Assembly (NCBI GenBank): GCA_944390805.1
Contig: CALXQW010000013.1
Location: 1-64,000, forward strand
Source of the DNA: an uncultured Opitutales bacterium
Lineage (GTDB): Bacteria > Verrucomicrobiota > Verrucomicrobiia > Opitutales > Intestinicryptomonadaceae
Direction: 5' to 3'
Length of the DNA: 64,000 nt
This document shows, one piece after another, positions 1 to 64,000 of this stretch. A model generated the notes under the pieces. That model ran no database searches. It was not told where the DNA came from and saw only the letters and a list, made by a program, of their open reading frames with translations. Every line of letters begins with the position of its first letter. Position 1 is the first letter of the stretch. Both the position numbers and the translations under genes were made by a program.

Positions 1-38
1 AAGGCTGACTCGCAACTTACTGCAAATCAGCCTTTTTT
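1..38 (+). terminator. Rho-independent terminator at window edge
   Basis: An 8-bp stem (AAGGCTGA at 1-8 pairing with TCAGCCTT at 27-34) runs into six T residues at 33-38 on the plus strand. It would end a gene to the left of the window. It also lies just 3' of the minus-strand tRNA-Asp and may serve that gene too, but the bases left of position 1 cannot be seen. Confidence 0.5.
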
Positions 39-49
39 ATTCTTTAAAG

Positions 50-126
50 TGGCGGGATGGACGAGACTCGAACTCGCGACCTCCTGCGTGACAGGCAGGC
101 GTTCTAACCAACTGAACTACCACCCC
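50..126 (-). tRNA. tRNA-Asp (anticodon GTC)
   Basis: The minus strand gives a 77-nt cloverleaf with an encoded CCA end (TGG at 50-52). The acceptor stem GGGGTGG pairs with CCATCCC, including one G-U pair. The anticodon stem CCTGC/GCAGG holds the loop CTGTCAC, so the anticodon is GTC, which reads Asp codons. The T arm contains GTTCGAGTC. No intron or mismatch is seen. Confidence 0.97.
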
Positions 127-343
127 TTTAGAGTTAAAGCCCATTACAGTAGGTTTTGATTAATCTTAGTCAATCGTTTTTTTTTAAATTTTTATTTTTT
201 TTAATCTCTGCACATATCTGCTAAGTCAGTCAGACTTCTGTTGCATTGAATTTCAATTACATATAAATTTTACTGTTTTACACCAACCATCTATTTCTCT
301 TTCCCATATCTTTTTTATTTGAGTTTAAACAGCTTTTGCCTAA

Positions 344-1018
344 TTGATTTATGGCGTGATACAAACCCAATCAAACGTCTATTACGCAACTTTCCCTGAA
401 AAAACCGTATGTTTTATAATATCGGTCATTTTAAAATTATGGTATCTCACACTGCGTTTTAAGGTTTCTAAAACCGACTCAGAAGCTCTTAGGAGAAAAG
501 AAAAACTTGTTGGCATAACATGGCATAACAGAGTTTTTCTGACTCCCATGTTAAAACTTTATTTCAGGAGAAAGCTTCCAATGTGCGGGCTTGTTAGTTC
601 AAGTAGAGACGGCGCATGGTTAGCCGCGCTATTTGGGTTCTTCGGGGTAAAATGCGCGCGGGGTTCCACAACAAGGCATGGAGCAAGAGCCATGGTTGAG
701 ATGATAAGAATAATGAGGAATGAAAACTCTTCTGTTTTTATTACCCCCGACGGACCTCAAGGCCCGCGCTACAAAGCAAAAAGCGGCGCGCTTGCCGTTG
801 CCCGTGGGGCGGAAAGCCGTATAATGCTCCTTAAGCTAACTCCGCGTAGATATTTCTCCCTAAAGACCTGGGATAAATTCATGATTCCCCTCCCCTTTTC
901 CACAATAGATTTGGAGTGCGCAGAGTTTCACTCTTATGAAGATATGGAAAATTCCGCAAAGGAAAAGGGCTTGTCTGCGGCGGAGCTCATAGACCAATTC
1001 CTCGGCTCAAACCCCTAA
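344..1018 (+). CDS. DUF374-family lysophospholipid acyltransferase-like protein
   Basis: A 224-residue protein of the DUF374 branch of membrane-associated acyltransferases, a family related to lipid A/phospholipid acyltransferases. Visible family signatures are a hydrophobic segment around residues 22-37, the WH pair at 60-61 in the usual acyltransferase box position, SSRDG at 86-90, RGS at 106-108 and TPDGPQGPR at 134-142. It probably acts at the inner membrane in lipid A or glycerolipid assembly, but the exact acceptor is unknown. The first codon of the open frame is TTG; a GTG at 356 is an alternative and no clear ribosome site separates them. The gene stands alone between the tRNA and a 620-bp gap. 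Confidence 0.8.
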   Translation: MIYGVIQTQSNVYYATFPEKTVCFIISVILKLWYLTLRFKVSKTDSEALRRKEKLVGITWHNRVFLTPMLKLYFRRKLPMCGLVSSSRDGAWLAALFGFFGVKCARGSTTRHGARAMVEMIRIMRNENSSVFITPDGPQGPRYKAKSGALAVARGAESRIMLLKLTPRRYFSLKTWDKFMIPLPFSTIDLECAEFHSYEDMENSAKEKGLSAAELIDQFLGSNP

Positions 1019-1639
1019 AGACATTTACAGAAGATATTCATTTTTTGGCTTGTAATTAGAAAAATAGCAAACTGCCAGAGATCAATTTTATAATCTTAAC
1101 AGCACATGCAAATTTTTAATAAAATCTCCAAATACTTTCAACCCCGACATAAGTATATCTAAACTTCCAATTTTTCAACACCTCTTATAAACTCTCCACC
1201 TATTTTGCGCAAAATGGCACTGCGCTATAAAATAAACTCATTCATAAGGAATAATGTAAAAGGCGCGTAAAATCTGCGTCTATCAAGATAATAATATAAC
1301 ATCTCCAGACTAAAAGTCTACGGCCGCAATTTTATGCCTCTATATTGCGCTACAAATGCATTCAAAAACTTTGCAGATATTTGCCGCGTTTATCAGTATT
1401 ATGTGCGAAACAAACGCCTATTATTAAGTAGCTTTTGTATCTATCCACACAGCGACAAGGAGTTTTAGCAGTCAGACAAATATAGGTAATCCTATTAAAC
1501 TTTAAGCGTTTACCCCACTTTTTTAAACCCCATCTTATTCAGACAAAGCGCATGAGTATTAAAAATATCAGAAAATGCATAAGGCTAAATACCGCAAAAA
1601 ATGCAAAAATGCTTTTGGAAAAAATAAAAAAATTTTTAT
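1019..1639. other. AT-rich intergenic region, no gene seen
   Basis: About 620 bp between the end of the acyltransferase gene and the tail of dnaX, which converge here. I see no open frame with coding character, no tRNA and no strong hairpin followed by a T run. Near the dnaX end there is only a weak A/T stem (about 1621-1640), which could act as a poor terminator. Confidence 0.5.
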
Positions 1640-2007
1640 CTAATCATCGTCCGACAACTCAGATGCAACATCTTCGTCTTCGATAAAATCCGACTCCTCA
1701 ACAGAATTATCAGGCATATTGGCTTTACGCTTTTTCTCCTGCTGCTTAATTACACCCACCGCAAGATCTTGGGGACTTGCCCCAAACTGCCTGTTTATAA
1801 GATCAAGAAGCTCTTGGGGAATTTCCGATACAGCCTTTTCAAATTCGGGAGAACCTTTAGCCAGGCGCTTTGCAATTTCCTCCGCGCTGGGCTGAACATC
1901 AGGTTGCCGTTCGGCGGGCTTCGCGCCCTTTACGGAAGTTCTTACCGTTTTGAATGCCTCGCCCAATTCGGCAGACTCCGCTATTGCCGCAGCCAGCAGT
2001 TCAGCTA
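1640..2007 (-). CDS. dnaX: tau-specific C-terminal part of DnaX, reached by frameshift
   Basis: This frame follows directly on the A tract at 2008-2017 and is open for 122 codons beginning I-A-E-L-L-A-A-A, ending in a very acidic tail (…ELSDDD). It has no good start codon (only a TTG at 1966) and is in the +1 frame relative to the upstream dnaX frame. Removing one A from the tract joins the two into one protein of about 498 residues. This is the right place for the tau domains IV-V that contact DnaB and the polymerase alpha subunit in known DnaX proteins, although this segment is short and I do not recognise those domains by sequence. Confidence 0.75.
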
Positions 2008-3137
2008 TTTTTTTTTTGAACCTCGGCGGAAGCTCCCTCGAGTTTTTCTATCTCCTTTATGAGAGTGTTTATCGCCCGCGTGCGGCTCTGCTCGACAGCC
2101 TTCAATAAGGCTACCTCAAAATTTGCTCGCTCTGAAAGGCCAGACTTCAATCCCCTCTCCGCCCCCTGCAACACGTCAAGCATGCGCATTATCTGCTCTG
2201 AAGAAAGACTCTTGCCACCAAAATCATAATAGCCGTCTTTGAACGAATCTATCATGGCCCGACGAAGCGAAATTTGCAAATCTGCCAGCGCACGGTAAAG
2301 ATCGCACCCTTTGTCTATCAACGCGCCTACATCGGAAACTACCGCAGCATAATCTCCCTTTGCCATGTGTACAAGAATCTGGTCTATAGTCTCCTGAGAG
2401 GCCAAACCGTACACGGAAATGACATCTTCAACGCCTATTTTCTTTCCGCAGAACGATATCATCTGGTCTAGTATGCTCTGGGCATCGCGCATACCGCCGT
2501 TTGCAAGCCTTGCTATTGCCGATAATGCCTCTTTGGAGGCCTCTATCTGCTCTAGCTTTACTATGTGCCCAAGATGCTCTGCTATTAGGTTTTCCGGTAT
2601 AGGCCTAAACTCAAAACGTTGACAGCGCGATGTTATAGTACCCAAAACCTTATGTGCTTCCGTTGTGGCAAATATGAACTTAACATGCGGCGGAGGCTCC
2701 TCCAGCGTTTTAAGTAGCGCATTGAAGGCGTCCTGCGTCAGCGAGTGAACCTCGTCTATTATATAAATTTTATATGTGCACTGCGTAGGCGCATAACGGC
2801 AGTCTTCCCTGAGTTTTCTAATCTCGTCTATAGACCTGTTTGATGCTCCGTCTATCTCAACAACATCCATGCATGAGCCGTCCATTATGGCTTTAGATAT
2901 CTCGTCGTCATCTGACGGATGCACATTTGGGCCCCCCTTTGCGTTAAGAGCCTTTGCAAACAGACGAGCAACAGTTGTTTTGCCTGTCCCTCTTGGGCCA
3001 ACGAACAGATACGCATGCCCTATTCGTCCCGATTCCACCGCATTTTTAAGAGTCTTTACAATATGTTCCTGCCCGACCAGTTCGTCGAACTGCTTGGGTC
3101 TGTACCGCCTTGCTATTACCTGATAGGACTGGCTCAT
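2001..3137 (-). CDS. dnaX: DNA polymerase III subunit gamma/tau (gamma-length frame)
   Basis: The clamp-loader ATPase. The 378-residue zero-frame product has Walker A GPRGTGKT at residues 47-54, the sensor region [14 protein letters not shown], the Walker B-like IIDEVHSL and the arginine-finger region TSRCQRFEF. This matches domains I-III, the gamma form. The zero frame stops (TGA, 2001-2003) immediately after a run of ten A (minus strand), so tau would need slippage. The zinc module looks degenerate: where E. coli DnaX has four cysteines between its ATP site and the EIDAAS motif, this protein keeps only one (GSCMD). The ATG at 3137 is followed by the usual [19 protein letters not shown] start. 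The gene lies 49 bp downstream of the chemosensory operon and may be partly co-transcribed. Confidence 0.95.
2008..2017 (-). promoter_or_regulatory. A10 slippery tract at the gamma/tau junction of dnaX
   Basis: Ten consecutive A on the coding strand are read CAA AAA AAA AAT AGC TGA in the zero frame. One base fewer gives AAA ATA GCT GAA and enters the downstream frame. An AGGGAG sequence lies 15 nt upstream of the tract and a CGGCA/TGCCG stem downstream. Long A tracts are the known slippage sites in dnaX genes of E. coli (ribosomal) and Thermus (transcriptional). A homopolymer error in the assembly is the main alternative. Confidence 0.7.
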
Positions 3138-3186
3138 ATCCTCAATACGGATTAACGCCTAAATCTTCCCCTTTTACAAGGATTTT

Positions 3187-4191
3187 TTAGCCGAAAAAAT
3201 TTTTTACAAACAGCGGCAATCTGTCGAGCTCCATAACCACCGAACACGCACCTACTTGAAGCGCTGCTTTGGGCATGCTATAAGCCGTGCTCGACTTTTC
3301 CCCCTGCGCCGCGGTTGTCCATCCTGCTTTCCTCAATGCCAGCAGGCCTTCCGCTCCGTCTCGCCCCATGCCAGACAATATTAGAGCCAGATTCCCTCCG
3401 CCAAAATGTTTCTTTTTGCAAGCAACCGCCATGCTAAGAAACATACGGTCTATATTTGGAACATTGACAGACCCTTCAAGAGGCTCCCGCAAAGAGAAAC
3501 CCAAATCTTTGCCTATCTCTAAATCTTGTCTTAAACCGGCTATATAAACAACTCCGCCCGACGGGCGCTCGCCGTCTTCGGCAAGTTTCACTTTTATCTT
3601 GCAAGCTTTTGCAAGCCAATCCACAAAGCCGTCAGAAAATTCCGGATTCATATGCTGCGCTACAATTACCGCCGCCGGAAAATCTTCATCTAAACCCGCC
3701 AATATTTCAATCAGCGCCTGAGGGCCTCCTGTAGAGGCGCCCACGGCAAATATTGGAGGATGCGGACTATCGCAGCGAGAAATACCCATGCCGTCTGCAT
3801 ACGAAATTTTCTCTCCGCGCCGCAATGCGTACAGCCTATCCATCTTTCCGAGAAGAACCTCAATGCCAACCTCGTCATAAGCAGATGCAATCTCCACTGC
3901 GTCGGTCGCCCCGCTTGAGAATATCCCGCATAAAGTCTGACTATCCATGGACTTCCCGAAGACAATTATGGGCAAGCCTGAGAATTCCCTTATCTTCAAA
4001 CAGGCCTGAATGCCGTCTAAAAGCGGCATATTTAACCCCAGAACAACCAGTTCTGTTCTTATCTTTCTTGTAAAATCCGCAGCCTCAAAGCCGTTTTTTG
4101 CCGTCCAAACAACATTCCAACCCATGCTCCGCACCCTCCCCGACAGGCATGAGAGCATATAGGATGAACCGTCCGCAATGCCAACCCTCAT
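3187..4191 (-). CDS. CheB/WspF-like methylesterase with degenerate receiver
   Basis: Receptor methylesterase of 334 residues, last gene of the Wsp-like operon; it would remove methyl groups from the receptor encoded at 9259-11466. The C-terminal domain (about 140-334) has the whole catalytic set: the Ser of GASTGG, the His of AQHMNP and the Asp of GMGRDG. The N-terminal domain (1-120) is a response-regulator fold, but the phospho-acceptor position is Gly52 (VVLGLNMP instead of VVLD-x-x-MP) and one of the acidic pocket pair is Gly8 (IADGSS). Phosphorylation by the kinase therefore seems impossible. The start codon overlaps the stop of the CheA-like gene (ATGA, 4188-4191), so translation is probably coupled. 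Confidence 0.92.
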   Translation of the reverse strand: MRVGIADGSSYMLSCLSGRVRSMGWNVVWTAKNGFEAADFTRKIRTELVVLGLNMPLLDGIQACLKIREFSGLPIIVFGKSMDSQTLCGIFSSGATDAVEIASAYDEVGIEVLLGKMDRLYALRRGEKISYADGMGISRCDSPHPPIFAVGASTGGPQALIEILAGLDEDFPAAVIVAQHMNPEFSDGFVDWLAKACKIKVKLAEDGERPSGGVVYIAGLRQDLEIGKDLGFSLREPLEGSVNVPNIDRMFLSMAVACKKKHFGGGNLALILSGMGRDGAEGLLALRKAGWTTAAQGEKSSTAYSMPKAALQVGACSVVMELDRLPLFVKNFFG

Positions 4192-6911
4192 TTCTTAGCT
4201 TCTTTTATAAGTCTCGCTACCGTATCTAGAAACGTATCGTTCTGAAAACTGCTTTTCGTAAGATAACAGTCCACCCCCGACGCCGTTCCTTGCCTTCTGT
4301 CCTCCGGCCTGTCCTTGTACGAGACTGCCACTATAGGAATATTCTTAAGCCTGGCATTACCCCTCATATGCCGCGCAAGTTCAAATCCGCTCATTCTGGG
4401 CATGTCTACATCGGTGACAACAAGGTCGAAATTACCAAGCCTAACTGCATTCCATCCGTCCATGCCGTCAACGGCCACCTCTACGGAATATCCGCCCGCC
4501 TCAAGAATCTGCCTTTCAGTCTCCCTGACAGTCAGGGAATCGTCCACAACAAGAACCTTTTTCTTCCTTTCTGAAGCCGTATTTAAAGTTGTAGCGCGCG
4601 GATTCTCCGTACCGGCCCCGCCAGACAACAATTTGCCTATCGAAGATATCAAATCGTCGACATCCAAAATCAGCACGGGCTCGCCCGATTCAGACAGCGC
4701 GCTTGCCTGCACGCAATATATCTTCCCAAACCGCTCCGAAAGCGGCCTGACAACAAGATCGCATTCCAACACATCAGGCCCTGTCTCCAGCGCATATAGA
4801 TTTTTTTTGTCTGCAATTACCAGGGCTGTTATCCCGTCGGATTCATTTCGTTCCGAGGCTTCAAACCCGAGAGCCCTCGCCGCATCGACAAGCCAAACCC
4901 GACGCCCCTCCAACTCAAAATAACTGCGGTTATCAGCCGTACCCACATCTTTAGCCGATATTCTAACTAACCTGTAAAGCCTATTTAGGGCTATTGCATA
5001 CGCTTGGGAGTCTATCCGCACGCAGAGCGCGCGCAATACGGAACGGGTTATGGGAAGCTTAAGCAAGAACACTGTTCCCTCGCCTGGGCGGGAAAATATT
5101 CTTACGCTTCCCCCTACTTCCTCCATAACAGTGCGCACAACATCGAGCCCAACTCCTCTGCCGCTGACGCGTGTCACGGAATTTTTTGTGGAGAAATTCG
5201 GCAGGAATAAAAACTCAAGAATTTCCTCGTTTGTCATCTGCGACAACATCTCCGCCGACGCCAAATTTCCCTCTTTTATCTTATCCCTAACAAGCTCCGG
5301 ATCTATTCCTGCGCCGTCGTCCGAAATTCTCAGCATCAGCGATCCAGCCGAATGCCACGCTTTTATTTTTATCTCTCCCGTAGGATTTTTCCCCGCGGCA
5401 ACACGCACCGACGGCAATTCTATGCCGTGATCGCATGCGTTTCTGAGTATATGCCCTATTGGAGCATCGAGACGTTCCATTATATCGCGGTCAACCGGAA
5501 CATTTCTGCCCTCTATTGAAAGAGATATTTTTTTGCCCAGAGATCTGCCCAAATCGCGCACCATGCGCGGAAAGCTTTGCAATCCCTCAGCAAGAGGCCT
5601 CATTCTGCTTGCGATAACCTCAGAGTACAGACCGCCAGAAATCAGGACGCTCCTGCGGGAGAACTCGCCCAGCATAACAAGCTGCGATTGCAAACTTGAG
5701 AGTAAATCCTGCGCTATCTGCCTTGCCGACTCCAAATTTGCATTAGAACCGCCCGCCCCCGTTGAACTTTCCGCCGAATATAAAGACGCCTCTATCCTTC
5801 TTATCAGCTCCCTTGCTGACTCCTTCATAGACACCAGAGACTCTTTCTGCGCCTCAAGCCTGAGATTCTCCACCATTCCCTCCGCCGACAAAGACATCAT
5901 TCTTGTCAGGCTTGCCGCCGATACCCTTACCGCGCCGTCAGTTTCCTTTGTATTCTTCTTGTTCCCTTCGGCTATTCCCGCAGAATCTCCCTTTTCGGAA
6001 CGGCGCCTTTCTGGCGAGAATGTTCCGTCGGCAATGTTTTTTAGGTCTTCCGACAGTGCCGCTATTTTAGAAAGATCTGGATTCAAAAATTTTTCCGCAA
6101 GAGATTCCTTCAGGAAATCCGCACATGCAAAGACAACATCGAGGGAGTCGCTATTTAGAGTTATCTTATTTTCCTGGGCCGCAACAAAACAACTTTCGGC
6201 AAGATGCATAAGCTCCACAAGCGGCGTAAGAGATACCACCCTTGCTGCACCTTTCAAGCTGTGGCTTGCGCGCATTAGGGCTTCAAGCTTTCGCGGGTTT
6301 TTAAAGTCGCCCTCAAGCCCCATCGCCAAAGACTCGAGCGCCTCCGTCTGATTCTCCGCCTCAGTTAAAAATAGCTCAAACATCGACGCAGACGGCGCCA
6401 ATCCGGCCGCAGGATTTGCCTTTTCTTCCCTGCCTTCCGCCAAGGCATTTGCACCTTTAGAAGCTGCATTCGCCAAAGTTCCGCTAGAGTTTTCCTCTTT
6501 CCCCAAGCTGCTTTGCCCGCCTTCGCCAGAAGAACTTTTTACATCTGGGCCGCCCGCAGAAAACAAAGCCTCAAAATCTGGCGCAGACAACCTAAGATCT
6601 ACTTCCGGCACGCCTGAAGAATCTGCCGAGTCCGAAAAATACGATGCAAGCTTATCTACAGCCGCCGCACAAGCCTCCGCTGCAACCCCGTTAAAACGGC
6701 TCAGTCCGGAGATCTGCAATATTACATACTCCAATATGCCAGCACAGTTCTTTAAAGATGCCATATTTGCGGCGCTTTTTAAACCAGAGAGGATATCGAG
6801 AGCCTCGGCGGTTGCGGAACCCCGTTCAAGACAGCGGTGTAATCCTGCGGCGGCATTATTGAGCTCTCCCAAAAAAAACCCGTATACAAAGTTGTCCGAA
6901 CCAGCACTCAT
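4188..6911 (-). CDS. CheA-REC hybrid histidine kinase (WspE-like)
   Basis: A 907-residue chemosensory kinase. Residues 1-95 resemble a decayed Hpt domain: LSGLKSAANMASL occupies the place of an HSLKGAA motif, without the His. A functional Hpt follows with His217 in RASHSLKGAAR. No P2 domain is apparent. The dimerisation and ATPase regions come next (NACDHGIE N box, DDGAGID, GRGVGLDVV), then a CheW-like domain and a C-terminal receiver from about residue 784 with its phospho-Asp near 835 (VVTDVDMP). This Hpt-kinase-CheW-REC order is that of WspE and FrzE. Start and stop each share ATGA with the neighbouring genes. The receiver may act as output or phosphate sink, because the partner CheB cannot accept phosphate and no wspR is nearby. 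Confidence 0.93.
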   Translation of the reverse strand: MSAGSDNFVYGFFLGELNNAAAGLHRCLERGSATAEALDILSGLKSAANMASLKNCAGILEYVILQISGLSRFNGVAAEACAAAVDKLASYFSDSADSSGVPEVDLRLSAPDFEALFSAGGPDVKSSSGEGGQSSLGKEENSSGTLANAASKGANALAEGREEKANPAAGLAPSASMFELFLTEAENQTEALESLAMGLEGDFKNPRKLEALMRASHSLKGAARVVSLTPLVELMHLAESCFVAAQENKITLNSDSLDVVFACADFLKESLAEKFLNPDLSKIAALSEDLKNIADGTFSPERRRSEKGDSAGIAEGNKKNTKETDGAVRVSAASLTRMMSLSAEGMVENLRLEAQKESLVSMKESARELIRRIEASLYSAESSTGAGGSNANLESARQIAQDLLSSLQSQLVMLGEFSRRSVLISGGLYSEVIASRMRPLAEGLQSFPRMVRDLGRSLGKKISLSIEGRNVPVDRDIMERLDAPIGHILRNACDHGIELPSVRVAAGKNPTGEIKIKAWHSAGSLMLRISDDGAGIDPELVRDKIKEGNLASAEMLSQMTNEEILEFLFLPNFSTKNSVTRVSGRGVGLDVVRTVMEEVGGSVRIFSRPGEGTVFLLKLPITRSVLRALCVRIDSQAYAIALNRLYRLVRISAKDVGTADNRSYFELEGRRVWLVDAARALGFEASERNESDGITALVIADKKNLYALETGPDVLECDLVVRPLSERFGKIYCVQASALSESGEPVLILDVDDLISSIGKLLSGGAGTENPRATTLNTASERKKKVLVVDDSLTVRETERQILEAGGYSVEVAVDGMDGWNAVRLGNFDLVVTDVDMPRMSGFELARHMRGNARLKNIPIVAVSYKDRPEDRRQGTASGVDCYLTKSSFQNDTFLDTVARLIKEAKK

Positions 6912-7579
6912 AGAAATTTCTTAAATATGGCATGAAACACAAGCTGCATATCCAATACAGACACCATCTCGCCGCGCCATAAGAATGCCTTGTCCACAAA
7001 CGGCGATTTCATCGCATTTTCCACAGATGCTGCATCTGCCACATCAGCCTCCGACACGCGCGCAACACCAAGCGCGGAGTTTGTCTGAAAGGCAAATGCG
7101 TCTGAGGCAATCCTGTAAACGAACATTCTTCCCTTTTCAGCGCTATCGGGGGGGCGCGGTATGCCCAAGACGTCGCAAAGGCTCGCGGCGGGCATTATTT
7201 CCCCGCCTATATTTACAAGTCCACGCACGATTTTATCGTCGCGATGGGGAATTCTATGAACTCCGCGGGGGTGCGTGACCCGCACAACACCTTTCAAATC
7301 TATGGCGAAATTCTCGCAGCCAAGCTTGAATAAGAAGTAAGATGCCGTCTTGCCCTTGGCTTCCTCTGAAATATCAGGAGTTTGACGAACTGTCTCTAAG
7401 GGGAAGTCCCTTCTACGTTTTGTGGCGTCTTTGTCGAAAAGAACTTTTCCGGCAGCGGCGTAAACTTCGCAATTGAAGCAATGCCCAAGCTCCTTTAGGC
7501 GCGGACACGTCATGTCGCCCCACAAGCCCTCGGACGACCAGCATGAGGCTCTTATCTTCTCTTCGACGTTCCCATTCAT
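6908..7579 (-). CDS. CheW-family adaptor with N-terminal cysteine motif (WspD-like)
   Basis: A 223-residue adaptor that should couple receptor and kinase. The CheW fold covers roughly residues 75-220 (YFLFKLGCENFAIDL, RGLVNIGGEIMPAASL). The N-terminal 50 residues carry CPRLKELGHCFNCEVYAAAG, a Cys/His cluster typical of WspD-type CheW proteins (CP-x-L…HC-x-NC-x-VY) and absent from ordinary CheW. This motif is one of the best reasons to call the operon Wsp-like. Both ends overlap the neighbouring genes by ATGA. The role of the cysteine cluster is unknown; a metal site is possible. Confidence 0.9.
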   Translation of the reverse strand: MNGNVEEKIRASCWSSEGLWGDMTCPRLKELGHCFNCEVYAAAGKVLFDKDATKRRRDFPLETVRQTPDISEEAKGKTASYFLFKLGCENFAIDLKGVVRVTHPRGVHRIPHRDDKIVRGLVNIGGEIMPAASLCDVLGIPRPPDSAEKGRMFVYRIASDAFAFQTNSALGVARVSEADVADAASVENAMKSPFVDKAFLWRGEMVSVLDMQLVFHAIFKKFL

Positions 7580-8793
7580 AGCGTCTCCGTCTGTTGAAGA
7601 TTGTTCCTCATTCTAAATTTTTCAAGATACAAATCCGCTTTCTCCTTATTTCCCAAACGCATGTACGCCAAATGAAGCTTAAAAAGAACCTCTCCATCTC
7701 CGGTATCCAACGCCGCCGATCTCTTAAAATATTCAACTGCGCGCGCAAACTTTGAGAGGGCAAGGCTTATGTCTCCCGCCAAGAATAGATTCTTTGAAGT
7801 GGGCATGTATTCTATGTCTGCAAGGCAAAGATGCATGGCCCCATCAAGATGCCCGCGGTTGGCAAGAGATCTTGCCCTGTTTAGACGGCAGGAAATTCTC
7901 TCTTTTCCCTTTCCGGAAATCTTTAGAAGGCCGGAATATCCAACTTTTAAGATTCCTTTGCGCGCGGCAATTCCAAGTTTTTCATTTATAGAATCCGCCT
8001 CGCCACGCCTTGCGTACGCAAAGCAGCCGCACTTGCCAACGGGCTCAAACCTATTGTCCATAAGGCTGAAGTCTTCTGCATCTCCGGAAAACACAATGCC
8101 GCCTTCTGAAAGAATATTAAGTATTGTGTCGAAAAGTCGCCTTCTGGCTGTACTTGAAAAGTATATTGCAAGATTCCTACAAAATACAACATTGTACGGG
8201 GCGTTTGCAAAATGGCTATTGCCGCTTATAAGATTTGCCCTGAAAAAAGATACGCTATTTTTCAGTTCGCCGCGCACTGAAATATCGCCACTTGCGGAAA
8301 TATCAAAATATGTTCCCATATCAGAAGGAAGTTTATCCTTAAGGGAAGAGGCCTGATACCTCCCTCGCTCAGCCGCGGCAAGAAAATCTGGACAGATATC
8401 TGCGCCGTCAACAGAGAAGTCTCCCTTCCCGGCCCCACAGTCCAAAAGAACCGCCGCGGCCGAATAGGCTTCCTCACCAGTTGAACACGGGGCACTCAAG
8501 ACGGCAAATTTCCCGCAGAAGGAAAAGTCAAATCTAAGAAATATCTCCCTGAGAACTTCGTACTGCTTGGCATACCTAAAAAACCATGTCTCTGGAACAA
8601 GCAGCCCCCGGTGGAAATCTTCTAAAAGATGCGCATCAGATAGAATATCCGCCGCACATTCTTCAGCTGAGGCATAGCCTTTTGCCTTGGAAAAGCGTTC
8701 AAAGCACTCCTCCAATGAAATCCCGCAGAAGGCTGATCCGTCTAACCCAGATTCCTCGCGGATTTTATCCAAGGCCAACCCTACAGAGCTCAC
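7576..8793 (-). CDS. CheR methyltransferase with TPR tail (WspC-like)
   Basis: Methylates receptor glutamates using S-adenosylmethionine. The catalytic domain has LSAPCSTGEEAYS (SAM loop) and VFCRNLAIYFSS (the usual FCRNV-IYF motif). After about residue 290 a helical tail with TPR-type repeats follows (YFKRSAALDTGDGEVLFKLHLAYMRLG), as in WspC. The reading frame is open up to an ATG at 8847, but the GTG at 8793 overlaps the stop of the preceding cheW by GTGA and begins just where homologous CheR sequence starts, so I prefer it (405 residues). The downstream junction with the WspD-like gene is ATGA. Confidence 0.9.
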   Translation of the reverse strand: MSSVGLALDKIREESGLDGSAFCGISLEECFERFSKAKGYASAEECAADILSDAHLLEDFHRGLLVPETWFFRYAKQYEVLREIFLRFDFSFCGKFAVLSAPCSTGEEAYSAAAVLLDCGAGKGDFSVDGADICPDFLAAAERGRYQASSLKDKLPSDMGTYFDISASGDISVRGELKNSVSFFRANLISGNSHFANAPYNVVFCRNLAIYFSSTARRRLFDTILNILSEGGIVFSGDAEDFSLMDNRFEPVGKCGCFAYARRGEADSINEKLGIAARKGILKVGYSGLLKISGKGKERISCRLNRARSLANRGHLDGAMHLCLADIEYMPTSKNLFLAGDISLALSKFARAVEYFKRSAALDTGDGEVLFKLHLAYMRLGNKEKADLYLEKFRMRNNLQQTETL

Positions 8794-9254
8794 ACCTCCC
8801 CGTCTCCCGCCGGCGACAGATTCAATGAACATATGCTTTTTGCACACAGCGCGTAAAGTTCCTCTGGATCTACTATCTTGTACATGCCTGAGCGGTATTC
8901 AAAAGCCTTGGATAGCCTAAAATCTCCACATTCCCATGGAAAATCTTCTATTTTTGAATCTTCTATCTCAGCGCAGCTTGTTATGCCCTCAGATATAATT
9001 CCAAGCATTCCGCCTACTTCATCGGCCTTTAGCTTGGCAAGCACACAGCGCGTGCTGAACAGATTGCGGGAATAGACGCCCGACCATACCTTCATAAGGT
9101 CCACAGCCGCAACTTTGCGCCCCGCATAATTTACAGCGCCCGCAACAGAATCCGCCTTCTGGAGCAATAATCCAGAATACGGCAGCACCGTGTGAATCTT
9201 CATTGCGTCTATCGCAAAGAAATTGTCTTTGGACTGTATTAAAATAAACAACAT
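8790..9254 (-). CDS. CheW-family adaptor (WspB-like)
   Basis: A 154-residue single-domain CheW. It begins MLFILIQSKDNFFAIDAMKIHTVLP and contains the AGAVNYAGRKVAAVDL strand-loop region found in CheW folds, so it should bridge the receptor tip and the CheA-like kinase. It lies 4 bp after the receptor gene and overlaps the CheR gene. Two different CheW proteins flanking a CheR is the arrangement of wspB-wspC-wspD. The sequence is fairly diverged, and the WspB assignment rests mainly on position. Confidence 0.87.
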   Translation of the reverse strand: MLFILIQSKDNFFAIDAMKIHTVLPYSGLLLQKADSVAGAVNYAGRKVAAVDLMKVWSGVYSRNLFSTRCVLAKLKADEVGGMLGIISEGITSCAEIEDSKIEDFPWECGDFRLSKAFEYRSGMYKIVDPEELYALCAKSICSLNLSPAGDGEV

Positions 9255-9258
9255 TTGG

Positions 9259-11466
9259 CTAATTGCCGAGCTTGAATTTTGATATTTCCTCTCGCATGTT
9301 CATTATTGCGTCGTGAAGCTGCTTTCTTGCCGAGGCGAACTCTCCAAGAAGCTCTCCCGTCTGTCTGGCACTGTCGTTTAGATTGGTTATGGCCTGGCTT
9401 ATCTGGTTTGCGCCAAGGTTTTGAGACTGCATGCCCTCGGTAATCTTTTCAAGCTGAGGGGCTATCTCCTGCATCTGGGTTATTATGCTGTCCATACCCA
9501 AAATTATGCGGCCAACCTCCGCCACTCCATGCCTGACCTCGTCGGAAAACTTGTTCATCTCCAGCACACCAGCCTTAACTGCAGATTGCATGTCTTTAAC
9601 GAGCACTTCTATGTCGTCTGTGGCCATGGCGGTCTGGTCGGCAAGGCGCCCAATCTCCTTTGCAACAACCGCAAAGCCCACTCCGTAGCTGCCGGCCTTT
9701 TCAGCCTCTATTGCCGCGTTTAGGCTAAGCAGGTTGGTCTCGTCGGCAACCTTTGATATTGTTGTTATTACAGAGCCTATATTGTCTGCCTTCTGGCTTA
9801 TCAAAGACAACCCACGTGCAACTGTCTGCGTGTTTGACGAGAGCAAATTCATGGTTTTTTCCATGTTTGAGAGCTGCTTTCTGCCGCTATCTGCCGTATC
9901 GGAACTGCTCGAGGCAACCTTGGCAAGCTGACTTAAAGTGCGGTACAGCTCCGCACTGGTGGCGGTTATCTCCCTTATGGCAGCCGCTATCTGCGCAGTT
10001 GACGCCCCAAATGAATGCACCCTGCCCTCGCAGTCGGCAGACGCGCTCTCCATGCCGGAAGCAGAACTTGTAAGCTGCACGCTTGAAAGCTTCACCCTGT
10101 TTATTAGCGAGCGCAAATTTACAGTCATCTTTGTGAGAGATTGCATCAATCTGCCAACCTCGTCTCGGCCCGCCTTGTATCCGTCTAAATTCCCCCTCAA
10201 GTCTCCCTGGGCAACCTTCTCCGCTGCGGATGTTGCGTATTCTATGCTCTTTGTAAACTTCCTTAGAAGAACCGCAATGAAAAGCATTGCAAAGAAAAAT
10301 ACCGCCTGCGATACGGCCTCGTTTATAATGGCGTCTATTATGGGCGCGTAAATTTTAGACTCAGGAACTATCTGAACCAATGTCCACCCCGATGGATATA
10401 CCGCACTGTGAGCCACACAAAACCTCGATCCGTCTTTGCCGTCTTTGAATATACGCATTTTGTCGCTCGACAGGGTTTCGTCGCCAAGCTCCATGCGGAG
10501 TATGTCGCGGTATCTAGACGAATATTTTGAAAAGTCTATATTCGATGCCACAGCGTTGTCGCGCACAAGCTGCCCGTTTTTTAACTTGAGAAAATCTGTT
10601 ACAAAATTGCCCTTGTCGTCTTGGTACAAGTCTGAAATATCCATGGTGGAAACAGCCTGGTCGAGCGTGGAAACTATCACCCTGTCGGACTTGCTCACAA
10701 GGAAAAATTCCGAATCTGCATAGGTCTTTAGCGAAAGAAGCTTTTCATGCAAATACCCAAGAGACCTGTCCAAGGCAACTTGCCCTCCGAACTTTCCGTC
10801 AACCATTATCGGCGCGGAATACTCTATCATAAGACCACCGTCCTTATATACATAAGGCTCTGTAATTATATAACCGTCCTTTCCGCCAGACTCCACCATC
10901 TTCTTTAAGCCGGCGTAATACATGGAAGTTTCCATATCAACAAGCGGTTCAAGCAGCCACTGGTTTCCCTTCTTGCCCCAATATACGAGAAACCGCCCTC
11001 CCATGCTCTTTTCTATCCATGTGTTTATGTCAACGGAAGTCTTATTTTGGGAAAAGTCGTAAGAATCAAACGCGCCGCCGTCGCTCGGATTCTTCCCCTC
11101 CTTTATGTTGTTCAAGGCCTTAAGCGCAAGGGCGTCCCTACCGTCGAGATTAGGCTCATAGCCCATGCTCGCTCCTACATAATCCGGAAATCTGGCAAGC
11201 AGATTTTTTATATACGCAACATCTTGGGGCCTGTCTCCAAGCCCTATATCCGACGCGGCAATGGCCGCTGTGCTCGCTATTGCAACCCCCTGTGTATTTT
11301 GCCTTGAAAGTTCCGCCGCAATTAGGGCTGTTTCCATGCAAAAGTTCTCCTCGGACATTTTGCGTATTCTTACAAGGCTGTTGCCCAAGTTGTATACAGA
11401 ACACACCAGATTCAGAAGGAATATGGGCAGTACGAAATATAATATTATTTTTGAGCGTAATTTCAT
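9259..11466 (-). CDS. Methyl-accepting chemotaxis protein with periplasmic Cache domain (WspA-like)
   Basis: A 735-residue receptor and first gene of the operon. There is a transmembrane helix at about 7-29, a long periplasmic double-Cache-type sensor (about 30-380, with VYWGKKGNQWLLEPLVD and DGGLMIEYSAPIMVDGKF), a second helix around 385-405, then HAMP (FTKSIEYATSAAEKVAQGDL) and the signalling hairpin with the conserved tip near DETNLLSLNAAIEAEKAG. Pseudomonas WspA has a four-helix sensor rather than Cache, so the input differs even though the gene order matches. The ligand or stimulus is unknown. No sigma factor site is obvious in the 263 bp upstream. Confidence 0.95.
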   Translation of the reverse strand: MKLRSKIILYFVLPIFLLNLVCSVYNLGNSLVRIRKMSEENFCMETALIAAELSRQNTQGVAIASTAAIAASDIGLGDRPQDVAYIKNLLARFPDYVGASMGYEPNLDGRDALALKALNNIKEGKNPSDGGAFDSYDFSQNKTSVDINTWIEKSMGGRFLVYWGKKGNQWLLEPLVDMETSMYYAGLKKMVESGGKDGYIITEPYVYKDGGLMIEYSAPIMVDGKFGGQVALDRSLGYLHEKLLSLKTYADSEFFLVSKSDRVIVSTLDQAVSTMDISDLYQDDKGNFVTDFLKLKNGQLVRDNAVASNIDFSKYSSRYRDILRMELGDETLSSDKMRIFKDGKDGSRFCVAHSAVYPSGWTLVQIVPESKIYAPIIDAIINEAVSQAVFFFAMLFIAVLLRKFTKSIEYATSAAEKVAQGDLRGNLDGYKAGRDEVGRLMQSLTKMTVNLRSLINRVKLSSVQLTSSASGMESASADCEGRVHSFGASTAQIAAAIREITATSAELYRTLSQLAKVASSSSDTADSGRKQLSNMEKTMNLLSSNTQTVARGLSLISQKADNIGSVITTISKVADETNLLSLNAAIEAEKAGSYGVGFAVVAKEIGRLADQTAMATDDIEVLVKDMQSAVKAGVLEMNKFSDEVRHGVAEVGRIILGMDSIITQMQEIAPQLEKITEGMQSQNLGANQISQAITNLNDSARQTGELLGEFASARKQLHDAIMNMREEISKFKLGN

Positions 11467-11729
11467 ACGGTCCTGAAAAGCTAAACGTATTTTTCACCTA
11501 TCTTCAAGACAAATAAAAAGCCCATATCAACCAAGGGTTTACCCGCAAGAATTTTGCAATAATAATACCCTTGTCCATAAATTGGAATATAAAAATACCA
11601 GATACTCAATACGGGGCAAGATGCATAATGCCCTGCACGCATATATATTATTCTAAAATTAATATGACGTAAACAGGCAGGGTATGACAGAATATACACC
11701 CATGCTTCTTAAGTATATAAATGTTGCCG

Positions 11730-13685
11730 CTAAAAGCTTGTTCCCAAAGATCCTGAGAAATCTCTTATCTCATAGGGTTCGGACGGATTCTGATACCTTG
11801 TGCGCAAGTCCGTATGCAAGAGGCCCACAATATGATTTTCCTTAATTGCGTCGGACAGATACCCAAACATTGCCTTTCTCAAAGCAAACTGGAAAGATGC
11901 GGCATCGCGGTATATAGAATAGAATTCCTGCGGGTTAATTCTCGCTTCCTCCTGGCGCATAGAATTCATAATATCGTACATGTAAGACTTATAGCGCCTC
12001 AGAAAACCGTCTTGATCCATCTTCTGCATGACGAGCTGTTCCCTATATTTACGCGCTATCGCGCTTACCTTTTCGTTCTTCAACGCGGCGGAGTATAAAT
12101 TCTCCTTAAAAAATACCATGTAATCAGCATTTGACTTGGAGAGTTTTCTCAATTTCTCTTTTTGCTGTTCGCTTTTTGACTGGTCGAACTTGTCCCACTT
12201 GTCCATGGATACAAGTTTCATAAAGCGCTGGGACGTCTTTGGATCAGAATTATTTCCGGAAACTCCAAATTTTTCCACAAGAGATTTGAAATCCGCAAGT
12301 TTCCCGTTGTCGGATATAGAATCATCTGTCTGTATGGCGTACGACACAAGCAACTTATTGTCAAAATCCATCACAATAGCTCCGCCTTTTTGCGATGTAG
12401 ACTCTGAGAGTGTTACAAATACATTCCCCCCTGAAGAATCTGCGCCAACTCCAGATATATTTGGGATTGAGTCGAACTTCAAATTGTAATACTTGTCCGT
12501 ATCCGACAAGCACTTCATAAAGCTGAGCTTCATACTTCCATTTTCAGGAGAGAACATAAGAAGCTTCTTGCCCGATAGCTTTGCCGACTCCTCATCAGAT
12601 ATTACCTTTAATTTAGGTCTCTGCTCCGGCTCGGTATCAGGAATGAGCATAACCATCGGGAGATTCTGCGCTACATATGCCGTGGAGCACAACATTCTTA
12701 ATTTTCCGTTTGAAAGGTTTACGGGCAAACCATTGCTTATAAATCCTTCCGAGCACAACACAACGGGTTTTCCATTAAACTCTACATAAACCGCGGTATG
12801 AACTTTTCCGTTGTCTGCGCGCTTAGTAAATACGCTGAAATTAAATATTTCATCGAGCGCTTTTGAGTCTACCGAACTTTCCAATAGGTTGCCTTCCGCC
12901 GCAGCAATAGCAGCCCCCCTCTTTTCAAATTCCGCTTTGCTGTTGAGCTTTGCCGTTTCCATTAATGCAGACTCTATAAATTTTCTTCTAGCCACCATAT
13001 CCGATGGATGTTCCTTTGCGGCGGCCGCGCGCGCTGCGTCAATCTGCTCTGCGGACAGATTCCCGTAAGGCTTCAATGTCGATATATAGATTGCCGCATA
13101 ATACTGGTTTTGCATATACTCTGTGGCAAAACTCACATTGCCCTTAGACATATCCAGGGCATCTCTCAATATGGTTTGAAATGTCCCCTCGGGGAATTTC
13201 TGGGAGTATCCCTGCACGGTATTGTTAAAATTTATCCAGTCTGCCGCCATGTACGACTGCGCTTGGAGATCGTCTTTTGCAAACTTTTCTATTGCGCTTT
13301 TTACAAAGCTCCAATCTGACGGACTCACACTCTTAGACAACTCGTCAAGGGTATTGTAGGCATCTACCTGTTCTCTTACAAAATTTAACCTCGCTTCAAA
13401 ATCGTCCGGATACTTGGATTGCGCATTTTTTGTTATCTTTGAATAGTCCGCAAGCGGAATCGATTGCGGAACAGTATTAAGCTCAACCCATGCTTTTGCC
13501 TGACGCTCAATCCAATCTTTCTTTTGTGCGCTATCGCCTGAGAAAAACTTGTCCGCCGCCTGCGATATCTCAAGCGCAGCCTGCTCCGGAAGCCCGTCCA
13601 AAGCGCTTTTTTCCTGCTTTGAACAGGAAACTACGCATGCTGCAAACAATAATAAAAATGCAATTACATTGATGCGGGTTTTCAT
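11730..13685 (-). CDS. Large surface-type lipoprotein, fixed copy of a two-member family
   Basis: I do not recognise a named family. The likely start is the ATG at 13685, giving MKTRINVIAF…CVVSC with a lipobox Cys at residue 21; an ATG at 13718 would add 11 residues. The mature protein is about 630 residues, largely helical in its first third, followed by a mixed region with FNGKPVVLCSEGFISNGLPV and STAYVAQNLPMVMLIPD. The protein at 25769-27691 is clearly a homologue along its whole length (for example IPLADYSKITKNAQSKYPDDFEARLNF here against IPIADYLKIKKDAETNFPEDFEKQLKF there, each shown in part). This copy has a normal start and sits upstream of the Wsp-like operon on the same strand, 263 bp away. 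Confidence 0.85.
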   Translation of the reverse strand: MKTRINVIAFLLLFAACVVSCSKQEKSALDGLPEQAALEISQAADKFFSGDSAQKKDWIERQAKAWVELNTVPQSIPLADYSKITKNAQSKYPDDFEARLNFVREQVDAYNTLDELSKSVSPSDWSFVKSAIEKFAKDDLQAQSYMAADWINFNNTVQGYSQKFPEGTFQTILRDALDMSKGNVSFATEYMQNQYYAAIYISTLKPYGNLSAEQIDAARAAAAKEHPSDMVARRKFIESALMETAKLNSKAEFEKRGAAIAAAEGNLLESSVDSKALDEIFNFSVFTKRADNGKVHTAVYVEFNGKPVVLCSEGFISNGLPVNLSNGKLRMLCSTAYVAQNLPMVMLIPDTEPEQRPKLKVISDEESAKLSGKKLLMFSPENGSMKLSFMKCLSDTDKYYNLKFDSIPNISGVGADSSGGNVFVTLSESTSQKGGAIVMDFDNKLLVSYAIQTDDSISDNGKLADFKSLVEKFGVSGNNSDPKTSQRFMKLVSMDKWDKFDQSKSEQQKEKLRKLSKSNADYMVFFKENLYSAALKNEKVSAIARKYREQLVMQKMDQDGFLRRYKSYMYDIMNSMRQEEARINPQEFYSIYRDAASFQFALRKAMFGYLSDAIKENHIVGLLHTDLRTRYQNPSEPYEIRDFSGSLGTSF

Positions 13686-13882
13686 ATTCCGCAAATATAT
13701 TATCTTTGCATTCTCCAATCAAGTTAAAAATTCTGTTCTAATATCAAAATACAGATTCCAAAAATTATTTTCTCCCAATAAGACTTTCTATCAACAAAAT
13801 GCAAAAAAAATAAAAAACTACTATCCCAATAATATTAATAAATAAGGCCGCATGCAGCGCTATTAAATGTATGTAAGGCGCA

Positions 13883-14509
13883 TCAACGCCTTTTTCTAAG
13901 TCTAATAAATGTTCCAAGCAACCTAGATATCACATAGACAGAAACCACAATTACAATTATTGGAAATATATATTTGTCTGAAAATTTCTCTTCAGAATTC
14001 TCCCCAAGAAGTTCAAGAGCCTCTTTTGCCTGGCTATTGCCAAGCGCCGCTGCGCGGCGGTAATAGTCAATCGCTTTTGAAATGTTTCTTTGCACTCCAA
14101 CTGCGGTTTCAAACATAACACCCATGTTGTATAATGCTGCCGAGCAACCGCCTTCCGCCGACTCTGAAAAAAGCTTAAGAGCTTTTGGAACGTCTTTGTT
14201 AACTCCCAATCCGTACAAATAAAGCTTTGCAAGAGCGCATCTTGCGTTTGGATCTCCCTTAGCGGCCGCAGATTCAAACAATGCTGCCGCACGCTTATAA
14301 TCGCGGTACTCCGGAGCGCATGATATCAAGGCTTCTGCTTGAAAATATGCAAGGCTATCGTCAGGGCCATCTTCAGATGCTTTAGTTCCAATAAGCGCCT
14401 CAGATGATTCGGGCGCATCTTTGCCCGCAACCCCATATAATACAGGTGCAAATAATCCCGAACAAAAGAGCAACAAAAGCGCCCTTAAAAAAAACTGCCT
14501 ATATTTCAT
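13883..14509 (-). CDS. Sel1-repeat protein, membrane anchored
   Basis: A 208-residue protein with an N-terminal signal or anchor (RALLLLFCSGLFAPVLYG), two to three Sel1-type repeats in the middle (AAAKGDPNARCALAKLYLYG, AEGGCSAALYNMGVMFE, AAALGNSQAKEALELLG) and a C-terminal hydrophobic helix (YIFPIIVIVVSVYVISRLL) followed by a basic tail. Sel1 repeats usually mediate protein contacts; the partner is unknown. The middle part should face the periplasm. Confidence 0.75.
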   Translation of the reverse strand: MKYRQFFLRALLLLFCSGLFAPVLYGVAGKDAPESSEALIGTKASEDGPDDSLAYFQAEALISCAPEYRDYKRAAALFESAAAKGDPNARCALAKLYLYGLGVNKDVPKALKLFSESAEGGCSAALYNMGVMFETAVGVQRNISKAIDYYRRAAALGNSQAKEALELLGENSEEKFSDKYIFPIIVIVVSVYVISRLLGTFIRLRKRR

Positions 14510-14537
14510 TTATATCGGAATCTTAAACATAAGAACA

Positions 14538-15446
14538 TCATTGCGCACAAACAGCGTCCTTATAAAAGTTTTTTACAAAGAACATTGTCTGATAATCTAT
14601 GGAATTATTCCAATATTGGTGGGTATGAGCCCCCTTCCTTACAGTGTACTCGTGCTGGATATTATGTTTAAGAAGCTCTTCATGGAGAGCCTCGTTTACC
14701 TTGTAGAAAAAGTCTTGATAACCGCAGTCTATAATTATGTTCATGCCGTCTCCGTTCTGAGGCAAAAGATGCAGCTGGTTTATGACAGTGTGAGAATCCC
14801 AAATATCGGGATTTTCCGCATAGGAACCGAGAGCGCGTTCCATATCCCAATTTTTTGGAAATGGACGTATATCAACCCCTCCGCTCATTGAGCCGCAATT
14901 TTTGAAAACGTCTTGGTGCCTGAATCCAAGCCAAAGTCCGCCATGGCCACCCATGCTAAAGCCAGTAATTGCACGAGCTTCACGCCGAGGAATAGTTCTA
15001 AATTTTGCGTCTACCGCCTCTACAAGCTCTTTAGACACATAAGTTTCATACCTTAAAGACGGATCTTTAGGACTGTCCCAATACCAGCTCCTTGCTCCAT
15101 CAGGACATACAAAAATTACATCGTAGACATCTGCAAGCTGCTGCAAGTTCGGCTTTGTCTTGCGCGCCCAAGTGGAATAATTGCCTCCAAATCCATGCAA
15201 AAGATATATCACTGGATAGCGCTTCTGAGAATTCCCATAAGACATGGGCAACACCGCCAAGTTTGGAATAGCCTTTTTCATCGATTGGCTGTAAACTTCA
15301 AAGACTTCCTCTTTCCCGTCTTGCACATGCGAGACATTTGAGTCCGCACCATTTTGGTTTTGCCCAAAAAGCCCGTTTGAAGAAATAATAGCTGCAACCA
15401 GCAATATAGAGAAAGCAAATGCCTTTATCTTAAAAATTTTTTTCAT
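14538..15446 (-). CDS. Secreted esterase, esterase D / acetylxylan esterase-like
   Basis: A 302-residue alpha/beta hydrolase of the putative-esterase family (PF00756 type). It has a cleavable-looking signal (IKAFAFSILLVAAIISSNGLFG), the oxyanion strand YLLHGFGGNYSTW, the nucleophile elbow GFSMGG with Ser164, a likely acid residue in IIDCGYQDFF and the catalytic His in KGAHTHQYW. Enzymes of this group remove acetyl or feruloyl groups from plant or host glycans, or act on small esters; the substrate cannot be read from sequence. The gene follows a GH9-like hydrolase on the same strand, so a role in glycan use is reasonable. Confidence 0.85.
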   Translation of the reverse strand: MKKIFKIKAFAFSILLVAAIISSNGLFGQNQNGADSNVSHVQDGKEEVFEVYSQSMKKAIPNLAVLPMSYGNSQKRYPVIYLLHGFGGNYSTWARKTKPNLQQLADVYDVIFVCPDGARSWYWDSPKDPSLRYETYVSKELVEAVDAKFRTIPRREARAITGFSMGGHGGLWLGFRHQDVFKNCGSMSGGVDIRPFPKNWDMERALGSYAENPDIWDSHTVINQLHLLPQNGDGMNIIIDCGYQDFFYKVNEALHEELLKHNIQHEYTVRKGAHTHQYWNNSIDYQTMFFVKNFYKDAVCAQ

Positions 15447-15579
15447 TTCGTAAATACATAGAATAATATTTCAGCAAATACCACAACTTTATACAAAAAT
15501 ATCAGGCCTGCCTAAAAATTTTCCGCACAAAAACACCATTATTTTAAACCTAAAACAAATGATCTTATTAACTATACGC

Positions 15580-15660
15580 AAAAAAGCCGCCTCGCATATA
15601 TCTACGGAAAATTTCCATTTGGAAGCGTACTTCCACATTTCCCGCGCCATGCTCGGCGGC
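15580..15660 (-). terminator. Branched intrinsic terminator after the GH9-like gene
   Basis: On the minus strand GCCGCC (15655-15660) pairs with GGCGGC (15586-15591), directly followed by six T. Inside the long loop a second stem TGGAAG/CTTCCA (15620-15635) folds on a CGTA/TACG tetraloop. It starts 25 bp after the hydrolase stop codon. Because it also precedes the esterase gene it could act as an attenuator for that gene. Confidence 0.6.
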
Positions 15661-15685
15661 CTAAATTCTGAGTTCTTTAGTAAGA

Positions 15686-17587
15686 TTAATCCATCTTAAT
15701 CATATCTGGGCTGACCCCTTCTTTGAGCCAATTTAGATACGCCAAAGATACGCACCAAGACGCCCCGTAATTTACCCAACCTTCCGCATGGCGGTAAGGC
15801 GCATTTGGCTGGAACGGATAGCTCTCGCTGCCGCAGGCGGTTGCCACAGTGGAACGGCATTTCTCAAGGCGAGCGCAGATATCATGCTTGTAAAGGCGCG
15901 GCCATGCACGGTCTACACCTTCCCACTGGTCGGCGTAAGAGACACCTGCGCACATTCTCGGATTACGACCAAAAATTGCATCGGTCTGAGCTACCATAAT
16001 TTCCTCAAGCCTGTCCTTAGAGGCTTTGTCGTCCAAAGTCCACATTGCCGCAACCGCGCAGGCCGGGAAGGAAAGCAGATTGCCAACCTCGTTCATGGAC
16101 GGTATCGTGTACATGCCCCTGTACGGATCAAACACTCTAAAATCCCACATGTTGAAGGATTTCCTCTGGGTATCAACAACCCAAGAGGCTATCTTTTCCT
16201 TCAAGCCATCTGGAGCTTTGTCGGGATATTTTTTTAAAAGCCACACAAGATTGGGTATCGTGCGGTGCTCGCTCATGCGTTGTCCCTTTGTGGTGTATGG
16301 ATTATCCCAGTTGAGATTCTTAACTATCCAGTCCGCCTGTTTTACAGCAGCGTCAAGATACTGTTGCGGATTTGGTTTGCCCTCGCGCTTGGCCAACTCG
16401 TACATGAGCAAGTTTGGAACTATACTGTGCCCCGCAGCGTGCCTACCCTTTATTGGATGCTGACATGAGAAAGACTGCATGTAAGAATTGTAGCTATCCT
16501 CAGCCCAATAAGGATCTACATCCAGCGCGCCAGACTCCTTCCAGTTGTCGAACACAACCTTTAGGGCGGCGTCATAAAGCGACTTATCTATCCACTTGGA
16601 AAGCTTAGGCCACGCCCAGAGCGCATAGACCATCTGCTCTAAAGTCTGAGAATGTATGCGGCGGGGAAGATCGTCTCTTGCGGGATCCTTCGTGGAAGGA
16701 TTTAAAGTGTAAAATGCCAAGCCCCAGTGAATCATCTTTACCACATCGGGAGCATCTTTTGCGGGCGGGGTTATCTTGTTAAAATAATCGCGCGCAACCT
16801 TCAATATTTCAAGAGTACCTCCCTGCGGATTTATCTGTACATAGCCGAACTTCTCGTCGAGCACCCTCTTCTTCTCGGCGTCGTAATCTATCTGGCGCGG
16901 CATGGACTCAACCATAGCCGGATCTGAAAGGTAAAACAGAACCAACGACGGAACGATGAAATCGTAATAGGTGCCGTCGCGCCAGGGACAGCCGCCGTAG
17001 GCGCTCGGGTGCGTGCCTATCACGCTGCGCGAGTCTATCAGAAAATCAACAGCTCTTTGCCAGAACATCTTTTTGTAGAAATCTGGCATTACCTTGAATG
17101 GATCTGAAACTCCCGATTTCAAATCGGCATCGCCGTCTATAACTATAACATATTCCCTGTTGTCGTCCGAGCCTGCCGGCGGAACAAATGCGGAAAAATC
17201 TCCCATTCCGTTTACTACCTTGCCCTTGAAGAGAGGCTTTTCATCGTCAAGAGCCCTGACGTAAAAATCAGCCCCGTTTTGCGATATGGGCGCGGTGAAA
17301 CGTTTGGGCATGGCGGAGTCGAACCCTATCTGGTTGAGCAATATTACGTGCCAATCGAATTTTTTTGGAAGAGACTCCTTTGAACTGAAGCCCACTATCT
17401 GTTCCTGCGGTTTTGCCGGCTTGCCAAACTCCCCTCCAACTGGAGTAAGCAATTTTTTTGTATCGGCTGGTTTTGAAGCTTTGGCGCTTGGAGCATAAGG
17501 ATCGGCGGATACTGCATTTGTCTGCGCCGCAAACAATGCTCCGCATGAAAAGGCCGCAATCGGCAGAAGTATTTTTACATATTTCAT
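15686..17587 (-). CDS. Secreted GH9-like glycoside hydrolase with CelD-type N-terminal domain
   Basis: A 633-residue protein with a signal peptide (LLPIAAFSCGALFAAQ). Residues about 75-170 look like the Ig-type domain that precedes the catalytic domain in many family 9 cellulases (HVILLNQIGFDSAMPKRF). The remainder is helix-rich, as expected for an (alpha/alpha)6 barrel, and ends with HAEGWVNYGASWCVSLAYL, resembling the general-acid Glu region of GH9. The usual DAGD nucleophile motif of GH9 is not seen, so catalysis may differ and the assignment is by overall resemblance. It is probably periplasmic or exported and works with the esterase downstream. Confidence 0.65.
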   Translation of the reverse strand: MKYVKILLPIAAFSCGALFAAQTNAVSADPYAPSAKASKPADTKKLLTPVGGEFGKPAKPQEQIVGFSSKESLPKKFDWHVILLNQIGFDSAMPKRFTAPISQNGADFYVRALDDEKPLFKGKVVNGMGDFSAFVPPAGSDDNREYVIVIDGDADLKSGVSDPFKVMPDFYKKMFWQRAVDFLIDSRSVIGTHPSAYGGCPWRDGTYYDFIVPSLVLFYLSDPAMVESMPRQIDYDAEKKRVLDEKFGYVQINPQGGTLEILKVARDYFNKITPPAKDAPDVVKMIHWGLAFYTLNPSTKDPARDDLPRRIHSQTLEQMVYALWAWPKLSKWIDKSLYDAALKVVFDNWKESGALDVDPYWAEDSYNSYMQSFSCQHPIKGRHAAGHSIVPNLLMYELAKREGKPNPQQYLDAAVKQADWIVKNLNWDNPYTTKGQRMSEHRTIPNLVWLLKKYPDKAPDGLKEKIASWVVDTQRKSFNMWDFRVFDPYRGMYTIPSMNEVGNLLSFPACAVAAMWTLDDKASKDRLEEIMVAQTDAIFGRNPRMCAGVSYADQWEGVDRAWPRLYKHDICARLEKCRSTVATACGSESYPFQPNAPYRHAEGWVNYGASWCVSLAYLNWLKEGVSPDMIKMD

Positions 17588-17952
17588 TTTATATATAATA
17601 AGTAGAGGTTTATCCCCTCATAAAAATAGAATAAAAAAGAAGCTCTCAACAATTTTTTTTCAAAAAAAACAAATCTGCCTGCATGTCTTAACAGCCATGA
17701 AGAAAACTTTACACCCATGGACAAGCATGAAAAATTTCAAAATGAGATATCTTAGCAAGGTAATATATTATTTAAAAAATATGTTTAAGCACGCACAACA
17801 GATAACCTTCCATTTTTATATGCATAAAAGAACTTTCATCTAAAAAAATAAATAAAAAAGGCGGACACAGCCAAACTGTGTCCGCCAAAAAGAGAGCATA
17901 TTCTCAAAATGTCTTCATCAAGATTGCTTTCCCGATGAGAGACAGATGAGAG
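17588..17952. other. Intergenic region between clpB and the GH9-like gene
   Basis: About 365 bp of AT-rich DNA. It holds the clpB terminator (17853-17890) and must contain the promoter of the GH9-like gene, but no clear -35/-10 pair can be chosen among the many A/T tracts. Confidence 0.5.
17853..17890 (-). terminator. Strong intrinsic terminator after clpB
   Basis: A perfect 11-bp stem (GGCGGACACAG at 17860-17870 with CTGTGTCCGCC at 17876-17886) and a five-base loop. On the minus strand it ends in a run of six T. It lies about 65 bp after the clpB stop codon; an A/T flank on the other side may make it bidirectional. Confidence 0.9.
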
Positions 17953-20565
17953 TTAATCTATCTCCGGATCAACCTCGGAAGAAAGCTCCTTTTCCGTAAA
18001 TTTCATCACGCCGCCCTCCTTGAGCTTGCCGGAAAGTATGGCGCGAGCCAGCGGATTTTCTATGCGTTGCGTTACAATTCTTCTTAGCGGACGAGCTCCG
18101 TAAGACGGATCATACGCCAAGTCAGCAAGCTTCTCGTAAGCCTTCTTCGTAAGCTCCACACGCACGTTCTGGCGTTTGAGCCTCTCGTTTAGATTGTCTA
18201 TCTGGATCTTTACAATGCCTACAATCTGTTCGAGCTTCAGTGCGTTGAAGACGATGATATCGTCTATACGGTTGATGAACTCCGGCTTGAAGTGGCTGCG
18301 CAATTCAGACATAACCGCCTCTTTAGCCGAACGGCTTATGGAGCCGTCTTTCTCTATCGGGGCATCAACTATAAAGCGGCTGCCAACGTTGGAGGTCATG
18401 ATAATTACGGTGTTCTTGAAGTCTACCTTCCTGCCTTGGCCATCGGTAAGGACGCCGTCGTCGGTAACCTGCAAGAGAGCATTTAGAACCTCCGGATGAG
18501 CCTTCTCTATCTCGTCGAAAAGCACCACGCTGTACGGCCTGCGGCGAACCGCCTCCGTAAGCTGACCACCCTGCTCGTAGCCGACGTATCCGGGGGGCGC
18601 GCCTATGAGCCTCGATACGGAGTGTTTCTCCATATACTCGCTCATGTCTATTCTTACCATGTTGTCTTCGCTGTCGAAAAGCGCCTCGCTCAAAGCCTTG
18701 GCAAGTTCCGTCTTACCTACACCTGTAGGTCCGAGGAACATGAATACGCCGCTTGGACGCTTCGGGTCTTTTATGCCGGCTCTCGCGCGGATTATAGCGT
18801 CGGCAACGCTGTTTACAGCCTCGTCCTGACCCACTACACGCTTGTGCAAAACATCGGCAAGATGCAATATCTTCTCCCTCTCGCTCTGCACGAGCTTCTT
18901 TAAGGGAATGCCAGTCCACTCAGAGACAACCTCGGCAATCTCGTCGGGCGTAACCTTCTCCTTGACGAGATTTGAATCTGAATCTTTCTCGTGAGCAAGA
19001 GCCTTTTCAAGCTCGGCCTTGAGCTTGGGAAGCTCTCCGTACTTTATTTCCGCGGCAAGCTCCAAGTTGTATTCCCTCTCGGCCTTAGCCATGCGGTTCT
19101 TGGCAGAGTCTATCTGCTCGCGCAACTTGCCGGCACGGTCGGACAAGCTCTTTTGCTCGTCCCACTTGGCCTTCATTGCGGAGGCCTTCTCGCGCAGATT
19201 GGCAAGCTCTTTGCGGACGTCGGCAAGATGCTCTATATCGTTCTTGTCGTCGCTATTCTCCTTTACAAGAGCGGCCTCTTCTATCTCAAGCTGCATTATC
19301 TTTCTGAAAAGATCGTCGAGCTCCACTGGCATGGAGTTCATCTGAGTCTTTATCCTCGCACAAGACTCGTCAACAAGGTCTATGGCCTTGTCTGGCAACT
19401 GACGCCCGCTGATGTAGCGCGCAGAAAGGCTCGCTGCCTCAACCAAAGCCCTGTCCTCTATCTGTACTCCGTGATAGGTTTCGAGCCTGTCCTTTATGCC
19501 TCTGAGTATTGCCACAGTAGTGTCAACATCGGGTTCTGGAACATACACACTCTGGAAACGCCTCTCCAATGCGGCGTCCTTTTCTATGTACTGGCGGTAC
19601 TCGTCGAGTGTGGTTGCACCTATGCACCTAAGCTCGCCCCTGGCAAGCATGGGCTTGAGCATGTTCGACGCGTCGAGAGACCCCTCCGTGCGCCCCGCAC
19701 CCACTATCGTGTGCAGCTCGTCTATAAATAGAATTATCTTTCCGTCGGACTGCTTTATCTTATTTAAAACAGCCTTCAACCTCTCCTCAAATTCGCCCCT
19801 GTACTTGGCTCCAGCAATCAGCGAGCCCATGTCCAGCGCAAATATTGATTTGTCCTTAAGGTTCTCAGGAACGTCCTGGCGAACTATCCTCTGGGCCAGA
19901 CCCTCGGCAATAGCTGTTTTACCTACGCCAGGTTCACCTATCAGCACAGGATTATTCTTGGTCTTGCGCGAAAGTATGCGCACAACCCTTCTGATCTCCT
20001 CATCGCGGCCTATGACAGGGTCGAGCTTGCCCTCCCTTGCCAAAGCCACAAGATCTGCCCCGTACTTCTCCAAGACCTCATAGGTGTCCTCCGGATTTTT
20101 AGATGAAACCCTCGAGGCTCCCCTAATCTCTTTTATGGCCTCAAGAGCCGACGATTCCGTAATCATCAGAGAAGAAAGCAACTGCGCCATCTCCTTTGGA
20201 AGAGGCTTTTTTACTATGCCTAAAAAGAGGTGCTCTGTCGAGATGAAATCGTCCTTCATCTGCGTGGCTACCTCGTCTGCTATCTTTATAGCAGATTCAA
20301 ACTCGGAATTTGGATAGGAGTCTGAATTTGCTCCCTTAACAACAGGCAGCAAATCCAATATTCTGCCAAGTCCAAGCTCAAGCGCAGACTTCTTAGATTC
20401 CCCTCTGTTTAAAATTGATGAAACCACACCGCCCTCCTGCTGGGATAGGGCGAGCAAAAGATGCGCCTGAGTAATTTCCGGATTGCCTCTATCGCGGGCA
20501 ATCTGCCTTGCGGCATTTATCGCTTCAATGGATTTCTCCGTAAGTTTTTCAGGGTTAATATTCAT
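17953..20565 (-). CDS. clpB: ClpB protein disaggregase
   Basis: An 870-residue AAA+ chaperone that, with DnaK-DnaJ-GrpE, rescues aggregated proteins in the cytoplasm. Domain order is standard: N domain (1-145), first ATPase with GEPGVGKT and [11 protein letters not shown], the coiled-coil middle domain (about 405-520, rich in Glu/Lys/Arg) that separates ClpB from ClpA/C, and second ATPase with [10 protein letters not shown] and [11 protein letters not shown]. Length fits the family (about 860). It is divergent from serS across a 288-bp region that holds repeated GACAAAT elements (see 20651-20678). Its partners grpE and dnaJ are at 34267-36204. Confidence 0.98.
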
Positions 20566-20650
20566 ATTCGCCTTTATTTTAGCAATTTTTGTTCCAAATG
20601 TATAAGGATAATTTTCAGCTACTTAACATGACATAGCACATACCGTAGGC

Positions 20651-20678
20651 AGACAAATTGTCCCACTTTGCGACAAAT
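20651..20678. promoter_or_regulatory. Repeat cluster in the clpB-serS divergent region
   Basis: GACAAATTGTC at 20652-20662 is an 11-bp palindrome, and GACAAAT recurs at 20672-20678 after a nine-base spacer, also forming a TTGTC-N9-GACAA dyad. The CIRCE element (TTAGCACTC) is absent. The location upstream of a heat-shock gene suggests an operator, but this is an inference from symmetry alone. Confidence 0.3.
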
Positions 20679-20853
20679 CTTCACTACCAGTATCGTACAA
20701 TGTGTCTTAATTTTTAACACTTAACCCCTCAAAATGCAAGCGGCAAAAGCGCATCTGCCGCAATGTGCGACACGTTATAAACTTAAAAATCTGTGGAGGA
20801 ATTTAGACTTGTAAAAAAGACGGGGCTTTTCTTATATATTAAAGTTAAAAACC

Positions 20854-22119
20854 ATGATAGACGTAAAATTTTTAAGGGAGAATCCAGATAAGGTACGCAA
20901 GGCGATATCGCTTAAGAAATTCGACTGCGATCTGGACGCAATACTTGCTTTCGACGAAGTTCGCCGCGGTATAGTCAGCCGCGCCGAGGAAGCTAAGGCA
21001 AAGCAGAATCAGGCAAGTAAGGAGATGGCGCGCATGCCCAAGGGCAGCGACGAGTTTAAGAGCAAGGTGGCAGAGCTAAAGACTGTCAGCGCCGAGGTAA
21101 AGGCACTCGAGGCCGAGGCCGCCGAGGCCGACAAAAAATGGAAGCAAATGCTTCTTACCATACCAAACATGCCCGATGAGAGCGTTCCGGTTGGCAAGTC
21201 CGACAAGGATAACGTCACGGTGTACACCTGGGGAGACATTTCAAAGATAAAGAACGCCAAGCCGCACTGGGAGATAAACGGATTTGACAAGATGCTCGAC
21301 TTTGCCCGCGGCGTAAAGGTTACGGGAGCTGGTTTTCCGTTTTATGTTGGAGACATGGCGCGCCTTGTAAGAAGCCTGCTTAGCCTGTTCCTTTCCGAGG
21401 CCCAGGCCAACGGCTACGAGGAGATGGGATGCCCTATAATGGTAAACGCAGCCAGCGCCACGGCAACCGGTCAGCTGCCCGACAAGGAGGGGCAGATGTA
21501 CCACGATGCCCAGGACGATTTCTACATGATACCCACAGCCGAAGTTCCCCTTACAAATTTCTTCAGGGACGAAACTTTTGAGGAATCGGCCCTGCCCGTA
21601 AAGCGTTGCGGCTACACGCCGTGTTTCCGCAGGGAAGCGGGCAGCTGGGGCAAGGACGTAAGGGGGTTAAACCGCCTGCACCAGTTCGACAAGGTAGAGC
21701 TTGTTAAGTGGACGCATCCCGACCACAGTTTTGAGGAGCTGGAATCTTTGAGGAAAGATGCCGAGGGCATACTTCAGAAATTAAATTTGCCCTACCGCGT
21801 TCTTGCCATATGCACCGGAGACATAGGTTTCCCGCACGCCAAGCAGTACGATTTGGAAGTTTGGGCGGCCGGACAGCAGCGCTGGCTTGAGGTTTCCTCG
21901 TGCTCATGCTTTACGGACTTTCAAGCTCGCAGAGCCGGCATAAGGTTCAAGCCTGCCGACGGCGGCAAAGCGCGTTTTGTGCACACCTTAAACGGTTCCG
22001 GGCTTGCAATACCGCGCGTGCTTGCGGCGATACTTGAAAACAACATAAGGGACGACGGCAAAGTTGAGGTTCCCGAGGTTTTGCGCAAGTGGTACGGCAA
22101 GGAGACGCTGGGCGTATAG
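20854..22119 (+). CDS. serS: Seryl-tRNA synthetase
   Basis: Class II synthetase of 421 residues that charges tRNA-Ser. The N-terminal 110 residues form the expected long antiparallel coiled coil (rich in Ala/Glu/Lys), beginning MIDVKFLRENPDKVRKAI. Catalytic motifs are TAEVPLTNFFRDE, motif 2 CFRREAGSWGKDVRGLNRLHQF and motif 3 near LNGSGLAIPRVLAAILE. No T-box leader is seen. A GCGGCA/TGCCGC hairpin lies about 85 bp upstream (20750-20771). There is no strong ribosome site just before the ATG. Confidence 0.98.
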   Translation: MIDVKFLRENPDKVRKAISLKKFDCDLDAILAFDEVRRGIVSRAEEAKAKQNQASKEMARMPKGSDEFKSKVAELKTVSAEVKALEAEAAEADKKWKQMLLTIPNMPDESVPVGKSDKDNVTVYTWGDISKIKNAKPHWEINGFDKMLDFARGVKVTGAGFPFYVGDMARLVRSLLSLFLSEAQANGYEEMGCPIMVNAASATATGQLPDKEGQMYHDAQDDFYMIPTAEVPLTNFFRDETFEESALPVKRCGYTPCFRREAGSWGKDVRGLNRLHQFDKVELVKWTHPDHSFEELESLRKDAEGILQKLNLPYRVLAICTGDIGFPHAKQYDLEVWAAGQQRWLEVSSCSCFTDFQARRAGIRFKPADGGKARFVHTLNGSGLAIPRVLAAILENNIRDDGKVEVPEVLRKWYGKETLGV

Positions 22120-22158
22120 GCGCAGTGGTAAGAACAAACGCAACAGTAAGGTGAGATT

Positions 22159-23577
22159 ATGATACCCGATGTACTTGCACAAAGATACGCCTCCGACCAG
22201 ATGAAGGCAATATGGAGCGCCGAGGGCAGAATTCTAACTGAGCGCGAACTTTGGATAGCCGTGATGAAGGCCCAAAGGGAGCTTGGCTTGGACATACCGC
22301 TTTCGGCGATAAAGGCGTACGAGAAGGTAAAGAATATAATAGATGTAGACTCTATAAATGCCAGGGAGAAGATAACCCGGCACGATGTAAAGGCCAGGAT
22401 AGAGGAATTCTGCGCGCTAGCCAAGTGCGAGCATATACACAAGGGAATGACCAGCCGCGACTTGACCGAATGCGTCGAGCAGCTTCAGGTGTTCAAGTCT
22501 TTAAATCTCATTAGGATTAGGGTTGCCGCCGCGCTCGACAAGCTCTCAGACATAGCAAAAGCGCATGAGAAGACGGTCCTTTCCGCGCGCACGCACAATG
22601 TCATAGCCCAGCTGACAACTTTCGGCAAACGCATAGCCTGCTACGGGGAAGACTTGCTCATGGCGGCAAAGCGGCTTGACTATTTTATAGCGAACTATCC
22701 TGTCCGCGGGATAAAGGGCGCAGTTGGCACCCAGCTTGACCAACTTACTCTTTTTGGAGGAGACGCAAAGAAAGTGCTTGCTCTTGATGCAAAGATAAGG
22801 CAGGGGCTCGGGATAAAGAACTCAATAGTATGCACTGGGCAGGTGTATCCGCGCACTCTGGATTTTGAAACTGTAAGTGTGCTTTTCCAGCTTGCGTGCG
22901 GACCGTCGAGTTTTGCAAAGACGCTCAGGATAATGGCCGGACACGAGCTTGCCGGGGAAGGTTTTGCCAAGGGCCAGACGGGTTCTTCCGCAATGCCGCA
23001 CAAGATGAATTCCCGCTCGTGCGAGCGCATAAATGGTTTCCACGCAATATTAAAGGGGCTTTTAGACATGTCCTGCACGCTTGCTGGCGACCAGTGGAAC
23101 GAGGGCGATGTATCCTGCTCTGTAGTAAGGCGCGTTGTTTTGCCCGATGCGTTCTTTGCCATAGACGGGCTTTTTGAGACCTTCCTTACTGTTTTGAGCC
23201 AGATGAGGGTAAACACAGCCGTCATAGCCGCAGAGGCCGACAAATACATGCCTTTCCTGCTTACCACCACCATACTCATGAATGCTGTAAAGCGTGGAAT
23301 GGGAAGGGAGGACGCCCACGAGGTTATAAAGGAAAACGCAGTAGCTGTTGCCGACGACTTGCGCGCGGGCAAAATTGCTTACAATGATTTGCTCGAGCGT
23401 CTTGGGCGCGACAAGCGTCTGCCGCTTTCCGAAGCCGACCTGAAGAAAATACTTGAGGAATCGCGCACTCAGACAGGCCTTGCAAAAGAGCAGACCGCAG
23501 ACTTTGTAAGGCGTGCAAAAGCCCATGTAAAAACGGTTAAAGGCGCAAAGAGCTATAAGCCCGCCCCCATACTTTAA
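22159..23577 (+). CDS. purB: Adenylosuccinate lyase
   Basis: A 472-residue lyase of the fumarase/aspartase superfamily that releases fumarate twice in purine synthesis (from SAICAR and from adenylosuccinate). The signature GSSAMPHKMNSRSCERI is intact, as are HKGMTSRDLTE and the AHEVIKENA region near the C-terminus. It follows serS by 39 bp, with a GGTGAG ribosome site ahead of the ATG, and is probably co-transcribed with it. A terminator follows at 23594. Confidence 0.97.
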   Translation: MIPDVLAQRYASDQMKAIWSAEGRILTERELWIAVMKAQRELGLDIPLSAIKAYEKVKNIIDVDSINAREKITRHDVKARIEEFCALAKCEHIHKGMTSRDLTECVEQLQVFKSLNLIRIRVAAALDKLSDIAKAHEKTVLSARTHNVIAQLTTFGKRIACYGEDLLMAAKRLDYFIANYPVRGIKGAVGTQLDQLTLFGGDAKKVLALDAKIRQGLGIKNSIVCTGQVYPRTLDFETVSVLFQLACGPSSFAKTLRIMAGHELAGEGFAKGQTGSSAMPHKMNSRSCERINGFHAILKGLLDMSCTLAGDQWNEGDVSCSVVRRVVLPDAFFAIDGLFETFLTVLSQMRVNTAVIAAEADKYMPFLLTTTILMNAVKRGMGREDAHEVIKENAVAVADDLRAGKIAYNDLLERLGRDKRLPLSEADLKKILEESRTQTGLAKEQTADFVRRAKAHVKTVKGAKSYKPAPIL

Positions 23578-23593
23578 AGGTTTTACCTTAACG

Positions 23594-23623
23594 CGCCCGC
23601 GCTACTTGAGCCGGGCGTTTTTT
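23594..23623 (+). terminator. Intrinsic terminator after purB
   Basis: CGCCCG (23594-23599) pairs with CGGGCG (23612-23617) and is followed by six T at 23618-23623. It ends the serS-purB unit about 20 bp after the purB stop. Confidence 0.85.
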
Positions 23624-23782
23624 CCTAGAGCGCATAATGCTTAAGAGGCAGACATGCGAACGGGAAAACTATGGTTATTATGATATGAGCAGCGGCAAAA
23701 GATAAGAATTTTGGGGCGCAGAAGAATAGGTATAACAATATTTTTACAATCTATAAAAGGAAGAAAATTTCCGGCGCAGAAA

Positions 23783-24904
23783 ATGTTTAAATTATTAAAG
23801 ACATCGAGCGCGTCTATGGCAAGGCGCGGAACCTTGGAGACTTTGCACGGCAAGATAGAGACGCCCGTGTTTATGCCTGTCGGCACACAGGCCACAGTCA
23901 AGGCGCTTACGCCCGACCAGATAGAGGAAACCGGCGCGCAGATAATTTTGTCAAATACCTATCATCTGAATCTGCGCCCCACGTCAGAGCTTATAGAAAA
24001 GCTTGGCGGACTCCACAAATTCATGTGCTGGCAGAAGCCTATTCTGACCGATAGCGGCGGATTCCAAGCTTTCAGTCTTGCGGGACTCAGAAAGATTAGC
24101 GAGCAGGCAATAGAGTTTAGATCGCACCTTGACGGAGCAAGAAAGATACTCAGCCCTGAGAGCTGCATGGAAATACAAAGCAGGTTAGGCAGCGATATAG
24201 CCATGGTGCTCGACGAGTGCATAGAATACCCCGCGCCCAAAGAACGAGTTCAAAGTTCTGTTGATAGAACTTTGCGCTGGGCAAAGAGATGCCTGGAGCA
24301 TTCAAGAAAGATAGGCATGCCCGAGCGCGGATTAAAAGTTTTTGGGATAGTTCAGGGAGGCTGCCATGAAGATATACGCCGCTACTGCTCCGAAAATATA
24401 GCGCAGATGGATTTTGACGGATGCGCCATAGGAGGGGTGTCGGTTGGAGAGCCAGAGGAAGAGATGCTCATGCAGGTTGCCGCATGCACGCCGTATCTGC
24501 CTGAGAACAAGCCGAGGTATGTCATGGGGGTAGGCACACCGCAGCAGCTGCTCAAGATGATATCACTCGGGGCGGACATGTTTGACTGCGTCATGCCAAC
24601 CAGGCTTGCGCGCCACGCAAATGCATTTACAACAACGGGAATAATAAACCTCAAAAATGCAAAATACGCCATGGATGAAAGTCCTATAGACGGGGCGCTT
24701 AGAAATTACGCTTCAAAATTTTCGCGCGCGTATATTAGGCATCTTATAATGGCGCAGGAGAGCCTTGCCGCCACTTTGCTTTCAATACACAACATACATT
24801 TTTTCCAGATGCTTATGAAACAGGCAAGAGAGCATATAGAAGCCGGAGATTTTGAGTTGTGGAGAGATGATTGGCTTAAGCGCTACAATTCCCGCGAAGA
24901 TTGA
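23783..24904 (+). CDS. tgt: tRNA-guanine transglycosylase lacking the zinc cysteines
   Basis: Exchanges guanine 34 for preQ1 in GUN-anticodon tRNAs, in queuosine synthesis. The frame is open from an ATG at 23711, but the ATG at 23783 (MFKLLKTSS) matches the family start; it gives 373 residues. Active-site signatures are intact: LSNTYHLNLRP, LTDSGGFQ with the general base Asp, and GADMFDCVMPTR with the nucleophilic Asp. The C-terminal zinc site is not: before FSRAYIRHL the usual C-x-C-x-x-C is replaced (aligned residues A, R and A in GALRNYASKF). The fourth ligand His in SIHN remains. The fold presumably stays stable without zinc, or the enzyme is altered in specificity. Confidence 0.93.
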   Translation: MFKLLKTSSASMARRGTLETLHGKIETPVFMPVGTQATVKALTPDQIEETGAQIILSNTYHLNLRPTSELIEKLGGLHKFMCWQKPILTDSGGFQAFSLAGLRKISEQAIEFRSHLDGARKILSPESCMEIQSRLGSDIAMVLDECIEYPAPKERVQSSVDRTLRWAKRCLEHSRKIGMPERGLKVFGIVQGGCHEDIRRYCSENIAQMDFDGCAIGGVSVGEPEEEMLMQVAACTPYLPENKPRYVMGVGTPQQLLKMISLGADMFDCVMPTRLARHANAFTTTGIINLKNAKYAMDESPIDGALRNYASKFSRAYIRHLIMAQESLAATLLSIHNIHFFQMLMKQAREHIEAGDFELWRDDWLKRYNSRED

Positions 24905-24938
24905 TAAGGTATTGATGCATACGAACAGTTAAGAAAAT

Positions 24939-25538
24939 CTAAGAGAATATATTGCGTTTTAAGAAAGCATCTAAGGTTGATCTGCTCACCCTTAGCAATG
25001 TTGATATCTCAGATTTAGGCTTACCTTCGGAAAGCAAAGAATAAATCTTTAGCTTTTTTGAATCGAGTTTTAGTGATTTATTTCTGCTACCTTTAGGTCT
25101 TCCAAGGACCATTCCCGACGCGCGGCGCATAGACAAAGCCTCTTTTGTGCGCTGTGATATTAAATTTCGCTCTATTTCAGCACTCAAACCAAATGCGAAG
25201 GCCAAGACCTTTGAATTAATGTTATCGCCAAACTCGCAATTTTCTTTGACGGAAATAACGTGAATATTTTTCTCCATGCAGATATTTAATATGAACATAA
25301 TCTGCATAAGACTGCGACCAAGCCTAGATAATTCTGAAACGATAATAACATCTCCACTATTTAGAGATTTCAACATATTTCCTAATTTTCTATCCGATAC
25401 TTTTTTTGTTCCACTTACAGTTTCTGAAATCCATTTATCTATAATTATTCCTTTTCTCTTTCCAAACATTTCAATCTCAAAGCGCTGATTTTCAATTGTC
25501 TGTTTATCTGAACTTACTCTCATATAAGAATATATCAT
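24939..25538 (-). CDS. Serine site-specific recombinase (DNA invertase, Hin/Pin/Mpi type)
   Basis: A 199-residue small serine recombinase, probably the enzyme that flips the segment at 25590-25764. The catalytic Ser9 lies in MRVSS, with Arg7, and Arg72 and Arg75 in SELSRLGRS. The long dimer helix AFGLSAEIERNLISQRTKEAL leads to a GRPKGSRNK minor-groove arm and a C-terminal helix-turn-helix (about 165-197, SEISTLLRVSRSTLDAFLK). Sequence character resembles the promoter invertases of Bacteroides (Mpi type) more than transposon resolvases. A clear ribosome site AAGGAAAG precedes the ATG. The gene points away from the switch, and the possible promoter in the segment currently aims towards it. Base composition is AT-rich compared with tgt and aroC. 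Confidence 0.95.
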   Translation of the reverse strand: MIYSYMRVSSDKQTIENQRFEIEMFGKRKGIIIDKWISETVSGTKKVSDRKLGNMLKSLNSGDVIIVSELSRLGRSLMQIMFILNICMEKNIHVISVKENCEFGDNINSKVLAFAFGLSAEIERNLISQRTKEALSMRRASGMVLGRPKGSRNKSLKLDSKKLKIYSLLSEGKPKSEISTLLRVSRSTLDAFLKRNIFS

Positions 25539-25579
25539 AACAAACTTTCCTTTCTTAAAAAATAAAACTTGATCAAAAA

Positions 25580-25627
25580 TTACAAATATCTAAAAAAACG
25601 GTCGTTTATTTTGTAATCATAACTCAT
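25580..25627 (-). CDS. Orphaned lipoprotein start (15 codons) in the OFF orientation
   Basis: ATG at 25627 with GAGG six bases upstream reads M-S-Y-D-Y-K-I-N-D-R-F-F, crosses the left inverted repeat and ends at R-Y-L-stop (25580). An ATG four codons upstream (25639) is in the same frame. In the flipped orientation the same ATG would continue as …R-F-F-S-T-L-K-K-Y into the lipoprotein at 25769. It is thus the detached first exon-like part of that gene rather than a gene of its own. Confidence 0.75.
   Translation of the reverse strand: MSYDYKINDRFFRYL
25590..25610 (+). repeat. Left inverted repeat of the switch (recombination site)
   Basis: Perfect 21-bp match to the complement of 25744-25764. 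Its core AAACG-GT-CGTTT (25596-25607) has two matching 5-bp arms around an asymmetric GT dinucleotide, the layout expected of a serine-recombinase crossover site. The identity stops exactly at 25589 and 25611. Confidence 0.92.
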
Positions 25628-25652
25628 AGGATACCTCATATTTTTATTTATA

Positions 25653-25681
25653 TTTATATTCTGTTTGACGAATACTCTAAA
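25653..25681 (-). promoter_or_regulatory. Possible promoter inside the invertible segment
   Basis: On the minus strand TTTAGA (25681-25676) and TATAAA (25658-25653) are separated by 17 bp, a sigma70-like pair. Transcription would start some 20 nt before the ATG at 25627 and place GAGG (25637-25634) as ribosome site. In the present orientation it would run leftwards into the recombinase gene. The region is so AT-rich that chance matches are likely. Confidence 0.4.
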
Positions 25682-25743
25682 GGCATTCTTTTTTAATTGG
25701 ACATGTAATTTTGTATCTTTTGGAAAAATAATATTACTGTTTG

Positions 25744-25764
25744 AATAAACGACCGTTTTTTTAG
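25744..25764 (-). repeat. Right inverted repeat of the switch (recombination site)
   Basis: Reverse complement of 25590-25610, with core AAACG-AC-CGTTT at 25747-25758. The repeat is itself coding in the ON state, contributing K/I-N-D-R-F-F-S to the lipoprotein N-terminus. The base inside (25743) and the base outside (25765) no longer match the left copy. Confidence 0.92.
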
Positions 25765-25768
25765 CACA

Positions 25769-27691
25769 CTGAAGAAGTATATTCATTTTATATTACGCCT
25801 TCTTATAATATCTCAAATACTCATAGTAGTATGCTCGTGCGATAAAATTAATAGTAAAAATCGTTCAGATATCTCGGATGAGATCTCTGAAAAAATAAAA
25901 AAGAATTCTGAAAGTTTCGCCGACAATGAGATACAAAAGAAAATATGGCAAGAACGGCAAACTACGGCATATATGGAAATTAAAAACTACATTCCAAATA
26001 TTCCAATAGCCGACTATCTTAAGATAAAAAAGGATGCAGAGACAAATTTCCCTGAAGATTTTGAAAAGCAGTTAAAATTTATAACTGAACAAACAGGGGC
26101 AATACGCGAAATAGAAAAAATTAGAATATCGTATAAAAAATCGAGTTTTGAATTTGGTAAAAAGGTCGCCGAAAAATTTTATCCAAATGATAAAAGGGAA
26201 CAGTCTCTTATTCTGAGAGAATGGATAGATTTTTATGAAAATGTTATAGAGATGTCTAAGCAATTCGGTAGGGGAACTTTCAAAAAAATTCTTGAGACAG
26301 CCATAAATACGTCAGACGGCTATGTAAACCAAGCGCAATTATATGTACAAAACCAATACGAGGCTATGTTGTTTTTTAGAGAGTTAAAACCGTTTGATAT
26401 CCCAAAGGAACGTTTCGAGAAAACACTTAAAGAAGCCGAGATCAATTATCCTTTCGATTATGAAAAACGTAAAAAATCTGTTCAAGACAACCTTGTGAAA
26501 ATCAGGGAGGAAGAAAGAATTAAAAAATTTTCAAGAGAAAAGAAAATAATAGAAGATGCAAAGAAAAAAGCGAAACTTCTTTCTGACTCCCAATATGTAG
26601 AAAAAAACGGTATAAATAAAAATGAACTCTACAATTTCTTGAATGAAAACGTATTCACAAAGAAATACCAGATGGGGAAACCCTGTGTTGGAGTATACGC
26701 ACTATTTAAGGGGAAACCCGTTGTATTCTGCACAAAAGAATATATCGGGGATAGTATGCCTATAGTATTTTCAAACAGCAGAATGACAATAACATGTTCA
26801 AAAGCATATGTTGCTGCAAATTTACCTATAATTGCGTGTATTCCGGATAAGCAACCTCAGATAAAACCTGTTCTTAAGGTTGTTGATAACGAATCTTCCC
26901 CAAATATAATAGGGAAAGATCTCCTCATGTATAATCCTTATTCAAACATAATAGATATATCCTCTTTAAAGATAGTATCAGAGTCTCAAATGCACTATAA
27001 CGTAGAAAAAGATAACGGCATGAACAATTCGGTCATAATAGACTATGAAAATAAACTATTTATAGGAATAGCATTGGAATTATTCATACCAGGGATATTC
27101 GATAATACCGACAATAATTTTGTCACACTTACATCATTAGGATATGGATCTAAGATTCCAAATATAGAATCATTTGCTAGTGAATTAAATGATGAAGGAG
27201 GAACTCTAAGCGATTTGATAGAAAAACAAATATTTTATCCAAGAATAAACTCTATTTCTGAATGGGAACCTTTTGACTTTTCAAAGTTCAGGCGGCAAAA
27301 GGATAATATTATATTATTAACATCAAGAAATAATGATTTCCTATATTTCTTCCATCATAGGAATATTGGATACGCATTAAACAATGCTTCTTTGAATGCT
27401 GTTGCCAGAAAACATATGGGGCTTATACGAGGGTTAAAAAGATTAAATCTTGATGCCAGAACTATACAGGAAAGATATTACAAATATCTTCTGGATGTTG
27501 AATTTGAACTCAGTAAACATCTGAAAGATACAAGATGGAAAGAGCATTGTTATTCCATTAATAGAGATGAATTTATGTTCCAATATCTCTTACTCAAATC
27601 CATGTCGAAATATTTTTCAGATCATCTTAGAAGTGGAGATTACAATAAGTTCTTTAGGCAGGAAATAGGAGAATTACTATATAATATGTAA
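25769..27691 (+). CDS. Phase-variable large lipoprotein (OFF orientation; no standard start)
   Basis: Homologue of the 11730-13685 lipoprotein over its full length. The frame contains the signal L-K-K-Y-I-H-F-I-L-R-L-L then QILIVVCSC, with lipid-accepting Cys at 25838-25840. The only possible start left of the signal is CTG at 25769; the first ATG in frame is at 25973, far inside the homologous region (the residues before it, KKIWQERQTTAY, match KKDWIERQAKAW of the paralogue). So the gene as given is not normally translatable. In the flipped state it would start inside the segment and give 654 residues. Codons are strongly AT-rich. Function unknown; a surface-exposed, phase-varied role is inferred. 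Confidence 0.85.
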   Translation: MKKYIHFILRLLIISQILIVVCSCDKINSKNRSDISDEISEKIKKNSESFADNEIQKKIWQERQTTAYMEIKNYIPNIPIADYLKIKKDAETNFPEDFEKQLKFITEQTGAIREIEKIRISYKKSSFEFGKKVAEKFYPNDKREQSLILREWIDFYENVIEMSKQFGRGTFKKILETAINTSDGYVNQAQLYVQNQYEAMLFFRELKPFDIPKERFEKTLKEAEINYPFDYEKRKKSVQDNLVKIREEERIKKFSREKKIIEDAKKKAKLLSDSQYVEKNGINKNELYNFLNENVFTKKYQMGKPCVGVYALFKGKPVVFCTKEYIGDSMPIVFSNSRMTITCSKAYVAANLPIIACIPDKQPQIKPVLKVVDNESSPNIIGKDLLMYNPYSNIIDISSLKIVSESQMHYNVEKDNGMNNSVIIDYENKLFIGIALELFIPGIFDNTDNNFVTLTSLGYGSKIPNIESFASELNDEGGTLSDLIEKQIFYPRINSISEWEPFDFSKFRRQKDNIILLTSRNNDFLYFFHHRNIGYALNNASLNAVARKHMGLIRGLKRLNLDARTIQERYYKYLLDVEFELSKHLKDTRWKEHCYSINRDEFMFQYLLLKSMSKYFSDHLRSGDYNKFFRQEIGELLYNM

Positions 27692-27780
27692 ATCCTACGT
27701 TTATAAAGCTATTTTATTTTCCGAGGAAAAAGGACGTTTTTTTCTTGATAAAAATCAAGGGAAAAGCGACCATTTCTCCA

Positions 27781-28860
27781 ATGGGAAACATTTTTGGAAC
27801 TTTGTTTAGGGTGGCAACTTTCGGAGAGAGCCACGGCGCGGCGGTAGGGTGTGTCGTGGACGGTTGCCCGTCGAATTTGCCCCTCTCGGAAGAGGATATT
27901 CAGAAAGACTTAGACAGGCGCGCTCCGGGACAGAGTTCCATTACAACTCCGCGCAAAGAGGCTGATAAATGCCAGATACTCTCAGGCGTATATGAGGGCA
28001 AAACCCTAGGCACGCCAATCTGCGTGATTGTAAAAAACGAAAACCAGCACCCGAAGGACTATTCCGAAATAGCAAAACTTTGGAGACCATCTCACGCAGA
28101 CTACACCTACGATATGAAATTTGGCCTGCGCGATCCTCGCGGAGGCGGCAGAAGCTCTGCAAGGGAGACCATAGGCAGAGTTGCGGCGGCAGCCATAGCA
28201 AAAAAATTTTTATTCGGGGTTGAGATACGGGCATGGGTTGAGAGCGTAGGTTCTATATGCATGCCATATATGGAGAAAACCCCGACGCTTGAAGAGGTTG
28301 AGGCTTCTCCTGCACGTTGCCCAGACAAGGATACTTCCGCGCATATGGTGGAATTTATCAAGCGCGCAAAAGCCCAGTGCGACAGTCTTGGAGCTACTAT
28401 ACATTGCCGCATATCCGGAGTTCCCGTTGGCTGGGGCGAGCCGGTATTCGACAGGCTCGAGGCGGAACTTGCAAAAGCAATGTTGTCTATGCCTGCTGTT
28501 AAGGGCTTTGAGATAGGCTCCGGCTTTGCGGGAGCACGCATGACGGGAAGTACGCATAACGATATCTTCTACGCAAAAGACGGAAAAGTGCATACGCGCA
28601 CAAACAACGCTGGTGGAACGCTCGGCGGGATAAGCACGGGGGAAGACATTGATTTCAGGATAGCCCTAAAGCCCACAGCAACAATTTTAAAAGAACAGGA
28701 AACGCTCGATAAGAACTTAAATACGGTGAAGTTCAAGGGCATAGGCAGGCACGATCCCTGCGTGGCTCCGAGGGCGGTGCCCATAGTGGAAGCCATGGCG
28801 GCCCTCGTTCTTGCCGATATGAAACTAAAACAGCTTGCAAGAAAGGTACAATGCGAATGA
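27781..28860 (+). CDS. aroC: Chorismate synthase
   Basis: Last step of the shikimate pathway: EPSP to chorismate using reduced FMN. The ATG at 27781 gives the family start MGNIFGTLFRVATFGESHG; the frame is open from a TTG at 27745, which I consider too early. Signatures GESHG, GLRDPRGGGRSSARET and GRHDPCVAPRAVPIVEAM are present. Length is about 359 residues, normal. It is the first gene of a run on the plus strand, and its TGA overlaps the next ATG. Confidence 0.97.
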   Translation: MGNIFGTLFRVATFGESHGAAVGCVVDGCPSNLPLSEEDIQKDLDRRAPGQSSITTPRKEADKCQILSGVYEGKTLGTPICVIVKNENQHPKDYSEIAKLWRPSHADYTYDMKFGLRDPRGGGRSSARETIGRVAAAAIAKKFLFGVEIRAWVESVGSICMPYMEKTPTLEEVEASPARCPDKDTSAHMVEFIKRAKAQCDSLGATIHCRISGVPVGWGEPVFDRLEAELAKAMLSMPAVKGFEIGSGFAGARMTGSTHNDIFYAKDGKVHTRTNNAGGTLGGISTGEDIDFRIALKPTATILKEQETLDKNLNTVKFKGIGRHDPCVAPRAVPIVEAMAALVLADMKLKQLARKVQCE

Positions 28861-29651
28861 ATCCGATAAATGCATATCTGGTATTGGGAACTGTCGGCAG
28901 CGGCAGGCTTGGAACCGTTTACGACATAATGCAAAACGGTTTCATGGACGGATCGTTTACGGCGGTATTCGCCTCTGCGAACGAACCTAAAGGAGAGTTC
29001 GACGCAAAAATCTCCGACGCCGACAGCGGTGGGCTTATAACCTATGCGGATCATTCCGACGTTGTAAATACGCTTGAAGGGGCCGATGCCGGAAAGTTTA
29101 CAAACGTAATATATATAGCCGATTCCTCAAAGCCGCTATCCGAGGAGATAGAATTTTTCAAGAGCCTTTGCGACAAACGTATTTTGCATCTGTGCCGCAT
29201 ATGGGGCTTTATAGACTGCGAGCTGTTCTCTGCCGATTGGAACTTCTGCGAGCCGTATTTCGACGCGATAGCGCACTTTTCCGACTGTGTATTTCTTACG
29301 AACCGATCCGGGCTTGAGCCAAAACAGATAAACGCCATAAAGGCGCGCTACGAGAAAATGTGCCATCCGCATCTTTACATAATGGTAAAGAACGGATTCC
29401 ATGTTGACAATGCCTTGGAGATAACCATAGACGAGGCCCGCCGAATAAGCATGTATTTTGACGATTACGATCCGGTAGACGAGCTGGATCTGGACGAGGA
29501 CAACCTTCCGGAAGAGCCTTTCAATTTGGAACGCAAGCCCGACATTTACCTTCAGAAGGACGAGGGCGGCAAACTTTTAAAACCACTTCCAGATTTGCGT
29601 CCGTTGAGGGCGCGTTTGACAGATGAGAAACGAAAAAAGCAGGAAAACTAA
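28857..29651 (+). CDS. Conserved-looking hypothetical with P-loop-like N-terminus
   Basis: About 264 residues, no family recognised with confidence. The N-terminus LVLGTVGSGRLGTVYD looks like a loose nucleotide-binding loop, and CVFLTNRSGLE could be a base-recognition loop, so a CobW/GTPase-like fold is possible. The C-terminal 60 residues are acidic (DEARRISMYFDDYDPVDELDLDED) and then basic. The ATG at 28857 overlaps the aroC stop by ATGA; an ATG at 28851 is two codons earlier. The end overlaps hisC by 29 bp. Close coupling suggests expression with aroC and hisC. Confidence 0.7.
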   Translation: MNPINAYLVLGTVGSGRLGTVYDIMQNGFMDGSFTAVFASANEPKGEFDAKISDADSGGLITYADHSDVVNTLEGADAGKFTNVIYIADSSKPLSEEIEFFKSLCDKRILHLCRIWGFIDCELFSADWNFCEPYFDAIAHFSDCVFLTNRSGLEPKQINAIKARYEKMCHPHLYIMVKNGFHVDNALEITIDEARRISMYFDDYDPVDELDLDEDNLPEEPFNLERKPDIYLQKDEGGKLLKPLPDLRPLRARLTDEKRKKQEN

Positions 29652-30789
29652 GCCTTCCGCAAAAAGAGGCGGAAAAAGTGAAAATATTTTCGACGCAAAC
29701 CTCTTTGCAGCAAAATCGGTGAGGGGGCTTAAAGCTTATGTGCCCGGAGAGCAGCCTTCAGGCGGCGGCTGGGTTAAGTTGAATACAAACGAATTCCCCT
29801 ACCCGCCTTCGCCCAAGGTTGCAAAGGCAATTATTGCAGAGCTAAAAGGCAAACGCTATGGTAATTTGCGCCTTTATCCAAATCCGGAAAGCCGCGTCTT
29901 GCGCAAAGCGGTGGCTGAGCATTTCGGCCTGGAGGAAAAGAACGCAATAATAGGCAACGGCAGCGACGACATCTTGAACTTGGCGGTTCGCGCGTTTTCA
30001 GATTCAAGCCTAAGAATTGGAGCCATGAGCCTAAGCTACAGTCTGTATCCGGTTCTGGCTAATATTCAGGGGGCAAAATACGAAGAGTTTGATTTCGGCA
30101 AGAATTTTGCCATTCCGATAAAGCGCATATGCGAGTCTGGCGTAAACATATTTTTTCTGACAAGCCCAAATGCGCCTACAGCGCATGGATTTGAGCTGTC
30201 GCAGGTGGAGAAGCTGCTGAAGAGTTTCAAGGGGCTTGTTCTCATAGATGAGGCGTACGCTCCGTTTTGCAGATACGGTTCTGCGGCGAAGTTGGTGAAG
30301 AAATATAAGAATGCCATAGTTTCAAGCACAATGTCTAAAGGTTGGGCGCTCGCGGGAATGCGCGTGGGCTGGGCGCTCGCCAACGAAGAGATAATAGGAG
30401 TGTTGGACAAAGTGCGCGACAGCTACAATGTGGACCGTCTTGCCCAAGCCGCTGCGCTTGCCGCCATAAAGGACAAACCTTATTACAAGCGGCTCTGCGC
30501 AAAAATAATGTCGACCAGAACAGACACGGAAAAATTCCTGGATAAGATAGGTTTTGAACACATTCCAAGCAGCGCAAATTTCATACTTGCGCGCCCCGTT
30601 GTAAACGGTAGACACGGCGCAGATATGGCGGAAGGTTTGTTTGAGCATTTAAAGAAAGACAAGATATTGGTAAGATATTTCGCATCCGACAAGCGCGTTA
30701 ACGACTCGCTTAGGATTACGGTAGGCACGCCGGAGGAGATGAAAAAATTCAAGGAGAGCGTAAGAAAATGGATAGAGTCTCAAAAGTAG
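29623..30789 (+). CDS. hisC: Histidinol-phosphate aminotransferase
   Basis: PLP-dependent class I/II aminotransferase of 388 residues acting in histidine synthesis. The PLP lysine is in [17 protein letters not shown]; other marks are [11 protein letters not shown] near the N-terminus, [15 protein letters not shown], and the [11 protein letters not shown] and [10 protein letters not shown] motifs. Family members also accept aromatic amino acids. The first 30 residues are basic and poorly conserved, so the start is not fixed; it overlaps the preceding gene. hisB starts inside its 3' end (22-bp overlap). Confidence 0.93.
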
Positions 30790-31361
30790 AAAGAAACACA
30801 AAGGAAACCCAGATAAGCCTGCAAATAAATCTGGACGGGCGCGGGGAATACAGCGTGGACACGGGCATACCGTTCTTCAACCATATGTTGGAGCTTTTTG
30901 CAAGGCACGGGCTTTTCGACCTGACGCTCAAGGCCCGCGGAGACATAGACATAGACTATCACCATACCGTAGAAGATGTTGGACTTGCGCTTGGAATGGC
31001 AGTCAAAGAGGCGGTTGGAGACAAGGCTGGCATGAACAGGTACGGATTTTTTATACTGCCGATGGACGAAACTTTAGTTCGCTGTGCATTGGATTTGTCA
31101 AACAGGCCGTATCTTGTATACAATGCGCCGACCGACAATCTTGCGTGGGTCAGAGACTTTAATTTATCTCTTGTAAAGGAGTTTTTCCAGGCGTTTGCAA
31201 ACGAGGCTGGCGCAAATTTGCACATAGAACTTGAATACGGCAACGAGCCGCACCACATAGCGGAGGGGATCTTCAAATGTTTTGCAAGAGCGCTCGATAT
31301 GGCAACGCTAAGGGATCCACGCCGCGGAAACAACCTTCCCACAACGAAGGGAAGCATATAA
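30768..31361 (+). CDS. hisB: Imidazoleglycerol-phosphate dehydratase
   Basis: A 197-residue monofunctional enzyme (no phosphatase domain) that makes imidazoleacetol phosphate, the substrate of HisC. The manganese-binding His/Glu motifs are clear: [23 protein letters not shown], and [25 protein letters not shown] at the N-terminus and [15 protein letters not shown] at the end are typical. The start overlaps hisC by 22 bp, and hisH follows after one base. Confidence 0.97.
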
Positions 31362-31362
31362 T

Positions 31363-32013
31363 ATGGCAGCAAATAGAAAAGCGGCGGTAATAGACTACGG
31401 AATGGGAAACCTGCGCAGCGTATTGAGAGCCTGGCAGGCGGTCGGGGCCGATGCGCGTCTTGTGGACAGGCCTGATTTGGTTTCGGACGACGACATCCTC
31501 ATATTTCCCGGCCAAGGAGCTATAGCCGATGCCATGCGCCTTTTGAAGCAGACTAAATTTGACTCTTTGATACGCGAATGGATATCTGCCGACAAGCCAT
31601 TTTTTGGGATATGCCTTGGGCTTCAGGCGCTGTTTGAATATTCTGAAGAGGGCGGTGGCGTTGAAGGGCTGGGGGTTTTCAAAGGGCGCGTAAGAAGGTT
31701 GAATCCGGCTGGCGGGTTAAAGGTGCCCCATATGGGCTGGGATAATGTGAATTTTAAGATGGGCATAAACAGCGCCATGCTTAAAGGCATATCTCCAGAC
31801 GACCAGTTTTATTTTGTGCACAGCTACTGTGTGGAAACTCCACAAGAAGACATAGTCTGGGGAACAACGCAATACGGCAATGATACTTTTGTAAGCGCCA
31901 TATCGAGGGGAAATTTGGTTGCGTGCCAATTCCATCCGGAGAAGAGCCAATCAAAAGGATTAATGCTATACCGAAATTTTCTTGAGTTTTTGGCGGGAAA
32001 GGCAAGTATTTAG
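31363..32013 (+). CDS. hisH: Imidazole glycerol phosphate synthase, glutaminase subunit
   Basis: A 216-residue class I glutamine amidotransferase that supplies ammonia to HisF. Catalytic Cys is in [10 protein letters not shown], and the His-Glu pair is in [20 protein letters not shown] at the start is standard. HisF itself is not in the window. The gene begins 2 bp after hisB and ends 6 bp before gltA. Confidence 0.97.
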
Positions 32014-32018
32014 GTCTT

Positions 32019-33431
32019 ATGGCAGACTCTAAAGATACATCAAAGGCGGCCTCGGGCGAGATTGCCAAAATAGAGCTTGGCGGAAAGACCTACGACTTTC
32101 CCGTTGTAATAGGTACGGAGGGCGAAAAGGGAATAGATATAAGTACCCTTCGCTCGCGCACCGGGTATATAACTTTGGACGAGGGATTTGCCAATACGGG
32201 TTCGTGCGAGAGCAAGATAACATACATAGACGGAGAAAGGGGGCGTCTATGCTACCGCGGCATACCCATAGAGGTAATGGCGGAAAACTCCACGTTCATA
32301 GAGACAGCGTACCTCATAATATACGGAGACTTGCCGACGCGCCGCCAGATGAGCGATTTTTCCCAAAAGGTATTGCGCAATGCAAATCTGCACGAGGCAA
32401 TGCTGCATTTCTTCGAGGGGGCGTTTCCATTTACGGCGCACCCTATGAGCATACTGTCAAGCCTGTTAAACTCATTGGGGTGCTATTATCCGAATATGGT
32501 CACGAACGACCGCGAGAAAGACTTGGAGTCTTTCGACGACGCTGCTGCGCTATTGCTCAGCAAGGTAAGGACCATAGCGGCTATGACATACCGCATGAAA
32601 AATGGCCTACCGCTGATATATCCAAAGAAGGATTTGGGGTACAGCCAGAACTTCCTGCACATGATGTTCTCGGAACCCTATCACGAGTATTATCCGCATG
32701 ACGATGTCACAAAGGCGCTGGACTTGATATTGCTTTTGCATTCCGACCACGAGCAGAATTGCTCTACATCAACCGTAAGAATGGTTGCCTCGAGCGGAGC
32801 AAATTTGTTTGCGTCGGTATCGGCAGGTGTATGCGCGCTATGGGGGCCATTGCATGGCGGAGCGAACATGGCAGTTATAAAGATGCTTGAGGAGATACAT
32901 CGCGACGGAGACGATGGAACGCGCTTCATAGAGGCGGCAAAGACTGGTAAGGCTCGTCTGATGGGCTTTGGACACAGAATATACAAAAGTTACGATCCGC
33001 GCGCTAAGATATTAAGCGAGGCTGCCGATAAGGTTTTCCATGTGATGCGCAAGAAGAAGGATCCGCTTTTGGAGATAGCAAAGAGGCTTGAGGAGAAAGC
33101 TCGGAGCGATCCGTATTTCATAGACAGGAATTTGTATCCGAATGTGGACTTCTACAGCGGCACGATACTAAAATCTATAGGGCTTCCAACAGACATGTTT
33201 ACCGTGCTGTTTGCCATAGGCAGAATGCCCGGGTGGATAGCCCACTGGCGCGAGGTTGCAACAAAGCCTAAGAGCAAAATTATAAGGCCGCGGCAGATTT
33301 ACCAAGGAGAAGTAAACAAGCCGTATATCAAGGTTAGAAATAGAGACGCGGAAGATGAGAAGGATTACGAGTCGGACGTGTCGAAGTCGGAAGGCTACGG
33401 GGCGGCGGAAAATGCCTCATTCAAGGCCTAA
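32019..33431 (+). CDS. gltA: Citrate synthase
   Basis: A 470-residue type II-like citrate synthase (oxaloacetate + acetyl-CoA to citrate). Recognisable parts are [25 protein letters not shown], the catalytic His regions [13 protein letters not shown] and [15 protein letters not shown], and the Asp/Arg region [16 protein letters not shown]. The last 30 residues are acidic and extend beyond the usual end. It closes the aroC-his run and is followed by a strong terminator. Being joined to amino-acid genes suggests carbon supply for biosynthesis. Confidence 0.97.
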
Positions 33432-33447
33432 TTCTTGAGATTTTGGC

Positions 33448-33490
33448 TTGCCGGAGAAATCTGAATTTCTCCGGCAATATTGCTTTTTTT
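33448..33490 (+). terminator. Strong intrinsic terminator after gltA
   Basis: A perfect 13-bp stem (33448-33460 with 33465-33477; CCGGAG/CTCCGG core) and a CTGA loop, then seven T at 33484-33490. It ends the aroC-gltA unit. Confidence 0.9.
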
Positions 33491-33593
33491 GCCTAGATGG
33501 AGCAATTCCATGCAATATGTTTTGTCGGGGAACAAAAAAATTGGATTGCCCGTCTAATAAAAGTTGGAAAAATTACGATAAATCGCATTTAAA

Positions 33594-34262
33594 ATGAATT
33601 TTTTAATACTGATACTCATACCTATTATAGTGGGCGTGTATGCGCAGATGAGGATATCGTCGGCTTATGCGAAGAATTCGCAGATACGCTCGCGGGCTGG
33701 ATATACGGGCGCGCAGGCAGCGCGCGCGGTGCTAGATAGCGCCGGCATTACGGATGTATCCATAGAAAAGATAGGCGGGCATTTGTCGGATCACTATGAT
33801 CCTACAAGAAAAGTTCTGGCGCTGTCGGCGGAAAATTACGACGGAACATCTCTTGCCGCTATAGGAGTAGCTGCACATGAAGCCGGACATGCAATACAGC
33901 ACGCGCAAGGTTATGCTCCGCTTAAGCTGAGAATGTCTCTTATACCAATTACAACTTTTGCATCGCAGTTGCTGCCGATAGTGATGCTTGGAGGATTTTT
34001 TCTATTTCACAGCTATACGGCAATATGGCTGGGAATAGCCATATATCTGGTACTTACAATATTCCAGCTGGTGACGCTACCGGTTGAATTCAACGCCTCG
34101 GAAAGGGCAAAAAGAAGGCTTTCCGCGCTCGGATTGGCGGACGGAGAAGAGATAAGCGGCGTGGAAGAGACGCTCGACGCGGCGGCATTTACCTATGTTG
34201 CGGCATTCATATCGAGCTTGGGCTGGCTGCTGTATCTGGTATCTATGACAAGGGAGAGATAA
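33594..34262 (+). CDS. YugP-type membrane zinc metallopeptidase
   Basis: A 222-residue integral membrane protein of the neutral zinc metallopeptidase (YugP) family. The active-site motif HEAGHAIQHA is in the middle; GHLSDHYDPTRKVLALS before it is typical. Hydrophobic helices lie at the N-terminus (FLILILIPIIVGVYA), after the motif (two segments, about 122-160) and at the C-terminus (AAFISSLGWLLYLVSM). Its natural substrates are unknown. It lies just upstream of grpE with a 4-bp gap, so it belongs to a chaperone-linked operon, which suggests membrane protein quality control. Confidence 0.9.
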   Translation: MNFLILILIPIIVGVYAQMRISSAYAKNSQIRSRAGYTGAQAARAVLDSAGITDVSIEKIGGHLSDHYDPTRKVLALSAENYDGTSLAAIGVAAHEAGHAIQHAQGYAPLKLRMSLIPITTFASQLLPIVMLGGFFLFHSYTAIWLGIAIYLVLTIFQLVTLPVEFNASERAKRRLSALGLADGEEISGVEETLDAAAFTYVAAFISSLGWLLYLVSMTRER

Positions 34263-34266
34263 ATTT

Positions 34267-34998
34267 ATGAAAGATAAAGATTTAAAGAACGCAAAGAAAC
34301 AGCAGGCAGAGCCTGAAAACGGAGAATGTCGCTGCAAGCATGAAGGGAAGAATTCCGATAAGGCCTGCGGAGACAACGATAAGGAACACAAATGCTGCCG
34401 GGAAGAATCCGGGGAGCATGAGGAGTGCAAATGCCACAATCATCATGGGCATGGAGGCACATGCTGCCACGAGGCAGATAAAGAGGCAGGCGATGGCTCC
34501 TACCAATGCAAGCATGACAAAAATGCAGACTCCGATCTTTTAAAGAAGCTCGATGAAGCAACAGCTGCGGCCACAAAGAACAGAGACTTATACATGAGGG
34601 CTGTTGCTGATTTGGAGAACTATCGCCGCAAGGTGCAAAGGGAGAAGGAAGAGCTTTCAAAGTTTGCGATATCACCTTTAGTGGAGTCTTTATTGCCGTC
34701 GCTTGACACCTTGGCAATGGCCATAGGCGGACTTGAAAGTAATCCGGCAACAAAGACATATGCGGAAGGCCTGGTCATGGTTGACAAGCAGGTAAAGAAG
34801 GTTTTGGAGTCATTTGGGGTTAAGGAGATAGACCCTATGGGGCAAGATTTTGACCCTAACAACGCAGAATGTGTTGCGCATGAACCCAGCGCGGAAGTTC
34901 CCGAAGGGAAAGTAATGGGAGTTATGCGTTTGGGATATTCGCTAAACGGCAGGCTGATCCGGCCGGCGAGCGTTGTGGTATCCAAAGGGGAGATTTAA
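34267..34998 (+). CDS. grpE: GrpE nucleotide exchange factor with Cys/His-rich N-terminal extension
   Basis: Residues about 90-243 are a normal GrpE: long helix YMRAVADLENYRRKVQREKE, four-helix part, and the beta domain DPMGQDFDPNNAECVAH…GVMRLGYSLNGRLIRPASVVV. It releases ADP from DnaK. The first 85 residues are unusual: ten Cys and nine His, in pairs such as CRC, CC, CKCHNHHGH and TCCH, within a highly charged stretch. This looks like a metal-binding or redox-sensitive tail added to the disordered N-terminus of GrpE. It starts 4 bp after the peptidase gene and precedes dnaJ by 18 bp. dnaK is not in the window. Confidence 0.95.
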   Translation: MKDKDLKNAKKQQAEPENGECRCKHEGKNSDKACGDNDKEHKCCREESGEHEECKCHNHHGHGGTCCHEADKEAGDGSYQCKHDKNADSDLLKKLDEATAAATKNRDLYMRAVADLENYRRKVQREKEELSKFAISPLVESLLPSLDTLAMAIGGLESNPATKTYAEGLVMVDKQVKKVLESFGVKEIDPMGQDFDPNNAECVAHEPSAEVPEGKVMGVMRLGYSLNGRLIRPASVVVSKGEI

Positions 34999-35016
34999 GG
35001 TTAGGAGAAAATTCCT

Positions 35017-36204
35017 ATGGCAGAAATGCAAGATTATTATGAACTTCTTGGGGTTGCAAAAGACGCAGATGCCCAAGAGATAAAGAAGGCGTACAGGAAA
35101 CTTGCCTTGAAGTATCATCCGGACCGCAATCCTGGGAACAAAGAGGCGGAGGAGAAATTTAAGCAAGTATCAGATGCCTATCAAGTTTTGAGCGATCCTG
35201 AAAAGAGGGCCGCATACGACAGGTACGGACATGCGGCATTCCAAGCAGGCGGAATGGGTTCGCCGGCGGGAGGAGCGCAATACGGGAATTTCCGCGATGC
35301 GGCCGATATATTCAACGAGTTCTTCGGTGGTTTCAGCGGAGGAAGATCTTCTGGCGGTGGATTTGGCGGATTTGACTTCTTTGGAGGCGGGTACGACGAT
35401 GAAGGCGGCAGCAGGGCATCTGCGCAACGCCGCGGGAGCGACATGCGCATAGAGCTACAGATAACGCTTGAAGAGGCGGCATCTGGCACGGAGAAGACCA
35501 TAAAGTACAACCGCATGGTGGCATGTCCAACATGCAATGGTTCAGGCGCAAAGGCGGGAACAGAGAAGAAAACCTGCCCGACGTGCAAAGGTGCGGGTTC
35601 TGTCACAAAGAGCAACGGATTCATGCGCTTCACGCAGACTTGTCCTAACTGCGGAGGAACAGGCAAGGTAATAGAGAGCCCCTGCCCCGACTGTAATGGA
35701 ACGGGCCGTATAAAACAAAGGAGCGAGGTAAAGATAAAAATACCCGCCGGAGTACATACGGGTTCGCGTCTGCGTAAGAGCGGAGCTGGCAATGCGGGTA
35801 TAGACGGAGGCCCATACGGAGATCTGTATGTGGTGATAGTGGTTGCCGAACATAATTTCTTCGAGCGAGACGGAGATGATCTTTACTGCCAGATGCCCAT
35901 AAAGTTTACGCTTGCGGCGCTCGGCGGAAATCTTGAGGTAAGAACTCTTACAGGAAAAGTTAACCTCAAGATACCAGCCGGAACGCAGACAGGCACTTTA
36001 TTTAGAATCAAGGGGCACGGAATGCCTGTGCTAAACTCCACGGCAAAAGGAGACCAGTTTGTAAAGGTGAATGTTGAGGTTCCGCGCAAACTGACTCCGG
36101 AGCAGACAAAAAAGCTAGAAGAATTTGCCATAGCATGCGGAGACGACAAGCATGAGCCCGAATCGACATCTTCGTCATTCTTCAAGAGGGTATTTAAGGA
36201 TTAA
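35017..36204 (+). CDS. dnaJ: Chaperone DnaJ
   Basis: A 395-residue type A Hsp40 that delivers substrates to DnaK and stimulates its ATPase. J domain at 1-70 with HPD in KYHPDRNPG, a Gly/Phe-rich linker (about 75-140), four zinc repeats all intact ([32 protein letters not shown]), and the C-terminal substrate domains. It is the last gene of the YugP-grpE-dnaJ run, with a GGAG ribosome site before the ATG. Confidence 0.98.
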
Positions 36205-36228
36205 AATTTCAAAAGCTGACAAATTCTA

Positions 36229-36262
36229 AAGCCGGTGCTTACCCAAGCTCCGGCTTTTTTAT
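36229..36262 (+). terminator. Intrinsic terminator after dnaJ
   Basis: AAGCCGG (36229-36235) and CCGGCTT (36250-36256) pair, extended inwards by GCTT/AAGC, and are followed by a T run to 36260. It ends the chaperone operon. Confidence 0.9.
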
Positions 36263-36357
36263 TTTCAATTAAAACGGCCGGCCTGGGTTGGCAAGCAGCA
36301 TGAATACGGAGGGAAATTTGATTGCGAAGATAGTTATTTTGCGCTTTAATAAAACTT

Positions 36358-37335
36358 ATGAAGGCTAAATTATTATTGTTGCTCTCAGTCTTGCTATGCC
36401 AGGCGGTTATACATGCTGCTCCTGCGTATATTTGTTCCTTTTCCGTCAAAGAAAAGACAGACAAAGATATGATAATTATGGCAAATACGGAGCTGGAAAA
36501 ACTATCGAAAGCTCAAAACTTCAAGGTATCTAAAAGTTCCCTAACTCAGGCGGGCAAGAGAGCTAAAAGTGGAAAACTATTTGCCGGCGAAAACGGAATT
36601 GCACTATTTCTGGGAAGCAAAGACGACAGAGAAATTTCAGAGCTAATGCTCTATATTCCAGAAAAGGGTTGTATAAACATAACTTCGTCTTCCGCCAAGC
36701 TTGGATTGCACTCCCAACAAAGTGTCTTGTTGCATGACGCAGGCTGCATGGAAATATTCCGAAACCCTGTATATATGCTCTACGAGATAGGAAACTCAGA
36801 TAAATTTCTAAACAGATTAAATAAACTCTCCGAAGATCAGAAAATTGAGAGTTTAAAAATCTCCGACGATAAAATCAGCTATTCGGACAAACACTTCACA
36901 TATGAAATATCGCTGCGAGACGGCCGCATTATATCAGCAAAAACATTCCCTAAGGCAACGGGAGAATTAACTTCAAAAATCAGCGTTATCTACGGGGAGG
37001 GAAAGCCGGCATTACCAGAAGAAATAAAGCTTGAATTATTCTCAGGAGGCAAATGCAGGTCGGAAATAGTCTATACTTTAGACGGATACAAGGAAGAACT
37101 CGCAGGCAACTGCGACATATTCGATTTATCCGACTTGGGAAAAAGTATGTTTATAGATATGCGCTTTAAGCCTATGAAATTTTACGAGTATTCCGGAGGA
37201 ATCCCATCGCGCGAGGAGGCAGAATCTATAAAAGGCCAGAATGCTCCACAAGTTGTAGGGCATTCGGGAAGCGGCATCAAAGCGCCTTGCCCCTATATGA
37301 CCAGAGTTAAAGAATTTTTTCAAAGCCGCAAATAA
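36358..37335 (+). CDS. Secreted hypothetical protein
   Basis: A 325-residue protein of no family I recognise. The N-terminus is a clean signal peptide (KAKLLLLLSVLLCQAVIHAAPA). The mature part is mixed alpha/beta with several Cys (CINIT, DAGCMEIF, GGKCRSE, GNCDIF), which could form disulfides in the periplasm. A central segment (FTYEISLRDGRIISAKTFPKATG and the following strands) resembles an outer-membrane lipoprotein carrier-like beta sheet, but only loosely. It stands alone between the dnaJ terminator and a convergent gene. Confidence 0.7.
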   Translation: MKAKLLLLLSVLLCQAVIHAAPAYICSFSVKEKTDKDMIIMANTELEKLSKAQNFKVSKSSLTQAGKRAKSGKLFAGENGIALFLGSKDDREISELMLYIPEKGCINITSSSAKLGLHSQQSVLLHDAGCMEIFRNPVYMLYEIGNSDKFLNRLNKLSEDQKIESLKISDDKISYSDKHFTYEISLRDGRIISAKTFPKATGELTSKISVIYGEGKPALPEEIKLELFSGGKCRSEIVYTLDGYKEELAGNCDIFDLSDLGKSMFIDMRFKPMKFYEYSGGIPSREEAESIKGQNAPQVVGHSGSGIKAPCPYMTRVKEFFQSRK

Positions 37336-37512
37336 GGAGGTTTGCCCAATTAGCAAGTGCCCATATAAACAGATTGCGCGCCTTCCATAGTAGGAAGAGA
37401 ATCCATATGTGTTATAAAGCAGGCATGGGAAGACTCTGTTTCCCCATATAAAAAGGCACAAATTAAAACAGCCACGCGCAATAAGAGCTTAAAGCCTGCA
37501 ATACTACAAAAC

Positions 37513-38679
37513 TTATGCCTCAGCGGATGATGGGCGCATAAGTTTTAAGAAATCCGATATTTCCCGCGGCTCAAATGGAGGCCTTTCAGATGAAAGGAAT
37601 ACGGCATAAGAGGAGGCATCCTCTGGAGAATAACCGCCGACAGCTTTAAATGGATAAGAAGAAACATAGTTGGGTATTATCTGTACGCCAGGTTTAAGCA
37701 GGAATATATCATCTCCGAATATCCGGGTAGAACCGTCTGCTCCAAAGCTCGCGCGCTCTTCCGAGCTTAATATATTTCCAAAATCTGAAAGTTTGGAGAG
37801 TCTTTCACGTATAGATTCTGCGTCTGATACGTCTTCATACCACAGCCTCAACATTGAAGGATGGACAAAAAACAGACACCCGCCATTGCGTTTTAGCCCG
37901 GCAGTATCCAACAGCTGGGAAAGAGGAAGAGTCCTTGCGCAAGGAACAGCCCCACGCCCTGATACAACCGACAAAGAATGGGGTTTACCGCTCTTTTTAA
38001 GAATATTAAGCACCTGGGCAATGCGTCTCTCATAAGAACATAGCCTCTCGGAAACCTCATGAGAATCATCGCCGTATTGCTCTAAAATAGAAGTTAAACC
38101 TGTAAGCCTTACAAATACAAATGAGTTTTTGTCGGAAAGGAGAATTCTATTGAGTAGATCGAGTTTAAAATCGTCTGGCGCGGAGGAAGTATCCATATAA
38201 TACGGGCGTCCGGCGGCATCGAGCAGATCTCTCAGATTGTGCGCTGGCATATTATCTCCTGAAATAGATGTATCGGCGCAATCGTTATAATCAAAGCGCC
38301 ATAGTTTTTCATAGGGAATATTTCCTATGCTAAAATCGGCAGAATATCCCTTGCTTTTTCTGATAAAGCCTAAAATTGCGTTCCGTGCAAAGGCGGTATT
38401 GCAGAGGCACTTAGGGTGTAGTCCTGCCCCGAATAGAAATTTTAGATACCTAAATTTGTAAAAAGGACCCTTCCCATCTGCCTGAATATATGGATAAAAT
38501 AAGCCTAATTCCGCAGGCCTTTTCCCGCTCAGAACACTCGCAAATAGAGCATTGTCGGACCCCAAGACAGATCTTACTCTGTTTCTGCAAGGTAAGATAT
38601 CTTTCGCAAAAGCGTCTCTTTCAGCAGTCTCCCAACCGAGACTGTCTATATAAATATAAACTCTAATTTTGTCGTCCAT
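37513..38679 (-). CDS. Alkaline phosphatase-superfamily protein
   Basis: A 388-residue protein with the layout of type I phosphodiesterase/nucleotide pyrophosphatase-like members of the superfamily. RVYIYIDSLGW supplies the first metal-binding Asp, and the SVLGSDNALFASVLSGKRPAELGLFYPY stretch (quoted in parts) is the usual nucleophile region followed by the substrate-limiting loop. GGYSPEDASSYAVFLSS near the end fits the late metal ligand zone, but the classic His ligands are not obvious, so activity is uncertain. No signal peptide is seen, so it is cytoplasmic. It converges with the secreted hypothetical gene. Confidence 0.6.
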   Translation of the reverse strand: MDDKIRVYIYIDSLGWETAERDAFAKDILPCRNRVRSVLGSDNALFASVLSGKRPAELGLFYPYIQADGKGPFYKFRYLKFLFGAGLHPKCLCNTAFARNAILGFIRKSKGYSADFSIGNIPYEKLWRFDYNDCADTSISGDNMPAHNLRDLLDAAGRPYYMDTSSAPDDFKLDLLNRILLSDKNSFVFVRLTGLTSILEQYGDDSHEVSERLCSYERRIAQVLNILKKSGKPHSLSVVSGRGAVPCARTLPLSQLLDTAGLKRNGGCLFFVHPSMLRLWYEDVSDAESIRERLSKLSDFGNILSSEERASFGADGSTRIFGDDIFLLKPGVQIIPNYVSSYPFKAVGGYSPEDASSYAVFLSSERPPFEPREISDFLKLMRPSSAEA

Positions 38680-39464
38680 AACGGCATAAAAATTTATCTG
38701 CCCCGCAAATATGCAGCAACCTTAAATAGGAGGATATTCCATCAAATACATGCTCAGCTTCAAGCGTATTTATCTTAACTTTAAATTTATGTTTAAGATT
38801 AAAAATACACATTTAAAGAAATGCACACATGCCAGAATATCTTTCCAGGTACGCAAGGAACAGCATGATTTGTATGCGCATGCACGCAAGCCGGTTTTAA
38901 TGCCTATCATGCAACATGGCATGAATACATAATTATCTGCCTGCGATAGATGCCATTGCGCGTTAAATTTTTAGAATATTTTAAATTAGTTTTTACGTAT
39001 TTTAACATTTTAAATTTGTCCGCATGGTATATGTGCTAAGAAGATTAATAAAGATACAACATACAAATCTCCGCTTAAGAACACGGATAAATATTTAGAC
39101 TTCTCCGCGGCAGAAATTAGAGGTTCCCCAAAATAGTAAGTTTAAATCTATATTTGAAAGGCTATCATAATAAGCATAAATAAATCTATATTGCCCAAAG
39201 GTTGAATATACAGATATATTTATTTAATACCCATATTTATAATAAAATTTTCCAAGCAGAAAAGTAATCTGAAAGTTTATCGTGCCCGTACTGCACAAAT
39301 AGCAAAAATTCTATTTAAGATAGGCAAGGCAAAACAATTAGATTTCAGCACCGCAAGACCGAACCGCGTATATATCTAGAGCAGCAGAAATACAACGCAT
39401 ATTAAAAAAGATATTAGGCTCTAGAAGAAAATTGTAACATTCAATTTATATAGCGAAGATAGAA
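38680..39464. other. AT-rich intergenic region, no gene seen
   Basis: About 785 bp between the start of the phosphatase-like gene and the nuo terminator. Open frames are short and without coding character. I see no tRNA, no long repeat and no strong hairpin. It must hold the promoter of the minus-strand gene at 38679. Confidence 0.5.
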
Positions 39465-39467
39465 ATA

Positions 39468-39505
39468 AAAAATGCGGAAGGCTCTTCCAACCTTCCGCAC
39501 TTTTT
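39468..39505 (-). terminator. Intrinsic terminator of the nuo operon
   Basis: TGCGGAAGG (39473-39481) pairs with CCTTCCGCA (39491-39499). Read on the minus strand, the stem is followed by six T. It lies about 30 bp after the nuoN stop codon. Confidence 0.9.
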
Positions 39506-39529
39506 AACTCAAGCCCTAAGGAACGCCAT

Positions 39530-40990
39530 TTAGAATACAGCGGGCAGGCTGCTGAATATGAATACGCCGAATAAAAGCGTAGCACCTGCAAGGGCAACAA
39601 CCGTAGAGGCGGAACCTCCAAGCCCGGCAAATACCATTTCTCCGCCCTTCTTCTCTGCGTGAGCCGTTCTTATCCACACAAAATAATAGTATATAGACGC
39701 CGCCGAACCTACTATCATAACTCCTACAAGCCAATATAATCCAGCAAACCACGCCATCAATATTACAAGCAGCTTTCCGAAGAACCCTGCCGTGGGAGGT
39801 ATGCCAGCCAAAGAGGCCAGGTTTATAGTTAGAGTTGAAGATGCCGCCGGACTTATCTTTGAAAGCCCGCAGTAATCGAGCATATTCTGATAAGAATCGT
39901 CCTCTTCTGCAAAAGAGTTCACCACAAAGAATATTCCGTACGTTGCAAACATATATGCAACAAGGTAGAACAGAAGAACCGTAAAGCATGCCGACTGCCT
40001 TTCCGGATCAAGCGCAAACGATGCCGCCGCCGTAGCCAAAACCAAGATATACCCCGCATTAGACACGCCCGACAACGCCATCAGCCTTTTTATATTAGAC
40101 TGTGTCAGCGCCGTAAAATTGCCTATAATTACCGTAGCTGCGGCAAATACAGACAACGCCAAAACAAACTTTTCCGAATATGTCCTCATGGACATAATCA
40201 TTATAAATATGACAACCGCTGCCGCAGCCTTACTTGCAACTGCCAAAAACGCCGAGACAGGAGTTGGCGAGCCCTGGTATACATCGGGCATCCAGAACTG
40301 AAATGGGAAAGCTCCCAATTTAAATAGAAGCCCCGCAAATACAAACACCAGCCCAAAGCAGAAGAGCTTAGAGTTGAGCCCGTCTGCGAAATTTGCGTAA
40401 TACATGAAGTCTTCTCCGCAGCTGAGCCCGGCCCCGTATATGAAGGCTAAGCCCATCAATATCATCGCCCCGCTGACTCCTCCAACTATCAGAAACTTCA
40501 CCGCAGCCTCAAGGCTCGGCGCCGAACGCCTGCTCCATGCCGACAAAATATACATGCATATTGTCATGCACTCCAGGCTTACAAACGTCACAAACAAATT
40601 TATCGATCGAGCAAACAGCATCATAGACGCCGTGCAAATCATCAGCACGCAGAAAAACTCCGCCCGCGCAAGAGCCTTGTCTTTCGAGAAATATCTGAAC
40701 GCCATAAGCGATGTAAATATTGCGCATGCCAAAGCAAACAGCTCAAAGCTGGGCAAGGGAAAGAGCATGTTGAAAAACGACGCCTCTTTCTCCCCTGAAA
40801 GTCCCGCCAACGGTAGAGCTAACATAGCGCATAATCCCAACACTGCAAGAGCATTGAGAAATTTCTCCGCCCTTGCGGGAAGAAGAACTTTAAGAACCAG
40901 CAAGACCGCCGCCGTGCAGACTAAAGCGGCCTCTGCGGAGACCGAGAGCCAGTCGGCCGCAGATGGTATTGATACAGAAACGTTTTCCAT
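39530..40990 (-). CDS. nuoN: NADH-quinone oxidoreductase subunit N
   Basis: Antiporter-like membrane subunit of complex I, 486 residues with about 14 transmembrane helices. Proton-channel marks include the Glu in FVSLECMTICMYILSAW and the Lys in ALFRYFSKDKALA/LLFKLGAFPFQFWMPDVYQGSPTPV. LASLAGIPPTAGFFGK is the conserved late motif. It is the last gene of the operon, 18 bp after nuoM. Confidence 0.96.
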   Translation of the reverse strand: MENVSVSIPSAADWLSVSAEAALVCTAAVLLVLKVLLPARAEKFLNALAVLGLCAMLALPLAGLSGEKEASFFNMLFPLPSFELFALACAIFTSLMAFRYFSKDKALARAEFFCVLMICTASMMLFARSINLFVTFVSLECMTICMYILSAWSRRSAPSLEAAVKFLIVGGVSGAMILMGLAFIYGAGLSCGEDFMYYANFADGLNSKLFCFGLVFVFAGLLFKLGAFPFQFWMPDVYQGSPTPVSAFLAVASKAAAAVVIFIMIMSMRTYSEKFVLALSVFAAATVIIGNFTALTQSNIKRLMALSGVSNAGYILVLATAAASFALDPERQSACFTVLLFYLVAYMFATYGIFFVVNSFAEEDDSYQNMLDYCGLSKISPAASSTLTINLASLAGIPPTAGFFGKLLVILMAWFAGLYWLVGVMIVGSAASIYYYFVWIRTAHAEKKGGEMVFAGLGGSASTVVALAGATLLFGVFIFSSLPAVF

Positions 40991-41008
40991 GTCTAAAATA
41001 TCCTTATC

Positions 41009-42511
41009 TTATTTGATATTGGTTGCGTAGGCACCTATGCTTCCGAGCACATCGTTTAATCCGGAAGTTATGCTGTCTGGGAATACGCCAACAAACACAA
41101 GAGCTGCTATCAGCAAAATTGCGGGTATACGCTCCTGCCAGGTTAAGTCTTCGTAGACCGGTTCAGCCTCTATAAGCCTCTTGTCGGGCTTGCCCATAAA
41201 TATCCATGCAACCGCCCTTAATCCGTATATGGCCGATATTATCAAACCAAGCGCTCCGACGGCGCAAACTACCGGGCTAAACTTCCAAATTGCAAGGAGA
41301 ACAGACAACTCGCCCCAGAAGTTTGCAAATCCGGGCAGGCCTATCGTGGCCAATATGGCCGCCACAAAGAAACACGCAAATACGGGCATCTTTGAATAGA
41401 CTCCGCCCATCCACAGCATATTCCACTGGTTCAATCTGTTAACAAGCGCGTTTGAGAGCATAAACAAAAGCGCAACTGAAAGTCCGTGGCCGAACATCAT
41501 CAACACCGCGCCGCCTGCGCCAAGAACGCTCATTGATGCTATTCCCAAAAAGCATATTCCCATATGGGACACGCTCGAATAGGAAACCATCATTTTCACG
41601 TCCCTCTGAGCCATGGTGATGAGGCCAATTACAACCACATTGCAAAGCGCAAGAGCCGCAAGCACTCCGGCCCAGTCTTTTGCCGCCGCAGGCAGCAGCG
41701 GCAGCGCCACCTGAAGAAGCATGTACAGACCAAATTTCTTAAGCACGCCCGCATGGAGCATCGCAAATGATGTAGGAGCCGCCGCGTACGTTCTTGGAGC
41801 CCATGAATGGAACGGAAACAAGCTTACAAGCGTGCCGAGCCCAAAAAGCAGGAAGGGGAATATAAAGTTCTGCAAAGCTGCCGACGGCGGCATAGCCGAG
41901 AACGACTGCATCATATCTATCAGGTTGAAAGACCCCGAATTTATAAAGAGCATTATCAAACCAACCAAAGCCGCCAAAGCGCCAAGCGTCAGATAAACTG
42001 CCATTTCCATGGCGGCCGTACGCCTGCCCTGCCCTCCCCAAACGCACATTGCAATAAATGTGGGGACCAGGGCGAACTCGTGAAACATGTACATCCAAAG
42101 TGTATTGACCGATGCGAACGCGCCCATAAGTCCGCCCGACATTATCAGCATCAAAGCCGCATACATTCTAAACGACTCTATATTCTTCTGTCCCAATGCC
42201 CAGAGTCCGGCGGCAAGGCCGACTATTCCAGCAAGAACAAACATTGGCAGAGAAATCCCGTTAAGCCCGAACAAGGGCATCAGATCCCCGGAATATATGG
42301 CCGACGTCAAAAAGGCAAACCCAGTATCCGGTGCGCGAAAGTCCGAAAATGCCTCCCACAGAAATAAAGAAGCAAGAGCCGGTATTATCAACCCCGCGAG
42401 AGTCGCCAAACGAGCGGCCTTATTCGACAGCGGGAAAACCGCCAATATACAGCCGCATGCAAGCGGCACGGCAACCGAGGCCGTAAGCAAATATTCGTAA
42501 AAGTACTGCAT
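41009..42511 (-). CDS. nuoM: NADH-quinone oxidoreductase subunit M
   Basis: Antiporter-like proton-pumping subunit of about 500 residues. The frame is open from a TTG at 42532 that would overlap nuoL, but the ATG at 42511 has GAGAGGG eight bases upstream and gives the typical MQYFYEYLLTASVAVP start. Family motifs: MYMFHEFALVPTFIAMCVWGG (channel Glu), FPFHSWAPRTYAAAPTSFAMLHAGVLKKFGLYML and ATIGLPGFANFWGE. Gene order and spacing match a standard nuo operon. Confidence 0.96.
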   Translation of the reverse strand: MQYFYEYLLTASVAVPLACGCILAVFPLSNKAARLATLAGLIIPALASLFLWEAFSDFRAPDTGFAFLTSAIYSGDLMPLFGLNGISLPMFVLAGIVGLAAGLWALGQKNIESFRMYAALMLIMSGGLMGAFASVNTLWMYMFHEFALVPTFIAMCVWGGQGRRTAAMEMAVYLTLGALAALVGLIMLFINSGSFNLIDMMQSFSAMPPSAALQNFIFPFLLFGLGTLVSLFPFHSWAPRTYAAAPTSFAMLHAGVLKKFGLYMLLQVALPLLPAAAKDWAGVLAALALCNVVVIGLITMAQRDVKMMVSYSSVSHMGICFLGIASMSVLGAGGAVLMMFGHGLSVALLFMLSNALVNRLNQWNMLWMGGVYSKMPVFACFFVAAILATIGLPGFANFWGELSVLLAIWKFSPVVCAVGALGLIISAIYGLRAVAWIFMGKPDKRLIEAEPVYEDLTWQERIPAILLIAALVFVGVFPDSITSGLNDVLGSIGAYATNIK

Positions 42512-42524
42512 TTCAGAAACCCTC

Positions 42525-44447
42525 TCAGGCAATTAAGATTATAAATATTATTACTATTCCAGCCATAATCCAGCGCGTGTATGAATACGCCCTTGCCGCG
42601 TGCAGGCGCTTTACGCCCTCTCCGAACCCCGCAGCTACGGCGGATATACCGCGTATGATTATCTGGTGAAGAACCAGCAAATCCAGCACGCTAAGCAGCG
42701 CTGCTATTCTCTGCTGAATCTTTTCTATATAGTAGTTGTAAACATCGTCAAACCAGCCGTGCGCCCTCAATGCGCCAAATATTGCGGGGAACTTCTTCTC
42801 CACCGGATCGGCACCTCTGTTTCTGCCATAGACTGCCCAAGAGAGCAAAAGAGCAACAATGGTCATGCATACGGTGCATATTTCAAATGTGTGCATTCCG
42901 CTTCCTGATGCCTCAAGAATTTTCAAGCTCTGAGCATATGCCGCGCTTACAAACTCCGTGGCGGCTGACGGGAAAAGACCGTTCATAAGGCCTCCGGCCC
43001 AACCAAGACCGTACGCAACTCCCCACGCTCCGCCAAGCGCAAACAATGCAAGAACTACAAGCGGCAATGTCATCCATGCCGAACTTTCCTTAGCTGCAGA
43101 CGCCTTGGCGCTCTGCGGAGATCCCAAGAATATATTGAAGAAAAATCTTCCCATATAAACGGGCGTAAGGAACGCCGCTGCGGCTATCAGAATGAGAGCC
43201 ACCAGGCTAAGGGTGTCGGCATTGGCTACATTGCGGGCAAAGGCGCAGTTTAATATGGCGTCTTTGCTGTAAAAGCCCGCAAAATATGGAACCGATATTA
43301 TCGATAGGGTAAAAATCAGCGCCGCAAATGCCGTTATAGGCATTTTCTTGAGCAATCCTCCAAGCTTGAACATATCTTGTTCGTGCGAGCACGCGTGTAT
43401 TACTGATCCGGCAACGAGGAATAATCCTGCCTTAAAGAAGGCATGCATGGTCAGGTGGAACATTGCCACACCAAAAAGGCCCATTCCAACGGCAGAGCCC
43501 ATCAGGCCAAGATGCGCCAACGTAGAGTATGCCAAAGTTTTTTTGATGTCTGTCTGCCCCAAAGCCCAGAGCCCTGCAAGAAACGCCAACAGACTGCAAA
43601 GCACAAGAGCAACACCCAAAACACCGGATGTAAGAAAACCTATCTGCCCAAGCCTGCACATCATAAATACGCCCGCCGCAACCATAGTAGCCGCATGTAT
43701 CAAGGCCGAAACCGGAGTTGGACCTGCCATAGCGTCGGTCAGCCACACCTGAAGAGGTATCTGCGCGCTCTTTCCCAAAAATCCGCACATTACAAGAAGC
43801 CCCATAGCTGTGCTCGCCCTTGATGGATCAGCTGCAAGCAAAGTTTTTATTTCCGCAAAATCAACCGTGCCAAGGCTGTGCCAGCACCATATTATGCCAA
43901 GCAGAAAGCCAAAGTCTCCAACCCTGTTGGTTATAAAAGCTTTTTTACTTGCGGCGCGGGCGTCGGCATTGGCCGAATAATGCGCTATTAGCATGTATGA
44001 GCTGAACCCTACAAACTCCCAGAAAACGAACATCTCTAGCAGATTGTTTGAGAATACTATTCCCGTCATGGAGAACATGAAGAAACTCAATCCGCCGAAG
44101 AACCTTGGCTTTGCGGTATCGTCGTCCATATAGCCTATGCTGAAGATATGGATTAGAAATCCGACAAAGCACACCACAAAGATCATGTCGGCCGAGAGCG
44201 AGTCGAACGACAACCCGAAATCGAAAACAAAATCTCCAAGTTTAAAAAGCGGCGCCGCTGCCGAAAAATAACCGGACCACGCCCCTTCGCCCAGCCCGAA
44301 GAACATATACAGCAGAGCCGCCAGGCATGCCGCCGCCGAGCCAACGGAAACTATCTGCGCCCCTACCGGCCTTTTGCGCATAAAAAGCAGTATAAGTGCC
44401 GCAGCAGCCAACGGGCAAAATAGCATAAAATTCATCAATCCGTACAT
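42525..44447 (-). CDS. nuoL: NADH-quinone oxidoreductase subunit L
   Basis: Distal antiporter-like subunit, 640 residues, with the long C-terminal lateral helix that runs along NuoM/NuoN expected in the last 100 residues. Signatures: FWEFVGFSSYMLIAHY, GKSAQIPLQVWLTDAMAGPTPVSALIHAATMVAAGV (given here in parts) and LAYSTLAHLGLMGSAVGMG. It follows nuoK by 3 bp. Confidence 0.97.
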   Translation of the reverse strand: MYGLMNFMLFCPLAAAALILLFMRKRPVGAQIVSVGSAAACLAALLYMFFGLGEGAWSGYFSAAAPLFKLGDFVFDFGLSFDSLSADMIFVVCFVGFLIHIFSIGYMDDDTAKPRFFGGLSFFMFSMTGIVFSNNLLEMFVFWEFVGFSSYMLIAHYSANADARAASKKAFITNRVGDFGFLLGIIWCWHSLGTVDFAEIKTLLAADPSRASTAMGLLVMCGFLGKSAQIPLQVWLTDAMAGPTPVSALIHAATMVAAGVFMMCRLGQIGFLTSGVLGVALVLCSLLAFLAGLWALGQTDIKKTLAYSTLAHLGLMGSAVGMGLFGVAMFHLTMHAFFKAGLFLVAGSVIHACSHEQDMFKLGGLLKKMPITAFAALIFTLSIISVPYFAGFYSKDAILNCAFARNVANADTLSLVALILIAAAAFLTPVYMGRFFFNIFLGSPQSAKASAAKESSAWMTLPLVVLALFALGGAWGVAYGLGWAGGLMNGLFPSAATEFVSAAYAQSLKILEASGSGMHTFEICTVCMTIVALLLSWAVYGRNRGADPVEKKFPAIFGALRAHGWFDDVYNYYIEKIQQRIAALLSVLDLLVLHQIIIRGISAVAAGFGEGVKRLHAARAYSYTRWIMAGIVIIFIILIA

Positions 44448-44450
44448 TGC

Positions 44451-44756
44451 CTAATCTCCCAGAGAGTTATAGCGGTCAAGCGCGACCGTACTTTTGAGTT
44501 TAAACAGCTGCACTACCAGCGCCAATCCTACAGCCACTTCGCATGCGGCAATCGCAAATACGAACAGCGCAAACGCCGCGCCGACAGAGTCCGCATAAGC
44601 CACCGAGAACATCACAAACGCCGCCAACGACGAGCACAACATAAGCTCTATGCACATAAACACCACCAAGACGTTTCTTTTGCATAGAGCGCCCGCAAGA
44701 CCCGCGGCAAAGACCGCCGCGCACGGAACGAGATATTGTATTAGGGTTTCCTGCAT
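44451..44756 (-). CDS. nuoK: NADH-quinone oxidoreductase subunit K
   Basis: A small membrane subunit of 101 residues with three helices. The two conserved Glu of the E-channel are seen in CIELMLCSSLAAFV and AIAACEVAVGLALVVQLF. The final stretch FKLKSTVALDRYNSLGD resembles the usual end. It sits between nuoJ (14 bp) and nuoL (3 bp). Confidence 0.96.
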   Translation of the reverse strand: MQETLIQYLVPCAAVFAAGLAGALCKRNVLVVFMCIELMLCSSLAAFVMFSVAYADSVGAAFALFVFAIAACEVAVGLALVVQLFKLKSTVALDRYNSLGD

Positions 44757-44770
44757 TTTAAAATCTCCTT

Positions 44771-45292
44771 TTATATCATGTCGCGTTTGTATTTGCGCGC
44801 GCGAGGCTTGTCTTGTGCAACAACAATTACGCCGACCATAGCAGCCAGCAGCAACGCCCCGGTAATCTGGAATGGAAGCAAAAATCTCGAGAACAGCTCC
44901 ACTCCGCAGCTTTTCGCCGACAGCGCCGCCGCTACTGATTCCTGCGCCGCCACAGAAGCTTTAAGCTCCGCGCATTCGGGAGCAAGCAACATGGCAAATA
45001 GCATCATGAGCGCCCACATTACTATGAGCTTTATCCGGCACCTTAGGCACGCGTTGGAATTGTCGTCTCCAACAAGCATCACCACAAACATAAAGAGCAC
45101 CATTATTGCTCCAGCATATATCATTATCATCAAAATCCCGGCAAATGCCGCGCCCGCATATATCATCAGGCAGCCGAGCCCCAGTGTGCAAAGCAACATG
45201 CACATCAGACTGTTGAAATAATTTTTAACCAATATTACGCCGAGCGCCCCGCATACGGCGCAGGCGGAGAACAGACAGAATAACACGCTCAT
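44771..45292 (-). CDS. nuoJ: NADH-quinone oxidoreductase subunit J
   Basis: Membrane subunit of about 173 residues. The start is the ATG at 45292, which shares its A with the TAA of nuoI (TAATG); an upstream in-frame ATG at 45340 lies inside nuoI and is rejected. The conserved IYAGAIMVLFMFVVMLVG helix, with its pi-bulge region, is present. Five helices are expected. Confidence 0.95.
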   Translation of the reverse strand: MSVLFCLFSACAVCGALGVILVKNYFNSLMCMLLCTLGLGCLMIYAGAAFAGILMIMIYAGAIMVLFMFVVMLVGDDNSNACLRCRIKLIVMWALMMLFAMLLAPECAELKASVAAQESVAAALSAKSCGVELFSRFLLPFQITGALLLAAMVGVIVVAQDKPRARKYKRDMI

Positions 45293-45831
45293 TAGTGGTC
45301 CCCCCTCTCCAGTTCCGCGTTGGATTTTACGCGGGACCATTTCTTTATCTTATCCGGCATAGTACCGCCCGCCGCATAGAGGGCGGCTTTGTCGCGCACC
45401 ATTTCCGCGCGACTTAAGCCCGTTAGAGAAAATTCGTTCTGCAAAACTATCGCCTTTTCAGGGCAGACCTCCTGGCACATTCCGCAAAATATGCATCTGA
45501 GCATGTTTATCTCAAATGCCTTGGGAGCCTTCTCTATAAAGGAATATTTACCGTCGGGGGCTATCTCGCCGGGGGTTACCCTTATAGCCTTCGACGGGCA
45601 GATGAACTCGCACAGCTGGCACGAGACGCACTTTTCGCGTCCGTCGCCGTCCTTTACGAGCGTGGGAGCACCCCTGTATCCCGGAGGCAATGTTGGCCTC
45701 TGGTCGGGATAGCTCAGCGTCACCTTCTTTTTAAACATATTCCTGAACGTTATGTACAGACCGCCTATTATCTGCGGAATGTACGTCCTTTCCAGGAACG
45801 AAAGCTTTTTTCTGTCCACTGTAATCGACAT
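45292..45831 (-). CDS. nuoI: NADH-quinone oxidoreductase subunit I (2 x 4Fe-4S)
   Basis: Peripheral-arm subunit that holds clusters N6a and N6b. Two ferredoxin motifs are intact: CVSCQLCEFICPSKAI and CIFCGMCQEVCPEKAI. The N-terminal amphipathic helix region (YIPQIIGGLYITFRNMFKKKVTLSYP) anchors it to the membrane arm. 179 residues, a normal length. Confidence 0.97.
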   Translation of the reverse strand: MSITVDRKKLSFLERTYIPQIIGGLYITFRNMFKKKVTLSYPDQRPTLPPGYRGAPTLVKDGDGREKCVSCQLCEFICPSKAIRVTPGEIAPDGKYSFIEKAPKAFEINMLRCIFCGMCQEVCPEKAIVLQNEFSLTGLSRAEMVRDKAALYAAGGTMPDKIKKWSRVKSNAELERGDH

Positions 45832-45859
45832 CGTTTTTCTTTCGTTTAAAAATTGTTTC

Positions 45860-47005
45860 CTACGCGATAGCCGCGCGCAATATTATGTAAAATACAAAGT
45901 TTGCCAACGCCAGCGGCACGAGGCACTGCCACCCCAAACGCATGACCTGGTCGTATCTGAAACGCGGAACGCTCCAACGCACCCAGATGAAGAAAAATAT
46001 CATAGCCGCAACTTTTACAAGGAAGGTCAGAACGCATAGCACGCTCGATATCCATCCCCAATCCGCCGGCCAAGACAATCCCGGAAGCGGATTCCAACCA
46101 CCCAAAAACAGCGTTGCAAACAGGGCCGACGCAACCGCCACATGCCCGTATTCACCCACGAAGAACAATCCAAACTTAAAGCTGCCGTACTCCGTGTGGA
46201 AACCGCTGACAAGGTCCGTCTCGCTTTCAGCCATATCGAATGGCAGCCTGTTTGTCTCGGCAAACAGGGCAACCAAGAACAAGAACGCCGTAAGAGGCTG
46301 CGTTATGCAAAGCCACATGGCGCCGCTCTGGCTGTCGGCTATGGAAAATAGGCTGAAGGGTTTGCCGGTTATTGGGGCAACCCATATTGCAACAGTAAGC
46401 GCGCAAATGCCCATTGTAAGCTCGTAGCTTATCATCTGTGCCGAGGCCCTAACTCCGCCAAAATACGGATATTTGCTGTTCGACGCCCAACCTGCTATCA
46501 CTGCTCCATAGGCGCCAAGAGAGCCTATTGCAAGAGCCAAAATCAAGCTTAAATCCACATCGGCAACCGCCATTGGAATCTTGCCTGAGTCCGTATATAT
46601 TACACCGCACGGAATTAGGCATGCAACCGTCAGTACCGGCGTTAGGGCTATTGCCGGAGCCGCCAAGTACCAAGGCTTATTGACATGGTTCGGCAATGGA
46701 TCCTCCTTAAGGAGAAACTTAAGCGCATCGGCCACAAGCTGCATCAGTCCGAAGCTTCTGAGAATACCGCCCACTCCCGGGACTGCCGCTACCCACGGAA
46801 TTGCCGTGCGGTTGGGACCGTATCTGCCCTGCATGAAAGCGCAAACTTTTCTTTCCGCCACAACGCTAAGCCCGGCGAAAGTCATGACAACCACTATGGC
46901 TATCAGGCTGAAAAGTATCATGAGTATGGCATTCAGCACGCTGTCCCAAACAGATGAAACTTCCGCGCCGGCCGCCGCAAATAAAATAAGATTATTGCTG
47001 TACAT
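45860..47005 (-). CDS. nuoH: NADH-quinone oxidoreductase subunit H
   Basis: Membrane subunit that forms much of the quinone site, 381 residues. Conserved features: VVAERKVCAFMQGRYGPNR, DALKFLLKEDPLP, the acidic loop LFAETNRLPFDMAESETDLVSGFHTEY (quoted in parts) and FFIWVRWSVPRFRYDQVMRLGW. The start overlaps nuoG by 14 bp. Confidence 0.97.
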   Translation of the reverse strand: MYSNNLILFAAAGAEVSSVWDSVLNAILMILFSLIAIVVVMTFAGLSVVAERKVCAFMQGRYGPNRTAIPWVAAVPGVGGILRSFGLMQLVADALKFLLKEDPLPNHVNKPWYLAAPAIALTPVLTVACLIPCGVIYTDSGKIPMAVADVDLSLILALAIGSLGAYGAVIAGWASNSKYPYFGGVRASAQMISYELTMGICALTVAIWVAPITGKPFSLFSIADSQSGAMWLCITQPLTAFLFLVALFAETNRLPFDMAESETDLVSGFHTEYGSFKFGLFFVGEYGHVAVASALFATLFLGGWNPLPGLSWPADWGWISSVLCVLTFLVKVAAMIFFFIWVRWSVPRFRYDQVMRLGWQCLVPLALANFVFYIILRAAIA

Positions 47006-48668
47006 TTTTTGTAAAGTGCAATGCGTTTGTTTCTGGAAAATCTACATTGGCAAACTCGGAAGAGTCTATAACAACTCCCTCCGCGGGAACCTCGCAACCT
47101 GAAGGAAGAATCTTTATATTCTCAGACATCTCACTGCGAATTTCCCCAAGCGACGGAGTCTTGTACTCCTCTCCGGCAGCCAGTCTGCCAAAAGCGCACA
47201 GAACGTCGAAATCAGCCAAGACTCCTTCCGGAGGCTCTACGGCTTTGTCGAACGCCTGCAACCTCCACTGCCTGTTTATCCAAAGACCGGCCTTCTCAAA
47301 TTCAGACGGCAACGGTAAAGATACCTTCGCCTCTTTTGCGCACGCGTTGTCCAGACTTCCGCAATATATGATATTTGCCTTTTTGAAATCCTTTGCATCG
47401 AACCCCAAAGAAAGCAAATCCTCCTGAAAACAAAGCACCGTCTTTATGGAGCCGTCCCTCACCTTTTCGGCAAGATCGGACAAATCTCCCTTCGGATAGG
47501 TTTTCAGTATGCCCGCAACAAATCCGCCGCGCAAATTTGGAGTCTTGTCTATACTTACCAGCATTCCATCGTCGGAATCGCGCAGATGGCTTACCATATA
47601 TGTACGGGCTTTCAGGGTGTCTGCAAGGCGCCTTACCATGTAGAGCTCCTCGAGAGTCTGATACCCGCTTGCAACTATCGCCACAGACCCAAGACCCAAT
47701 ATCTCGGATGCCCTTGTCAAGGCGTAGCCTGCGGAACTCTCCGAGCAGTCTATGCGCGCCGTCGTAAGGCGCTCTCCAGACTGGAACTTCCCGAACGTAT
47801 ATCGCCCGGAATCGCTCATCCACACATCGTTTACCTCGCGGTTTTCACGCGGGGTTATCCTGTAAATTGTGTTCTCCCTCGACCATATCCACGTGTTTAC
47901 CCCAGCGCTGCTCTCCGCAGAAATTCCGCGCGTCATCTTGAGGAACCACGTGCGCATCTTGAAGCGGAAGGCCTTCTCCGTAAGCGCACCAACCGGGCAA
48001 TTGTCCACCACATTTATTATGTAGTTGGAGTTTACCGGCTCGCCCGGATATACGGCAATCTCGTTCTTAGATCCGCGCTTGGTAAACCCAAAGACATCTC
48101 TACCAACAAGCTGGCGGGATATCCTTATGCACCTTGAACAAAGTATGCACCTTTCGTTGTCCAAAATTATCTTGCCGTCGGCAATCTCGCGTTTCTTGGG
48201 CTTTACGTTCTTGCGCTCTATGAATCTGCTCTCTCCCCTGCCGTAGGCGGTTGCATACTCCTGAAGGCGGCATTCTCCGGCCTTGTCGCATATGGGGCAA
48301 TCCAGCGGATGATTAAGAAGGAGAAATTCCAGCACACCCTTGCGGCAGTCCTCAATGAGCTTGCTCTTGGTCACCACATGCATGCCTTCGCAAACCTTCG
48401 TTCCGCAGGCTATTGCCGGCTTTGGCATCCAGGCTATCTTCTGTGAGCCGTCCTCGTTCTTGATAAGCTCTCCCGTGGCCCTGTCGCGGGCTGGAGTGCC
48501 TATCGTCACCAGACAGAGCCTGCACGACCCTGCCACCGGCAAATATTCATGATAGCAAAAATGCGGAATTTCTACTCCCGCGAACTTGCACGCCTCTATG
48601 ACGTTCAGCCCGCATGGGACACGCCAATCTGCGCCGTCTATATTGACTGTGACGAGTTTCTCTTCCAT
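46992..48668 (-). CDS. nuoG: NADH-quinone oxidoreductase subunit G, short form
   Basis: Iron-sulfur subunit of 558 residues, much shorter than the roughly 900 of E. coli. The N-terminal part is complete: 2Fe-2S ligands (CYHEYLPVAGSCRLC … CGTKVC), the His-Cys cluster region (HPLDCPICDKAGECRLQ) and the 4Fe-4S region (CILCSRCIRISRQ … NCPVGAL). Most of the molybdopterin-like C-terminal domain is missing or compacted. It starts 1 bp after nuoF. Similar short forms are known in other bacterial lineages, so it is probably functional. Confidence 0.94.
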   Translation of the reverse strand: MEEKLVTVNIDGADWRVPCGLNVIEACKFAGVEIPHFCYHEYLPVAGSCRLCLVTIGTPARDRATGELIKNEDGSQKIAWMPKPAIACGTKVCEGMHVVTKSKLIEDCRKGVLEFLLLNHPLDCPICDKAGECRLQEYATAYGRGESRFIERKNVKPKKREIADGKIILDNERCILCSRCIRISRQLVGRDVFGFTKRGSKNEIAVYPGEPVNSNYIINVVDNCPVGALTEKAFRFKMRTWFLKMTRGISAESSAGVNTWIWSRENTIYRITPRENREVNDVWMSDSGRYTFGKFQSGERLTTARIDCSESSAGYALTRASEILGLGSVAIVASGYQTLEELYMVRRLADTLKARTYMVSHLRDSDDGMLVSIDKTPNLRGGFVAGILKTYPKGDLSDLAEKVRDGSIKTVLCFQEDLLSLGFDAKDFKKANIIYCGSLDNACAKEAKVSLPLPSEFEKAGLWINRQWRLQAFDKAVEPPEGVLADFDVLCAFGRLAAGEEYKTPSLGEIRSEMSENIKILPSGCEVPAEGVVIDSSEFANVDFPETNALHFTKNVQQ

Positions 48669-48669
48669 A

Positions 48670-50034
48670 TTAAATGAGCCTGTACGCGTTGTTGTCCAAA
48701 CGGGCCTGTCCGCCCATCATATCCTGTCGCTCTATCTTGGAGATGTACTCCTCCTTGAACTTACCCACATTGCTCTGCACCGGCCATGCAACAGACTCTC
48801 CGTGCGCGCATATAGTCCGGCCGCAGATATTGTCGGCTATGCTTAGAAGCAAATCTATATCTTCGCGCCTGCCCCAGCCATCGCAAATGCGCTTGGTTAT
48901 ACGCGAAATCCACAGCGACCCTTCCCTACATGGCGTGCACTGCCCGCAGCTCTCGTGCGCGTAAAACGCATTGAGATTGGCCAGAGCCTCAACCATGTCG
49001 ACAGTGTTGTCCATGACTATCATTCCGCAAGAGCCTATCGCCGTACCGCAAGACATAAAGCTTGCCGAATCCATCGGGATATCCTCCACGCGCAACTCCT
49101 GCACCGTTCCGTCCGGACGCTTCACATTGAATTTCTCGCCCCATTTTAAAATCTTCATGGAGCTTCCGCCCGGTATTATTGCCTTGAAAGTTCTCCCCGC
49201 AAGCGGGCCTCCGCAAATGTCGTACAAGAATTCGCCAAGCTTGCAAGAGCCAGTTTCTATCTCGTACCTGCCAGGCCTCTGAACTTGGCCGCTCACACCC
49301 CAGACGTGCGTTCCCGGATCCACCGCAACGCCTATCTTTGAAACGGCCTCGCCGCCAAGCTTGAATATCTGTGGAACCCAGCACAAACTCTCTACATTGT
49401 TCACCACAGTGGGGCAATCGTAAAGGCCCATCACCGCCGGGAAATACGGAGGCTTTATCTTAGGATATCCGCGCCCGCCGCCCAAAGACGACAAAAGCCC
49501 AGTCTCCTCGCCGCAGACATAGCAGCCTCCGCCCCTGCATATGGTAATCTCGCAGGAATACTCGCTCCCGCAGACGTTCTTGCCAACAAAGCCCCTTGAT
49601 TTGGCCTCGTCAACAGCATTCTGAAGCACGCGGTAGCCGTTTATGTACTCTCCTCTAATATATATAAAAGCATGCGCCGCATTGACCGCATAGGCCGCGC
49701 ACATTATTCCCTCTATGATCTGGTGCGGATCCTGATAAATTAGAGGCCTATCCTTGCAAGTTCCTGGCTCAGACTCGTCCGCATTGCACACTAAATATAT
49801 GGGCTTTCCGCTCTTGCGGTCGAGAAACTTCCACTTCATTCCCATGGGGAATCCGGCACCGCCCCTGCCCTTTATCTTCGACTTCTCCACCTCCGCGCAA
49901 AGCTCCTCACGCGGACGCGCCACAGCGCTCTTTAGAACCTCGTATCCGCCGTCTCTGATATAGCAGTCTATGTCTGCCGTCCAGCCTTCAAGGTCTATAT
50001 GTCTGTAAATTATTCTTTTCTGTGTAGCGGCCAT
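48670..50034 (-). CDS. nuoF: NADH-quinone oxidoreductase subunit F (NADH/FMN)
   Basis: The 454-residue subunit where NADH reduces FMN. Seen: the glycine-rich NADH/FMN region KIKGRGGAGFPMGMKWKF, CNADESEPGTCKDRPL, GAGAYVCGEET-like RGGGCYVCGEETGLLSSLGG, and the N3 cluster ligands ESCGQCTPCREG. Spacing to nuoE is 3 bp. Confidence 0.97.
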   Translation of the reverse strand: MAATQKRIIYRHIDLEGWTADIDCYIRDGGYEVLKSAVARPREELCAEVEKSKIKGRGGAGFPMGMKWKFLDRKSGKPIYLVCNADESEPGTCKDRPLIYQDPHQIIEGIMCAAYAVNAAHAFIYIRGEYINGYRVLQNAVDEAKSRGFVGKNVCGSEYSCEITICRGGGCYVCGEETGLLSSLGGGRGYPKIKPPYFPAVMGLYDCPTVVNNVESLCWVPQIFKLGGEAVSKIGVAVDPGTHVWGVSGQVQRPGRYEIETGSCKLGEFLYDICGGPLAGRTFKAIIPGGSSMKILKWGEKFNVKRPDGTVQELRVEDIPMDSASFMSCGTAIGSCGMIVMDNTVDMVEALANLNAFYAHESCGQCTPCREGSLWISRITKRICDGWGRREDIDLLLSIADNICGRTICAHGESVAWPVQSNVGKFKEEYISKIERQDMMGGQARLDNNAYRLI

Positions 50035-50037
50035 AAC

Positions 50038-50592
50038 TTAACCTTTGTATTCCGGCGAATCAAAATCAACACCTGCGGGCTTAGAAAACGGAGGCAGCGG
50101 AGCAAGAGAACCGTCGGCATCCATCTTCTTTATTGTATCAACAAGCTTCTCCGCCTTATCCGGAGTTACATTGTCAAAGAGCTTGTCGTTTACCTGAACA
50201 TTCGGACCCTTCACGCAATTCCCAAGACATTCTACAAACTCAAGCGTGTACACCCCGTCCTCAGAAGTCTCCCCCATAGGGCAGGAAACCGCCTTGGATA
50301 TCTCGCTTGCCGTCTTGTACGAACCCGCCAACGCGCACGAGAGCGTGCGGCATACCTTTATGTGTATCCTGCCGCGCGGCTTCTGCGTGAACATCGGGTA
50401 AAACGAGACCATCCCATATATGTCTATCGGCTCAACCTCAAGCCTTGAGGCTATGTGCCTTATAGCGGAATCGTCGAAATACCCGAAGGTCTCCTGAAAA
50501 AGATGCATGCACATCATCGCCGCCGACTTCTTCTTTGGATACTGCGCTATGATGGCGTCTATCTTGGAATCTATCTCTTTTGGAATATCCAT
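50038..50592 (-). CDS. nuoE: NADH-quinone oxidoreductase subunit E (2Fe-2S)
   Basis: A 184-residue thioredoxin-like subunit with cluster N1a. The four ligands are found in CRTLSC (first pair) and CLGNC (second pair). The helical N-terminal region with IDSKIDAIIAQYPKKKSAAMMCMHLFQE (in parts) is typical. It lies between nuoD and nuoF. Confidence 0.96.
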   Translation of the reverse strand: MDIPKEIDSKIDAIIAQYPKKKSAAMMCMHLFQETFGYFDDSAIRHIASRLEVEPIDIYGMVSFYPMFTQKPRGRIHIKVCRTLSCALAGSYKTASEISKAVSCPMGETSEDGVYTLEFVECLGNCVKGPNVQVNDKLFDNVTPDKAEKLVDTIKKMDADGSLAPLPPFSKPAGVDFDSPEYKG

Positions 50593-50611
50593 GTCTAATA
50601 AAGCCCTTTCT

Positions 50612-51841
50612 CTATCTGTCGCACTCTCCCAAAACGAAGTCCAAAGACCCCAAAACCACAGTTATATCGCTGTTGTGGTGCCCCGGCAGTATGTGCTGAA
50701 GCGCGCTTAGCGTAACAAAACTTGGCGCGCGTATCTTCACCCTGTACGGAACTCCGCCGCCCATGCTCATTATGTAAAAGCCAAGTGCCCCTTTAGGGTT
50801 GTCGGCCTCAAAATACGCCTCTCCCTTTGGAATATCAGGCCCCTGCGTGGCTACGGTAAAGTTGTGTATCAACTCCTCCATGCTTGTTAGAACCTTGTCC
50901 TTGCGAGGCATGACTATCTTTGGATCGTCTATATTTATGGGGCCGTCGGGCATCTTCTCCATCGCCTGCCTGACTATGCGAGAACTCTGCCTCATCTCCT
51001 CCAAGCGCACGAGCCATCTGTCGTACGCGTCGCCATGTGTGCCTATCGGCACGTCGAAATCGTAATTCTCATAGCCCAAATACGGATTCGTCTTGCGCAA
51101 ATCTGTATCTATGCCGCTTCCTCGCAAATTCGGCCCAGTAAAGCCGTACTGCATTGCCTGCTCTGCGGTTACTACGCCAATTCCCTCGGTTCTTTCTATA
51201 AATATCCTGTTGCGCGTAATTAGCTTGTCTATCTCCTCCAAAGCGGGCGCAAACTGATTTAAGAACACGTTGACACTACCTAGCCAGCCGTCTGGCAAAT
51301 CTCTTGCCATGCCGCCGACCCTGGCAAACGACGCAGTCATTCGCGCCCCCGTAAGAGCCTCAAATAGCGTCAATATCTTCTCGCGCTGGGTGAAACAATA
51401 CATAAACCCCGTAGTGGAGCCTGCGTCCATCGCATAGGCGGCCAAGCCAACAAGATGGCTGGCTATCCTCGAAAGCTCGCAGCATATCACCCTAACCGCC
51501 TTGCAACGCGGCGTGGCGTCTATTCCGGCAAGCTTCTCTGCGCACTGCACAAAGGCTATGTTGTTGCACATGCTCGCAAGATAATCGAGCCTGTCGGTAA
51601 AAGGAACAAACTGGTTGTAAGTGAGATTCTCCGCTATCTTCTCCTGCCCGCGGTGCAAATAACCAACAACAGGCTCAACCTTAGTTATCATATCGCCGTC
51701 AAATTCCGTCTTAAGACGCAAAACACCGTGCGTCGACGGATGCGACGGACCTATGTTCATGGTTATGGTCTCGCCTATCTGTCCCTGCGAATAGCCTCCC
51801 TTGTCGGCCATCGGATTCGTGTTTGTCTTGAAATCTTGCAT
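50612..51841 (-). CDS. nuoD: NADH-quinone oxidoreductase subunit D (49-kDa type)
   Basis: Quinone-site subunit of about 409 residues. The frame is open to 52048, but that extension lies inside nuoC and has no family sequence; the ATG at 51841 (MQDFKTN) 13 bp after nuoC is the likely start, with another at 51808 (MADKGG). Conserved parts: NIGPSHPSTHGVLRL, GYLHRGQEKIAE, RLDYLASM, RVGGMARDLP and the C-terminal VVLGSLDFVLGECDR. Confidence 0.96.
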   Translation of the reverse strand: MQDFKTNTNPMADKGGYSQGQIGETITMNIGPSHPSTHGVLRLKTEFDGDMITKVEPVVGYLHRGQEKIAENLTYNQFVPFTDRLDYLASMCNNIAFVQCAEKLAGIDATPRCKAVRVICCELSRIASHLVGLAAYAMDAGSTTGFMYCFTQREKILTLFEALTGARMTASFARVGGMARDLPDGWLGSVNVFLNQFAPALEEIDKLITRNRIFIERTEGIGVVTAEQAMQYGFTGPNLRGSGIDTDLRKTNPYLGYENYDFDVPIGTHGDAYDRWLVRLEEMRQSSRIVRQAMEKMPDGPINIDDPKIVMPRKDKVLTSMEELIHNFTVATQGPDIPKGEAYFEADNPKGALGFYIMSMGGGVPYRVKIRAPSFVTLSALQHILPGHHNSDITVVLGSLDFVLGECDR

Positions 51842-51854
51842 GTGGAAAAAATCC

Positions 51855-52445
51855 TTAAATTTGGGCGTGGGAACGGGGCTCGCGCTTCTCGGCAAAAGCG
51901 TCCCCCTGCGAAGCGTTGAACGGCCCGCCCTCCATAGGCGCGGGAACCACCTTTGTGGCGTCGTAATTGCCGTCGAAAGAATCGGGCAAAGGAGCAGGCA
52001 ATCCGGCAAGCGGGAAATCCTTGCGAAGCGGATGATACGGATATCCATCCCACATCAGTATGCGCGCCAAATGCGGATGCCCCTCAAACTCTATTCCCAT
52101 AAGATCGTAAGCTTCACGCTCTGCCCAATCGGCGGAAAGATACAGCCCGGTAAGGCTCGGCAGCTTCGGGTTGGAATTGTCGGGACACATTGCGCAAAGC
52201 CTCAAGTACATCTTGCGCGTGTGGCTGTAAAAATGATACACCGCCCCAAATCGCGCGCCAGACGGCTTGTCGGGCCCCATGTCTATAGAGGCTATGTCGT
52301 CGAGCGTCTGAAATTCGTACTCGTCCTTCAATATTCCGGCGGCTTCGAGAAGCTTGTCTGGAGGACAGTCGTAAGACTCCATACCATCGGCGGCCTCGCG
52401 CGCCTTAAGATATGGCATTGCCGAACTGATTTTCTTTCTATCCAT
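51855..52445 (-). CDS. nuoC: NADH-quinone oxidoreductase subunit C (30-kDa type)
   Basis: Peripheral subunit of about 196 residues, not fused to NuoD. The family signature is SADWAEREAYDLMGIEFEGHPHLARILM followed by GYPYHPLRKDFPL (in parts). The frame is open from 52502; I prefer the ATG at 52445 (MDRKKISSAM), which leaves about 60 bp after nuoB, but the start is not certain. The C-terminal 40 residues are variable. Confidence 0.93.
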   Translation of the reverse strand: MDRKKISSAMPYLKAREAADGMESYDCPPDKLLEAAGILKDEYEFQTLDDIASIDMGPDKPSGARFGAVYHFYSHTRKMYLRLCAMCPDNSNPKLPSLTGLYLSADWAEREAYDLMGIEFEGHPHLARILMWDGYPYHPLRKDFPLAGLPAPLPDSFDGNYDATKVVPAPMEGGPFNASQGDAFAEKREPRSHAQI

Positions 52446-52506
52446 AAAAATTTCCGTGTTTGCTGGCAAAAAATAAAAAACGCCGGATATCCCCGACGAC
52501 AAATTA

Positions 52507-53025
52507 TTAACAGTACCTATTGCGGCTGAACAATTCCTTTGTAGAATGTTCCGTGCGTATCTTTCCCTGCAAGCGCATCAAGGCATCTAAAAGCGCCTCC
52601 GGCCTTGTGGGGCAACCCGCCACATAAACGTCTACCGGAATTACCTTGTCAACTCCCTGAAGAGTAGAATACGAGCGAAACATTCCACCCGACGACGCAC
52701 ATGCGCCCATTGCAATCACCCATTTTGGAGCCGCCATCTGGTCGTAAACGCGCTTCACCGCGCCTGCCATCTTGTATGTGACGGTGCCTGAGACTATCAT
52801 GCAATCGCTCTGGCGGGGAGAAAATCTCATTACCTCCATTCCGAAACGGCCTATGTCAAACCTCGAACCGCCCACGGCCATAAGCTCTATGGCGCAACAG
52901 GCCAACCCCATTGGCTGGGGCCATATGGAATTTGCCCTGACCCAATTTATGATGTCGTCAAGGCGCGAATATATGAATCCTTGCTCGCCTTTGACGTCGA
53001 AACCTTTTTCCGTGGAATCACTCAT
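52507..53025 (-). CDS. nuoB: NADH-quinone oxidoreductase subunit B
   Basis: First gene of the operon here. It carries cluster N2 ligands in [21 protein letters not shown] and [15 protein letters not shown]. The start is taken as ATG 53025 (MSDSTEKGF); the open frame extends to 53112 but that part is not family sequence. About 172 residues. nuoA, usually just upstream, is absent: the next 1.1 kb holds no frame with a NuoA-like sequence. Confidence 0.95.
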
Positions 53026-54163
53026 AAAATACAATAACTTTTGTAGCTTAACAAAGTCAAAATTCAACAAAAATCTGAACATTTTGAGAAACCGCGCCGC
53101 GGGTTTTTGCAAAATTCCCCACTAATCTTGTATAAAATTTTCTCTGCCTGGGCAATTACATGCCGTTGCTATCTCCGCCGCCTAAAAATAAACTTGCAAT
53201 AAACATTCTTTATTTAAGCGACAAACAAGGCTACGCCAAATATTTTTAACGCCTCGTACAAAGAGTTTAAGCCAAGACACCAAGATTTTGGCAAGATACC
53301 GTTTTTTGTAAAAATCAGCAAATATTTTATTTTTATAAAAAATTGATCCTAAGGCAAGATAATGCGCGTAAAACAGGAAGAAAGAGCCTGTTATTTTATA
53401 AGGCCAAAGACAATATAAGCCATTTCCCCCATACATTCAAAGCCGCAATAAAATTTATCTTATGCGCAACATTAAATATAGGCTGCAGTAATACATTAAA
53501 ATTGCTAGGCTCATAAAAAGTGCGAATATATCTTAGTGTGCACATAAGCCATGGGGGTATTTTCCCATTTAGGAAGGTATGTAAAAAAGGTATCTAAGAT
53601 GTTTTTTACAAAAAAAACCTATTATGCAGACAAAAAATGTAGTTTTTCTACGTTTTAACAATTCCAAGATAAAAAATCACCCATGAAAAAAATGAATATG
53701 TGTTCACAAAAAAAATGTCATTTTTGCACGATTTTCACATTTCAGAAACATTGCACAAACAATTTGAAGCCTAATTTCAATGGTTTGCGGACTTGAAAAA
53801 CAAGAGGAATTTTTGCAAGAGATTTTTTCAAAATCTTATTTACATAGGTTTTGTTAATAAGTTGAGAAGAACTATTACTTGCACTTTGAGGGGAGTCGTC
53901 GGATACTGGGTTTAACAAAGTCAGAAAAGGCGACGGGAGGAATTCTTGCCATTTAGAGGACTTTTCAGGCTCAACTTTGACAAAAGCACACAACACTCTA
54001 TATACAAACAACTTAATAAGCACAGAATGCACTTAACCCCACAGTCAAAAAGAACAAGAATACAAATACTTACGCAATCGGACAGTACTTTTGCACTCTC
54101 TAAGCGCAAGATATAAAAAAAGGCTGCGCATCTGTGAATAACCTCGTAAAATTTATCTAAAAA
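53026..54163. other. AT-rich divergent region nuoB/dnaA, candidate origin
   Basis: A 1.1-kb region of very low GC between divergent nuoB and dnaA with no convincing gene. It has one exact DnaA box (TGTGAATAA, 54133-54141) and one near-match (TTATGCGCA, 53460-53468), A/T-rich tracts, and several TTTTGCAC/TTGCAC repeats (about 53722, 53751 and 54090). It should also carry the promoters of dnaA and the nuo operon. With a single exact box the origin assignment is weak; the boxes may simply serve dnaA autoregulation. Confidence 0.35.
54133..54141 (-). promoter_or_regulatory. DnaA box upstream of dnaA
   Basis: TGTGAATAA is the reverse complement of TTATTCACA, an exact match to the consensus TTATNCACA, 23 bp before the dnaA start codon. 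Position suggests repression of dnaA by its product. Confidence 0.6.
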
Positions 54164-55528
54164 ATGTCTTATCCTTTACAAGAAATGCCGCAAAACGAAC
54201 TCTGGAATACAGCAAAAGAAGAACTCAGGAAGAACATTACACCTGAGATGTTTGCGGCTTGGTTTGATAGCATGGAGTGCGTCTCCCAACAGGATGACGA
54301 AGTTGTTCTGAAAACCAACAGTGATTTTGCCGCAATGTGGATTTCAGACAATTACCTTGATTTGCTGAAGAACCATCTGAGCCTTGCCGCAGGCAGAAAC
54401 GTATCTGTAAAGCTCGTTGCAGCAGACGCCGGCGAGACGGCAAACGCGCCAACGCCAAGCCAGATAAGCACGATAGTTCCGGCAGTCCGCAAGGCTAAAG
54501 TTGAGCCTCCGGCGATAGACGCGCGCAATACCTTTGAGAATTTCGTTGTTGGAGAGGGCAACCAATTTGCGCATACAGCGGCCTTTGCGGTGGCAAAAGC
54601 GCCCGGAAAGGCATACAATCCGCTGCTCATATACGGGGCATCAGGCACGGGAAAGACGCACTTGATGCATGCCATAGCCCATTTTATATTTCAGGACGAC
54701 CCTTCCAAGAGAATAGTCTACATAACCAGCGAGCATTTTGTAAACGAATACCTCAACGACTTGGCCAACAAGGACATTTTAAAGTTTCGCCAGAGGTATA
54801 GGAATGTCGACGTGCTGCTTATAGACGACGTTCAGTTTTTCTCAGGCAAGGAGAGTTGCCAGAACGAATTTTTCCACACCTTCAACGACTTGTTCATGCT
54901 TCAAAAGCAGATAGTGCTCTCTTGCGACAAGCCTATAAACGAGGTTCCCAAGCTTGAGCAGAGGCTTATAACCCGTTTTGAATGGGGGCTTTCCATAGAC
55001 ATACAACCGCCCGACTACGAGACGCGCCTGAACATTTTGCGCAAGAAGGCCGAGGGCGTAGGCGCTGTTATAGACCCGTCTATACTCGATCTTATAGCAC
55101 ACCGCATAACGAAGAACGTCAGAAGGCTTGAGGGCGCTTTGAACAAGGTTGTTGGCTACACCAAGCTTGTGGGGAATCTCGATTTGGAGGAGGCCCAGAA
55201 GCTGCTTGGTCCGATGTTTGTACAGGAGGATGGCCAGACACAGATAGGCATAGACGTCATACAGACAAAGGTTGCCGAGATGTACCACATAACAGTGGAG
55301 GACATGAAGAGCCGCAGGCGTCCGGCCAAGATAACTGTTCCCCGCCAGATAGCCATGTATTTATCGCGCAAGCTTACAACCCATTCTCTAGAGGAGATAG
55401 GGCAGCTTTTCGGCGGGCGCGACCACGGCACTGTAATGTACGCTCAAAAGGCGGTAGAAGACGCCATGGAGAACGACGAAAACTTAAAAAGAAGCGTGGA
55501 ATATCTGCTGAAGATGCTCTCCTTTTAA
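54164..55528 (+). CDS. dnaA: Chromosomal replication initiator DnaA
   Basis: A 454-residue initiator. Domain I at 1-85, short linker, AAA+ domain III with Walker A GASGTGKTH and Walker B LLIDDVQFFSGK, arginine-finger zone LEQRLITRFEWGL, and DNA-binding domain IV ending with the signature GGRDHGTVMYAQKAVEDAM and RRRPAKITVPRQIAMYLSRKL (each partly quoted). It is monocistronic here: dnaN does not follow, unlike in many bacteria. Confidence 0.98.
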   Translation: MSYPLQEMPQNELWNTAKEELRKNITPEMFAAWFDSMECVSQQDDEVVLKTNSDFAAMWISDNYLDLLKNHLSLAAGRNVSVKLVAADAGETANAPTPSQISTIVPAVRKAKVEPPAIDARNTFENFVVGEGNQFAHTAAFAVAKAPGKAYNPLLIYGASGTGKTHLMHAIAHFIFQDDPSKRIVYITSEHFVNEYLNDLANKDILKFRQRYRNVDVLLIDDVQFFSGKESCQNEFFHTFNDLFMLQKQIVLSCDKPINEVPKLEQRLITRFEWGLSIDIQPPDYETRLNILRKKAEGVGAVIDPSILDLIAHRITKNVRRLEGALNKVVGYTKLVGNLDLEEAQKLLGPMFVQEDGQTQIGIDVIQTKVAEMYHITVEDMKSRRRPAKITVPRQIAMYLSRKLTTHSLEEIGQLFGGRDHGTVMYAQKAVEDAMENDENLKRSVEYLLKMLSF

Positions 55529-55926
55529 CTTTTATATAAGGTGCCTTAAAGCGTGGTTTAACTCAAATATAAACTATCGGTGTTCTGATGGCACACAATA
55601 AGAGCATTTAGACTTTCTGCCAAGTATTATGTATGTTGAAGGGCGCGCGGAGGAATCTGCGCGCCCTGTCGATTTTGGAGCCTTTAGACATTTTACTTCC
55701 AGCAGGCAAAAAGATTCTTAGGCATCTAAAATGTATATATAGTAAAACAGCGGCGCACAGATTTATTATTTATCTATACCCCGCTGTTTTAAAAATAAGA
55801 TTTACCTATGAAAGTAAAACAACTTACAGGTTAAATTTTAAATTAGAACTACAAAAAACGCGTACTTGGCAGAGCAATAATATATACGCTAAGGCCCCCT
55901 ATAACATACCCTATATAATATTTGCC
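55529..55926. other. Intergenic region with two hairpins after dnaA
   Basis: About 400 bp between convergent dnaA and the HTH gene. An AGGGCGCGC/GCGCGCCCT hairpin at 55636-55665 has only a weak T tail. A second hairpin AAAACAGCGG (55744-55753) / CCGCTGTTTT (55781-55790) has A/T flanks on both sides and a 27-base loop. Both could stop transcription. No coding frame is credible. Confidence 0.45.
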
Positions 55927-56439
55927 TTACTTGCCAAGCTCCGCGGAAGAAGCATCATCTTCCTCAACATTTTTAGACCTTCTTGCTCTTGAAGATGAAA
56001 ATGCTATATTCTTTTCAGAAAGAAGCTTTTTTAGCTCTCGCTTGCCGACATTTTTTAAAGACAAAATTCTTTCTTTGAATATGGCGCGCGGCACCGAATT
56101 TCCAAGTTCCCAATGGCTTACCGAAAGCAGGCTTGCGCCTATGAGTTTTCCGAACACCATCTGAGAAACTCCTAAGCGTTCCCGTATGCGCCTTATTGCC
56201 GAAGCGTCCAGTTTTGTCTTGGAGACGCGTTTTACCTGAATAGATGCATTGTTCGGCTCCTCCACAGCCGGCGTGCGCTTTACCGCCGCAACCTTAGATG
56301 CCTTAAGCTCTTTTGATAGCGCAGAGACAGTTTTTCTAAGTTCGAGTATTTTTTTTACGAGAGGCTCAACCTCCGCCTTAATCTCTTTTCGGGCAAGGCG
56401 ACGCATCTCATCAGACAATATTTTTTTAATATCCGACAT
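55927..56439 (-). CDS. Helix-turn-helix protein with N-terminal coiled coil
   Basis: A 170-residue DNA-binding protein. Residues 1-50 form a likely coiled coil (EVEPLVKKILELRKTVSALSKELKASK). A basic linker leads to an XRE-like HTH at about 74-140: IRRIRERLGVSQMVFGKLIGASLLSVSHWELG (in parts). The C-terminus (RARRSKNVEEDDASS) is low-complexity. This is the layout of small regulators that bind as dimers; targets are unknown. It stands alone next to dnaA, convergent to it. Confidence 0.75.
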   Translation of the reverse strand: MSDIKKILSDEMRRLARKEIKAEVEPLVKKILELRKTVSALSKELKASKVAAVKRTPAVEEPNNASIQVKRVSKTKLDASAIRRIRERLGVSQMVFGKLIGASLLSVSHWELGNSVPRAIFKERILSLKNVGKRELKKLLSEKNIAFSSSRARRSKNVEEDDASSAELGK

Positions 56440-56554
56440 AATAATTATTATATGAATATATAATATAACGTACCATCAAATAAATACAACAATAATATTT
56501 GCATTTCTTAAATGCGCGCAGTTGCGCTCTGAAAAACGCATATAATAGGGTTTT

Positions 56555-57130
56555 TCAGAGTACCGTCTTAAAAATTATCTGAGAGGGTTTCCCTTTAGAT
56601 TTTTTCCCCAATCTTTTTAAGACGGAGAAATATTTGGAAACTTCCGGAGGGATATCGAACTCTGCGGGGGCCTCGAGAACAAACAAGGCATCTGCATTGA
56701 GCGATGAGACGAAAGTGAATATGGAAAATATCTTTAAAGATGTCTTATAATCTCTAAGAAGGTCGTAAGGGGGATCTGCAAAAACTATGTCGAAGGCGCG
56801 CTGCGGGCGGAATGCCATGCAGTCTGAAACCACAACACAAGCATCGCAAGCCCCGCCGAGAGCTTTTGAGACAGCCGATATGTTTTTTTTCAGGCAAGAT
56901 ACAGCGTTTCTATCCTTCTCTACAAAACATGCAGACTTTGCGCCAACACTGAGGGCCTCAAGGCCGTATGCGCCAGTTCCGGCGAATAAATCCAAGACAT
57001 CGGCTCCTGAAACAAGATCCCCCAAAGAGGAAAATATGGCCAATCTTGCGGCGTCCGTTGCCGGGCGCGTAAGATTGCCGCGGGGAGTTTCGAGGGATAT
57101 TCCGCTTGCCTTTCCGGATGCAATTCTCAT
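56555..57130 (-). CDS. rsmD: 16S rRNA (guanine966-N2)-methyltransferase RsmD
   Basis: A 191-residue SAM-dependent methyltransferase. Motif I is DLFAGTGAYGLEALSVGA and the catalytic motif IV is FADPPYDL, which marks N-methyltransferases of this family. The N-terminus MRIASGKASG…TPRGNLTRPATDAARLAIFSSL is standard RsmD. Its start codon is only 16 bp from the divergent LpxR-like gene. Confidence 0.95.
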   Translation of the reverse strand: MRIASGKASGISLETPRGNLTRPATDAARLAIFSSLGDLVSGADVLDLFAGTGAYGLEALSVGAKSACFVEKDRNAVSCLKKNISAVSKALGGACDACVVVSDCMAFRPQRAFDIVFADPPYDLLRDYKTSLKIFSIFTFVSSLNADALFVLEAPAEFDIPPEVSKYFSVLKRLGKKSKGKPSQIIFKTVL

Positions 57131-57146
57131 CTTGTTATATACGCTT

Positions 57147-58235
57147 ATGAAGAAAATTTTTGCCTTGTCAATTTTTCAGCTGCTTGTGTGCGCGTGTGTT
57201 TTTGCCGCAGCAGACAAATCTACAAAATCCTTGAGGGAAGACGACAATTTAAAGCTAAAAAAGATTGCCGCAAAATGTGTGAAAGACACCCCCTATTTTG
57301 GCTATTCCCACACGGCGTCTGTTGTTGTTGAAAATGACATATACTTTTCCGACCGCTACTATACCAACGGAATAAAATTCCAGTATTCTGAAAGCGGGAA
57401 CGACTGGTGGGCAACTATGCCGCAATTTGGGCTTTTGCGCCTTCTTCCATGGACGAGCAAAACCCAGTGCCTGCAAAGCGCCGCATTCGGGCAGAACATG
57501 TATGTAAATTCCGACATAAACATACCGAATCCGTCGCCGAAGGACCATCCATACAGCGGTTTTCTATACGTTGGCGCCGCCGCTCACATGGTTTCAGAAG
57601 ACAGGGCGGACAGCTTTGCAATAAATCTGGGAATAGTTGGCCCGCACTCTTTTGCCGAGCAAACCCAGAAAATCTACCACGATATAATAGGAGCCGACAA
57701 TCCACTGGGATGGCACACTCAGCTTGGGGACGAGCCTGCTGCGGTATTGTCATATAACCATGCCGAGCGCCTATTGAGCTTTGAACCTCTTCCCATAGAA
57801 GATTTCTCTTGCGATTTCATCGGTTCCGGCCAGATAAACGCCGGAAATGCCCTTACCGACGGCAGGCTAAAGGGGCTTTTCAGGTTTGGATTCAACCTTC
57901 CAAAGAGTTTTGATGCCTCCAGAATAGACTACTCAATGGCCTCCGAGGCTGTCTGGGCAAATCCGGATAAGCCAGCAGCAAAGTGGCATTGCTATATGTT
58001 CCTTGCGGCTACAGCCAGGTTTGTAGCCTATGATATTGCTTTGGACGGCAACACATACCGCAAGAGCCGCGGAGTGGATTCTCGCCCTGTTGTGGGAGAA
58101 TTCATGGTTGGAATATCCTCCCGGTACGACTTTATTCAAGCCGATCTAATTTGGACGGCTCGCACACAGGACTACTACGGGCAGGAATACTCCCCCCATT
58201 TCTTCTGGGCGCTTACCGTCAAAGCATTTTTCTAA
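57147..58235 (+). CDS. LpxR-family (DUF2219) outer-membrane lipid A deacylase-like protein
   Basis: A 362-residue protein with a signal peptide (KKIFALSIFQLLVCACVFAAA). The family core is clear: VVVENDIYFSDRYYTNGIKF, the END (residues 62-64) holding the Asn-Asp pair needed by Salmonella LpxR, DHPYSGFLYVGAAAHM, GWHTQLGDEPA, and an alternating-strand C-terminus ending in Phe, as in outer-membrane barrels. It may remove the 3'-acyloxyacyl chain of lipid A. The frame is open further upstream inside rsmD; the ATG at 57147 is right because the signal peptide starts there. Its promoter must overlap rsmD. Confidence 0.88.
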   Translation: MKKIFALSIFQLLVCACVFAAADKSTKSLREDDNLKLKKIAAKCVKDTPYFGYSHTASVVVENDIYFSDRYYTNGIKFQYSESGNDWWATMPQFGLLRLLPWTSKTQCLQSAAFGQNMYVNSDINIPNPSPKDHPYSGFLYVGAAAHMVSEDRADSFAINLGIVGPHSFAEQTQKIYHDIIGADNPLGWHTQLGDEPAAVLSYNHAERLLSFEPLPIEDFSCDFIGSGQINAGNALTDGRLKGLFRFGFNLPKSFDASRIDYSMASEAVWANPDKPAAKWHCYMFLAATARFVAYDIALDGNTYRKSRGVDSRPVVGEFMVGISSRYDFIQADLIWTARTQDYYGQEYSPHFFWALTVKAFF

Positions 58236-58784
58236 TAAAAATGCGCAATATATGCGGTATTTAAGCTACATGATTGCCAAAGAAGACTACTCTTGCGGTT
58301 TAAATATTATTTTCTGAGCTGAAACAATAGAAGGAATTTCTTCCGCATTTTTCTATTAACAGTTTAGAAGCATAAATAGAGTAGCTACCAAAATTAACTT
58401 AACACAAACATCTTATTTTAAGATAGATACGCCTCAAAACAACCAGAATAACAATACTTCCAGGCTCTAATCTACAATAAACTTATCCATATTTATTTTC
58501 CATTCTAAGCAAGATTATAAAGGATATTATTTTGGAAGGACATCCTTAAAAAAATAAAAATTTTTACATTTTTTTTGAACAAAGAAAAACAAGCTGCGTC
58601 TTAGTTATCGAAAACAGTTTAAATTTTACAGAGTTGTTTTCAGTCCAGTTTGTAGTTTGTGTTTTTTGGCGCCCCATTGCCTTTTGCACTGGGGCGTCTT
58701 TTTTGTCTAATACATATCTTCTTAGGTAAAAAGGTAAAAAACGCCTTGAAAGAAGTGCCTTAGGATAAATAAAATAATTTGCGT
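58236..58784. other. Intergenic region with possible small RNA
   Basis: About 550 bp, mostly AT-rich. The last part holds a GAAAACA/TGTTTTC inverted repeat (58610-58616 and 58635-58641) and a terminator at 58670-58704 with no coding frame ahead of it. This could be a small RNA of about 100 nt or the leader of the SGNH gene. Confidence 0.35.
58670..58704 (+). terminator. Intrinsic terminator without a gene upstream
   Basis: CGCCCCA (58670-58676) pairs with TGGGGCG (58690-58696), followed by TCTTTTTT. It is 435 bp beyond the LpxR-like stop codon, too far to be that gene's usual terminator. Confidence 0.8.
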
Positions 58785-59630
58785 ATGAAGATTTTCAAGA
58801 TTTTGGCATATACGACAATATTATCTGTTTATTTTGTATCTTTGCATGTTGTTGCGGCTGAGCCAAAGCAAGATGAAACAACAAGGTTGTCATCGGCATG
58901 GAAAGATAAGAAAACCGCATTTCTGGGAGACTCCATAACAGATAAAAGGCACATAGGAACAACAAAGAATTACTGGCAGTACATGGAGGATATCCTGGGG
59001 ATAAAACCCATGGTATACGGCATAAACGGAGATACTTTCAAAGGATTGATAAAGCAGGCGAAGGCTCTGAAGGAAGAGGTTGGAGGAGAAGTTGACGCAA
59101 TAATAATATTTGCCGGCACCAATGATTATAATGGCGGGGTAAAAATAGGCCAATGGTACAATTATTCCGACGCTCCCGCACCAGTTGCCGGCGGCAAGAC
59201 ACAGCTTCGCAAGCGCAGGGAACATTGCTTAGACGCCGGGACATTAAAAGGACGAATAAATATACTTATGTCTTACCTTAAGGAGAATTTCCCAGACCAG
59301 CAGATAATTTTGCTTACGCCCATACACCGCGGATTTGCTTCTTTTGGGAAGAACAACGTCCAACCCGACGAGTCATTTCCAAATTCCATAGGCCTATATA
59401 TAGATGAATACATAGAGACTATAAAAGAGACGGCTTCAGTATGGGCTGTTCCGGTAATAGATTTAGGCAGCATATCATCGCTTTATCCAAATACTCCGGC
59501 GCATGAAAAATTTTTTAGTTTCAAAAATACAGATTTGCTCCATCCAAACGCCGAAGGGCACAGAAGAATGGCATTGGCTCTTTCATACATGCTTGCTGCC
59601 TATCCGCCCGACTTTAAGCAGCGCCCTTAG
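58785..59630 (+). CDS. Secreted SGNH/GDSL hydrolase
   Basis: A 281-residue esterase-like protein with a signal peptide (IFKILAYTTILSVYFVSLHVVAAEP). Catalytic features: block I FLGDSIT with Ser50, block III FAGTNDY, and block V DLLHPNAEGHRRMA with Asp and His. The ATG at 58785 is preferred over a TTG at 58779. Such enzymes deacetylate polysaccharides or act as lipases; the substrate is unknown. It lies downstream of a terminator with its own promoter. Confidence 0.88.
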   Translation: MKIFKILAYTTILSVYFVSLHVVAAEPKQDETTRLSSAWKDKKTAFLGDSITDKRHIGTTKNYWQYMEDILGIKPMVYGINGDTFKGLIKQAKALKEEVGGEVDAIIIFAGTNDYNGGVKIGQWYNYSDAPAPVAGGKTQLRKRREHCLDAGTLKGRINILMSYLKENFPDQQIILLTPIHRGFASFGKNNVQPDESFPNSIGLYIDEYIETIKETASVWAVPVIDLGSISSLYPNTPAHEKFFSFKNTDLLHPNAEGHRRMALALSYMLAAYPPDFKQRP

Positions 59631-59804
59631 TTGCAAAGAAAAATGCGCGGCAAAATAATAAATTCTCCTCAGGGAAACTTATCTGTATAATCGCTTTCTT
59701 AAATAAAGGCGCACAATAAAAATGAAGTTGCCATTTATGGGAAAATACCGATTAATCTTTTTGTATAAGGGCAATGGCGCCGCAAAAGTTCGAGTAGGAA
59801 TTCA

Positions 59805-61304
59805 ATGAGACACTTCACTCCTGAAAACATTCTTTTGATAGGTTCGGCAATGCTTCTTGGAAGCATAATCTTAAGCCGGGCGGGATCCAGATTTGGGATT
59901 CCGTCGTTGCTTTTGTTCCTATGCGTGGGAATGTTTATGGGCAGCGACGGAATCGGATACCATTTTGAAAGTGCCGATGTCACCCAATTTATAGGAATGA
60001 TGGCGCTCAGTGTAATATTGTTTTCCGGCGGCATGGACACGAAGATTTCGCAGATACGCCCCGTTGCCGTGCAGGGAATAGTTTTGGCCACTGTGGGAGT
60101 TGCCCTAACTGCGCTGTTTACCGGAGGCTTTATATATTCAGTATGCGGACTGTTCGGATACAATATGGGTTTTGCCGAGAGCATGCTTTTGGCGGCGGTG
60201 ATGTCTTCTACGGATTCCGCAAGCGTATTTGCCTTGCTGCGCTCAAAGGGGTTAAATTTAAAGGAGAACTTAAGGCCAACGCTCGAGCTTGAAAGCGGCA
60301 GCAACGATCCAATGGCCTATGTCCTTACAATAATTCTGATAAATTTCATAAAGGCCGACGCCGACTTTCTATCTGCATTTGAGACTTTTGCCCTTCAGCT
60401 TATCGTTGGTGCGGCGGCAGGCTTTTTACTTGGGAAACTAACCTTAAAATTTGTAAACAAGATAAGGTTGGACAATCCGTCCATATACTCCGTATTGCTT
60501 GTGGGCTGCGTATTTTTGATATACTCTCTTACGGACAGGCTTTGGGGGAACGGATACCTTGCAGTTTACATAGCAGGATTGGTTGTTGGAGCATCTCCCA
60601 TGACCCGCAAGCGCGAGACCGCAAGGTTTTTCGACGGATTTGCATGGCTGTGGCAGATAGTAATATTCCTTACCCTCGGACTGCTTGTAAACCCTAAAGA
60701 GCTTTTTGATGTTGCCGGCTTGGGGTTATCCGTTGCAGTTTTCATGATGCTTATAGGCAGGCCGCTTAGTGTTTTTGCATCTCTTGCGCCGTTTAGAAAT
60801 TTTTCTTTAAAGGCGCGGCTTTACATATCATGGGTGGGGTTAAGGGGAGCCGTTCCCATAATATTTGCAACATATCCTTTGACGGAGGGCGTCCCCTTTG
60901 CGAAGGAGATGTTCAATGTTGTATTTTTCATAACGATACTCTCGCTGATATTTCAGGGAATGACAGTTGGCTCGTCGGCAAAATTCCTGAAGGTTTCAAA
61001 TGATGAACCAGATGGAGAATCAAACTTTGGAGTTGAGCTTCCCGAAGATATCAGGGCGGCGTTTTCGGAAATATACGCAGACGACAATCTGCTTAAAAAT
61101 GGTGAAACTCTCGCCCAGCTGAAACTGCCAAAGCATACGCTTGTAATGTTGATACGCCGCAAAGACTCATATTTTATCCCCCGCGGAGACTCGCAAATAA
61201 AGCCAGGAGACAAGCTTCTTGTACTCAGCGAGGACGATTCCGCCCTCGACGATGTTTGCAACAGGCTTGGTATATCTAGGCTATCTCTCGGTAAAAACTC
61301 TTAA
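59805..61304 (+). CDS. K+/H+ (cation/proton) antiporter, NhaP2/CvrA type
   Basis: A 499-residue CPA1 antiporter with about 12 transmembrane helices (1-390) and a cytosolic C-terminal TrkA_C-like domain (about 400-490, with LPKHTLVMLIRRKDSYFIPRGDSQIKPGDKLLVLS, in parts). Transport motifs: LESGSNDPMAYVLT with the key Asp, SSTDSASVFALL and SWVGLRGAVPIIFATYP. It balances potassium and pH at the inner membrane. Monocistronic, ending at a bidirectional terminator. Confidence 0.92.
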   Translation: MRHFTPENILLIGSAMLLGSIILSRAGSRFGIPSLLLFLCVGMFMGSDGIGYHFESADVTQFIGMMALSVILFSGGMDTKISQIRPVAVQGIVLATVGVALTALFTGGFIYSVCGLFGYNMGFAESMLLAAVMSSTDSASVFALLRSKGLNLKENLRPTLELESGSNDPMAYVLTIILINFIKADADFLSAFETFALQLIVGAAAGFLLGKLTLKFVNKIRLDNPSIYSVLLVGCVFLIYSLTDRLWGNGYLAVYIAGLVVGASPMTRKRETARFFDGFAWLWQIVIFLTLGLLVNPKELFDVAGLGLSVAVFMMLIGRPLSVFASLAPFRNFSLKARLYISWVGLRGAVPIIFATYPLTEGVPFAKEMFNVVFFITILSLIFQGMTVGSSAKFLKVSNDEPDGESNFGVELPEDIRAAFSEIYADDNLLKNGETLAQLKLPKHTLVMLIRRKDSYFIPRGDSQIKPGDKLLVLSEDDSALDDVCNRLGISRLSLGKNS

Positions 61305-61633
61305 AGGCAGACTGTAAATTTCGCACGCAGATTCTTCTACTGTGCGGCAGAATTTATCCTGCAATACTGTTTATTCTTGTAAAAATTGCCGCCTAAAGCT
61401 TTCAAATATTCTATTGTAAATTGCCTGAAAACTAGAAATAACGCAGTGTATCTTGCTCCCCCAAAGAGCAAACCTCACAAAGAAATTTTTGCGGCGCAAG
61501 TAATTTGCGCCGCAAAACGGTAAGTGCCAAAGAATCATTAGAATATTGCAAAGGCCTTATAAACTCAAGCGAACATATGCCATCTAAAAATGACAATTTG
61601 CATTGTTTAGATTGTTGCGGTCTATTGCCATCA
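61305..61633. other. Intergenic region between convergent antiporter and phoU genes
   Basis: About 330 bp with one strong terminator hairpin (61487-61517). Nothing else is seen. Confidence 0.6.
61487..61517. terminator. Bidirectional terminator
   Basis: A perfect 13-bp stem with T and A runs at its ends (61487-61499 and 61505-61517, core GCGGCGC/GCGCCGC) and a five-base loop. It can serve the antiporter gene from the left and phoU from the right. Confidence 0.75.
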
Positions 61634-62335
61634 TTATTCTTCAGATTCACCGCGTATCTGCTCTGAAGCAGCTTTTATATTGTGCCTGGCTATTATGCTG
61701 TGGCGCATGTATATTACGTCTTCGGCGATGTTCGTGCACATGTCGGCTATGCGTTCCAGGCTCTTTGAAACGAGCAGCCAGTTTATGCAGCACATGGCGC
61801 TTTTAGGGTTTTTTGAAATTATCTCCCTTACTTTCGAGTAGCACTCGCGGTTGGCCATATCAACTATTTCATCGTCTGAGCATACCCCGAGCGCAAGAGC
61901 GGAATCCTGCCTAAGAAAGGCGTCTATGGCCGTCTTTAACATATATACGGTGCGGGTTGTCATGGTTTCAAAGTCGAACGGAATTTCAACTTTGTCCTCA
62001 GCGCGGATATACCCTACACGCTTTGCTATATTAGCGGCAACATCGCCTATGTGTTCAAGTTCGCCATTTATCTTTAGAACCGTTATGACAAAGCGCAAAT
62101 CGCTGGCAACTGGCTGGTGCAGGGCAAGAATCTTCATGCAATCCTCCTCTATGTCAACCTCGAGGGAATCTATGAGCTTGTCTGATACGACAACTTCGTC
62201 TGCCATATTCTCAGACATGGCGCGTAATGACCTGACGGATTTTAGCATATTCTCCTCTACGCGCATAGCCAAAGTTAGCAAGCGTTTCTTCAAGGCCTCC
62301 AGGTCTCTTACAAGATGGGAATTCATATCAACCAA
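61634..62335 (-). CDS. phoU: Phosphate transport regulator PhoU
   Basis: A 233-residue all-helical protein of two PhoU repeats that restrains phosphate uptake and PhoR signalling. The metal-binding motifs are seen as [16 protein letters not shown] in the first half and [19 protein letters not shown] in the second. It is the last gene of the pst unit; its start overlaps pstB by 8 bp. Confidence 0.96.
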
Positions 62336-63200
62336 ACCTCCCTGTGATATAGTCGTTTGTGGCCTCGCACTTGGGGTTGGTGAAGATATCGGAGGTCTTG
62401 CCGAACTCCACCAGATTGCCCTCGTAGAAGAATGCGGTGAAATCTGATACGCGGGAGGCCTGCTGCATATTGTGGGTTACTATGGCGATGGTGTAGTCGC
62501 CAGAGAGAGTTCCTATGAGCTCTTCAACCCTGGCGGTGCTCTTTGGATCGAGCGCGCTGCAAGGCTCGTCCATAAGGAGAACCTCTGGCTTAACCGCAAG
62601 AGCCCTGGCTATGCAAAGCCTCTGCTGCTGTCCTCCGGAAAGCCCCAGCGCAGACGATGAGAGTCTGTCTTTGACTTCGTCCCAAAGGGCTGCGCGCCTA
62701 AGCGATAGCTCCACAATTTCGTCGAGCTCCGAACGGGCTATCCTGCCCTGCAGACGCACGCCGTATGCGATGTTGTCGTATATGCTCTTGGGGAAAGGAT
62801 TGGGCCTTTGAAAGACCATTCCTACCCTGCGCCTAAGCTCAACAACATCTAGCCTCTTATGAAATATGTTAACGCCGTCGAGCGCCAAAAGCCCGCTTGT
62901 AGTGCAGCCATCGACAAAGTCGTTCATGCGGTTTATGCAGCGCAGAAAAGTGCTTTTGCCGCATCCGCTCGGGCCTATGATTGCCGTCACACGGCCGCGG
63001 GAGAAGTCTATATCAACATTCTTTACTGCCTTGAATGAACCGTAGTTTACGCAGAATCCCCTTGCGGAAACGGCCGCCTCCGGCACGGGAAGATCTGTTT
63101 TTTTTGCCTTTTGAGCGGCTCCAGACAAGGGAGCTGCCGCGGTGTCTTCTTGCGCAAAGCAGCGCGTTTTTTCCTTGGGATTTTCCATAGTTAGGATCAT
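62328..63200 (-). CDS. pstB: Phosphate ABC transporter ATPase PstB
   Basis: A 290-residue ATPase that powers phosphate import. Walker [12 protein letters not shown], the signature LSGGQQQRL, Walker [13 protein letters not shown] and the H-loop VTHNMQQ are all intact. The first 40 residues are an extra, non-conserved stretch; the ATG at 63200 overlaps the pstA stop (ATGA), while ATG 63188 is also possible. Confidence 0.97.
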
Positions 63201-64000
63201 CTGTTTTTCAGCTTTCTTTGAAGTCTCATTCTTAAAATTATCGCCGCAAGATTAAGTTTTATTACTTTCGCCGTGAGTGTTAGAGCCATGCCGTACTGCA
63301 CATGCCCTACCCGCTCGGCCATTTCGTGCTCTGAACATATATTGTATATATTCCACGGAAGAGCCGTTGTTGGCTGGCTGAAAAGCTCGCTTAGCCCCAG
63401 TGCAACTCCAGTGCTGGTTGCGGCTGTAAATATTATCGGGGCTGTCTCGCCGGCAGCGCGCCCCATAGATATAATTATGCCTGTTAGCATGGAGGGCATC
63501 GCCGCGGGAAGAACAACGGTAAGTATCGCGCGCGCCTTGGTAGCCCCCAATGCGCCGGCAGCTTCTCTGTAAGAGTTGGGAACGGCTTTTAAGGCCTCTT
63601 CGCAGGAGCGTATTATAGTGGGAAGTATCAGAAGAGCAAGTGTCAGGGAACCAGCCAAAACGCTCTTGCCGTCGGATATTTTCAAAGTGTTTATTAAAAA
63701 CGCCAATCCAAAAAGCCCAAAGACCACGCTCGGAACACCCGCAAGAGTGCCTACACACATTCTTAGAAACCCGGTTATAGTGCCCTCGCGGGCGTATTCG
63801 GAAAAATACACAGCGCTTGCCATGCCAAGCGGTGCGGCAACAAGCATTGCGCCAAGCGTAAGCCAAAAGGTTCCAACTATCATAGGGAATATTCCTCCAA
63901 AAATGTTGGCGTCGGCTGGATCATCGGTGAAGAATCCCCAGTAAAATGAGGTGTGCGGCGCAAGCATTGCGTCGAAATTGTTCCGCAGAACCTCAAGCAT
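63197..64000 (-). CDS. pstA: Phosphate ABC transporter permease PstA (probably partial)
   Basis: Inner-membrane permease, at least 267 residues. The binding-protein-dependent transport motif [25 protein letters not shown] is present along with about six helices. An ATG sits exactly at the window edge (63998-64000), so the true start may lie outside. pstC and pstS would be expected further upstream, beyond the window. Confidence 0.95.

Follow-up and report, generated by a model that had tools for sequence, protein, structure and literature searches.

A putative Mpi-type phase switch that would supply the start codon of a lipoprotein gene in an uncultured Opitutales bacterium

Introduction

A lipoprotein gene that begins at a DNA repeat and carries no start codon of its own raises the question of how it could be translated. 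Such a gene is found in the window, by which we mean the whole stretch of 64,000 nucleotides that was analyzed, where it adjoins a short segment bounded by inverted repeats and the gene for a serine recombinase. A first-pass annotation had read this locus as a phase switch in which inversion of the segment supplies the start of the gene. Mpi-type phase switches are usually read as flipped promoters, the start codon of the gene staying put, and a gene caller would take the lipoprotein gene in its OFF state as truncated (start at 25973) or broken, missing the repair that a flip would bring. The features of the window locus, here called C13, and of a paralogue used for comparison are as follows.

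24905-27734, no strand: AT-rich cassette inserted between tgt and aroC, made up of recombinase, segment, and lipoprotein
24939-25538, minus strand: serine recombinase (invertase) of the Mpi family; 199 aa; left repeat 51 bp away
25590-25764, no strand: putative invertible segment of 175 bp, 24.6% G+C, sequenced orientation OFF
25590-25610, no strand: left inverted repeat, putative recombination site, perfect 21-nt complement of 25744-25764
25610-25627, minus strand: start ATG inside the segment (25627-25625), preceded by GAGG, and the codons MSYDYK
25744-25764, no strand: right inverted repeat, read as I-N-D-R-F-F in the lipoprotein frame
25745-27691, plus strand: body of the lipoprotein gene, without its own start; 648 codons, 654 aa once joined to the segment
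11733-13685, minus strand: lipoprotein paralogue, for comparison only; 651 aa with its own start; no switch in its vicinity

Results

The recombinase and its putative recombination sites

The recombinase encoded next to the left repeat matched PF00239 at 111 bits and the master DNA invertase Mpi family, NF009949, at 295.5 bits (curated cut-off 272). Its catalytic residues are intact, the family alignment showing Arg7, Ser9, Arg72, and Arg75 to be invariant, and its profile matches in the PDB were to the DNA invertases 4m6f and 3uj3 and to gamma-delta resolvase. The gene has its own ATG, preceded by the Shine-Dalgarno-like sequence AAAGGA, and its closest named relative belongs to Puniceicoccaceae bacterium Marseille-Q1082. 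The genome (G000) yielded two PF00239 recombinases, each adjoining one Mpi-type repeat pair; the second, at locus C29, is 66% identical to the first and scored 297.2 bits against NF009949.

The two repeats at C13 are 21 nt long, 100% complementary, and separated by a spacer of 133 nt. They form the single perfect inverted repeat of at least 16 nt within 1 kb in the 64-kb window. Both the repeats and the adjoining recombinase gene are as the first-pass annotation had described them. The core of the left repeat, AAACG-GT-CGTTT at 25596-25607, is nearly palindromic around an asymmetric central dinucleotide, which fits a serine recombinase, these enzymes making a two-base crossover. Cores resembling ARACGTTCGT are present in inverted orientation at C13 (AAACGGTCGTTT), at C29 (AAACGGACGTTT), and in the relative G007 (AAACGTTCGTTT). 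The Mpi-type site is quoted as ARACGTTCGTN (PMC8375218), and the C13 and C29 cores differ from the published Mpi core in the central dinucleotide only. At C13 and C29 alike, the inverted repeats enclose a short segment beside a target gene, as is characteristic of an inverton. Two unpaired AAACGnnCGTTT cores lie elsewhere in the genome (G000:C4:38093 and C29:90568); the number of matches to the reversed pattern suggested that these are due to chance.

We also examined the segments for signals acting upon transcription. A sigma-70 scan, which may be ill suited to promoters in this phylum, detected no site inside the C13 segment; at C29 it returned weak sites around the segment at close to chance level, subject to the same limit. 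An RNA spanning both C13 repeats (25590-25764) would fold into a 21-bp stem (-38.5 kcal/mol, z -5.3), and read-through transcription from outside could therefore be attenuated in either state.

A lipoprotein gene that lacks a start codon

The lipoprotein frame opens after the TGA at 25742-25744 and contains no ATG, GTG, or TTG before the ATG at 25973; the candidate starts ahead of that position are all non-standard codons (ATA, ATT, CTG). This start-free lead of 76 codons was the longest among the 32 stop-to-stop frames of at least 300 codons in the window, the next longest being 46 codons. The earlier claim that the frame begins at the right repeat without a start is confirmed, and the sequenced state is OFF as judged by sequence, the frame being closed by the TGA at the repeat. 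The C13 target is a paralogue of a lipoprotein conserved in the Intestinicryptomonadaceae, and 10 of 11 aligned homologues have their own Met at the N-terminal signal peptide; the exception, L111, is listed from an internal Met. In several relatives the lipoprotein family adjoins an apparent histidyl-tRNA synthetase gene.

The protein has a signal peptide with a lipobox and matched no family in Pfam or NCBIfam. A structure model (mean pLDDT 79) combines a helical region with a beta domain at the center, for which the best, although weak, structural matches were chymotrypsin-like/HtrA-type proteases (best E 5e-3). We predict from this model that the central domain is chymotrypsin-like, and make no claim of protease activity.

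When positions 25590-25764 were reverse-complemented, the internal ATG with its GAGG came into frame with the lipoprotein gene (MSYDYKINDRFFSTLKKYIHFILRLLIISQILIVVCSC...), predicting a product of 654 aa, 3 residues apart from the 651 aa of the paralogue. The full inverted junction reads MRYPMSYDYKINDRFFSTLKKYIHFILRLLIISQILIVVCSC..., the 654 aa being counted from the second ATG, which is the one with GAGG before it. The first base of the right repeat ends the TGA (25742-25744) in the OFF state and an AAA codon (Lys) in the ON state. As sequenced, the start module points toward the recombinase; once inverted, it points toward the lipoprotein gene. Our recomputation agrees with the earlier description of this join, and departs from it as to how surprising the join should be. 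With shuffled segment interiors, an in-frame ATG in the required orientation occurred in 11% of cases for C13 and 24% for C29, and exactly one orientation carried an in-frame start in 24-35% of trials. At about 1 in 9 for one locus, chance makes a single frame join weak evidence, and the first-pass annotation had therefore put its improbability too strongly. Because the join by itself is weak, the case for a switch is carried by the missing start of an intact gene together with recurrence of the arrangement.

Recurrence at other loci

The second cassette of the same genome lies at G000:C29 1-3200 (L005). It has a segment of 174 bp at C29 2255-2428 with perfect 20-nt repeats, and was assembled OFF as at C13, a TAA stop being formed at the repeat. 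Flipped on paper, the segment reads MANNDKINVRLFGHFKETV... in frame, and the flip (MANNDKINVRLFGHFKETVYRNFSLLPRFRQSIHRLRIPYKFYNLRRICHMVCIAIFCTAYGYCEPPQ...) joins a gene of 523 codons that probably encodes an exported protein. The distance from start to repeat is the same at both loci, M plus 5 codons to K-I-N. The C29 and C13 segments are homologous over their full length, with a local alignment score that was reached by 0.2% of shuffles, and these two loci are consequently not independent cases. Note also that an ATG at 2140 of C29, outside the segment and with AGGA upstream, could also start the gene.

An independent case is found in G005, a member of the same family but of a different genus. 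Here an Mpi switch assembled in the ON orientation (L131, G005:C169 419-3909) gives a type II C5 cytosine methyltransferase its start. The segment, at C169 1061-1207, measures 147 bp, with 20-nt repeats that contain one mismatch, and shows no detectable similarity to those of C13 and C29. The ON junction reads MKTNQNLTPEGVQINQRLSKHNKKNQKNVISLFSGCGGL... (assembled sequence MKTNQNLTPEGVQINQRLSKHNKKNQKNVISLFSGCGGLDLGF), and the C5 methyltransferase domain begins about 25 residues in. The best methylase profiles begin right after the switch-derived peptide, from which it appears that the natural start has been replaced. When flipped on paper the frame is closed (V*INQR*S), and the next possible start lies within the catalytic domain. 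A gene for an NgoFVII-like restriction enzyme comes next, and the locus is a candidate for phase-variable restriction-modification. The G005 genome is a fragmented draft, in which the contig holding the locus is 3.9 kb long. Only one orientation supplies an in-frame start, fully so at C13 and G005 and, at C29, subject to the ATG at 2140.

This recurrence, at C29 and G005, is the strongest new evidence for the switch. The shared anatomy and register of C29, the ON state of G005, and the Met found at the signal peptide of the homologues all support the proposal that the segment supplies the start of the gene. As to the alternative orientation in related genomes, an ON state exists in G005, at an unrelated gene; no second genome carries the C13 locus, and none of the loci was seen in both orientations. 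The assembled orientations belong to different loci, OFF to C13 and C29 and ON to G005. A search of relatives for a flipped C13 revealed no close orthologue, the next homologues being about 33-34% identical, and the site is empty in the congener G001.

Mpi-type segments of a different kind occur in two relatives, G007 and G012, in each of which the repeats stand between the recombinase and the target. In G012 (L132, G012:C14 8712-19001) they lie immediately upstream of brxA in a BREX operon (BrxA, BrxC, PglX), which is thereby a candidate for phase variation through promoter inversion. In G007 (L130, G007:C175 7747-16426) the repeats, with one mismatch, lie upstream of an HKD+Snf2 helicase gene, behind which are type III restriction-modification genes. 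Both were rejected as start-supplying switches, since each target begins at a GTG or ATG of its own that lies beyond the segment. In the recombinase tree the G005 enzyme is closest to the promoter-type enzyme of G012. This placement, along with the dissimilarity of the G005 segment, suggests that the start-supplying form may have arisen more than once or may have been lost in G012.

Gut Alphaproteobacteria (L099, L094, and L034) also carry recombinases of the Mpi family, each with a segment between inverted repeats immediately downstream. That of L099 faces a glycosyltransferase-like gene with its own ATG, and the three segments, which look promoter-type or unclear, were not accepted as further cases. 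When 167 Mpi-family loci, with 121 repeat pairs of at least 12 nt, were scanned systematically, C13, C29, and G005 came out as the top candidates, all with Mpi-like cores, followed by four weaker candidates without such a core. No further convincing start-supplying switch was found among 80 loci from GTDB genomes, 80 loci from viral contigs, and 21 of 26 loci of the phylum set, and an extended sample of the phylum added none. In a class-wide search of 384 genomes for paired cores, the two G000 loci alone stood above the level of the reversed-pattern control. We also compared the positions of contig ends, of which 19 were upstream and 12 downstream of the recombinase among 87, a difference too weak to serve as a sign of mixed orientations.

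Origin of the cassette

The cassette has a G+C content of 31.5% compared to 46.8% for the window, in which it is the lowest stretch. In the congener G001, which lacks the cassette, about 180 bp separate tgt from aroC compared to about 2.84 kb in the window, and the flanking genes are 86-89% identical in nucleotide sequence to those of the window. The AT-richness of the cassette and its absence from G001 are most simply read as an acquired module.

Proposed mechanism and alternatives

We propose that C13 is a self-contained cassette in which an Mpi invertase flips a start-bearing segment of 175 bp and so switches the lipoprotein gene, a reading to which we assign a probability of about 0.78 based upon the sequence. 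The invertase would recombine the two 21-bp sites around the segment beside its own gene, and we infer that such inversion takes place in cells. The segment would bring a promoter, whose position there is conjectural, along with a ribosome-binding site, the ATG, and the first six codons. With the switch OFF, the start module would be aimed at the recombinase gene, encoding a 15-residue leader, MSYDYKINDRFFRYL, then a stop, then the invertase, and the lipoprotein frame would be shut by the stop codon formed at the repeat. In the ON state translation from the ATG would run across the repeat (K-I-N-D-R-F-F) and on into the signal peptide in a single frame, giving the full 654-aa lipoprotein. If the promoter is indeed inside the segment, then the OFF state would favor and the ON state would lower expression of the invertase, thereby acting as a latch. 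A phase switch of the Mpi type, working at the level of the start codon and presumably of the promoter as well, is well supported.

An alternative is an ordinary Mpi-type invertible promoter, inversion affecting transcription only, with the in-frame ATG being incidental and the lipoprotein started at a non-standard codon such as CTG 25769. The segments of G007 and G012, whose target starts lie outside the repeat, are consistent with such an explanation, as is the 11% frequency at which a suitable ATG arises at C13 by chance. However, no ATG, GTG, or TTG is found outside the segment for 69 codons at C13 and 51 codons at G005, the catalytic motif of the G005 enzyme would be lost without the start in the segment, and the closed/open pattern recurs at three loci; we thus consider an ordinary promoter unlikely. 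The start codon missing from the sequenced state could also signify a decayed gene that has lost its 5' end, the repeats and recombinase being immobile remnants, and absence of the cassette from the congener indicates that it is dispensable. Decay is difficult to reconcile with a 648-codon frame kept intact in so AT-rich a gene, with repeats that are still perfect, with a recombinase that retains its catalytic residues, and with a flipped product that differs from the paralogue by no more than 3 residues in length, and it appears to us quite improbable.

It is less probable still, to the point of being hardly credible, that the segment chiefly controls the recombinase itself, its orientation being autoregulated and the lipoprotein a passenger. 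The start modules of C13 and C29 do face the recombinase as sequenced and encode a short leader peptide, but the C13 recombinase has an ATG and AAAGGA of its own, and three loci with unrelated targets all preserve the frame into the target. We therefore favor the start-bearing segment as a switch of the lipoprotein gene. A broader proposal, which we advance tentatively and would not wager on, is that mobile, self-contained Mpi switches of this Opitutales family have taken over the 5' ends of accessory genes time and again. The captured targets would be a surface lipoprotein, an envelope protein, and a DNA methyltransferase; the segment would supply promoter, ribosome-binding site, and start codon, and the recombination site would become part of the protein. 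Since the OFF state aims the start module at the invertase, the invertase would be lowered when the switch is ON, the switch thereby acting as a latch.

Discussion

Our analysis points to C13 as a small example of a recombination site constrained to be protein-coding. With a restriction-modification methyltransferase as the target in G005, the same design would switch the methylome as well as surface proteins.

The C13 enzyme resembles the small serine invertases Hin and Gin in fold and mechanism class, although it is distant from them in sequence. Hin is encoded inside its invertible segment and uses a Fis-bound enhancer, whereas the C13 invertase gene lies outside the segment, beside it. Invertons have reportedly been surveyed with PhaseFinder and PhaVa (Jiang 2019, Chanin 2024), and the arrangement described here resembles those in such surveys in that the segments are short and a flip alters coding sequence. 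In one gut community, roughly half of the invertons overlap a CDS (PMC11892184). We found no published Mpi-type segment that supplies start codons in the literature searched, and the inverton surveys may include one.

The closest comparison is with the Mpi systems of Bacteroides. The Mpi of B. fragilis is a global invertase that acts at a distance upon 13 regions, of which seven are polysaccharide promoters (PMC4747536), and in B. intestinalis similar sites flank promoters of 183-186 bp (PMC8375218), near in length to the 175 bp of C13. The system described here shares with that of B. fragilis the recombinase family (NF009949), the site core (ARACG..CGT), and targets that are surface structures. 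It differs in that each enzyme adjoins its own segment: rather than one invertase serving many segments, two paired sites were found in the genome, each beside its own recombinase. It differs also from the B. fragilis promoters in that the segment bears the start codon and the repeat becomes part of the protein.

There is precedent for inversion moving a start codon. In the vsa system of Mycoplasma pulmonis, inversion carries a promoter, a ribosome-binding site, and the 5' coding end to a silent lipoprotein gene, the coding start being 714 nt long and common to many silent genes (PMC2268961). The recombinases of mycoplasma vsa-like systems are Xer-like tyrosine enzymes (PMC3047005). At C13, as in vsa, inversion would give a silent lipoprotein gene its 5' end, but here a start of six codons would flip in place, serving one gene and moved by a serine enzyme.
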